DNA of 32,764 nucleotides from Clostridia bacterium. GTDB lineage: Bacteria; Bacillota; Clostridia; JAQVDB01. The first letter of the stretch is position 1, and the number at the start of each line of letters is the position of its first letter. Made by a program: the position numbers and the translations under genes. The stretch lies in assembly GCA_028698525.1 (NCBI GenBank), contig JAQVDB010000024.1:1-32764 (forward strand), read 5' to 3'. Below are positions 1 through 32,764 of the stretch, piece by piece. The notes under the pieces were generated by a model. The model made no database searches and was not told the origin of the DNA. It worked only from the letters and a program-made list of their open reading frames with translations.

Positions 1-19
1 TTTTGTTGCTTTATTTCGG

Positions 20-1123
20 TCAATACCTGCCATATTCCTCCACCAGTTCATACATCAATTTTATCCTATCCAATTTAGTACCCGGTGGCACCTGATCCCC
101 TGCTGACTGTACTACTCTACAGTTTATTTTTTTAAGCTCAAGCCATTGTTTCACATGCTCTATAAACTTATCTTCCGGTGTGGATGGCAGCCACATACAT
201 GGCGAAACACCGCCCATAACGACCATATTATCCCCTGCCTGCCTTCTAATCTCCATGGGCGTTAAATCCCCAGTAGGTGCAGGTGTACATGCATCCGCAA
301 CATCCACTCCAGTTTGTGCTACTACACCTATAATATCCTTCAGTCTGCCGTCCAAGTGGGCAGAAACAGTCTTTCCTGCTGCATGTAATGTATCAGCTAT
401 CCCCTTGTAGTGTTCAAAGCTATACTTTTTAAACATTGGTGGTGGCTGTACATCTCCCGAAAGATTATCTCCGAATATCATATGAGGAGCAGGGCCCCTG
501 GCGCATATATTCACTATTTCCATGTGTTTTTGGTTGTATGTATCTATGTACTCTTGTACCAGTTCAGGGTAATCAACGGTGGCATATATAGTATTCTCCA
601 CACCCATATAATAGGATATCAGAGATCCCAGCCCGGTATACCCCATACTAGGAAAAGCCAGTCCATTAGGTGCACAATATCGCTCCATTATATCCCATTG
701 ATCATATCTAGGTCTATATCTCTTTCCTTTTGTATATCTTATAAATATCCTTAAATCTTTCTCATTCTCTATGGCCTCTTTTACAATTACCCATGAAGAA
801 ATATCATAGTTAAATTTTCTGATCATCTGCACTTCTCCATCAGGGGTTATAAAAGTTTCAACTGCCATATCTTTTTTTAATTCCCTTTCGTGCCTTATAC
901 CGTCTTCATAATACTCTTCAAATAAACTTCCCATCTCAATATACATACCTGCTTTTACTTCATCATGCAAATCCTTTAACTCTCTAGTTCTATTGGATAT
1001 AGTGAAGAGGTTCCATAACCCACCACTCTCTGCCCTGTACCAATGTCCTAAATCTAAAAAATAAGGCACTCTATCCGGTGTTTCCCCTTTAACTACTTTT
1101 AAAAAACGCTCTCTTTCAGTCAT
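20..1123 (-). CDS. URO-D/MtaA-like family protein (copy 1, Cys-less metal site)
   Basis: A 367-residue protein with the overall pattern of the uroporphyrinogen decarboxylase superfamily, which includes HemE and the cobamide methyltransferases MtaA, MtbA and CmuA. The opening RERFLKVVKGETPDRVP is the usual N-terminus of the non-HemE members. The metal-binding part is recognisable but altered: residues 255-259 read AHLDG where MtaA-type enzymes have H-x-C-G, and residues 340-346 read SAGDQVP where they have a Cys. The likely ligands are therefore His256, Asp258 and Asp343, with no cysteine. It starts by a 4-base ATGA overlap with the upstream AraC regulator, so the two are translationally coupled, and it ends the sugar ABC cluster. 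It is unlikely to be HemE because no heme genes are near and the family features differ. Substrate unknown; a methyl-transfer or lyase-type reaction on a sugar-derived compound is only an inference. Confidence 0.8.
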   Translation of the reverse strand: MTERERFLKVVKGETPDRVPYFLDLGHWYRAESGGLWNLFTISNRTRELKDLHDEVKAGMYIEMGSLFEEYYEDGIRHERELKKDMAVETFITPDGEVQMIRKFNYDISSWVIVKEAIENEKDLRIFIRYTKGKRYRPRYDQWDIMERYCAPNGLAFPSMGYTGLGSLISYYMGVENTIYATVDYPELVQEYIDTYNQKHMEIVNICARGPAPHMIFGDNLSGDVQPPPMFKKYSFEHYKGIADTLHAAGKTVSAHLDGRLKDIIGVVAQTGVDVADACTPAPTGDLTPMEIRRQAGDNMVVMGGVSPCMWLPSTPEDKFIEHVKQWLELKKINCRVVQSAGDQVPPGTKLDRIKLMYELVEEYGRY

Positions 1124-2076
1124 CTCTTTTGTCCCCCTTTATAATCTTTTGGTAACATTCCAGTCACCCTTTTAAACATGCTACAAAAATTGCTTTGGGA
1201 ACTATATCCTACCTTTTTGGAAATCTCTCTTATCGATAGATCCGAATCTCCAATCATTTCTTTTGCAAATTTTACTCTGGTCTCTATCAATTTTTGTTTG
1301 AATGTTTTATTATACAGTTTCCTCATTACCCTATTTAGTTGGCTTACACTCATATGCAGCTCTTGGGCAAGATCCTGGGCTTTTATATCACGATGATAAT
1401 TATCAAATAAAAATGTTTCTATTATAAGGCTTCTCTTATCATCCATCAACCTGCTGGGTACTTTAGAACTTTCATTATCAGAGCCACGAATAAGGCCCCT
1501 GAAAATATCTATAATAATACCTACAAATATACTTTGTATTTTTTCATAATATCCTATTCTTTTAAAATAAAATTCATCATGAATAGCTTTTATCTTGTAA
1601 AATATTCTAACACTGCGTTCTGTATCGGTACAATAATAATACTTGAGATTTGATAATATATCGACTATCTGTTTTGTTTCATAACAAAAATACTCATCAT
1701 CGCCATCCTTTAACTTTTTATAATTAAACCTCATACAATATTTGTATATAAGGTTCTCCTCTGTTTCCTCTCTTCTGTGATAAACCCCTGGAGCCAAAAT
1801 ATAAAAACTTTTAGGCAGTATTTTTATCTTCTTATCGTCTATATGCAATGTACCCTTGCCATCATATATAAAGTGTACCTCAAAAAAAGCATGGGTGTGC
1901 CAATCTAGTCTATATTGATGTTTTTTTTGAAAAAACCCATCATCTAATATTATGTCAAATAAGACATAACCCAATTTGACTTTTAAGTCTATATTCCTAA
2001 AATCATCTGCTAAATCCATATAGCTTTCATCCCTTAATTCCATCAATTGATACACAATTATATCATCCAAAACCAT
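1120..2076 (-). CDS. AraC-family transcriptional regulator with cupin sensor domain
   Basis: A 318-residue AraC/XylS-type regulator. The N-terminal half has a cupin-like sensor (DWHTHAFFEVHFI, then a GKGTLHID strand and LPKSFYILAPGVYHRRE, roughly residues 55-130). The C-terminal 100 residues form the double helix-turn-helix, including LAQELHMSVSQLNRVMRKL and the signature VGYSSQSNFCSMFKRVTGMLP. It lies downstream of the two permease genes and overlaps the URO-D-like gene by 4 bases, so it probably controls this sugar cluster. The start is uncertain: the first ATG (2076) lies in the stem of an 18-bp perfect inverted repeat and has only a weak GAG upstream, while an ATG at 2019 is preceded by AAGGGATG at good spacing. 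Inducer unknown; a sugar is likely. Confidence 0.9.
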   Translation of the reverse strand: MVLDDIIVYQLMELRDESYMDLADDFRNIDLKVKLGYVLFDIILDDGFFQKKHQYRLDWHTHAFFEVHFIYDGKGTLHIDDKKIKILPKSFYILAPGVYHRREETEENLIYKYCMRFNYKKLKDGDDEYFCYETKQIVDILSNLKYYYCTDTERSVRIFYKIKAIHDEFYFKRIGYYEKIQSIFVGIIIDIFRGLIRGSDNESSKVPSRLMDDKRSLIIETFLFDNYHRDIKAQDLAQELHMSVSQLNRVMRKLYNKTFKQKLIETRVKFAKEMIGDSDLSIREISKKVGYSSQSNFCSMFKRVTGMLPKDYKGGQKR

Positions 2077-2107
2077 AAAAATCTCGGTTATTTTTATGGT
2101 TTTGGAT
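2065..2107 (-). repeat. 18-bp perfect inverted repeat over the regulator's first start codon
   Basis: Left arm 2065-2082 (ATCCAAAACCATAAAAAT) and right arm 2090-2107 are exact reverse complements around a 7-base centre. In minus-strand RNA this makes an 18-bp hairpin with a short loop containing CCGAG. The 3' arm contains the first possible ATG of the AraC gene. No U-run follows, so it is not a standard terminator. It could hide the start codon, or be a dimeric operator for an autoregulated AraC protein. Confidence 0.8.
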
Positions 2108-2149
2108 CATTTATCAGTTACCCATGACCCTTTCGGGCACATAATAATA

Positions 2150-2187
2150 TTAGAAAACACACAGCAAAATTGCTGCGTGTTTTCTAA
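2150..2187 (-). terminator. hairpin after the permease gene, probable terminator
   Basis: A long, nearly perfect inverted repeat: the arm starting TTAGAAAACAC and its complement GTGTTTTCTAA close a CAGCAA/TTGCTG inner stem with one mismatch. It lies 24 bases past the stop of the downstream permease gene. The minus-strand 3' flank is TATTATTATG, only moderately U-rich, so termination may be partial. An outer pair of 8-base arms, CAGTTACC (2115-2122) and GGTAACTG (2190-2197), encloses it. Confidence 0.6.
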
Positions 2188-2210
2188 TAGGTAACTGGAA
2201 GTATATTCTA

Positions 2211-3086
2211 TCATCCTTTGACTGCCCCAAGAGTTATACCCTTTGTAAAGTATTTCTGGAATGCAAGGAATACTACAATCATGGGCAGGGAAGATGCTGT
2301 TCCTCCTGCCATAAGCAGTCCATAGTCAGTACCCCATTCCATCTGCAGTCCAGCAACTCCTAAAGGAAGTGTCTTCATGGGGGTGCTCTGGATCAATACT
2401 AATTGCCAAAAATAATCGTTCCAACTAGTCATGAATGTGAATATTGCCAGTGCGCCCATTCCTGGCTTTACCAGTGGCAATACTATGTCCCAAAATGTCC
2501 TAAACTCTGAACATCCGTCTATCTTGGCTGCTTCCAACAGCTCAGTAGGCAATGTCTGGCTAAACTGTTTCATTAGGAATACCCCAAAAGGCCAACCTAC
2601 TGCAGGAAATATCAGCCCCTGATAGCTATCCAGCCAATCCCATTTTGATACCATTGTAAAAAGCGGAACCAATAGCACCTGTCTGGGAAGAGTCATCATT
2701 CCTACGAACAGCCAGAACAATGCCTCTCTACCGGGATATTGCTTTTTGGCCAGCGAATAGCCCGCCATCGCAGATGTAAGACATACAAGCACCATTGTCC
2801 CAAATGCTGTAAACATACTGTTGAACAACCATTTGAATGCAGGGTACTTAAACAGCTTTTCCCAGTTCATTATAGATAGTGTAGACGGGAATATCTCCAG
2901 GGATGATGCAGTTATAGATGCCATAGGTTTGAACGAACCTGTTATCATCCAATAGAATGGAAATAGAAAAAACGCTGCGAACAGGCATATCACTATAACA
3001 GCTACTACATATCCTACCGAAACCCCTTTTTTCTGTCCCACAACCTGTACTTCATCTATCCTAGTACTTACCTTTGCTTTTCCCAT
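2211..3086 (-). CDS. carbohydrate ABC transporter permease, MalG/UgpE type (CUT1)
   Basis: A 291-residue inner-membrane permease. After a polar N-terminus, hydrophobic segments begin at about residue 25 (VAVIVICLFAAFFLFPFYWM). The cytoplasmic EAA loop reads EAAKIDGCSEFRTFWDIVLP, the contact site for the ATPase, and the family-typical MTSWNDYFWQLVL follows. The start is set by a strong AGGAGG-type site before the ATG at 3086. It lies 15 bases after the other permease gene and would form a heterodimer with it, fed by the binding protein upstream. No ATPase gene is in the cluster, so it must use an MsmX/MsmK-like ATPase encoded elsewhere. Substrate probably a mono- or oligosaccharide, not identifiable from sequence. 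Confidence 0.93.
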   Translation of the reverse strand: MGKAKVSTRIDEVQVVGQKKGVSVGYVVAVIVICLFAAFFLFPFYWMITGSFKPMASITASSLEIFPSTLSIMNWEKLFKYPAFKWLFNSMFTAFGTMVLVCLTSAMAGYSLAKKQYPGREALFWLFVGMMTLPRQVLLVPLFTMVSKWDWLDSYQGLIFPAVGWPFGVFLMKQFSQTLPTELLEAAKIDGCSEFRTFWDIVLPLVKPGMGALAIFTFMTSWNDYFWQLVLIQSTPMKTLPLGVAGLQMEWGTDYGLLMAGGTASSLPMIVVFLAFQKYFTKGITLGAVKG

Positions 3087-3101
3087 TCTGCTCCTCCCTC
3101 C

Positions 3102-3989
3102 TTAATATTCCACATCAGTAGATAGGTATTTGTATTGTATTACAGATATTATCACTACTATCACTGATAATATTACACCCATAGCAGATGCAAGTCCGTA
3201 ATTTTGCAGTTCAAACGCTGATTTATACAACGAAAACAATATGGTTGAGGTTCTATAGAAAGGTCCTCCACCTGTCAACAATTGTACTATGGCAAATGTC
3301 TGGAATGAATTTATGGTAGTTATTATTACTATATACAATGTAGTTGGCAATATTAAAGGCCAGTAAATATTTGTAAACTTCTGCCATGCTGTGGCACCAT
3401 CCAGGTCTGCCACCTCAATATAATCTTTTGGTATATTGCCCAATGCAGCTATATATAGGATTATTGGCTGGCCTACCGACAGAGTAAATAGTATTATTAT
3501 CATCGCAGTTAATGCATATCTTTCATCGCCCAACCAGTTTATCGGCTGTGCACCAAATGATTCTATTATCTTGTTCAATATACCGCCTCTAGGGCTGTAT
3601 ATCCATTTCCATACTATAGAAATAGTTACTATAGATGATACTGCGGGCAGATAAAAGACCGCCCTAAAAAATGACCTTGTAAATTCTGATTTATTATATA
3701 TAACTATAGATACAAACAGTGAAAATATCAGTACTAAGGGTACATTACCTATAACAAATAATATAGTGTTTTGTAGTGACTTGATAAATACTTCATCTTT
3801 TAGGAGAAATATAAAATTGCCTAGTCCATTAAATTCATAGCTAGTAGCAGTATAATTATAAAAACTTATAATTATACCTTTTATCATAGGATATACAACA
3901 AAAAGAATAAAAAAGAACATAGCGGGCAACAAAAACATATATCCTGGTAACCATTCTCTTATCCTAACCTGTAAACTCTTCTTTTTCAT
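3102..3989 (-). CDS. carbohydrate ABC transporter permease, MalF/UgpA type (CUT1)
   Basis: A 295-residue membrane permease of the MalF/UgpA/LacF type. It begins with a short basic N-terminus and a first transmembrane segment (LPAMFFFILFVVYPMIKGIIISF, about residues 20-42). The EAA loop is EVADLDGATAWQKFTNIYWP, and the GGGPFYRTSTI turn typical of this half is present near residue 240. The start has GAAAGGAGAG upstream. It lies between the binding protein gene, from which it is separated by 152 bases with a hairpin, and the partner permease. Together they form the translocation channel of an importer with a shared ATPase. Confidence 0.93.
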   Translation of the reverse strand: MKKKSLQVRIREWLPGYMFLLPAMFFFILFVVYPMIKGIIISFYNYTATSYEFNGLGNFIFLLKDEVFIKSLQNTILFVIGNVPLVLIFSLFVSIVIYNKSEFTRSFFRAVFYLPAVSSIVTISIVWKWIYSPRGGILNKIIESFGAQPINWLGDERYALTAMIIILFTLSVGQPIILYIAALGNIPKDYIEVADLDGATAWQKFTNIYWPLILPTTLYIVIITTINSFQTFAIVQLLTGGGPFYRTSTILFSLYKSAFELQNYGLASAMGVILSVIVVIISVIQYKYLSTDVEY

Positions 3990-4093
3990 ATGCTCTCTCC
4001 TTTCAACTAAAAACCTCCCGCTAATAATACCAACATTAACATAATACTATAGAAATTAATTTCATTATATTAGGATTGTAAAAACTAGTAATA

Positions 4094-4128
4094 GATAGAT
4101 GTATCGCTTTTTAGGCGATACATCTATC
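4094..4128 (-). terminator. hairpin between binding protein and permease genes
   Basis: Perfect 14-bp stem (GATAGATGTATCGC and its complement) with a 7-base loop, 14 bases past the binding protein stop. In minus-strand RNA a TTTTT run follows only after 10 bases, so it is probably a partial terminator or an RNA-stabilising hairpin. Such hairpins commonly let the binding protein be made in excess over the permeases. Confidence 0.6.
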
Positions 4129-4141
4129 ATTTTACATAGTG

Positions 4142-5536
4142 CTACTTTTTATTTATTTCTTCTGTACCCTCTTTAGCAAATGCATCTAGAGCTTCTTGTG
4201 CTGTCATCTTGTCTGTCAAAGCTCCCTGAATATTTGGATACCATTTAGTTCTTAAGCCTGCATAATTATTTGCTGTATAAGCAGTATCTGCAGCATATTT
4301 TAACAGCTTCTCTGAGAATATATAATCTTCGTTTTCATACAAACCAGTAATTGTATTTCTCACAGGTATCTGACCTGTGGCCTTAACTGATTCTTCTCTA
4401 TATTTATCGCTATCTAATATGAACTTAACAAGCTTTTTAGCAGCCTCTGCCTTAGCTTCATCTTTATTATCAAATACACAATATCCACTCAACTGAACTT
4501 CCGCTTTAGGATCCTTTCCTTCTGCACTTGGAGGTGGGAACAATACCCATTCAAATTCTTCAGCTTTACCATCGGCTATATATGTCTCATGCAATCCATG
4601 ATGTTGAGCTGATGCAATTATATTTATAGCCGATTTCCCTTGGAAAAATGTCTCTATTGAATCCATAGAAACAGCTGATTCTGCGCCTGGTGCAAACAAG
4701 CCATCTTTATATGCATTTATCATCCATTCTAATCCTTTTACTGCATTTTCATCGTTAAATGTAATTTCCGTATGATCATCACTTATCAGCTCAGCATCAA
4801 ATGCAGACTGTATGAACATCCTCATAGAAGAGTCCCCTTGTTCATTGCCCGCATATATAACCGATGGATATACATCCTTGCCGCTATCTTTTACTGCTTT
4901 TAAAACTGCTTCAAATTCTTCCAACGTCCAAGTTCTATCTTCCTTATCCAAAGGCAACAAATCTTCTTTTCCTATTTCTTTAAAGAAATCTAAGTTTACT
5001 GCTATTCCTATAGCAGCAGCACCGTTCGGATACATATATGTCTTTCCGTCATATTGACAGTCTCTGAGCAAATTTTCCGGTATTTCGCTTTTAACATCTT
5101 CCATAATGTCATCCAGAGGAACTAGCGCCCCTTGAATCCCATAACCTATTATTCTCCCAGGATAATCAAAAAGGATATCAGGTGTATTGTTTGAAGCTAT
5201 GGCAACATTCACCTTTTCAGGCCCGCCATTCCAAGGAATCATCTCGATTTTAACTTTTATGTTCGGATTTTCCTCTTCAAAGTCCGCTATAATTTCATTT
5301 TCAAAATCACCGACTTCTTTTTCCCCTACATTGGTATACCTTGGATACTGCCACCATACTATCTCTACAGCTTCACCTGAATCTTCATCAGATATATCTT
5401 TTCCAGCGTCTTGGGTATCTTCAGTATCCGGATCATCTGTCTTGTCTTCAGCCTTATCACCTGCTCCACAACCAACTGCCACAACTACAAGGCTAAGGAT
5501 AAGAATAACAACTAACAATTTTGATAGTTTTCTCAT
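4142..5536 (-). CDS. sugar ABC transporter substrate-binding lipoprotein (family 1)
   Basis: A 464-residue lipoprotein. The N-terminus MRKLSKLLVVILILSLVVV ends in a lipobox with Cys23 (AVGC), followed by an acidic Asp/Glu-rich linker to about residue 58. The mature domain shows the family-1 solute-binding pattern: VEIVWWQYPRY, then FEEENPNIKVKIEMIPW near residue 100, ASNNTPDILFDYPG, and a C-terminal AADTAYTANNYAGLRTKWYPNIQGAL region. It is the first gene of the CUT1 cluster, preceded by AGGAGGAATTTG, and should be the most abundant product. It would be anchored outside the membrane and hand a carbohydrate to the two permeases downstream. The ligand cannot be told. Confidence 0.92.
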   Translation of the reverse strand: MRKLSKLLVVILILSLVVVAVGCGAGDKAEDKTDDPDTEDTQDAGKDISDEDSGEAVEIVWWQYPRYTNVGEKEVGDFENEIIADFEEENPNIKVKIEMIPWNGGPEKVNVAIASNNTPDILFDYPGRIIGYGIQGALVPLDDIMEDVKSEIPENLLRDCQYDGKTYMYPNGAAAIGIAVNLDFFKEIGKEDLLPLDKEDRTWTLEEFEAVLKAVKDSGKDVYPSVIYAGNEQGDSSMRMFIQSAFDAELISDDHTEITFNDENAVKGLEWMINAYKDGLFAPGAESAVSMDSIETFFQGKSAINIIASAQHHGLHETYIADGKAEEFEWVLFPPPSAEGKDPKAEVQLSGYCVFDNKDEAKAEAAKKLVKFILDSDKYREESVKATGQIPVRNTITGLYENEDYIFSEKLLKYAADTAYTANNYAGLRTKWYPNIQGALTDKMTAQEALDAFAKEGTEEINKK

Positions 5537-5940
5537 ATTATCAAATTCCTCCTTGCTTATATTTGTTTTAAATTATTGAATAAAACTTAAAAAACAACCC
5601 CCTTTCTCTAAAATTTTGTTAAAAAACAGAATAATTTTTTATTATATTAAACGAAAATTTACAATTTTCTAACATTTATAATATATATATGCATAGACAG
5701 CAAAATCATTCTGTTTTTAATGACCATAATATAAAGATGTAATGATATGAATATGTTGGAATAATTAGTTTAAATATTGTTAAGTATAGGCTAGTTAAAT
5801 CGCAAAATATGTAACATATATTGCAAGTAGATTTACTTTAGATTAGAGGTAATCTCTTTTAATATATTATATATTATCTACCATTTCCTCGGCATAAATA
5901 TTTTTAGATTGTAGTTAATATTCTTATAAAACTTATATAA
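5537..5940 (-). promoter_or_regulatory. 404-base gene-free region upstream of the sugar cluster
   Basis: No convincing gene is visible; the region is very AT-rich. In minus-strand orientation a TATAAT at about 5640-5645 lies 17 bases after a poor -35, which would suit an activator-dependent promoter. Two small inverted repeats stand out: GAAAATT-TAC-AATTTTC at 5653-5669, directly upstream of that -10 box, and AGATTA-GAGG-TAATCT at 5840-5855. Either could bind the AraC regulator. The promoter call is weak. Confidence 0.35.
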
Positions 5941-5970
5941 AAAAACAAGCGGTGATCACCGCTTGTTTTT
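5941..5970 (-). terminator. rho-independent terminator of the ilv-leu operon
   Basis: A 30-base perfect palindrome with core AAGCGGTGATCACCGCTT flanked by A5 and T5. It begins right at the ilvD stop codon. Its symmetry makes it bidirectional in principle, but no plus-strand gene leads into it. Confidence 0.9.
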
Positions 5971-7627
5971 ATTTAAACACTGCCCCGGTACTTGCAGATG
6001 TAACCAGTTTAGCGTAACGACTCAAATATCCTTTATTTATTTTAGGCTCTGGAGCTTTCCAGCCTTTTAACCTATTTTTTATCTCTTCATCAGATAATCG
6101 GATATCCAATTTACCGTCAGGTATATCAATGCTTATTATATCCCCTTCTTTGACCACAGCAATAGGACCTCCTTCCATAGCTTCAGGGGAAACATGTCCT
6201 ATAGATGCACCTCTAGTGGCCCCGGAAAATCTTCCATCAGTTATCAACGCAACGTCTTTATCCAACCCCATCCCTGCAATAGCAGAGGTAGGTGACAGCA
6301 TCTCGCGCATGCCTGGCCCTCCTTTAGGACCCTCATAGCGGATGACAATTACATCGCCTTTTTGTATCTTCCCGTCATAAATAGCCTTAATGGCCTGCTC
6401 TTCTGATTCAAACACCCTTGCAGGTCCTTGGTGCACCAACATCTCTTTAGCTACCGCAGCCCTTTTTACTACCGCTCCATCTGGCGCCAGATTCCCCTTG
6501 AGCACTGCTATGCCGCCAGTATTGCTGTATGGATTGTCAATATCCCTTATAACCTTTCTATCCAATACAGCGGCATCTTCTATATTTTCTCCTACTGTAT
6601 GACCTGTAACAGTCATAGCATCTAATTTCAATAAATCTTTTTTACTCAGCTCTTTCATCAAGGCCTGTATTCCACCAGCTTTGTACAGATCCTGTATATG
6701 ATAAGGACCGGAAGGTCTCAACTTACATAAGTTTGGGGTTTTACTGCTTATACTGTTTATTATATCCAAATTTATCTCCACATCAGCTTCATGTGCTATG
6801 GCCGTCAAATGAAGAACAGAATTAGTGGAACATCCAAGAGCCATATCTACTGTAAGTGCATTTTCAAAGGCCTGATGGGTTAGAATGTCAGAGGGTTTTA
6901 AATCTTCTTGCAAGACATCCATTATCCTCATTCCAGCCATCTTGGCCAGCCTTATCCTTTCTGCAAAAACCGCAGGTATCGTCCCGTTCCCGGGAAGTGC
7001 CAGTCCTAACACCTCAGACAAACAATTCATGGAATTGGCAGTAAACATACCTGAACAGGAACCGCATCCGGGACAAGCATTGTTCTCTAATTCCCATAAT
7101 TCCTTTTCGCTCATACTTCCTGCTTTAACTGCCCCTACTCCTTCAAAAACAGAATTCAAGTCTGCCGGCTCACCTTTATAACTGCCTGCAAGCATCGGTC
7201 CACCGCTTACCACTATTGCAGGTATATCCAATCTGGCCGCCGCCATCAGCATCCCGGGCACTATCTTATCACAATTGGGTACAAGCACTATCCCATCAAA
7301 GCCATGTGCCGTAACCATAGCTTCTATAGAATCTGCTATCAGCTCACGAGATGCAAGGGAATATTTCATCCCTACATGATTCATGGCAATCCCATCACAT
7401 ACACCTATAGTGCAAAACTCAACGGGAGTTCCTCCCTTCATCCTTATACCTGATTTTACCGCATCCACTATAGTATCCAAATGAACATGACCTGGTATGA
7501 TATCATTCTGGGAATTTGCGATACCTATCAAAGGACGGTTTATCTCTTCATCCGTATATCCCATCGCCTTAAATAGCGACCTGTGGGGGGCCTTTTCTAC
7601 ACCTTTTTTTGTCCTATCGCTACGCAA
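5969..7627 (-). CDS. ilvD: dihydroxy-acid dehydratase
   Basis: Catalyses the third common step of valine and isoleucine synthesis, dehydrating 2,3-dihydroxy-3-methylbutanoate or its methylpentanoate homologue to the 2-keto acid. The 552 residues match the usual family length. Iron-sulfur and active-site motifs are intact: [11 protein letters not shown] (Cys119), [17 protein letters not shown] (Cys185, 188, 191), VCDGIAMNH (Asp78) and [19 protein letters not shown]. Residues 38-46 read ANSQNDIIP, with no Cys where [2Fe-2S] plant-type enzymes have one, so an oxygen-sensitive [4Fe-4S] cluster is likely, as in E. coli. The start is TTG at 7627, chosen because GGAGG lies 7 bases upstream and no ATG fits. 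It is the last gene of the operon, 2 bases after the nitroreductase stop. Confidence 0.97.
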
Positions 7628-7629
7628 TC

Positions 7630-8208
7630 TTATTCCTCCTCGTCAAAAATTAAAATATCCTCTAATTTCCTCTTAGGTACATGCATTACATGATTAGAAT
7701 CCTTATAATATTCTATAGACCCTTGTTCATCTTCATATATGGACTTTTCAGCAGGATATCCTAATGCAATAACTGAATCTATTATATACCTTGGGTCTAT
7801 ATCTAAATCCTGGGCCAACCTTTTACGATCAACCGAACCAATCCAGCAACTCCCCAATCCTTCAGCATGTGCTGCCAAAAGTATATTCTGTACAGCAGCT
7901 CCTACATCTCTTTCTGCACCCAATTTCCTTATTTTGGTATCCACTACTACTATTATATATGCAACCGGCCTTTGCCCCTCCTTTGGGTTTCCTTCAGGTG
8001 CTATATATCCGGCCCATTTTAGAGTACTAAAAACTGACTCCACTCTCTCCGGGTCATCTACCACAATATATTTGAGGGGCTGCAGATTAGCACCAGAAGG
8101 TGCAATTCTGGCACAGTGTATTAGCTTGCCTATTATTTCCCTATCAATTTTCTTTTGTCGGAATTTCCTTATAGTCCTGCGGTTTTCTATGGCATCATAT
8201 AATTTCAC
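7630..8208 (-). CDS. nitroreductase-family flavoprotein inside the ilv operon
   Basis: About 192 residues of the FMN-dependent nitroreductase family. The N-terminal [15 protein letters not shown] is the phosphate-binding motif, [15 protein letters not shown] follows, and the C-terminal half has [22 protein letters not shown] and ALGYPAEKS. The family reduces nitro groups, quinones, flavins or related substrates with NAD(P)H and usually works as a dimer. The GTG at 8208 is preferred because GGAGGG lies just upstream; an in-frame ATG at 8223 has no ribosome site. The gene sits between ilvE and ilvD with short spacing and is clearly co-transcribed. Its role in branched-chain synthesis is unknown. 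Confidence 0.88.
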
Positions 8209-8240
8209 ACTATATCCCTCCATATCAAATATAGACAGTA

Positions 8241-9122
8241 CTATCCTCCATATATTTCTCTGCCTTCACTTTGTACAATCTTTTTAAACTCCTTCATTAA
8301 AGTTGCAGTGATAACTCCGCATTTCCCGGAACCTATCTTTCTTCCATCTATTTCAGTAACAGCTATCACTTCAGCAGCAGTTCCGGTAAAGAAACATTCA
8401 TCTGCATTGTATACATTGAATAGAGTCATCTCTTTTTCCATAAATGGTATATCCAGCTTTTTAGTCAGCTGTATTACCGTTTTTCTTGTTATACCGTCCA
8501 ATGCACCTACATATATTGGAGGAGTCATCAACATACCATCTTTTACTATGAATATATTATCGCCTGTACACTCACAAACCAAACCATCCCCATTGAGCAT
8601 TATAGCTTCAGGTACACCAGCCCTGTTAGCCTCGATTTTTGCAAGTATATTATTTAAATAGTTCAAGGATTTTATCTGAGGATCAATGGCTGCAGGGGAA
8701 TTTCTCCTCACCGAAGAGGTAATAACCTTCATTCCGTTTTGATACATCTCTTCTGGATACATCTCTATAGCATCAGCTATTATCACTACAGTAGGTTTAG
8801 AACATTTGAGAGGATTTAATCCCAAGTCACCCTTCCCCCTTGAAACCACAAGCCTGATATAGGAATCCTTCAGCCCATTTTTCTTCACTGTTTCTATCAT
8901 AGCTTGAGTGAGCTCTTCCTTGGACATAGGTATATCCAACATAATCGCCTTAGCAGCACAATATAGTCTATCTATATGTTCATCGCATTTGAATATTCTC
9001 CCATTGTAAGCCCTAATACCCTCAAAAACACCGTCTCCATACAAATAACCGTGATCAAACACAGAAACTTTAGCCTCTGATTGTAGATAAAATTCACCAT
9101 CTATATATACATACCTTCCCAT
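8241..9122 (-). CDS. ilvE: branched-chain amino acid aminotransferase
   Basis: A fold-type IV PLP aminotransferase of 293 residues, transferring the amino group of glutamate to the 2-keto acids of leucine, isoleucine and valine. Visible motifs are FDHGYLYGDGVFEGIRAYNG (residues 22-41), the PLP lysine Lys151 in IKSLNYLNNILAK, EAIMLNGDGLVCECTGDNIFIV and the FFTGTAAEVIAV phosphate-binding turn. A D-amino acid transaminase is the main alternative, but the operon context strongly favours IlvE. GGAGG lies 6 bases before the ATG. It follows leuB by about 20 bases. Confidence 0.94.
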   Translation of the reverse strand: MGRYVYIDGEFYLQSEAKVSVFDHGYLYGDGVFEGIRAYNGRIFKCDEHIDRLYCAAKAIMLDIPMSKEELTQAMIETVKKNGLKDSYIRLVVSRGKGDLGLNPLKCSKPTVVIIADAIEMYPEEMYQNGMKVITSSVRRNSPAAIDPQIKSLNYLNNILAKIEANRAGVPEAIMLNGDGLVCECTGDNIFIVKDGMLMTPPIYVGALDGITRKTVIQLTKKLDIPFMEKEMTLFNVYNADECFFTGTAAEVIAVTEIDGRKIGSGKCGVITATLMKEFKKIVQSEGREIYGG

Positions 9123-9143
9123 AATATACCTCCTGTGTGTATT

Positions 9144-10214
9144 TTATATATTTTCTACCACTAAACTGCCCATTTCGTTTGTTCCCACCAAGGTTTTATC
9201 CTGTTCCATTATATCCGCTGTTCTATATCCTGCTTCCAGTACCGCCCTCACGCTCTTTTCTATATCCTGGGCCTCCTCTTCCAGCCCAAAAGAATATCTC
9301 AGCATCATGGCAACAGACAAAATTGTTGCCAGAGGATTGGCTATATCCTTCCCTGCAATATCAGGTGCAGACCCATGCACAGGTTCATACAGTCCTAAAC
9401 TAGTTTTACCTATGCTGGCAGAAGGCAGCATACCTAGGGATCCCGTTAGCATGGAAGCTTCATCGCTTAAAATATCTCCGAACATATTGGATGTAACAAT
9501 AACATCAAATTGTTTGGGGTCTCTAATAAGCTGCATCGCACAATTGTCCACATACATATGCTCCAATTGCACCTCCGGATATTCTTTTGAAACTCTCTTT
9601 ACCGTTTCTCTCCACAATCTAGAGGACTCAAGGATATTAGCCTTATCCACTGATACAACCTTTTTATTTCTCTTAAAGGCTACCTCAAAGGCAATCTTGG
9701 CTATCCTCTCAATTTCATAGGTAGAATAAACCTCGATATCCCATGCCTTTTCTCCATCCTCCAACTTAACCCTCTGCTTATCGCCAAAATATATACCGCC
9801 TGTCAATTCCCGCACCACCATAACGTCAATACCGCTTCCAATCACTTCCGGTTTTAAAGATGAAGCGTCTTGCAGCTGGGAAAATAAAATAGCAGGTCGC
9901 AAATTGGCGAAAACTTTGAGCCCTTTCCTTAATCCTAAAAGCGCCTGTTCCGGCCTTGTATCCCCTGGAAGGTCATCCCATTTTGGTCCTCCAACAGCGC
10001 CTAGTAATACCGCATGGCTATTCTTGCAAACTTCAAGGGTTTCAGCAGGAAGGGGACAGCCAGTCTCATCTATAGCTGCCCCTCCTGCTAACACTTCTTT
10101 AAATTCAAAAGAGTGCCCGTATTTATCTGCTATACGTTCAAGCACCCTTATCCCCTGTGACATTATATCAGGTCCTATTCCATCCCCCGGTATCAATGTT
10201 ATCTTTTTTTTCAT
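9144..10214 (-). CDS. leuB: 3-isopropylmalate dehydrogenase
   Basis: The 356-residue NAD-dependent beta-decarboxylating dehydrogenase of leucine synthesis. It shows [12 protein letters not shown] at the N-terminus, the substrate loop [10 protein letters not shown], Mg-binding [11 protein letters not shown] and [15 protein letters not shown], and the cofactor region [25 protein letters not shown]. It oxidises 3-isopropylmalate to 2-ketoisocaproate after decarboxylation. With a citramalate synthase in the same operon it probably also acts on 3-methylmalate, giving 2-ketobutyrate for isoleucine. The ATG overlaps the leuD stop as ATGA, so the two are translationally coupled. Confidence 0.97.
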
Positions 10215-10705
10215 TTGTCCACCTTCTCGCTCACGTAATTTATCAGTCCCCCAACTTTTATTATATCCTGCATGAACTCTGGAAATGGCTGGGCACTGTA
10301 TTCTTTTCCGGAAGTGATATTTTTTATTATACCTTGGTTGACGTCTACCTCTATCCTATCCCCATCCTTTATCTCTTTTGGCGCTTCAGCACATTCAATA
10401 ATAGGTAAACCTATATTTATCGCATTTCTATAGAATATTCTTGCAAAAGTCTGTGCTATTACACAGCTTATCCCTGAAGCCTTAATTGCAATAGGTGCAT
10501 GTTCCCTGGAAGATCCACAACCAAAATTTTTGCCTGCCACCATAACATCCCCTGGCTGCACCTTATTAAGAAAATCCTTATCCAAATCCTCCATACAATG
10601 ACTGGCTAACTCGTCGGGGTTGGATGTATTCAAGTATCTTGCCGGAATTATTACATCAGTATCTACATTATCACCATATTTTATCACTTTGCCTTCTATG
10701 TTCAT
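10211..10705 (-). CDS. leuD: 3-isopropylmalate dehydratase small subunit
   Basis: A 164-residue swivelling-domain subunit of the aconitase family. The motifs [16 protein letters not shown] and [19 protein letters not shown] are diagnostic. It forms a heterodimer with LeuC, which isomerises 2-isopropylmalate to 3-isopropylmalate, and probably also citramalate to 3-methylmalate here. Its short length matches the form that partners with LeuC of about 420 residues. It starts one base after the leuC stop, with its ribosome site inside the end of leuC, and overlaps leuB by four bases. Confidence 0.96.
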
Positions 10706-10706
10706 T

Positions 10707-11969
10707 TTACACTACCTCCTCTGGCGATGCAATTTTACCGACTATGGCAGAAGCAGCAGCAATTGCAGGGCTTGCAAGGTATACTTCGCTTTCGGGATGC
10801 CCCATTCTTCCTACAAAATTCCTATTGGTAGTAGCTATCGCCCTTTCTCCCTTTGCCAATATGCCCATATGTCCCCCTAAACAAGGTCCACATGTAGGAG
10901 TGCTGACTACAGCGCCTGCTTCTATAAAATCTTGGATCAATCCTTCTTTCATCGCTTGAAGATAAATCTTCTGTGTAGCCGGAAATACAATAGTCCTCAC
11001 ATAAGGTGCCACCTTCCTGCCTTTAAGTATCCCGGCAGCTATTCTCAAATCTTGTATTCTACCATTGGTACACGAACCTATCACTACCTGATCTATCTTT
11101 ATATCCCCTACCTGATCTATAGTTCTGGTGTTTTCAGGTAAGTGAGGGAATGCTACCGTAGGCTTTATCTTGCCTAGATCTATCTCTATTATCCTTTCAT
11201 ATTCCGCATCTTCATCAGCTTTGTATACCTTGTATTCTCTATCTGAATGTTCCCTTATATACTCTACAGTATTTTGGTCTACCTCAAATATTCCATTTTT
11301 AGCCCCTGCCTCTATAGCCATGTTAGCTATTGTAAATCTATCATCCATAGACAGGTTGGATAGCCCCTCACCAGTATATTCCATGGATTTGTATAGAGCT
11401 CCATCCACGCCTATTTTTCCTATTATATTCAATATTACATCCTTGCCTGATACCCATTTGCTCATTTTTCCCTTCAATATAAACTTTATGGCTGCTGGCA
11501 CCTTAAACCAGGCTTGCCCTGTTGCCATACCTGCTGCCATATCAGTGCTGCCTATGCCTGTGGAAAATGCCCCTAAGGCTCCATAAGTACAGGTATGGGA
11601 ATCTGCTCCTATAATCACATCCCCTGCTACCGCCAATCCTTTTTCAGGTATCAAGGCATGCTCTATGCCCATCTGACCTATTTCAAAGTAATTTTTTATC
11701 TTTTTTTGCTGTACAAATTTTCTTATCATCTTACATTGTTCAGCCGACTTTATATCCTTATTGGGAGTAAAATGATCGGGCACTATAGCTACCTTTTGGG
11801 TATCGAACACCTCTTTAGTGCCCACCCTATCAAATTCTTTTATGGCTACCGGTGTGGTCACATCATTTCCCAACACCAAATCAAGTCTAGCTTTTATCAA
11901 TTGTCCTGGCTTCACGCTATCCAGCCCTGCATGGTCAGCTAATATCTTTTGTGTCATAGTCATTCCCAT
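10707..11969 (-). CDS. leuC: 3-isopropylmalate dehydratase large subunit (420-residue type)
   Basis: Aconitase-family large subunit that carries the [4Fe-4S] cluster. Ligands are visible as Cys300 (VIGSCTNGR), Cys360 and Cys363 ([13 protein letters not shown]), and active-site [23 protein letters not shown] is at residues 121-143. At 420 residues it is the archaeal/clostridial short type rather than the roughly 466-residue enterobacterial LeuC. A homoaconitase or methylmalate isomerase is possible by sequence alone, but leuA, leuD and leuB beside it settle the role. The ATG at 11969 follows AAAGGAGG. The first 35 bases overlap the end of cimA in another frame, so the cimA C-terminus is encoded over the leuC ribosome site. 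Confidence 0.95.
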
Positions 11970-13551
11970 TATCTTCTCCTCCTTTCGAAAGTCTAGTTTT
12001 AAGCAACATATAATCGATTGAATCTACTAAGGCTTTCCAGCTGGCTTTTATAATATTTGTAGATACACCTACAGTACCCCAAACATCATGCCCATCAGTA
12101 GATTCTATAAACACCCTTACTTTCGCAGCTGTAGCGTTCTCACTATTCAACACCCTCACCTTATAATCTCTCAGGTGCATATTTTTAAGTTCAGGATAAA
12201 ATACTTCTAATGCTTTTCGCAACGCCTTATCTAGCGCATTCACCGGGCCATCTCCCTCAGCCGCCGTTACTTCTTCTTTGCCATCCACTAAAACCTTTAT
12301 CATAGCATAAGCACTGTATTCCTTTTGCCAGGGTTCCTCAGAAAGCACCCTGAAATGTTTTACATCAAATGCCCTTTTATATTTACCTAATCTCTTTCTC
12401 ACCATGAGTTCGAAGGAGCATTCGGCACCCTCAAACTGGTATCCTCTGTGTTCCATTTCCTTCAACTCATTTATTATCTGCTTTATCTGGGGCGAATCTT
12501 TGGTTATTGTAGGATCTATCTCCCTTACTTTATCCAATATAGTGCTTCTGCCCGATACTTCGGACATTAGCACCCTCCTCTTATTTCCGACTATTTTAGG
12601 GGATATGTGTTCAAAGGACTTGGTGCTCTTCATTACTCCATCTATATGCATACCCCCTTTATGGGCAAATGCGCTATGTCCTACATAGGGAGCTCTGTCG
12701 TTATGAGCTACATTCGCAATTTCACTTATATATCTAGAAGTCTTGGTCAATCTTCTTATATTTTCTTGAGGTATGCATGAAAGACCCAGCTTCAATTGTA
12801 AATTAGGTATAATTGTACACAAATCCGCATTGCCGCAGCGTTCGCCGTACCCGTTTATTGTACCTTGAACATGATCCGCTCCCGCTCTAACCCCTTCTAT
12901 GCTATTTGCAACAGCCATTCCGGTGTCATTATGGCAGTGTATGCCAATTGATACATCAAATAAATCCACAATCTTTTTAGTAATATCATATATCTGGTGG
13001 GGAAATGCCCCTCCATTTGTATCGCAAAGAACAAGCCCGTCTGCCCCTGCTTCAGCTGCAGCTTTTAAAGCCTGGATTGCATACTCGGCATTGCTTCTAT
13101 AGCCATCAAAAAAATGTTCAGCATCAAAAAACACTTGTTTCCCATTTGACTTTAAATAAAAAACGGTATCTTTTATCATTTTTAGATTTTCCTCAAGGGA
13201 AGTCCTTATTATGTCTGTAACATGGAAATCCCAAGCTTTTCCGAATATAGCCGCTGCAGGAGTCTCAGCAGCCATTATGGCTCTTATATTTGCATCATCT
13301 TCAACATTTACATTTACCCTGCGAGTGCTTCCAAAGGCGCTTAACTTAATGTTTTTTAGATGTAGATCCTTTATTTTATTGAAAAACTCAAGATCCTTAG
13401 GATTGGATCCGGGATTTCCCGCTTCAATATAGTCAATACCCATTTTATCCAACTGTTTTACTATCTTCAACTTGTCTTCCACTGTAAAAGAAATACCTTC
13501 AGCCTGTGCCCCATCTCTCAATGTCGAGTCATATACAATTACCCTCTTCAT
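11935..13551 (-). CDS. cimA: (R)-citramalate synthase
   Basis: A 538-residue member of the DRE-TIM metallolyase family, condensing pyruvate with acetyl-CoA to citramalate. The N-terminus [21 protein letters not shown] (Arg12, Asp13) with [16 protein letters not shown] is the CimA/LeuA2-type signature; canonical LeuA instead has [12 protein letters not shown]. Metal ligands are His205 and His207 in [15 protein letters not shown], and the C-terminal 130 residues form the LeuA-type allosteric domain. It gives isoleucine a threonine-independent route through 2-ketobutyrate, using LeuCD and LeuB next door. The strong AAAGGAGG before the ATG sets the start. It follows leuA across a 213-base gap that carries repeats. 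Confidence 0.94.
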
Positions 13552-13590
13552 GCGAAACCTCCTTTGCCAAAGTATCTATAATAATAAACA

Positions 13591-13634
13591 CAAGGGGACA
13601 GTCCCCCTGTGTCAAGGGGACAGTCCCTCTGTGT
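13591..13634. repeat. tandem 22-bp direct repeat, each unit hairpin-forming
   Basis: Two adjacent 22-base units (13591-13612 and 13613-13634), both starting CAAGGGGACAGTCCC and ending CTGTGT, differ at one base. Each unit is itself a near-palindrome: ACAAGGGG pairs with CCCCCTGTGT with one mismatch. Similar GGGGACAGTCCC palindromes occur scattered in many Firmicute genomes. It lies in the leuA-cimA gap, downstream of the leuA stop. Confidence 0.85.
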
Positions 13635-13673
13635 CACAGCTGATATTTGCAAGTATAACAGCAACTACGCACG

Positions 13674-13744
13674 GGGTCTTATACGCGAGACCATTCATGC
13701 GATAAATATTCATAAGCAATTCATTTGCCTTGCATACAAGACCC
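13674..13744 (-). repeat. long imperfect inverted repeat in the leuA-cimA gap
   Basis: Arms 13675-13689 (GGTCTTATACGCGAG) and 13729-13743 (CTTGCATACAAGACC) pair best as minus-strand RNA: 14 of 15 positions, counting two G-U pairs, against two mismatches in plus-strand RNA. The centre holds ATTCAT three times. The bias toward the transcribed strand suggests an RNA structure, possibly a remnant short mobile repeat, that may affect the ratio of LeuA to CimA. No U-run follows. Confidence 0.6.
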
Positions 13745-13764
13745 TGTTGAGTGCTCTTTTTCCC

Positions 13765-15285
13765 TTATTCTCCTGAAGCATCCAATTCCATCTTATTTAT
13801 AGCATTTATATAAGCATTTGCGCTGGCTTCAATTATATCGGTGCTCAATCCTCTGCCGATATAAATTTTAGAGTTTCTAGTCACTTTTACAGTGACCTCC
13901 CCCAACGCATCCTTACCGCTTGTTACAGCTTTTATAAAATAATCCACTAATCTAACTTCTCGATCCAAACACCTTTCTATCGCCTTAAAAACAGCATCTA
14001 TAGGGCCGTCTCCACAAGCTGCCTCTTCAATTATGTTTTGATGTTTCTGCAGCTTTACAGTGGCTGTAGATATAGTATGATTTCCACTGGTTACCTGGAA
14101 ATAATCCAACACATATACTTCGGGAATTTCCACTACCTTTTCTGTGATGAGGGCCTCGATATCCTCGTCCAGTACTATCTTTTTTTTGTCTGCAAGGTCT
14201 TTAAACTTTTTGAAAGCTATATTTATATCATTCTCATTCAAACAAACATATCCCAATTCAGAAAGTCTCTGCTCAAAAGCGTGTCTGCCTGAATGTTTCC
14301 CCAGCACCATCTTATTCTGTTTAAGCCCTATAGATTCAGGAGTCATGATCTCATAGGTGCTTCTTTCACTCATCACACCATGCTGATGAATCCCAGATTC
14401 ATGTGCAAAAGCATTTGCCCCTACTATTGCCTTGTTCACCTGAACAGCTACACCTGTAAGGGAACTGATAAGTTTGCTGGTCCTATATATCTGGCCAGTG
14501 TTTATCGTCAAGTTTTTATTGTAATAGTCCTTCCTAGTATAAAGGCTCATTACAATCTCTTCCAGGGCAGCATTGCCAGCCCTCTCACCCAAGCCATTGA
14601 CTGCGCATTCTACCTGTTGTGCTCCATTCTCTACTGCTGAAAGGGAATTAGCAACAGCCATACCCAAATCATTATGACAGTGAACGCTCAAAATAATATT
14701 ATCAATACCTTTTACATTGTCTTTTAGATAGCAAATCAGCTGACCAAATTCATAGGGAGTGGAATACCCTACAGTATCAGGAATGTTTATCACGCTAGCG
14801 CCTGCTGCTATAGCCGTTTCAACTACTTGACATAAAAATGACGGTTGGGTTCTGGAAGCATCTTCAGGGGAAAATTCAACATCATCACACAAGCCCTTGG
14901 CGTATCTAACCATACCATCTATTTTTTGAATTACCTCTTGCCTGCTCATCTTGAGCTTGTATTTTAAGTGTAGATCTGATGTAGCAATAAATGTATGAAT
15001 TCTAGGCCTGGCAGCACCTTTTAAGGCCTCCCAGGCAACATCTATATCCTGTTTAACCGCCCTTGCCAAACCACATATAACAGGTTGCCTGATATTATCT
15101 GATATAATTTTTACCGCCTCGAAATCCCCTTTTGATGCTATAGGAAAACCGGCCTCTATTACATCAACATTCAACTTTTCAAGCTGTTTAGCTATCTCCA
15201 ATTTTTCATGAACATTCAGGCTGACACCCGGGGATTGCTCCCCGTCTCTCAGCGTGGTATCAAAAATATAAATATCATTATCCAT
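13765..15285 (-). CDS. leuA: 2-isopropylmalate synthase
   Basis: The 506-residue first enzyme of the leucine branch, condensing 2-ketoisovalerate with acetyl-CoA. The N-terminus [20 protein letters not shown] and [16 protein letters not shown] are the canonical LeuA motifs. Metal-binding His202 and His204 lie in [15 protein letters not shown], and [12 protein letters not shown] follows near residue 300. The C-terminal domain (about 390-506) is the leucine-feedback domain and contains [14 protein letters not shown] run of six G residues lies 6 bases before the ATG. It follows ilvC by 17 bases; the 213-base gap after it is the largest inside the operon. Confidence 0.96.
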
Positions 15286-15302
15286 TTAAAACCCCCCAAA
15301 TA

Positions 15303-16301
<999 letters not shown>

Positions 16302-16805
16302 CTATTCCTCCTCATTATTGATTTTAATATTTTTTGAACCTCTATCAAGGGCAATAGCCCCTGTTCTTACCATTTCCTTTATTCCATATGGCTTTAACAT
16401 ATCTTGCATAGCTTCAATCTTTTCGGTATCCCCTGTTATCTCTATTGTCAAAGAGTTTTTATTTATATCAACAATGTTTGCTCTGAATACATTGACTATC
16501 TCTATAATCTCGTTTCTTACACAGCCAGCAGAGCTCACCTTTATGAGTGCTAATTCTCTTATAACAGAGTTTTGGGACACATCGCTTATCTTTATAACAT
16601 CTATCAACTTGTTGAGCTGTTTATTAACCTGTTCTAAAGTATATCCATCCCCTTCCACAACTATTGTGATTCTGGATATATCAGGATCCTCAGTAACTCC
16701 CACCGCAAGACTGTCTATATTAAAGCCTCGTCTGCTGAACAGGCCTGATACCCTTGATAATACTCCTGGATGGTTCTCTACCAATACTGCAAGGGTGTGT
16801 TTCAT
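16302..16805 (-). CDS. ilvN: acetolactate synthase small (regulatory) subunit
   Basis: A regulatory subunit of about 167 residues. It begins with an ACT domain (KHTLAVLVENHPGVLSRVSGLFSRRGFNIDSLAVG), which binds valine, followed by the ALS-type C-terminal domain with ELALIKVSSAGCVRNEI. It activates IlvB and confers feedback inhibition. The ATG at 16805 is chosen because GGAGG lies 10 bases upstream; a TTG three codons earlier is too close to that site. The name ilvH would fit equally well. Its ribosome site lies within the last codons of ilvB. Confidence 0.95.
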   Translation of the reverse strand: MKHTLAVLVENHPGVLSRVSGLFSRRGFNIDSLAVGVTEDPDISRITIVVEGDGYTLEQVNKQLNKLIDVIKISDVSQNSVIRELALIKVSSAGCVRNEIIEIVNVFRANIVDINKNSLTIEITGDTEKIEAMQDMLKPYGIKEMVRTGAIALDRGSKNIKINNEEE

Positions 16806-16810
16806 CCCAT

Positions 16811-18451
16811 TCAAACCTCCTCTCTTACCGGTAATACATTCTGTTTATCATCTATCAAAAACTCTATAACAATTGTGTTATCATTAGAAAACCCGTATTT
16901 TATCGCCCCTTCAACATCTTGCTTTTTATCTACCTTTATCCCTTCGATTCCATACGCTTTAGCAAGGCTTACAAAATCAGGATTTCCTCTCATGAATACC
17001 TGGGAATACCTGCCATTACAATAATGCTGTTGCAACTCCCTTACCATTCCAAGGCAATTGTTATTAAAAATGATTATCTTGATACCTATATCTTCCTGCA
17101 CTATGGTAGCAAGTTCGTTAAAAGTCATCTGAAAACTGCCATCTCCCGTAATAAGCATTACCTGTTTATCTCTATTGGCTATCTTAGCCCCTATAGCTGC
17201 TGGCAGGCCATACCCCATAGTGCCGAGGCCTCCGGAAGTAAGAAAAGTCCCGGGCTTTTCAATGTTTAAATAACGTCCTGCCCATATCTGATGCTGTCCC
17301 ACATCGGTGACTGCTATACAGTCACTGTCTTTGATTGAAGACACCACATCTAAAATATACTCTGCAGTCATATTGTCCCCGCTATTTAGTTTAGACTCAC
17401 CCTGTTTAACCTTCCATTCCCTGACTATATCTATCCAATAATCATCTTGTCTTGCTATATCCTGCTTTAAAGTCTGCTCCAACACATACCTTAAATCGCC
17501 TACAATAGGTATATCTATACTGATATTTTTCCCGATTTCAGCAGGATCTATATCGATGTGGACGAGGGTAGCATTTTTTGCAAACTTATCCAAACTGCCA
17601 GTAGCCCTGTCACCCAGTCTTGCCCCTGCCACTATCAAAAGATCTGACTTAGAAATGGCATTGTTTGCTGCAAAATTTCCATGCTGACCTACCATGCCTA
17701 TAGCATTAGGATGACTGTCAGGAAAACTGCCTATTCCCATCAATGTAGTAGTAACAGGAATGTTGGCCGATTCACTGATTTTCACCAAAAGCTCACTAGC
17801 ATCAGAGGATATTACTCCTCCCCCTGCGCATATGACAGGTCTTTTTGATTGTTTGAGGGCTTTAGCAAATTTTTTGATTTGCAAATGATGGCCTTTATAA
17901 GTAGGTTTATAGCCCCTCAAATCCACCTGATCAGGATAATCAAACTCTATAAGTTGTTTGGATACATCGATTGGCAAATCAATCAACACAGGACCCGGTC
18001 TTCCTGTAGCCGCTATATAAAACGCCTCTTTAACTATCCCAGGTATATCCTGAGCATTTTTTACAAGATAATTGTGCTTACAAAAGGGCGCAGTAGCCCC
18101 GGTAATATCCACCTCTTGAAACACATCTTTTCCTATCAAATCGGTGGACACCTGTCCTGTAATAGCCACTATAGGAATAGAATCCATATATGCAGTCGCT
18201 ATTCCTGTTATCATATTTGTAGCTCCTGGACCTGATGTGGCTATACAAACACCTACACCCCCAGTGCTTCTAGCATAACCGCTTGCACTATGGACTGCAT
18301 TCTGTTCCTGTCTTATAAGTACGTGTTTTATTTTAGAATCCAATAAGCTATCATATAAAGGCAACACTGCACCCCCGGGATAACCAAAAACCACCTTTAT
18401 TCCTTCCTCTTCAAGTGCCTTTATAATAGCTTGTGCACCCGATATTTTCAT
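16811..18451 (-). CDS. ilvB: acetolactate synthase large (catalytic) subunit
   Basis: A ThDP-dependent enzyme of about 546 residues that joins two pyruvates into acetolactate, or pyruvate and 2-ketobutyrate into acetohydroxybutyrate. N-terminal VFGYPGGAVLPLYD and the catalytic glutamate in RQEQNAVHSASGYAR (about residue 49) are present. The ThDP motif GDGSFQMTFNELATIVQED runs into FNNNCLGM from about residue 436. FAD-site motifs such as AGARLGDRATGSLDKF are also present, marking the anabolic AHAS type. The ATG at 18451 has GGAGG 11 bases upstream; an upstream in-frame TTG overlaps that site and is unlikely. It is the first gene of the operon, behind the two-riboswitch leader. Confidence 0.96.
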   Translation of the reverse strand: MKISGAQAIIKALEEEGIKVVFGYPGGAVLPLYDSLLDSKIKHVLIRQEQNAVHSASGYARSTGGVGVCIATSGPGATNMITGIATAYMDSIPIVAITGQVSTDLIGKDVFQEVDITGATAPFCKHNYLVKNAQDIPGIVKEAFYIAATGRPGPVLIDLPIDVSKQLIEFDYPDQVDLRGYKPTYKGHHLQIKKFAKALKQSKRPVICAGGGVISSDASELLVKISESANIPVTTTLMGIGSFPDSHPNAIGMVGQHGNFAANNAISKSDLLIVAGARLGDRATGSLDKFAKNATLVHIDIDPAEIGKNISIDIPIVGDLRYVLEQTLKQDIARQDDYWIDIVREWKVKQGESKLNSGDNMTAEYILDVVSSIKDSDCIAVTDVGQHQIWAGRYLNIEKPGTFLTSGGLGTMGYGLPAAIGAKIANRDKQVMLITGDGSFQMTFNELATIVQEDIGIKIIIFNNNCLGMVRELQQHYCNGRYSQVFMRGNPDFVSLAKAYGIEGIKVDKKQDVEGAIKYGFSNDNTIVIEFLIDDKQNVLPVREEV

Positions 18452-18538
18452 AATATGCATTACCTCCAAAACAATTTATTTATGCATTTAAATAGGTAAC
18501 CTAGTAAAACAATTTTTATATAAATTTATATAAAACAA

Positions 18539-18571
18539 AACCTTTCGCCCTAAAAACAAGGACGAAAGGTT
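18539..18571 (-). terminator. T-box regulated terminator
   Basis: A 13-bp stem (AACCTTTCGTCCT with AGGGCGAAAGGTT, one G-U pair) and a 7-base loop, followed in minus-strand RNA by TTGTTTTAT. It directly follows the T-box antiterminator and lies 88 bases before the ilvB start. Binding of uncharged tRNA to the T-box should prevent its formation. Confidence 0.9.
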
Positions 18572-18790
18572 CTCCCCTCGTGATACCACCTATATTCACC
18601 GTTATTTCACAATAACAGCCTCATCAGGTTACATAGATAACCCTGCCCATATAACGAAGGCTTTCCGTCAAACACTACTATAATTTCACGTTTGAAGTTC
18701 CGGAGCGAGTTATTAGCATGCCCATGCACCGATTCACAGCAGCCATCGGCTCTCTGAAACATAAAACATGCCTTTTTTCTCCTTCATAAC
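18572..18790 (-). ncRNA. T-box leader with leucine (CUC) specifier
   Basis: Minus-strand RNA with the T-box landmarks. Stem I starts near GAAGGAG (18781-18787). The conserved apical part CAGAGAGCCGATGG... lies at 18729-18756. The specifier loop reads AATAACTCGCTCC with codon CTC at 18707-18709, aligned by the usual position after AA. The antiterminator carries AGGTGGTATCACG (18579-18591), a variant of AGGGTGGTACCGCG. The UGGU in the bulge fits the ACCA end of a tRNA with discriminator A, as tRNA-Leu has. The element should read through when tRNA-Leu is uncharged. The specifier assignment rests on alignment by eye, and stem I looks short and lacks an obvious AGUA motif. Confidence 0.9.
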
Positions 18791-18802
18791 ATTTAATGAT
18801 AT

Positions 18803-18850
18803 AAAAATGCCCGACAACAGAATTCTTTTAAGAAGAAACCTGCCGCCGGG
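18803..18850 (-). terminator. terminator controlled by the upstream aptamer
   Basis: In minus-strand RNA, CCCGGCGGCAG pairs with CTGTTGTCGGG (11 positions, three G-U), followed by CATTTTTATA. The 5' arm overlaps the conserved CCCGG at the 3' edge of the ykkC-class aptamer. The ligand-bound aptamer should therefore block the terminator, making it a genetic ON switch. Confidence 0.8.
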
Positions 18851-18965
18851 TATTTTATCCCCACGGTGTAATACTTAACGTATTTTGTACCGCTCGGTCA
18901 CAGACCTGGAAATCCAGCGGAACCCTAGGTACACTCCCTTCCTACTCATCGTAAGCAATAGCACT
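18840..18965 (-). ncRNA. ykkC-class riboswitch, probably ppGpp-sensing
   Basis: Minus-strand RNA contains the ykkC core in order: CTAGGGTTCCG (18918-18928), a CTGG-ATTT-CCAG hairpin (18906-18917), GGTCTGTGACCGAGCGGTAC (18887-18906), and GGGGATAAAATACCCGG (18846-18862). ykkC-type RNAs sense guanidine (subtype 1), ppGpp (2a) or PRPP (2b). The ppGpp type is known mainly upstream of branched-chain amino acid genes, so context favours it; this is an inference, not a reading of specificity nucleotides. The aptamer lies about 20 bases after the expected transcription start and before a T-box. Confidence 0.8.
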
Positions 18966-18991
18966 TTCACAACATCTATTAATTTTTAAAC

Positions 18992-19020
18992 ATTGTACCA
19001 ATATAACATATATTTGTCAA
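18992..19020 (-). promoter_or_regulatory. sigma-A type promoter of the ilv-leu operon
   Basis: A consensus -35 TTGACA (19015-19020) and -10 TACAAT (18992-18997) are separated by exactly 17 bases. Transcription should start near 18985, giving a leader of about 530 bases before ilvB. The -35 begins 18 bases after the DUF951 stop, with no terminator visible between them. Confidence 0.9.
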
Positions 19021-19038
19021 TAGAGAAATTAATATTTT

Positions 19039-19251
19039 TTAAAAATCCTCTGATTGATTGCTTTTTATAATTTTTTTAATGCTTCTTTCAAATTTTCGCC
19101 GAGGCAGCATTACTATCCTTCCACATTTAGTACACTTCAACTTAAAATCCATGCCTACCCTTATGATTTCCCACTGGTCGTTTCCGCAGGGATGCATCTT
19201 TTTGGTTTGTACTATATCTCCCAAGTTATATTTCTTTGGAGTATAACTCAT
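19039..19251 (-). CDS. DUF951 family small Cys-containing protein
   Basis: A 70-residue protein of unknown function, conserved across Firmicutes. It has the family pattern YNLGDIVQTKKMHPCGNDQWEIIRVGMDFKLKC followed by CGRIVMLPRRKFERSIKKI. Cys22, Cys40 and Cys43 (PCG...CTKCG) could bind zinc, and the first half suggests a small beta-barrel of the kind that binds nucleic acid; both are inferences. The ATG at 19251 is preferred because GGAGGGAG lies 10 bases upstream; an ATG at 19269 overlaps that site. It follows the MscS gene by 20 bases and is probably co-transcribed with it. Confidence 0.85.
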   Translation of the reverse strand: MSYTPKKYNLGDIVQTKKMHPCGNDQWEIIRVGMDFKLKCTKCGRIVMLPRRKFERSIKKIIKSNQSEDF

Positions 19252-19271
19252 TATACGCACTCCCTCCATTT

Positions 19272-20141
19272 TTATTCCTCTTCATTGATATTATATATAA
19301 CCCTTCTGGGGTATGGTATTTTTATGCCCCTCTTGTCAAATTCCTCTTTTATCTTCTGTTTCATATATCTCTCAACTGCCCATTGTTGCATGCTTTTAAC
19401 CTTTGCGGCGGACCTTATGATAACATTGTAATCCCCAAGGTCCTGAACACCTAGCACCATCGGTTTCTCTATAATTTCATCTCTCTCTTGAAATATCCTT
19501 TCAAACAGATCATTCAATACTGCAATTGCATCTTGTATATTTTCTTCGTATGATATGCTCACGTCAACAACAGCCATATAGTCCCCTCTTGTAGAATTAA
19601 TAACCTGTTTTATTTCACCGTTTGGAATTATATATAAATCTCCCTTATAATTCCTTATCCTAGTTATTCTTAAGCCTATATTTTCTACAGTACCCGTAGC
19701 ATCCCCGATGGTCACAAAATCTCCCACTGAAAATTGATCCTCCAATAATATGAAAAAACCATTTATAACATCTTTCACAAGGTTTTGAGCTCCAAATCCG
19801 ACAGCAAGACCCCCAATACCCGCAGTAGCAAGTACCGCCTTGGTATCTACAATATTCAAGGTATCAAGTATGCTTAAAATACCTATGAAATATAATAAAT
19901 ACATCAGTATACTCTTTAATATACTACTTAAAGTGTCTAGTTTCCTGTCATCTATAGTAATTTTTAATTTTTTCTGCCTTTTTATAGACTTGTCTATTAA
20001 ATAATTCCCAAACTTCCTCAGTATATAAACCAATAATATTATTATAACTACCTTAAAAATCGCCGATCCCGCTTTAACCCAAAATCCTCCCTCTATAGTC
20101 TTATACCATTCGGTTACACCCTGTACAAACCTACTCCACAT
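19272..20141 (-). CDS. small-conductance mechanosensitive channel (MscS family)
   Basis: A 289-residue membrane channel that opens under membrane tension to release solutes during osmotic downshift. Segments are at about 25-43, 72-93 and the pore-lining TM3 at 102-134 (AVLATAGIGGLAVGFGAQNLVKDVINGFFILLED). The cytoplasmic beta domain starts with DQFSVGDFVTIGDATGTVENIGLRITRIRNYKGDLYIIPNGEI, the MscS signature. The C-terminal part ends in the FDKRGIKIPYPRRV motif typical of the family. A good promoter lies directly upstream (20176-20204) and GGAGGGAAGG precedes the ATG. Only three transmembrane helices fit, so it is the MscS rather than the MscK type. Confidence 0.94.
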   Translation of the reverse strand: MWSRFVQGVTEWYKTIEGGFWVKAGSAIFKVVIIILLVYILRKFGNYLIDKSIKRQKKLKITIDDRKLDTLSSILKSILMYLLYFIGILSILDTLNIVDTKAVLATAGIGGLAVGFGAQNLVKDVINGFFILLEDQFSVGDFVTIGDATGTVENIGLRITRIRNYKGDLYIIPNGEIKQVINSTRGDYMAVVDVSISYEENIQDAIAVLNDLFERIFQERDEIIEKPMVLGVQDLGDYNVIIRSAAKVKSMQQWAVERYMKQKIKEEFDKRGIKIPYPRRVIYNINEEE

Positions 20142-20175
20142 CTGCTACCTTCCCTCCACTCTAATAGATATAAAT

Positions 20176-20204
20176 AATATACCATTTTTACATATTAGGT
20201 ACAA
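20176..20204 (-). promoter_or_regulatory. promoter of the mscS-like/DUF951 pair
   Basis: On the minus strand TTGTAC (20199-20204) and TATATT (20176-20181) are separated by 17 bases. It lies immediately after the stop codon of the MocR-like gene and 35 bases before the channel start. Confidence 0.75.
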
Positions 20205-21617
20205 CTATAGTTCCCATGCATCGCTCAAGGTCTCAATAGCATCAGAAATATCCTCTATAGGTATCCCCCCGTAGGCAAGTAAAATCAACGGCTTGCCCGT
20301 CTGTTGAGGTTTTATCATGTAATTCGATATAGGCGTTACCTTTACCCCTCTTTTTTCCGCTTGTGCTGCTAGTTGATCAGAATTTTTAGATGATTTAACC
20401 TCCAATAATAAGTGAAGTCCAGTGCGTTCCCCTATTATATTCACATTGTCACCCATTATTGTTTTTATAGCTTGAATCAAGATCTGATTCTTTTTGGCAT
20501 ATATTTTTCTAAGCCTGCGTATATGCTTTTCTAGCATTCCGTCTTCCATAAACAAAGCAAGAGCAAGTTGTTCCAGTTTGGATGAGCTCTGATTGTATTT
20601 TTCCTTGGATCTCATATATATCTCCAACATATCCTCTGGTAAAATCATATAGCTTATCCTTATTGATGGCAACATTATTTTGGAAAAAGAACCCATATAT
20701 ATAACATCTTTGCCTTTATTCATTCCCTGAAGCGAAGGGATAGGCCTCCCGTAATACATAAGTTCACTATCATAATCATCCTCTATTATCAATGCCTCTC
20801 TATCATAAGCCCATTTTAGAAGCTGAACACGCTTGTTAACAGGCATAATAGACCCTGTAGGAAACTGATGGGCAGGACTTACATATATCAGGTCTGCATC
20901 TAACTCGGAAAGCACTTTTGTTTCTATTCCGTCATTCTCCAACGGTATAGGTATGATATCAAAACCACCATCTTTAAAAATATATCTAGCCTTATTAAAA
21001 CTTGGGTCCTCAAAGGCTACTTTGCTATAGAAAGGCTTTACCAGCCCACACAACATATTGAGCAGACTCTGCACTCCGGCACCAATCACAATTTGTTCAG
21101 GAAAACACACTGCCCCTCTGAACTGAAGAACATATTTATTTATTTGCTTTCTCAACTCATATTCCCCTTGATATGATCCATACGTCAACAGACGTTTATC
21201 ATAAAAAGAAAGCGCTCTGTTGATATATCTTTTCCATAATTTGAAATCAAAGCTAGAGCTGTCCACATGTTCATCTACAAAATCATATCGTATATGACTA
21301 TCCAATTCATCTTCATCTGTTATAATTTTAGATATAGTATTTCTTTTATCATAATCCAACATATCATTATCTATTTTACTTACAAAATAACCCACATTAG
21401 GTTTACTAGTAATATAACCCTCTACCGATAACTGATGATATGTGGCTTCCACAGTAGTCCTGCTTATTTTCAAAAAACTAGATAACTTCCTGATAGAGGG
21501 CAATTTTGTTTCAGGCTCAATATGTCCTGAAATAATCTCCTGTTTTATATACCTGTATAATTGAACATATATAGGCACATGGGAATTACTATCTATATTT
21601 GGCATAAGCTCGATCAC
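20205..21617 (-). CDS. MocR/PdxR-type regulator (GntR HTH fused to aminotransferase domain)
   Basis: A 470-residue fusion. Residues 13-79 are a GntR-type winged helix (HVPIYVQLYRYIKQEIISG...LPSIRKLSSFLKISRTTVEATYHQL). Residues 110-470 are a fold-type I aminotransferase domain with SPAHQFPTGSIMP, EDDYDSELMY and the PLP-binding Lys313 in MGSFSKIMLPSIR. In this family PLP or its adducts act as effector; PdxR members control vitamin B6 synthesis or uptake, others control GABA or taurine genes. The gene is divergent from an ECF S component with a 15-bp tandem repeat between, which favours a B6 role. The start is GTG at 21617 with GAGGTG 8 bases upstream; an ATG at codon 5 is an alternative. Confidence 0.92.
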   Translation of the reverse strand: MIELMPNIDSNSHVPIYVQLYRYIKQEIISGHIEPETKLPSIRKLSSFLKISRTTVEATYHQLSVEGYITSKPNVGYFVSKIDNDMLDYDKRNTISKIITDEDELDSHIRYDFVDEHVDSSSFDFKLWKRYINRALSFYDKRLLTYGSYQGEYELRKQINKYVLQFRGAVCFPEQIVIGAGVQSLLNMLCGLVKPFYSKVAFEDPSFNKARYIFKDGGFDIIPIPLENDGIETKVLSELDADLIYVSPAHQFPTGSIMPVNKRVQLLKWAYDREALIIEDDYDSELMYYGRPIPSLQGMNKGKDVIYMGSFSKIMLPSIRISYMILPEDMLEIYMRSKEKYNQSSSKLEQLALALFMEDGMLEKHIRRLRKIYAKKNQILIQAIKTIMGDNVNIIGERTGLHLLLEVKSSKNSDQLAAQAEKRGVKVTPISNYMIKPQQTGKPLILLAYGGIPIEDISDAIETLSDAWEL

Positions 21618-21648
21618 AGCTATTTCACCTCACTGTCCCCTTCAAAAT

Positions 21649-21678
21649 TATCAAAACTGTCACTATCAATATGGTCAC
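21649..21678. promoter_or_regulatory. tandem 15-bp direct repeat, probable MocR-type operator
   Basis: TATCAAAACTGTCAC (21649-21663) is followed without a gap by TATCAATATGGTCAC (21664-21678), identical at 12 of 15 positions. Direct rather than inverted repeats are typical of MocR/PdxR binding sites. It lies in the divergent gap, just before an AT-rich stretch with TATTAT/TATATT (-10-like) and no good -35 toward the transporter, which suggests activation. Confidence 0.8.
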
Positions 21679-21760
21679 ACTTTTATTATATTATAAATTA
21701 GACCAACAAGTAAAATATTATCTATATATATTAAAACTTTTGAAAGGGGTTAAAGATAAA

Positions 21761-22522
21761 ATGAATGAATATAATTCAAAAAAACTAACCTTGAGCGGCC
21801 TGATGATAGCACTAGTATTTGTAGCTACTTTTAGTATACGCATCCCGGTTCCTTTTACACAAGGATATATACATGGAGGGGATAGCATGATTTTTGTATC
21901 GGCTATTCTTCTCGGTTGGAAATATGGAGCAGTAGCTGGAAGTTTAGGCTCTGCTATGGCTGACCTGGCAGGAGGTTATGCTGTATGGGCTCTTCCTACC
22001 TTGATAATCAAAGGAATAATGGGGGGAATAGCCGGATATCTGGCAAGAGGTAAAAAGAAAAATACTGTAACTGCAGCAACGATTGTTGCAGGTTTATGGT
22101 TTGTGTTCAGCTATGCCTTAAGAACAGTGATAAATAAAACTATTGCATCCAATCCTTCCGTACTGGTAGGTAAAGTAGATGGGGCTAACAGTGTAGAACA
22201 ATTGATAGATATGAGCCAAAAATTACAATCCCAGCTGCTTTGGATATCCATACTGATACCTATATTTATCATAATTCTCTCTATATTTCTACATAAAATT
22301 GACAAACAGCTTTTTTCGGCCAGCAAACTCCTAGGCATGACAGTATCCGGATTATGGATGGTATTCGCATACTATATGGCATCAGGTATATTGTTTGGTA
22401 ACTTCATAGTATCAATATTCAGCATCCCTTGGAATATAATCCAGTTTGTTTCAGGAGCTATAATAGGATATGTGATACTATTTGCACTGAGCAAAACCCC
22501 TATAGGTAAATATTTAAATTAA
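21761..22522 (+). CDS. ECF transporter S component, candidate vitamin B6 uptake
   Basis: A 253-residue integral membrane protein. The first helix (LTLSGLMIALVFVATFSIRIPVP) and the block IHGGDSMIFVSAILLGWKYGAVAGSLGSAMADLAGGYAVWALPTLIIKGIMGG are typical of the S components grouped with HmpT/PdxU2. Such proteins bind a vitamin and work with a shared EcfAA'T module not found in this window. S components are usually 170-200 residues; this one has an extra segment at about 125-194, and the helix VAGLWFVFSYALRTVI (109-124) resembles VSGLWMVFAYYMASGI (195-210). The ATG at 21761 is preferred over an upstream in-frame ATG because GAAAGGGG precedes it. Substrate inferred only from the neighbouring regulator. 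Confidence 0.85.
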   Translation: MNEYNSKKLTLSGLMIALVFVATFSIRIPVPFTQGYIHGGDSMIFVSAILLGWKYGAVAGSLGSAMADLAGGYAVWALPTLIIKGIMGGIAGYLARGKKKNTVTAATIVAGLWFVFSYALRTVINKTIASNPSVLVGKVDGANSVEQLIDMSQKLQSQLLWISILIPIFIIILSIFLHKIDKQLFSASKLLGMTVSGLWMVFAYYMASGILFGNFIVSIFSIPWNIIQFVSGAIIGYVILFALSKTPIGKYLN

Positions 22523-22525
22523 AAC

Positions 22526-22558
22526 AAAGCCCGACCGTGATATTTACGTTCGGGCTTT
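22526..22558. terminator. bidirectional terminator between convergent genes
   Basis: AAAGCCCGA and TCGGGCTTT form a 9-bp stem, with an inner CGT/ACG pairing. It lies just past the S-component stop. On the minus strand TTTGTTTTAATTT follows, so it also ends the URO-D-like gene's transcript. Confidence 0.88.
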
Positions 22559-22581
22559 ATAACTTTATAATATATAAATTA

Positions 22582-23583
22582 TCACAATTCATGTCTTGAA
22601 TCAACAAAAGCTTTGAAATTTATAGGAGGTGTGTTTTTAGGAATTTCACAACCTGCACTTAAAATATAACCTGTTCCCCCTATTCTTATACAGTTTTTTG
22701 CAAGTCCTTTAATTTCCTCTACATGCCCGTTTAATATTGCTACTGGGTCCACATTTCCCTTGATACAAATTTTGTTCTGTCTGGATAATTCCTTTGCAAA
22801 TTTTAAATCTACTTTAGAATCTATATTCAATATATCTATACCCAAATCCATGAGCTCTCTAAAGAAGTGCTGTGAGTCCCCACAAATATGGTATTTAACA
22901 ATCGCCCCAGCATCTTTTATTTGCTTTACCAGTCTTTTTGCGTATGGCAAAGCAAACTTTCTATACATATCCGAAGACACTAAGGTAGCAACAGCATCGC
23001 CTATCCCTATAATATCTGCACCTGCTTTTACCTGTGCCTTCCCAAATCTTATTCCCATCTCACAGGCAAACTCTAAAAGCTGCTCTACAAATTTCTCATC
23101 GTCATACATATCTATCATAAAATCATTTAAACCTCTCAAAATAGATGCGCTTTGAAAAGGTGCCTCTACCCAACCTTGGACAGGAATCTGGCCACCTACC
23201 TTTCTTTTAAATTCTCTCACAGCATTTATCTTATCTGTCATCCTTTCAGCATTGAGAGGGTCCGGTATATCTGCATTCAGAAAATCTCTTTTATTCCTAA
23301 ATGCAGCCTTTTTTTCAATAGGCAGGTCGTCTTCAGGATACTCAATAACTGCTCCACAGTCATGTGCCTCTCTATATGCATCTGAATCAGCTGTTACAAT
23401 GTCATATCCGAACTGTTCAACACAATCCAGCTGGGCCTTTACTAACTTTGTATAATCAGTGCAATAGGAATAATATGAAACTCCGCTTGTCTTGGCTGCA
23501 AAGGCCAATACAAAAGGACATACAGGTATTACATCTACATCTTTAAATTTAACGGCATTCATAACTCTCTCGTATGAATTCAT
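22582..23583 (-). CDS. URO-D/MtaA-like family protein (copy 2, His-x-Cys...Cys site)
   Basis: A 333-residue member of the uroporphyrinogen decarboxylase superfamily, closer to corrinoid methyltransferases than copy 1. It keeps the full zinc-thiolate set of MtaA-type enzymes: His232 and Cys234 in YHICGDSQHF, and Cys312 in LSAGCEIPKNTPP. NSYERVMNAVKFKDVDVIPVCP and GIGDAVATLVSSDMYRKFALPYAKRLV also fit. The family transfers methyl groups between cobalamin or corrinoid proteins and thiols such as coenzyme M; no corrinoid protein or activator gene lies nearby. The ATG at 23583 is chosen for the AGAGGGGG site before it; it overlaps the end of the ROK kinase gene by 35 bases. As the last gene of a sugar importer operon, its job is probably tied to that sugar, but the substrate is unknown. 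Confidence 0.85.
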   Translation of the reverse strand: MNSYERVMNAVKFKDVDVIPVCPFVLAFAAKTSGVSYYSYCTDYTKLVKAQLDCVEQFGYDIVTADSDAYREAHDCGAVIEYPEDDLPIEKKAAFRNKRDFLNADIPDPLNAERMTDKINAVREFKRKVGGQIPVQGWVEAPFQSASILRGLNDFMIDMYDDEKFVEQLLEFACEMGIRFGKAQVKAGADIIGIGDAVATLVSSDMYRKFALPYAKRLVKQIKDAGAIVKYHICGDSQHFFRELMDLGIDILNIDSKVDLKFAKELSRQNKICIKGNVDPVAILNGHVEEIKGLAKNCIRIGGTGYILSAGCEIPKNTPPINFKAFVDSRHEL

Positions 23584-24547
23584 TTTTTTCCCCCTCTTCT
23601 TTATTCTTTGAATAGCCATCAATTGCTAGCTTCAATGCACCTAAAAGACCTGACATATCCCCCATCTCTGCTTTAACCATTCTGGGTGGAAAAGGAACAG
23701 TCTGATGTATGTACTCATGTACAATTTCCTTTATGATACCAAAATTATCTGCTATACCTCCTCCTAAAATCAGAACTTCAGGATTCAATATGGTAGATAT
23801 GTTGGATAAAACCATGGCTAAATATTTCGCTTTTCTCTTTATAAACTCTATACATAATCTATCTCTTTGCTTATACCCCCAAAAAACAAGTTGGGTATCT
23901 ATCTTATCAATATTTCCTTCAACCTTTTGTATAAGAATAGTATCTTTATCCTCTTGCAGTAATCTTTTAAAATCCCTTCCTATCGCCATACCACTGAACA
24001 TGTTCTCAAAGGGCGGTATCCCTTTTTCCCATCGATCTAAATCATCAATATCAGTCAGCATATAACCTATTTCTCCTGCAGCATTATTATTTCCCAGGTA
24101 AACACGTTCATCTATTATCACCGCTATACTGGACCCTGTCCCTAGATTTACATAAACACCATTTCTGACAGCCTTGCCCGCACCCTTCCAAACCTCGCCT
24201 AAAGCTGCACATTTTACATCATTCATTATAAAAGTAGGTGCATTATACTCATCGCTAAAGTGTTGCTTTATCATATCTACGCCTAGGTTTTTTATGTTAT
24301 CACAAAGATAAACCTTTTGATCATAATATACCCCTGGAATACCCATCCCTATAGCTCTGAATGAATGTTGACTTAAGCCAGTCATCATTTTTTCTATTGT
24401 ACTTATTATATCTTTCTGCAGGTCAACGCTGTCCAATTCAACCCTAGTAGGTGTGGTAATAGATTTTATTGTTACCCCCTGTTGTGTCCCTATCAACACC
24501 CTAGTGTTTGTGCCTCCCAAGTCAACAGCTATGTATAGATCTCCCAT
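23549..24547 (-). CDS. ROK-family sugar kinase lacking the zinc motif
   Basis: A 332-residue ROK-fold kinase, likely phosphorylating the imported sugar with ATP. ATP-site AVDLGGTNTRVLIG is at residues 7-20, the catalytic base is Asp110 in FIMNDVKCAALGE, phosphate-binding NLGTGSS is at 134-140, and NNAAGEIGYM is at 154-163. Typical glucokinases have a CxCGxxGCxE zinc motif and a His after GEIG; here Tyr replaces the His and no such Cys cluster exists. The gene follows the binding protein gene by 125 bases including a hairpin. Glucokinase, allokinase or N-acetylmannosamine kinase are all possible; the sugar cannot be named. Confidence 0.87.
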   Translation of the reverse strand: MGDLYIAVDLGGTNTRVLIGTQQGVTIKSITTPTRVELDSVDLQKDIISTIEKMMTGLSQHSFRAIGMGIPGVYYDQKVYLCDNIKNLGVDMIKQHFSDEYNAPTFIMNDVKCAALGEVWKGAGKAVRNGVYVNLGTGSSIAVIIDERVYLGNNNAAGEIGYMLTDIDDLDRWEKGIPPFENMFSGMAIGRDFKRLLQEDKDTILIQKVEGNIDKIDTQLVFWGYKQRDRLCIEFIKRKAKYLAMVLSNISTILNPEVLILGGGIADNFGIIKEIVHEYIHQTVPFPPRMVKAEMGDMSGLLGALKLAIDGYSKNKEEGEKNEFIRESYECR

Positions 24548-24632
24548 AATATATCACTTCCTGTCTTATCATTTTAAAAGCAACACCAAGTATACACGAA
24601 CCTGATATATGTGTTGATACTGCTCCATAACA

Positions 24633-24659
24633 AAGGGGATAACACAGTGTTATCCCCTT
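24633..24659 (-). terminator. hairpin after the binding protein gene
   Basis: Perfect 13-bp arms (AAGGGGATAACAC and complement) around one central base, 13 bases past the binding protein stop. The minus-strand flank is TTTGTTATGG, without a proper U-run, so it is more likely a stabilising or partial-termination hairpin than a full terminator. Confidence 0.65.
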
Positions 24660-24672
24660 ACCGGAGTTTATT

Positions 24673-25704
24673 TTAATCCCAAGGCTTTTTGGTAGACCTT
24701 ACTTCTTCGTAGTTTTCATGGGTTACAATTTCAACACCTGTATCTACAAATTCTTCTACTTCTTCACCGTTTATCAATTTAAATAGACTTTCAACGCTCT
24801 TGTAGCCCATCTGATAAAAATCCTGTCCAACCGCTACATCCACCATATCCTCATCAAAATACTGGAGCATTGGATAGAATGCATCCATTGTAACTATGAC
24901 CTTTTCTTCTGTTTTCCACCCTTTCAGGTTTCCTAATGATTCTGGAGGTGCAAAGAATGGCCATCCACCTACAAAGAACCAAGCATCAAGTTCATCATCT
25001 GAAGCAGTATACTGCTCTACCTGTTCAACTGCCTTATTCAAGTCATCCTCACAAGCTTGGGTGGTCACTATCTCAAGGTCGCTTCCTTCTATAGCGTCTT
25101 TAAATCCTTCCATACGGGCTTCTAGGTCGAATGCACCTAATATTCCGGTAAGCTGTGCTACCCTTCCTTTTCCGCCTGTCAACTCCACCATCTTTTCTCC
25201 ACAAATTTTACCTGCTTCATAGTTTTGTGTCCCTGCATAAAAGTATCTGCCACTATCCGGAGAGTCAGCATCAAATGTACTAACCTTTATGCCAGCATCT
25301 ATAGCTTGTTTTAAAACATCTGTAAGTGCATCTGGATGGTTACAGCTTATAGCTATCCCATCTACCTTTTTTTCTATCAATCCTTCCACTACTTCCACCT
25401 GGCTAGGTGCATCGGCTTTCACCGGAGCAACCCATTCTAACATTATCCCTAAGTCTTCTGCCGCTGCCTCTGCCCCGTCCTTCGCATCTAGGAAAACTGG
25501 GTTGCCCAGTTGTTGAGGTACAACAGCGATCACTATGTCCTTACTGCCCCCCCCTTCAGATGAGCTATCATCTTTCTGGCTATCATCTGTTTTGTCTTCA
25601 GCTTCAGTGCTGCTTTCCCCTCCATCTACCTGATCATTACCACAAGCAGCAAATGTCAATACAAGCATACAAATCAGCAAAATTGACACTATCTTTTTCA
25701 ACAT
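24673..25704 (-). CDS. sugar ABC transporter substrate-binding lipoprotein, RbsB type
   Basis: A 343-residue lipoprotein with lipobox TFAAC (Cys21) and an Asp/Ser/Gly-rich linker to about residue 55. The mature part is a periplasmic-binding-protein type 4 domain: DIVIAVVPQQLGNPVFLDAKDGAEAAAEDLG, then VEVVEGLIEKKVDGIAIS, STFDADSPDSGRYFYAGTQNYEAGKICGEKM and MVDVAVGQDFYQMGYKSVESL. It captures a sugar outside the membrane for the RbsC/RbsA-type partners encoded upstream. The ribosome site AAGGAGG is 8 bases before the ATG and follows a 22-base perfect palindrome. Ligand unknown; it is not obviously ribose. Confidence 0.92.
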   Translation of the reverse strand: MLKKIVSILLICMLVLTFAACGNDQVDGGESSTEAEDKTDDSQKDDSSSEGGGSKDIVIAVVPQQLGNPVFLDAKDGAEAAAEDLGIMLEWVAPVKADAPSQVEVVEGLIEKKVDGIAISCNHPDALTDVLKQAIDAGIKVSTFDADSPDSGRYFYAGTQNYEAGKICGEKMVELTGGKGRVAQLTGILGAFDLEARMEGFKDAIEGSDLEIVTTQACEDDLNKAVEQVEQYTASDDELDAWFFVGGWPFFAPPESLGNLKGWKTEEKVIVTMDAFYPMLQYFDEDMVDVAVGQDFYQMGYKSVESLFKLINGEEVEEFVDTGVEIVTHENYEEVRSTKKPWD

Positions 25705-25718
25705 GATAAAACCTCCTT

Positions 25719-25740
25719 AATTTTTTGTTAACAAAAAATT
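25719..25740. repeat. 22-bp perfect palindrome before the binding protein gene
   Basis: A fully self-complementary stretch with core TTTTTTGTTAACAAAAAA, ending at the AAGGAGG site of the binding protein gene. It could be an operator or an mRNA hairpin that affects translation or stability. Confidence 0.75.
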
Positions 25741-25759
25741 AACTCTTTCCTCCTTTCCT

Positions 25760-26746
25760 TTAATTGCTTCTATTTTTTCTCAGCTGATCAGCAGATACTG
25801 CAACAATAATCACTGTCCCTATAACTACCTGCTGCCAATATGCTGAGACATTGAGCAACACGAGTGCATTTCTTAAGACTCCCATTATAGCAGCACCGAA
25901 TATAGTACCGGGAACAGATGCAAAACCGCCTGACAAGCTAGCCCCTCCTATTACAGTAGCTGCTACCGCATCCAACTCATATCCTATACCTGCCGTAGGC
26001 TGCCCAAGACCAAGCCTTGATGCAGTAATAATCCCTGCAAAGGCCGCTAGTGCCCCACATATAGAATAAACAAATAATAGCAGACGCTCTACATTTATAC
26101 CGGATAGTCTTGCTGCTTCCATATTGCCTCCAATAGCAAATATACGTCTTCCTGTAACTGTCTTATTGAGAAATATGTGTACAAGTATTGCTACTCCTAT
26201 CATTATTATCACCGGCACAGGGACAGGACCTACATGTCCTTGACCAAGTTTTAAAAAAGCTTTGGGCAAGTTTGTGATAGGATAACCTCGGGTGAATACG
26301 TAGCAAAGACCTCTGGCTATACTCAATGACCCTAGTGTAGCTATAAACGGAGGAAGTTTTATCTTTGTAACCAAAAAACCATTAAATAACCCAAATATAA
26401 TACCAATCAATATACCTAAAAGTACACCACCCAAAATACCTATACCCCACCTGGCCATACCCAAAGTTGCTATTACACCTGCAAAACCAAATATTGAACC
26501 GATTGAAAGGTCTATACCCGCCGTTATGATAACTAGTGATTCTCCTAATGCCAGTATAGCTATATATGAAAAAGCCCTTGATACCGAAAAAAGATTGTCA
26601 AAAGTTAAAAATTTATCAGATGCTAATGTCATACCTATGCACATTATGATCAATATAATCAGAATGTTTAAAGAAGGCGACTTTCTGATCTTATTAAAGA
26701 CATTGTTTGAATTGTTTATCCTTTGTTTCTTTAGTTGTACATCCAT
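25760..26746 (-). CDS. sugar ABC transporter permease, RbsC type (CUT2)
   Basis: A hydrophobic protein of about 328 residues with eight or more transmembrane segments. Family marks include ALGESLVIITAGIDLSIGSIFGFAGVIA (about 70-97), GLFNGFLVTKIKLPPFIATLGSLSIARG, GRRIFAIGGNMEAARLSGINV and the C-terminal LDAVAATVIGGASLSGGFASVPGTIFGAAIMGVLRN. It forms the homodimeric channel of a ribose-type importer. The ATG at 26746 is chosen because GGGGAGG lies 9 bases upstream; an ATG three codons earlier sits directly on that site. It follows the ATPase gene by 17 bases. Confidence 0.94.
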   Translation of the reverse strand: MDVQLKKQRINNSNNVFNKIRKSPSLNILIILIIMCIGMTLASDKFLTFDNLFSVSRAFSYIAILALGESLVIITAGIDLSIGSIFGFAGVIATLGMARWGIGILGGVLLGILIGIIFGLFNGFLVTKIKLPPFIATLGSLSIARGLCYVFTRGYPITNLPKAFLKLGQGHVGPVPVPVIIMIGVAILVHIFLNKTVTGRRIFAIGGNMEAARLSGINVERLLLFVYSICGALAAFAGIITASRLGLGQPTAGIGYELDAVAATVIGGASLSGGFASVPGTIFGAAIMGVLRNALVLLNVSAYWQQVVIGTVIIVAVSADQLRKNRSN

Positions 26747-26763
26747 GATATACATCCTCCCCT

Positions 26764-28254
26764 TTATTGATTTTGAGCTATTGCCATCTGCATTATTTTG
26801 TTTTGACTAGCCTCTTGTCTGCTCAATTCACCTTTTTTACATCCCTCATGCATCACCATTATCCTGTCACTCATGCCTAAAATTTCAGGCATCTCTGATG
26901 ATATCATTATTATTGCAACCCCTGTTTTGGCCAACTTTGACATCAGTCTGTGTATCTCTTTCTTTGCACCTACATCTATGCCCCTAGTTGGTTCATCTAA
27001 TATGAGAATTTCAGGATTTGTAGCAAGCCATTTTGAGATAACTACCTTTTGTTGATTGCCCCCGCTTAAATTCATCGCCTTTTGTTCTATGCTAGGTGTC
27101 TTTATATCCAATTTATCTACATAATCTTCTGCGATCTTTCCCTCTGCATCTTGATCTATAAACTTATGTCTGCTTATACTTTCAAGATATGGTAAAGTTA
27201 TATTTTCCTTCACAGTCATACCCAATATCAATCCTTGCCCTTTTCTATCTTCCGGCACAAATCCCATCCCGTGTCTTATTGCATCTTCAGCAGAATTAAT
27301 ATTTATTTTTTCACCCCTTACATATATCTCTCCTGCTTCTTTTTTATCCACCCCAAATATAGCTCTCATCACTTCAGTACGACCCGCTCCTACCAATCCA
27401 GCAAATCCTAATATCTCGCCTTTTCTCAGCTTAAAATTTATGTCCTTTAAAAATCCTTTTGTGCTTAAATGTTTGACTTCCAGTACTACATCACCTATGT
27501 TAGTCTCTTCTTTTTCAAACATATTGTTTATCTCTCTGCCTACCATAAGACCTACAACATTTTTCTCGCTTATATCTTGGCCTATTAAGTTACCTACCAT
27601 CTGTCCGTCCCTCATCACCGTAACCCTATCGCATATTTGAAATATCTCATTTAACCTATGTGATATAAACACCACTCCAACACCTTCAGATTTGAGCTTC
27701 AATATTATATCTAATAATATTTTGGTCTCACTCTCTGTTAATGATGATGTAGGCTCATCCATAACTATTATCTTAGAATCAAAAGACAAGGCCCTAGCAA
27801 CTTCCACCATCTGCCTCTGTCCTATTGATAGATCTTGTAAGAGAGTAGTTGTGTCTACATCTAAACCGACCATATCAAGTAATTTTCTGGCTTCTGCATG
27901 CATGGCAGTTTTATCCACAAATATTCCGTTGCGTTTTTCTTTGCCTATAAAAATATTCTCTGCAATATCAAGGTTCAATAACACATTTAATTCCTGGTGT
28001 ATTATGCTTATCCCTAGTTTTTGTGCGTCTAATGGCTTTTGAATATCCACTTTTTTGCCGTTTACGAGTATTTCTCCTTGATCCTTTTTATATACACCCG
28101 TAAGTATCTTCATAAGAGTAGATTTGCCTGCACCATTTTCTCCTACCAAGCCCAGAACCTCTCCCTGATTTATATATATATCAACATTATCCAATGCTAA
28201 TACTCCAGGAAATTGCTTGGTCACACCTTTCATCTGAAGATATGAAACTTCCAT
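26764..28254 (-). CDS. sugar ABC transporter ATPase with two cassettes, RbsA type
   Basis: A 496-residue tandem ATPase driving the CUT2 importer. The first cassette has Walker A GENGAGKST (38-46), signature LSIGQRQMVEVARAL and Walker B IIVMDEPTSSLTESE. The second has the degenerate Walker A GLVGAGRTE normal for this family, signature LSGGNQQKVVISKWL and ILILDEPTRGIDVGAK. It shows the RbsA/MglA pattern; a lone ATPase of other importers would be half this length. GGAGG lies upstream of the ATG at 28254. It is the first transporter gene after the ROK repressor. Confidence 0.95.
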   Translation of the reverse strand: MEVSYLQMKGVTKQFPGVLALDNVDIYINQGEVLGLVGENGAGKSTLMKILTGVYKKDQGEILVNGKKVDIQKPLDAQKLGISIIHQELNVLLNLDIAENIFIGKEKRNGIFVDKTAMHAEARKLLDMVGLDVDTTTLLQDLSIGQRQMVEVARALSFDSKIIVMDEPTSSLTESETKILLDIILKLKSEGVGVVFISHRLNEIFQICDRVTVMRDGQMVGNLIGQDISEKNVVGLMVGREINNMFEKEETNIGDVVLEVKHLSTKGFLKDINFKLRKGEILGFAGLVGAGRTEVMRAIFGVDKKEAGEIYVRGEKININSAEDAIRHGMGFVPEDRKGQGLILGMTVKENITLPYLESISRHKFIDQDAEGKIAEDYVDKLDIKTPSIEQKAMNLSGGNQQKVVISKWLATNPEILILDEPTRGIDVGAKKEIHRLMSKLAKTGVAIIMISSEMPEILGMSDRIMVMHEGCKKGELSRQEASQNKIMQMAIAQNQ

Positions 28255-28255
28255 C

Positions 28256-28327
28256 TTAAATACCTCCTTTTTTGGTCATAATATTTCCAATATTATATAT
28301 TTTTCGACAATTATTTTGCTGTTTCAT
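28256..28327 (-). CDS. possible 23-residue leader peptide before the ATPase gene
   Basis: A short reading frame, MKQQNNCRKIYNIGNIM and six more residues, starts at an ATG preceded by AGGAGGGGAG. Its TAA ends one base before the ATPase start, so it would be translationally coupled to it. No homology recognised; it fills the whole gap between the repressor and the ATPase gene. It may be chance, because the ATPase's own GGAGG lies inside it. Confidence 0.3.
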   Translation of the reverse strand: MKQQNNCRKIYNIGNIMTKKGGI

Positions 28328-28345
28328 CTCCCCTCCTCTATTTAT

Positions 28346-29557
28346 TTAACTTATTATATTGTTGAATATGTATTCGCTGCCTACTGCAAATGCACCATAA
28401 ATTCCTGCTTTTTGACCTAACTCAGCCTTTATTATTCTAGGCCTTATAGGGACTAGCTTTTTTGTAACCTTGATAATCTCATTTATATAAACATCCCCTA
28501 ATCTCAAGGCTTCCCCTCCCATTATTATGATATCGGTATCTAAAATACACATCAGATTAGATATAGCCACTCCTACTATCCTAGCCATTTTGATTACCTG
28601 TTCACTGCAAAGGCTATCATGGTCAACAGCATTTACCACCATATCAAAGTCAATCTTATCTAAATCTCCTTTCACCATGCTTGTTATACAACAATATCTC
28701 CCCTTTTTAATCTCGTTCTTTATATTATTTATAAGTGCATCAATGGAAGCTTTTGATTCAAAATATCCAGTATCAGTATATGTGCCATTTAAGGCCTCTC
28801 TATCAATACACAAAAATCCTATCTCCCCTGCCGCATTATTGCAACCTTCATGCAATTTGCCATCAATAATTATACCCGCTCCTATACCCAACCCTTGCGC
28901 AACGCTTACATATACCATGTTTCTGCGACCTACACCTGCACCATACCACGACTCGCCTAATGCAGCAGTGTTTATATCATTTTTAACTATTACAGGCCGG
29001 TTGAATTTTTGTTCAAATAGTGCTTTTATAGATACATTCTCTATATGTTTCAACTGTGGAGCCATCATAAAGTAACCAGTTTTTTTATCGGGCACACCTG
29101 GCACAGCTACTACAAAAACTTTAATTTTTTCATCAAGTCCTGGAATTCTTTCTAACATGCTATCAATTTTTTGAGTAATCAAAGATACTATCTTATTTAT
29201 ATCTCTATCAGCAGGATAGTTTAGCACTGTCTCGCTCACAATCTCTAAGTCCAAATTTGCGATCCCTATTCTTATTTTTTGATTCGCCAAATCCACACCT
29301 ACTATATACCCATATCCATAGTTGAATTCTATCAATATAGGCTTTCTCCCTCCACAGGATACCCCCCTACCTATTTCTACAAGAATACCCTGTTCTAAAA
29401 GTTTTTCTATATTGACAGAAACGGCAGGAGCACTCAAATCCAAAATCTTGGACAAATCCGCCCTGGACATGGGCCCTCTTTCCCTCATCGCATCTATTAT
29501 TAAATTTTGATTTGTTTTTCTTACTAATTGTTGGTTTGCTGCAGATTGAAATGACAT
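28346..29557 (-). CDS. ROK-family transcriptional repressor (XylR/NagC type)
   Basis: A 403-residue protein joining an N-terminal winged helix (residues 13-62, with MSRADLSKILDLSAPAVSVNIEKLLEQG) to a ROK sugar-binding domain from about residue 84 (YIVGVDLANQKIRIGIA). Asp194 (VKNDINTAALGE), SVAQGLGIGAGI and NAAGEIGFL match the kinase fold. As in the kinase of this cluster, the Cys zinc motif and the His after GEIG are missing (Phe here). It heads the CUT2 cluster and probably represses it until the sugar or sugar phosphate binds. AGGAG lies 7 bases before the ATG, and phased AAGT repeats lie upstream. Confidence 0.92.
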   Translation of the reverse strand: MSFQSAANQQLVRKTNQNLIIDAMRERGPMSRADLSKILDLSAPAVSVNIEKLLEQGILVEIGRGVSCGGRKPILIEFNYGYGYIVGVDLANQKIRIGIANLDLEIVSETVLNYPADRDINKIVSLITQKIDSMLERIPGLDEKIKVFVVAVPGVPDKKTGYFMMAPQLKHIENVSIKALFEQKFNRPVIVKNDINTAALGESWYGAGVGRRNMVYVSVAQGLGIGAGIIIDGKLHEGCNNAAGEIGFLCIDREALNGTYTDTGYFESKASIDALINNIKNEIKKGRYCCITSMVKGDLDKIDFDMVVNAVDHDSLCSEQVIKMARIVGVAISNLMCILDTDIIIMGGEALRLGDVYINEIIKVTKKLVPIRPRIIKAELGQKAGIYGAFAVGSEYIFNNIIS

Positions 29558-29581
29558 TTAAAATCTCCTAGTTTGAAATGT

Positions 29582-29620
29582 AAACTTTAAGTTTATTAAG
29601 TTTATTAAGTATCTTTAAGT
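29582..29620 (-). promoter_or_regulatory. palindrome and phased AAGT repeats, candidate ROK operator
   Basis: AAACTTTAAGTTT (29582-29594) is a perfect palindrome. AAGT recurs at 29589, 29598, 29607 and 29617, and AAGTTTATT is directly doubled (29589-29606). It lies 25 bases upstream of the repressor start; XylR-type ROK repressors bind AT-rich AGTTT/AAACT palindromes of this kind. Confidence 0.55.
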
Positions 29621-29638
29621 ATATATTCTACGTATAGT

Positions 29639-29679
29639 AGCTATTTCCTTTTTTTTAAGTGTAAAAAAAGGAAATAGCT
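29639..29679. repeat. 17-bp stem inverted repeat in the divergent gap
   Basis: AGCTATTTCCTTTTTTT and its complement pair perfectly around a 7-base centre. It lies between the repressor's upstream repeats and the plus-strand promoter. The T and A runs are inside the stem rather than after it, so a terminator is not obvious; it may separate the two divergent units. Confidence 0.65.
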
Positions 29680-29686
29680 GTAAGCC

Positions 29687-29715
29687 TTGCAATTATCAAT
29701 TTCTAAATTTATACT
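29687..29715 (+). promoter_or_regulatory. promoter of the secreted anchored protein gene
   Basis: TTGCAA (29687-29692) and TATACT (29710-29715) are separated by 17 bases, giving an untranslated leader of roughly 120 bases before the TTG start at 29845. Confidence 0.7.
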
Positions 29716-29844
29716 TTTGTTGTAGCATGCACTCCATTGTGATAAACTAAATTTTAGAACGATATGCTAACCTTTAAAAAAGCTAACTTTATCTGTTGTT
29801 ATATAAATAAATTTTTATTTTTATCATTTCAGGGGGTATTAAAA

Positions 29845-31122
29845 TTGAAGCCAAAGCTTTATGTGTGTTCTATTTTATGTTTATTATTGATTTTCTTAAG
29901 TTTTAATCCTGTCAAAGCAGGATTAGCTCCACTTGAAAGGCAAGGTAAAATAGTAAATCCTACTGTTTCTGATGATATAAGCCTGACTACAGTTACAACA
30001 AAAATATATCCGGATATTGAAAGCACCGGGTTTGATTCATTGTATATCCTAAAAAACAATGATTTACAAAAAAGGGTAACACTGATTGCAGGATATCCTA
30101 GCGATAACGGCAAAATCTCTAATTTTTCGGTATCTATTGATGGACAATTTCAAAAAATCATATATAGAAAACCATCACCAGATCATGATGATTATATAGG
30201 TTGGTTTACTTGGAATCTGACATTTGAACCGGGTGAAACTAAGATGATAAAAATAAGTTTCCTCCGCCAAAATAATCCCTATGACCCATTCTCTAACCAG
30301 ATATTATACGTACTCAAACCTTCTTCTGGATGGGAAGGAACCATCGGCAAGATAAAAATAGAAGCAATATTTGATAAATATCAACCTTACATCTTTAATC
30401 CCGATCCATCCCCTGCACCTACAGCAATACAAAAAGATGGTACGCTAGAATGGACTATGAAGGATGTACAGCCTCAGCAGAATATTGAAATATTCTTTCA
30501 ACCTACAGATGTACTGACTGTAAATTACTTAAATGAAAAAAGCAAAACATCGGACAAAATGCTTTCTGAAATTGCAAACTCATATAAAAACAATAATTAT
30601 TTAAAATCAATCCGGCTTTGCGAGGATTACTTAAACCAAGGCACCCAGCCAGAATTTAAAAATGAGGTAAATTACTTTTTAGCAAAGGGCTATCATTATC
30701 TGTTAGAATATGATAAAGCTCTCGATGTCTATAACCAGATCAAAGGAACAGAACTTTTTGAAGACCTTTCAACTACTATAAATAATGAAATCTTATACAA
30801 TATATCAACTCTATATGAGCATACAGCAAAAGCTGATGACTACCAGGCTTTTATCGATTCGATAACTGAAAGTAAATCCAGCAAGCCTAACTTGGTATTT
30901 GATGATTGGCTGGAAACCCAAAGACCAATAACAGAAAAAGCAAAAAATCAAGAACAGGACAGTGACACTGAACAAGTTGAAAACCAAACTAACAAAAAAC
31001 AAGACAAACAGGAGGAAACATTCAGTTCGGGAACAGTGCTTTTTTCAGGATTTATATTAGGCTTTTTTATAGCTAGGCTAATATACAAACCTAAAAAACG
31101 TAGAAGATCCTACTATTATTGA
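29845..31122 (+). CDS. secreted membrane-anchored protein with helical repeat region, function unknown
   Basis: About 425 residues if started at TTG 29845, which has AGGGGG 8 bases upstream and gives a clean signal peptide (KPKLYVCSILCLLLIFLSF, ending near VKA). An ATG at 29764 lacks a ribosome site and would bury that signal. Residues about 45-225 look like a beta-rich extracytoplasmic domain, weakly resembling DUF4424. Residues about 235-345 are helical and TPR-like (YKNNNYLKSIRLCEDYL, GYHYLLEYDKALDVYNQI). A charged linker (365-393), one transmembrane segment (396-415) and a basic tail KPKKRRRSYYY follow. It would sit outside the cell, anchored by its C-terminus. It converges with an M1 peptidase gene; a shared envelope role is a guess. 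Confidence 0.75.
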   Translation: MKPKLYVCSILCLLLIFLSFNPVKAGLAPLERQGKIVNPTVSDDISLTTVTTKIYPDIESTGFDSLYILKNNDLQKRVTLIAGYPSDNGKISNFSVSIDGQFQKIIYRKPSPDHDDYIGWFTWNLTFEPGETKMIKISFLRQNNPYDPFSNQILYVLKPSSGWEGTIGKIKIEAIFDKYQPYIFNPDPSPAPTAIQKDGTLEWTMKDVQPQQNIEIFFQPTDVLTVNYLNEKSKTSDKMLSEIANSYKNNNYLKSIRLCEDYLNQGTQPEFKNEVNYFLAKGYHYLLEYDKALDVYNQIKGTELFEDLSTTINNEILYNISTLYEHTAKADDYQAFIDSITESKSSKPNLVFDDWLETQRPITEKAKNQEQDSDTEQVENQTNKKQDKQEETFSSGTVLFSGFILGFFIARLIYKPKKRRRSYYY

Positions 31123-32543
31123 GAAAATAATTCGCGGGCTTGAGCCCCGATTTTTTTTTCAAAAATTTTGTCTATGAAGTTGAAAAACTGCTCATTATCT
31201 ACCTCTTTAAACTTAAATTCATTGTAGTATGTCTTTAAAAATTTAGAAAACCCCTTTTCTCCTAAAAGCTGCTTTAATTGATGAAGTTTATATTTCCCTT
31301 TAGAATAAATCACCTTGCGATATTCTGTTTCCGTGTTAAACTCATGAATCGGGATGGTAATCGGTCTTTTATCATCTGCTATTGCTTGAGAAACAGAATC
31401 TCTAACAGATTCTCCATATATTATTTCATCCGCCATATAAGTGGCAAACGCTTCATCCAGCCAAGGTTCACTGTACTGGTCATTCCCTACTACATTATAA
31501 AACCACTGGTGTGCTACCTCATGTGCTATCAATGTATCGATTGTAGAACAATCGGCTAATCTATCTTTATCTATAAAAATCATTCCCGGATATTCCATGC
31601 CACTCATATGTAGTTGGGTTTCCACTATATCAAGTTCATCATAGCAGTAATCACCCACCCGTTTTTGCATGTAATTTAAAGCTCTAGCAGCCGCATCAAG
31701 CACTTTTTTATTATCCTTTAACTGATTGTATGAATATAGATTTATCGCCTTTTTATCCTTTGTTTCTATAGAATAAGTAAAAGATGGTTTAGATGCCCAT
31801 AATGCAAAATCTCTTGCTAATACTTTTGTCTTATAGATATGCTTTTGTTTGCCCTGATTTTGGCCTGTGGCAGCCACAGTGTAACCTTTAGGGGCTCTTA
31901 CTGTAAACTCATACCATGCTATTTCTGTAAAAAAAGGTTCCCCGATGTCTCTAAATTCATGATAGACCCATTCCCCATCACGTATAGGGGCAAGAGATGG
32001 AATCCAATTACCCATCCATAAAGCATGTTTATTACAGCCTATCCTTCCTTCATCCTCAGGCAGATTAATATCCAGTTTGATATCTAAAATCATAGATTGT
32101 CCTGGCTGCAATGGCTGTTCTAAAGATACATATATTATACCCTCACTGGTTTTAAAAGAAATATCTTGCCCGTCTGTTGATATTTTTTTAACATACGACC
32201 CTTTGCTAGGAGGGTTTAACCAATCAGGATAAAACGTAAGAACTATTTGGTTTAAACTTATATCATATCTATTTTTAAAAACGATTTGTAAATCTCCTGT
32301 CAACCTGGATTCGCTGGGGAAAATATCAAAGTCACCTTTATATAAATTTAAAATTTCATTTTGTTCTGTTTTGCTCGTGCTCAACAACTGGGATAAACCT
32401 GCTTTATCATCTATTGCTCCACCAAAATGGGCAGATAAAAATAACCTATCCTTATATTCCCACCCTATGTACACCAGCAGAAAAATATTTATGATGACTA
32501 GTAAAATTATAATTTTTATTAATACCCTTTTTACACTGCTCAT
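31116..32543 (-). CDS. membrane-anchored M1-family zinc metallopeptidase
   Basis: A 475-residue protein with one N-terminal membrane anchor (about 7-26) and an outward-facing peptidase. Zinc motif HEVAHQW has His341, Glu342 and His345, with the third ligand Glu364 in EPWLDEAFATYMADE, the HExxH-x18-E spacing of M1 (gluzincin) enzymes. MSGMEYPGM (313-321) is the substrate-binding GxMEN-type motif. The N-terminal half is the M1 beta-sandwich. It lacks most of the C-terminal helical domain of full aminopeptidases (about 850 residues), as in short bacterial M1 proteins. It overlaps the convergent gene by 7 bases. Substrate unknown; an aminopeptidase is likely. Confidence 0.9.
   Translation of the reverse strand: MSSVKRVLIKIIILLVIINIFLLVYIGWEYKDRLFLSAHFGGAIDDKAGLSQLLSTSKTEQNEILNLYKGDFDIFPSESRLTGDLQIVFKNRYDISLNQIVLTFYPDWLNPPSKGSYVKKISTDGQDISFKTSEGIIYVSLEQPLQPGQSMILDIKLDINLPEDEGRIGCNKHALWMGNWIPSLAPIRDGEWVYHEFRDIGEPFFTEIAWYEFTVRAPKGYTVAATGQNQGKQKHIYKTKVLARDFALWASKPSFTYSIETKDKKAINLYSYNQLKDNKKVLDAAARALNYMQKRVGDYCYDELDIVETQLHMSGMEYPGMIFIDKDRLADCSTIDTLIAHEVAHQWFYNVVGNDQYSEPWLDEAFATYMADEIIYGESVRDSVSQAIADDKRPITIPIHEFNTETEYRKVIYSKGKYKLHQLKQLLGEKGFSKFLKTYYNEFKFKEVDNEQFFNFIDKIFEKKIGAQARELFSQ
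31134..31159 (+). terminator. terminator inside the antisense end of the M1 peptidase gene
   Basis: GGGC-TTGA-GCCC forms a short stem followed by nine T residues on the plus strand. It lies 11 bases past the plus-strand stop and within the last codons of the convergent peptidase gene. Confidence 0.6.
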
Positions 32544-32764
32544 TCTTCAGTGGTTCCTTCCATTTTAAAATTAAATGTCGATTTTTATATTATAGTCTAA
32601 CATCTTTTCTATAAAATATCATAATAATTAAATATTTGCCAGCAGGATATTTCATTTTTTTTATTGAATATATATATAATTAAGTTTAAAATACAATATT
32701 AGGTAGTATTTATGCAGGAAGCTTAAAATAAATAAACTTCGAAACAAAATAACGTGTCCAAAAC

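Follow-up and report, generated by a model that had tools for sequence, protein, structure and literature searches.

The URO-D family takes its name from heme synthesis. In the window (the whole stretch of 32,764 nucleotides that was analysed), two proteins of this superfamily, called copy 1 and copy 2 here, can be compared at the three residues that hold zinc in MtaA-type methyltransferases. Copy 2 carries His-Cys-Cys (HCC) at these positions, and copy 1 was initially annotated, from an alignment made by eye, as having both cysteines replaced by aspartate, giving His-Asp-Asp (HDD). The question is therefore whether the aspartates of copy 1 really stand at the metal positions and, if so, what kind of enzyme such a site would make. 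The features on which the comparison rests are as follows.

20..1123, minus strand: copy 1, URO-D superfamily protein with HDD-type site; intact open reading frame of 367 aa with an ATG start
350..358, minus strand: codons of H256-L257-D258, at the MtaA His-x-Cys position (motif AHLDG), placed by sequence, alignments and conservation
95..97, minus strand: codon of D343, at the second MtaA Cys position, equivalent to C325 of copy 2 (motif SAGDQVP), placed by sequence, alignments and conservation
22582..23622, minus strand: copy 2, MtaA-like URO-D protein, the comparison gene (PF01208, 249 bits)

Copy 1 has a predicted URO-D fold and aspartate at both cysteine ligand positions

Copy 1 belongs to the URO-D superfamily, with a PF01208 score of 72.8 bits (cut-off 23.9). 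It falls outside the MtaA/CmuA family, scoring 25.2 bits against TIGR01463 (cut-off 235.4) and having His-Asp-Asp in place of the His-Cys-Cys of that family, and also outside the HemE family, as TIGR01464 was absent among its matches at E ≤ 0.001. Copy 2 scored 189.7 bits with TIGR01463, which is likewise under the cut-off, and its ligands are H245 and C247 (YHICG) and C325 (SAGCEIP).

An AlphaFold2 model of copy 1 was confident (mean pLDDT 91.9). The predicted fold is a TIM barrel that matched URO-D structures, including HemE (uroporphyrinogen decarboxylase), with Z up to 25.4 and the MtaA structure 4ay7 with Z 25.2 (rmsd 3.6 over 316 residues). The next structural tier was MetE (Z up to 16.7), a related barrel with much lower similarity and a thiol site; the zinc site of MetE is His-Cys-Glu-Cys. 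In a search of solved structures by sequence, copy 1 alone matched none except CdmB, at E 0.76. The MtaA/MtbA/CmuA group thus shares its fold and its three ligand positions with copy 1, but these are His-Cys-Cys zinc methyltransferases, whereas copy 1 has aspartate for both cysteines and sits in a separate clade.

Three comparisons confirmed the replacement. First, BLASTP of copy 1 with copy 2 placed HLDG opposite HICG and SAGD opposite SAGC, at low identity. Second, a profile of the copy 1 branch (A1) compared with MtaA (4ay7) set HxD on HIC, a result that concerns the HxD part only. Third, the A1 versus A2 profile-profile alignment (99.2% probability, 245 columns, 14% identity) set H256, D258, and D343 on H245, C247, and C325. 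The aspartates therefore do not miss the metal positions but fall on the ligand positions.

The initial annotation further held that such a site would be more suited to Mg, Mn, or Fe and to oxygen ligands. Aspartates do suit harder, oxygen-type ligands, and a published rule supports this. According to PMC10418091, S-methyltransferases of the superfamily are His-Cys-Cys, and O-methyltransferases have a carboxylate for one or both cysteines, which favors an oxygen ligand. The cysteine-to-carboxylate swap and its oxygen-ligand meaning are thus already in print in that source. By this rule copy 1, with D258 and D343, has the carboxylates of a substrate-side methyltransferase (MTI) of the O-demethylase type. 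The O-demethylases MtvB, VdmB, OdmB, and MtoB and the chloromethane MTI CdmB are of the same superfamily as copy 1; the O-demethylases are likened to it through the ligand rule, and CdmB is the only one compared with it by sequence.

HDD proteins form a widespread and strictly conserved branch

When genome contigs were scanned, 208 relatives of copy 1 came up, and the best 80 were kept. The conservation alignment consisted of copy 1 and 79 of these 80 (L095, a 172-aa fragment, was left out), and D343 was counted over 79 rows because the L091 row ends before it. H256 and D258 were invariant (80/80), as were D343 and Q344 (79/79). Further conserved residues are the following.

464..469, minus strand: codons of D219-N220, candidate active-site residues; position 219 is Asp in 45 and Glu in 35 of 80 rows, and N220 is present in 80/80
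266..268, minus strand: codon of D286, candidate active-site residue after strand 7; 80/80, and included in one scan pattern
1052..1054, minus strand: codon of D24, present in 80/80 rows of the close branch and replaced by Arg in the relative from L296

D286, D343, and Q344 were part of the scan patterns, so the conservation of these three was partly selected for; D24, N220, H256, and D258 were not in the patterns.

The record titles of the relatives name at least ten phyla. Names that appear include Clostridia, Bacteroidota, Anaerolineae/Chloroflexi, Planctomycetota, Verrucomicrobia, and Lentisphaerae, and further Acidobacteriota, Armatimonadetes, Omnitrophota, Sumerlaeota, Latescibacterota, and others. 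Within a sample of the window's own class, 36 of 391 genomes had a copy 1 relative at E ≤ 1e-10, a count that includes HCD and HDE relatives, and three other genomes of the sample had relatives 62 to 66% identical to copy 1. The sequence, structure, and literature searches of this analysis found no characterised HDD protein.

For the superfamily as a whole, 240 URO-D proteins were compared, a set enriched for copy 1 relatives from which rows covering <70% of the profile or duplicated had been removed (322 to 240). The three ligand positions read HDD in 103, HCC in 25, HCD in 24, HDE in 20, HCH in 8, and HDN in 7, the remainder being rarer types. The pair of aspartates is not a rare motif scattered among degraded copies. 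Large expansions of the family were also seen, with 77, 54, and 48 PF01208 matches in genomes G438, G425, and G430 (4.4, 3.0, and 2.2 Mb).

Trees were built without the three ligand columns. The 240 proteins were thinned to 156 rows (HDD at 50% and others at 70% identity), and an 86-row tree leaves out L091, L228, L140_3492, L200, L038, L208, and L210, of which L038 is HDD. Copy 2 lay within an HCC clade, and copy 1 lay in a well-separated assemblage of HCC, HCD, HDE, and HDD groups. Some features of the 86-row tree stand out. First, the HDD rows required 3 changes, compared to a shuffled mean of 26.4. Second, a 39-row group (support 92) comprised all 33 HDD rows of this tree and, besides them, five HCD rows and a single HDG row. 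Third, the HDE rows were a single clade with support 100. Finally, neither HDD plus HDG as one clade (p-AU 0.449) nor all 50 HxD rows as one clade (p-AU 0.239) was rejected. A clade of its own for the HxD...GD motif, which had been put forward as a check, was thus nearly obtained: the HDD proteins are one group, a real branch on the trees built here, beside the HCD and HDE groups, and its exclusiveness is broken only by the five HCD rows and the one HDG row. Copy 1 is a member of this old and widespread branch.

The trees do not bear out a change of both positions on the way from copy 2 to copy 1. Each copy sits in a deep clade of its own, with HCD and HDE groups between them, and on this ground a derivation of copy 1 from a gene like copy 2 by recent replacement of Cys with Asp was rejected. 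When the tree was rooted on MtaA-like rows, a root that is assumed, the HCD groups branched before HDD and HDE. The HCD and HDE groups between copies 1 and 2 suggest, and this order fits, a stepwise exchange, in which the zinc ligands may have been swapped one by one rather than both at once.

A second HCC clade (HACG, ASCNT), made up of L229 (G418:C2), L211, L217, L218, and L222, was found inside the HCD/HDE/HDD assemblage, away from the MtaA-like proteins. L229 carries corrinoid proteins, and RACo, the reductive activase of such proteins, is on the same contig.

The sugar setting of copy 1 is only partly specific

Copy 1 lies at the edge of its contig, which ends 19 bases past the gene. On the other side are the following features.

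1120..2076, minus strand: AraC-type regulator (Pfam HTH_18, HTH_AraC, AraC_binding), whose stop overlaps the copy 1 start by 4 bases
2148..2189, minus strand: strong terminator-like hairpin, a 19-pair stem followed by a T-rich tail (pattern match only)
2211..5536, minus strand: sugar-type ABC transporter genes, upstream of the AraC gene and copy 1 (by eye from translations)
2211-3086 and 3102-3989, minus strand: the two sugar-type ABC permeases among them (by eye)
4142-5536, minus strand: the sugar-type ABC binding protein (by eye)

The hairpin divides the transporter genes from the AraC gene and copy 1. Copy 2 is also in a sugar locus (window 22582-29557; ROK-type kinase, ribose/xylose-type ABC transporter, and ROK-type regulator, by eye), and no corrinoid gene was seen beside this HCC protein. 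Elsewhere in the window, a T-box leader (RF00230, 112 bits; 18555-18796, minus strand) lies upstream of a cluster of branched-chain amino acid genes (∼18469 down to 5969, by eye).

Around the best 80 of the 208 relatives, several families recurred, each assigned from one representative: sialidase-like BNR proteins (11 loci), HpcH/HpaI aldolases (9), class III aminotransferases (9), Gfo/Idh proteins (9 and 6), aldo/keto reductases (8), SDR proteins (7), GH38 (7), FGGY kinases (6), and other URO-D proteins (14). In some loci the HpcH/HpaI aldolase is directly downstream of the copy 1 relative. The functions of the neighbors vary between loci. As a control, genes ≥7 kb away in the same loci were used (99 versus 99 proteins of 130 to 600 aa, of 116 and 99 drawn), with 25 of 87 and 25 of 104 families listed, so that families with small counts do not appear; GH38 proteins exceed the size range. 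Gfo/Idh proteins were equally common near and ≥7 kb away (5 and 5 of 99). BNR_2 was found in 7 of 99 near proteins and was not among the 25 far families listed, and FGGY_N was found in 3 far proteins and was not among the near families listed. With Gfo/Idh no commoner beside the gene than far from it, the claim of a carbohydrate context is weak: there is a real sugar setting, but only part of it can be tied to the HDD gene itself.

Other neighbors were seen in a few loci. MttB-family genes are near two HDD genes (L066:5924-7333, PF06253, and L084). A small protein turns up near three of copy 1's close relatives (L064:11152-11583, L071:1447-1899, and L072:1670-2143), and the L064 protein has no Pfam match.

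Corrinoid proteins and RACo are found in the genomes but rarely beside HDD genes

With the search applied here, a corrinoid protein was found at none of the 80 loci of the close relatives (best 80 of 208; flanks up to 10 kb) and at none of the loci of the 103 HDD rows of the wider set (unequal flanks). It was found at the loci of 3 of the 25 HCC rows, L041 among them. The best HDD places in the 48 genomes with close relatives number 59; a B12-binding_2 match lies on the same contig as one of them, ∼0.8 Mb off. At the level of the genome, RACo was present in 44 and B12-binding_2 in 44 of the 48 genomes with close copy 1 relatives, and G398 and G427 (2 of the 48; completeness of both not stated) had neither match. 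In the window's own genome, contig C7 encodes a PocR regulator, a corrinoid protein of 210 aa, and RACo.

A link of RACo with the HDD branch in particular was considered and rejected. In the class sample, RACo was found in 31 of 36 genomes with copy 1 relatives compared to 137 of 355 others, but the difference vanished when only URO-D-bearing genomes were compared (31/36 with and 92/106 without copy 1 relatives; P = 1). RACo was present in 123 of 142 genomes with URO-D and in 45 of 249 without it; the URO-D numbers in this sample are first-look candidates, five per genome scored. Within this sample, RACo goes with URO-D genes as a whole.

Two related genomes, L296 and L297, found by comparing places by eye, have a copy 1 relative within ∼5 kb of a corrinoid protein and RACo. 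The order in L296 is a URO-D gene, DUF2284, RACo (PF14574, PF17651), the corrinoid protein (PF02310, PF02607), and four URO-D genes, the last of which is HDD (HWDG, GISDE). This HDD protein (L296:9806-10918, 370 aa) is 22% identical to copy 1, does not have D24 (R instead), and falls inside the 29-row clade of copy 1 (SH-aLRT 98).

In L297 the HDD gene (10529-11465) is in two overlapping frames; the L296 counterpart is intact. The five URO-D genes of each run (L296:3367-10918 and L297) have triplets that all differ (HCN, HDN, HCC, HDC, and HDD, by eye), a pattern that would fit a single corrinoid protein serving several methyltransferases.

A possible O-demethylase and its alternatives

The invariant aspartates of the HDD branch point to an enzyme for oxygen-containing, perhaps sugar-derived, compounds rather than thiols. 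The reading that we tentatively prefer, while giving it somewhat short of an even chance, is that copy 1 is a corrinoid-dependent methyltransferase of the O-demethylase type with an oxygen-favoring metal site, possibly for O-methylated carbohydrates. In this mechanism, the His-Asp-Asp site would bind a divalent metal whose role is to activate oxygen in place of a thiol, and copy 1 would be the MTI of a corrinoid system. Copy 1 would bind the O-methylated compound, the metal would polarise the ether oxygen, and the methyl group would go to Co(I) of a corrinoid protein that is shared and encoded at another locus; contig C7, with its 210-aa corrinoid protein and its RACo, may supply the partners in the window's genome. 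A methylated carbohydrate as the substrate is suggested by the sugar-type transporter and AraC genes beside copy 1, and this is the weakest step of the proposal. The predicted fold, the ligand positions, their conservation, the clade, and the operon of one relative are established here; the metal, the substrate, and the reaction are inferred. Further points in favor are RACo and B12-binding_2 in 44 each of the 48 genomes with close relatives and the sugar-related genes (BNR, HpcH/HpaI aldolase, Gfo/Idh, GH38, and FGGY) near relatives. Against this reading stand the corrinoid-free loci, the two genomes with neither RACo nor B12-binding_2 matches, the unspecific RACo link, the distance of L296 (22%) and its missing D24, and the weak carbohydrate context.

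The initial annotation had argued for a different reaction. The chief alternative of this kind, which we consider less likely, is that copy 1 and its close branch do chemistry other than methyl transfer, as a hard-metal isomerase or epimerase, lyase, or decarboxylase acting on a carbohydrate or sugar acid. The absence of a corrinoid gene near any of the 80 close relatives (best 80 of 208), which also sets them apart from the O-demethylase/CdmB group, would fit such an enzyme, as would the acid-rich conserved pocket (D24, D/E219, N220, and D286) and the adjoining sugar-related genes, including the aldolase directly downstream in some loci; these neighbors, however, differ in function from locus to locus. 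UROD itself is an example of the fold doing non-methyl chemistry. D-Psicose/D-tagatose epimerases and xylose-isomerase-like barrels are TIM barrels with a metal site of His and carboxylates, and Foldseek with the copy 1 model gave weak matches to both (E ∼1e-3 to 5e-5). These are far weaker than the URO-D/MtaA matches (best epimerase E 4.7e-5 versus 5.5e-13) and no better than those of glycosidase barrels, and they were judged generic. A departure from methyl transfer is further put in doubt by the published rule, which ties carboxylates to O-methyltransferases (PMC10418091), and by the HDD relative of the same clade in the corrinoid/RACo operon of L296. A broader proposal in the same direction is also less likely: the HDD branch would be a pan-bacterial set of URO-D-fold metalloenzymes that left thiol chemistry stepwise (HCC to HCD to HDD/HDE), and the copy 1 sub-branch would have dropped corrinoid methyl transfer to act on carbohydrates through a hard-metal site.

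Still less probable is another alkyl transfer through the carboxylate site (halide-, N-, or methyltetrahydrofolate-linked), with or without a metal, as in zinc-free CdmB. According to PMC13222342, CdmB, an MTI of the URO-D superfamily, needs no zinc for its activity, and its structure contains none. The wide variation of the ligand triplets among the 240 sequences (HCC, HCD, HDD, HDE, HCH, HDN, and others) would agree with this, but the three positions are strictly kept in the copy 1 branch, which would not be expected of a metal-free remnant, and the match of CdmB to copy 1 reached only E 0.76.

Decay of copy 1 into a neutral paralogue whose cysteines drifted to aspartate has only the low identity to copy 2 in its favor and is ruled out, as the initial annotation had anticipated in arguing against simple loss, because the ligand and pocket residues are strictly conserved in relatives across phyla (D24, N220, H256, D258, D286, and D343 over 79 relatives), and the reading frame is intact, three more genomes from the class sample hold relatives 62 to 66% identical, and the motif is clustered on the tree.

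Implications for the URO-D superfamily

To the published swap, this analysis adds an HDD branch that is large, spans many phyla, and keeps its ligands strictly, together with its HCD and HDE neighbors and one HDD member in a corrinoid operon. A literature search for URO-D members in carbohydrate clusters and for methylated sugars demethylated by corrinoid systems had no relevant paper among the matches listed, and no anaerobic route for methylated sugars was among them. The three-letter ligand code (HCC, HCD, HDD, HDE, HCH, and HDN) may sort URO-D genes and predict whether their substrates are thiol or oxygen compounds. If it is true that the HDD branch demethylates carbohydrate ethers, it would provide an anaerobic route for methylated sugars; if the branch is not made up of methyltransferases, it would represent new chemistry on an old fold.

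Follow-up and report, generated by a model that had tools for sequence, protein, structure and literature searches.

A predicted PdxR operator between a MocR-type regulator gene and a gene for an ECF S component of the PdxU/HmpT family in a Clostridia bacterium

In a Clostridia bacterium (assembly GCA_028698525.1, contig JAQVDB010000024.1), a stretch of 32,764 nucleotides, referred to here as the window, carries two divergent genes separated by an intergenic gap of 143 bp, one on the minus strand (21617-20205) and one on the plus strand (21761-22522). Which signal does the gap hold, and what does it control? A preliminary description identified the flanking genes as a MocR-type regulator and an ECF S component, which Pfam and NCBIfam bear out, and proposed that a gapless 15-bp tandem, TATCA-N5-GTCAC twice, serves as the regulator's site.

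The regulator and its predicted operator

The minus-strand gene (20205-21617) encodes a regulator of 470 aa with a GTG start, preceded at a distance of 8 nt by the Shine-Dalgarno sequence GAGGTG. Pfam finds a GntR domain (57 bits, the HTH, residues 17-79) and an Aminotran_1_2 domain (68 bits), and the lysine that forms the Schiff base with PLP is kept as K313 in GSFSK. The NCBIfam equivalog PLP_TF_PdxR scores 504 bits against a cut-off of 320, placing this MocR-type protein in the PdxR subfamily, while the GabR (410 versus 600), MocR, EhuR and YczR models all score it below their cut-offs. Identities as a GABA, rhizopine or ectoine regulator, each below the curated cut-off, were dropped. Like a PdxR, it stands divergent from a gene of predicted B6 uptake with an operator of direct and inverted repeats between the two. 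Judged by its sequence, we assign the regulator to PdxR with high confidence.

Upstream regions of PdxR-like genes were taken from 108 other loci, and a 46-column ungapped matrix trained without the window found 68 sites. The window aligns without gaps with the upstream sequences of 60 further PdxR genes, and what they share is a pair of direct CTG-type boxes at a distance of 24 bp together with one inverted box; the matrix reads CTG[AT]CCCC, 24 bp on CTGNCNC, then TTTTAATA and then the inverted box GTCAG. Box 1 in the window is CTGTCCCC (21633-21640, plus strand; alignment columns 2-9, CTG nearly invariant), box 2 is its direct repeat CTGTCAC at 24 bp (21657-21663, plus strand; columns 26-32, TG nearly invariant), and box 3 is inverted, reading GTGACCA on the minus strand (21672-21678; columns 41-47, CA nearly invariant).

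The matrix fits the window at 21631-21676 with 42.6 bits, compared with -0.5 for the second-best position in the gap and 16.4 for the best of 100 whole-window shuffles; over both strands of the whole window the next scores are 12.9, at the same site on the other strand, and 10.6. The pattern of conserved columns, allowing at most 3 mismatches, matches the bacterium's own genome at this site only, here with 0 mismatches, so that at this threshold no second operator was found elsewhere in it. Two loci with a PdxR and S component that lay outside the training set (L137 and L142) score 40.9 and 43.7 bits, and none of nine loci whose S component has no PdxR beside it (L143-L151) exceeds 6.1. The same operator lies before pdxS in Shouchella xiaoxiensis (L117, 39.9 bits) and precedes pdxS and kinase genes in other loci, the related genomes being non-independent samples of its conservation. 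We conclude with high confidence that the gap holds a predicted PdxR operator, in line with the earlier expectation of a direct repeat for MocR/PdxR. As a separate observation, locus L128 has, near position 2300 on the minus strand, part of an operator similar to boxes 2 and 3 (14.9 bits), upstream of a long S component with no adjacent PdxR.

The 15-bp tandem is present exactly as it had been reported. An exact string search places TATCAAAACTGTCACTATCAATATGGTCAC at 21649-21678 (plus strand), which is letter for letter TATCAAAACTGTCAC-TATCAATATGGTCAC, and this stretch covers the spacer, box 2, the inter-box linker and box 3 of the strongly conserved three-box operator (21633-21678). In the alignment the first TATCA occupies columns 18-22, which belong to the spacer and are little conserved; the first GTCAC is the end of box 2 in forward orientation and the second GTCAC is the inverted box 3. 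The two halves are identical at 12 of 15 positions, whereas the 60 PdxR operators aligned from elsewhere give a mean of 5.9 and a maximum of 10 of 15, and none of them keeps the tandem. No window shuffle contained the 30-base tandem pattern at up to 3 mismatches, a pattern fitted here to itself; when the 143-bp gap was shuffled, 0.5% of the shuffles had a gapless tandem of period 15 with 12/15 or more identical positions, and 14% had some tandem of period 10-30 with at least 80% identity. Elsewhere in the genome TATCA-N5-GTCAC has 3 single-copy matches, about equal to the 2 of a control pattern. As tandems of some period are common among shuffles and this one is absent from 60 relatives, it is most likely a by-product of chance, and as an operator it was rejected for its lack of conservation among them. 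Conservation beside orthologous gene pairs thus holds for the operator and fails for the tandem, and the unit to be read in its place consists of boxes 1 and 2, direct at 24 bp, with the inverted box 3.

Promoter geometry and the proposed switch

The -10 element of the transporter gene is TATATT (21687-21692, plus strand; TATAAT in relatives), lying in columns 56-61 that are conserved in 60 loci. At a spacing of 17 bp the -35 position would be 21664-21669, between boxes 2 and 3, where TTGACA is absent; the operator lies over this position, which explains why the preliminary description found no good -35. Relative to an inferred +1 at about 21699, box 1 extends from -66 to -59, box 2 from -42 to -36 and box 3 from -27 to -21. 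On the other strand the GAGGTG of pdxR (21626-21631, minus strand), its probable ribosome-binding site as judged from the sequence and from the richness in C/T of the corresponding columns in relatives, abuts box 1. A weak candidate promoter for pdxR, TTTACT-N18-TATAAT (21685-21714, minus strand), would start transcription at box 3; the count of such candidates is not above that of shuffles and conservation did not settle the matter. The leader before the ATG of the transporter is about 60 nt long. Rfam yielded no family that reaches its gathering threshold (best score 17.7 bits versus 42), nor was a terminator-like site found, and a riboswitch or attenuator was dropped on these grounds.

Very likely, in our view, the gap serves as operator and promoter of a PdxR divergon governing B6 uptake, in which PdxR activates the transporter gene when PLP is low. 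When PLP is scarce, PLP-free PdxR would occupy boxes 1 and 2, the direct pair (about -66 to -36), beside a promoter with a -10 and without a proper -35, and would activate the S component gene; its product, paired with a shared ECF module, would take up a B6 vitamer. With PLP in ample supply, PdxR-PLP would prefer the inverted pair of boxes 2 and 3 (-42 to -21), covering the -35, and uptake would fall. As the operator abuts the ribosome-binding site of pdxR, PdxR would in addition repress its own gene. Activation, autorepression and the PLP switch are inferred from studied PdxRs, and the assignment of boxes 1 and 2 to activation and of boxes 2 and 3 to shut-off is our reading of the site's anatomy by analogy. 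The preliminary description had taken the poor -35 to suggest an activator; an operator over the -35 position fits an activator, and the direction of control would follow that of the studied proteins.

The scheme as such is already known from PdxR-pdxKU of streptococci and PdxR of Bacillus clausii. In Streptococcus pyogenes and S. mutans PdxR activates pdxKU in the absence of B6 and represses itself (PMC11619246). Common to the streptococcal system and the window are a PdxR and B6 salvage genes, among them one for a PF07155-type transporter (PMC11619246), yet in the streptococci pdxK is part of the operon whereas the S component of the window stands alone, and the pdxKU site is described as an inverted repeat (PMC11619246) whereas the window has the full three boxes. 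The accessible text of Suvorova and Rodionov 2016 (PMC5320631) gives PLP the role of an anti-activator: PLP-free PdxR activates and has a preference for direct repeats, whereas PdxR-PLP prefers inverted ones. In the same text the direct-direct-inverted arrangement is the commonest MocR motif, and PdxR-pdxST of Bacillus (Shouchella) clausii has, like the window, direct and inverted boxes between divergent genes; a member of this genus (L117) has a layout identical to that of the window. The target in B. clausii is biosynthesis, pdxST, and in the window predicted uptake. The accessible part of that article already counts pdxU among PdxR targets and contains no description of the window's individual site and genome.

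Three other readings of the control region have to be weighed against PdxR acting on the three-box operator. Were the gapless tandem itself the operator, two regulator subunits would bind head to tail at a spacing of 15 bp. The copies are in the right place, their 12/15 identity is rare for that period, and yet relatives lack the tandem, its first TATCA lies in variable spacer columns, 14% of shuffles produce a tandem at some period from 10 to 30, and at 15 bp, or 1.4 turns, the copies would face different sides of the helix; we regard this reading as very unlikely. A regulator that answers GABA, taurine or a similar amine, with an operator merely resembling that of PdxR, would agree with an architecture common to MocR regulators and with the sub-threshold match to GabR. 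It has to contend with a PdxR cut-off that is passed, an operator layout identical to that of pdxS-linked operators and neighbours among which, as far as examined, there is no GABA or taurine gene, and its probability is accordingly very low. That the leader RNA rather than PdxR exerts the control, as a riboswitch or attenuator, might be considered for a leader of this length, and leader-level control is suspected for pdxKU of group A streptococcus (PMC11619246), but the Rfam and terminator searches speak against it and we hold it to be extremely unlikely.

A variant S component in a probable B6 auxotroph

The plus-strand gene (21761-22522) encodes an ECF S component of 253 aa in the PdxU/HmpT family PF07155 (Pfam, 125 bits), a family that includes PdxU and PdxU2/HmpT (PMC9997740). 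Its core matches HmpT/PdxU2 of Lactobacillus brevis (4hzu chain S) in sequence (E 1.7e-10), and the same chain is its top Foldseek match (4hzu_S, TMt 0.81), in agreement with the earlier placement among families of known B6 transporters. In the alignment five of the eight HmpT pocket residues are identical (W76, Y120, S136, N140, Q143), and the other three differ (E41 to D, H84 to K, Q87 to M).

The typical S component has six helices and about 170-190 residues, whereas the protein of the window has two added membrane-length helices and is thus a variant rather than a typical PdxU/HmpT member. Relatives of 170-190 aa lack an insert that spans about residues 97-187 and makes the protein some 85 residues longer than HmpT of L. 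brevis. In an AlphaFold2 model (pLDDT 92, pTM 0.87) the insert forms two long helices (100-130 and 145-180) that sit between the usual fourth and fifth helices, and no solved S component of such length was found among the top Foldseek matches. This long form was counted in 20 of 391 genomes of the class; loci L123-L142, L051 and L052 have it. We note a resemblance between the helix TIVAGLWFVFSYAL of the insert and TVSGLWMVFAYYM in the helix that follows, with a local score of 45 that about 0.7% of shuffles reach.

Neither pdxS (PF01680) nor pdxJ (PF03740) was found in the genome, an assembly that is 97% complete, so that the absence of pdxS is not certain. Both known de novo routes to B6 thus appear to be absent, and since both genes are missing, B6 uptake is probably essential for this bacterium, a probable B6 auxotroph. 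All 10 tested genomes of the class with a PdxR/S component pair lack pdxS, which at the family cut-off is missing in 86 of 128 genomes of the class and present in 42 of 128. The genome contains EcfT (CbiQ). Its sole strong match to the Phos_pyr_kin family carries the annotation ThiD (TIGR00097, 366 bits) and stays below the cut-off of the B6 kinase model PRK12412 (243 versus 385), and as the only strong kinase looks like ThiD, the salvage phosphorylation after B6 import is not secured. In some bacteria enzymes of the ThiD type can take on this phosphorylation. The accessible text of PMC5320631 names kinases of the ThiD family in salvage.

From the family and the gene neighbourhood, a B6 vitamer is well supported as the predicted substrate. 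The nearest relatives of the S component (L123 and L124, 47% identical) lie behind a pyridoxamine kinase gene (PRK07105, 415 bits for L123), and in L024 and L092 kinase and S component stand together beside PdxR. HmpT was first named for hydroxymethylpyrimidine (PMC4860826), and a transporter importing this thiamin precursor for phosphorylation by the genome's own ThiD, with PdxR control incidental, would agree with that name and with the ThiD-like kinase. Against this, the ligand of HmpT identified by mass spectrometry is pyridoxamine (PMC4860826), a PdxR operator lies ahead of the gene, pdxK accompanies its nearest relatives, and pdxS and pdxJ are absent from the genome, which together make hydroxymethylpyrimidine an unlikely substrate and favour a B6 vitamer.

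Beyond the transporter gene, the minus strand of the window (22582-28254) encodes an MtaA/CmuA-like URO-D methyltransferase, a ROK-family kinase and an apparent sugar ABC transporter, a cluster that adjoins the B6 locus and is apparently unrelated to it.

Lysine-less sister regulators and family variation

In a tree of PdxRs the window's regulator falls into a clade of 21 rows (support 100) that contains transporter-, kinase- and other-linked PdxRs, and in a subclade of 12 rows within it Ser or Thr replaces the PLP lysine. Some lysine-less PdxRs adjoin the same long S component and the same operator, whereas the regulator of the window keeps K313. Replacement by Ser or Thr is found in nine loci with S component neighbours (L002, L004, L006, L008, L051, L080, L082, L137 and L142) and in L064, L075, L087 and L089, and several lysine-less loci have an intact three-box operator. 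The raw counts of lysine loss are 10 of 16 S component-linked and 3 of 26 pdxS-linked regulators, mostly from one clade. As most of the replacements lie in one subclade, we make no statistical claim that lysine loss is tied to transporter linkage, and a test on independent pairs had no power.

At L064:1950-2753, L075:1922-2854 and L089:1952-2761, a lysine-less PdxR-like regulator stands divergent from a gene whose protein, read by eye, resembles 3-dehydroquinate dehydratase (aroD) and not the product of a B6 gene, and with three members in this position at least part of the lysine-less subclade may have changed its job. Tentatively, and with rather less than even confidence, we suggest a salvage-type PdxR clade found mainly with transporters or kinases, an eight-helix S component variant, and lysine-less sisters that sense B6 without covalent PLP or respond to another ligand. 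If so, these sisters would need a way of sensing B6 without a covalent bond to PLP, or another ligand.

The characterised bacterial B6 importers belong to three families, and few importers have been verified (PMC9997740). Our analysis assigns a predicted regulatory site and a transporter to a probable B6 auxotroph; as the operator, it replaces the 15-bp tandem by a site of three boxes whose geometry relative to the promoter is defined. How these families vary can be probed in specific ways through the S component with eight helices and the sister regulators that lack the lysine.
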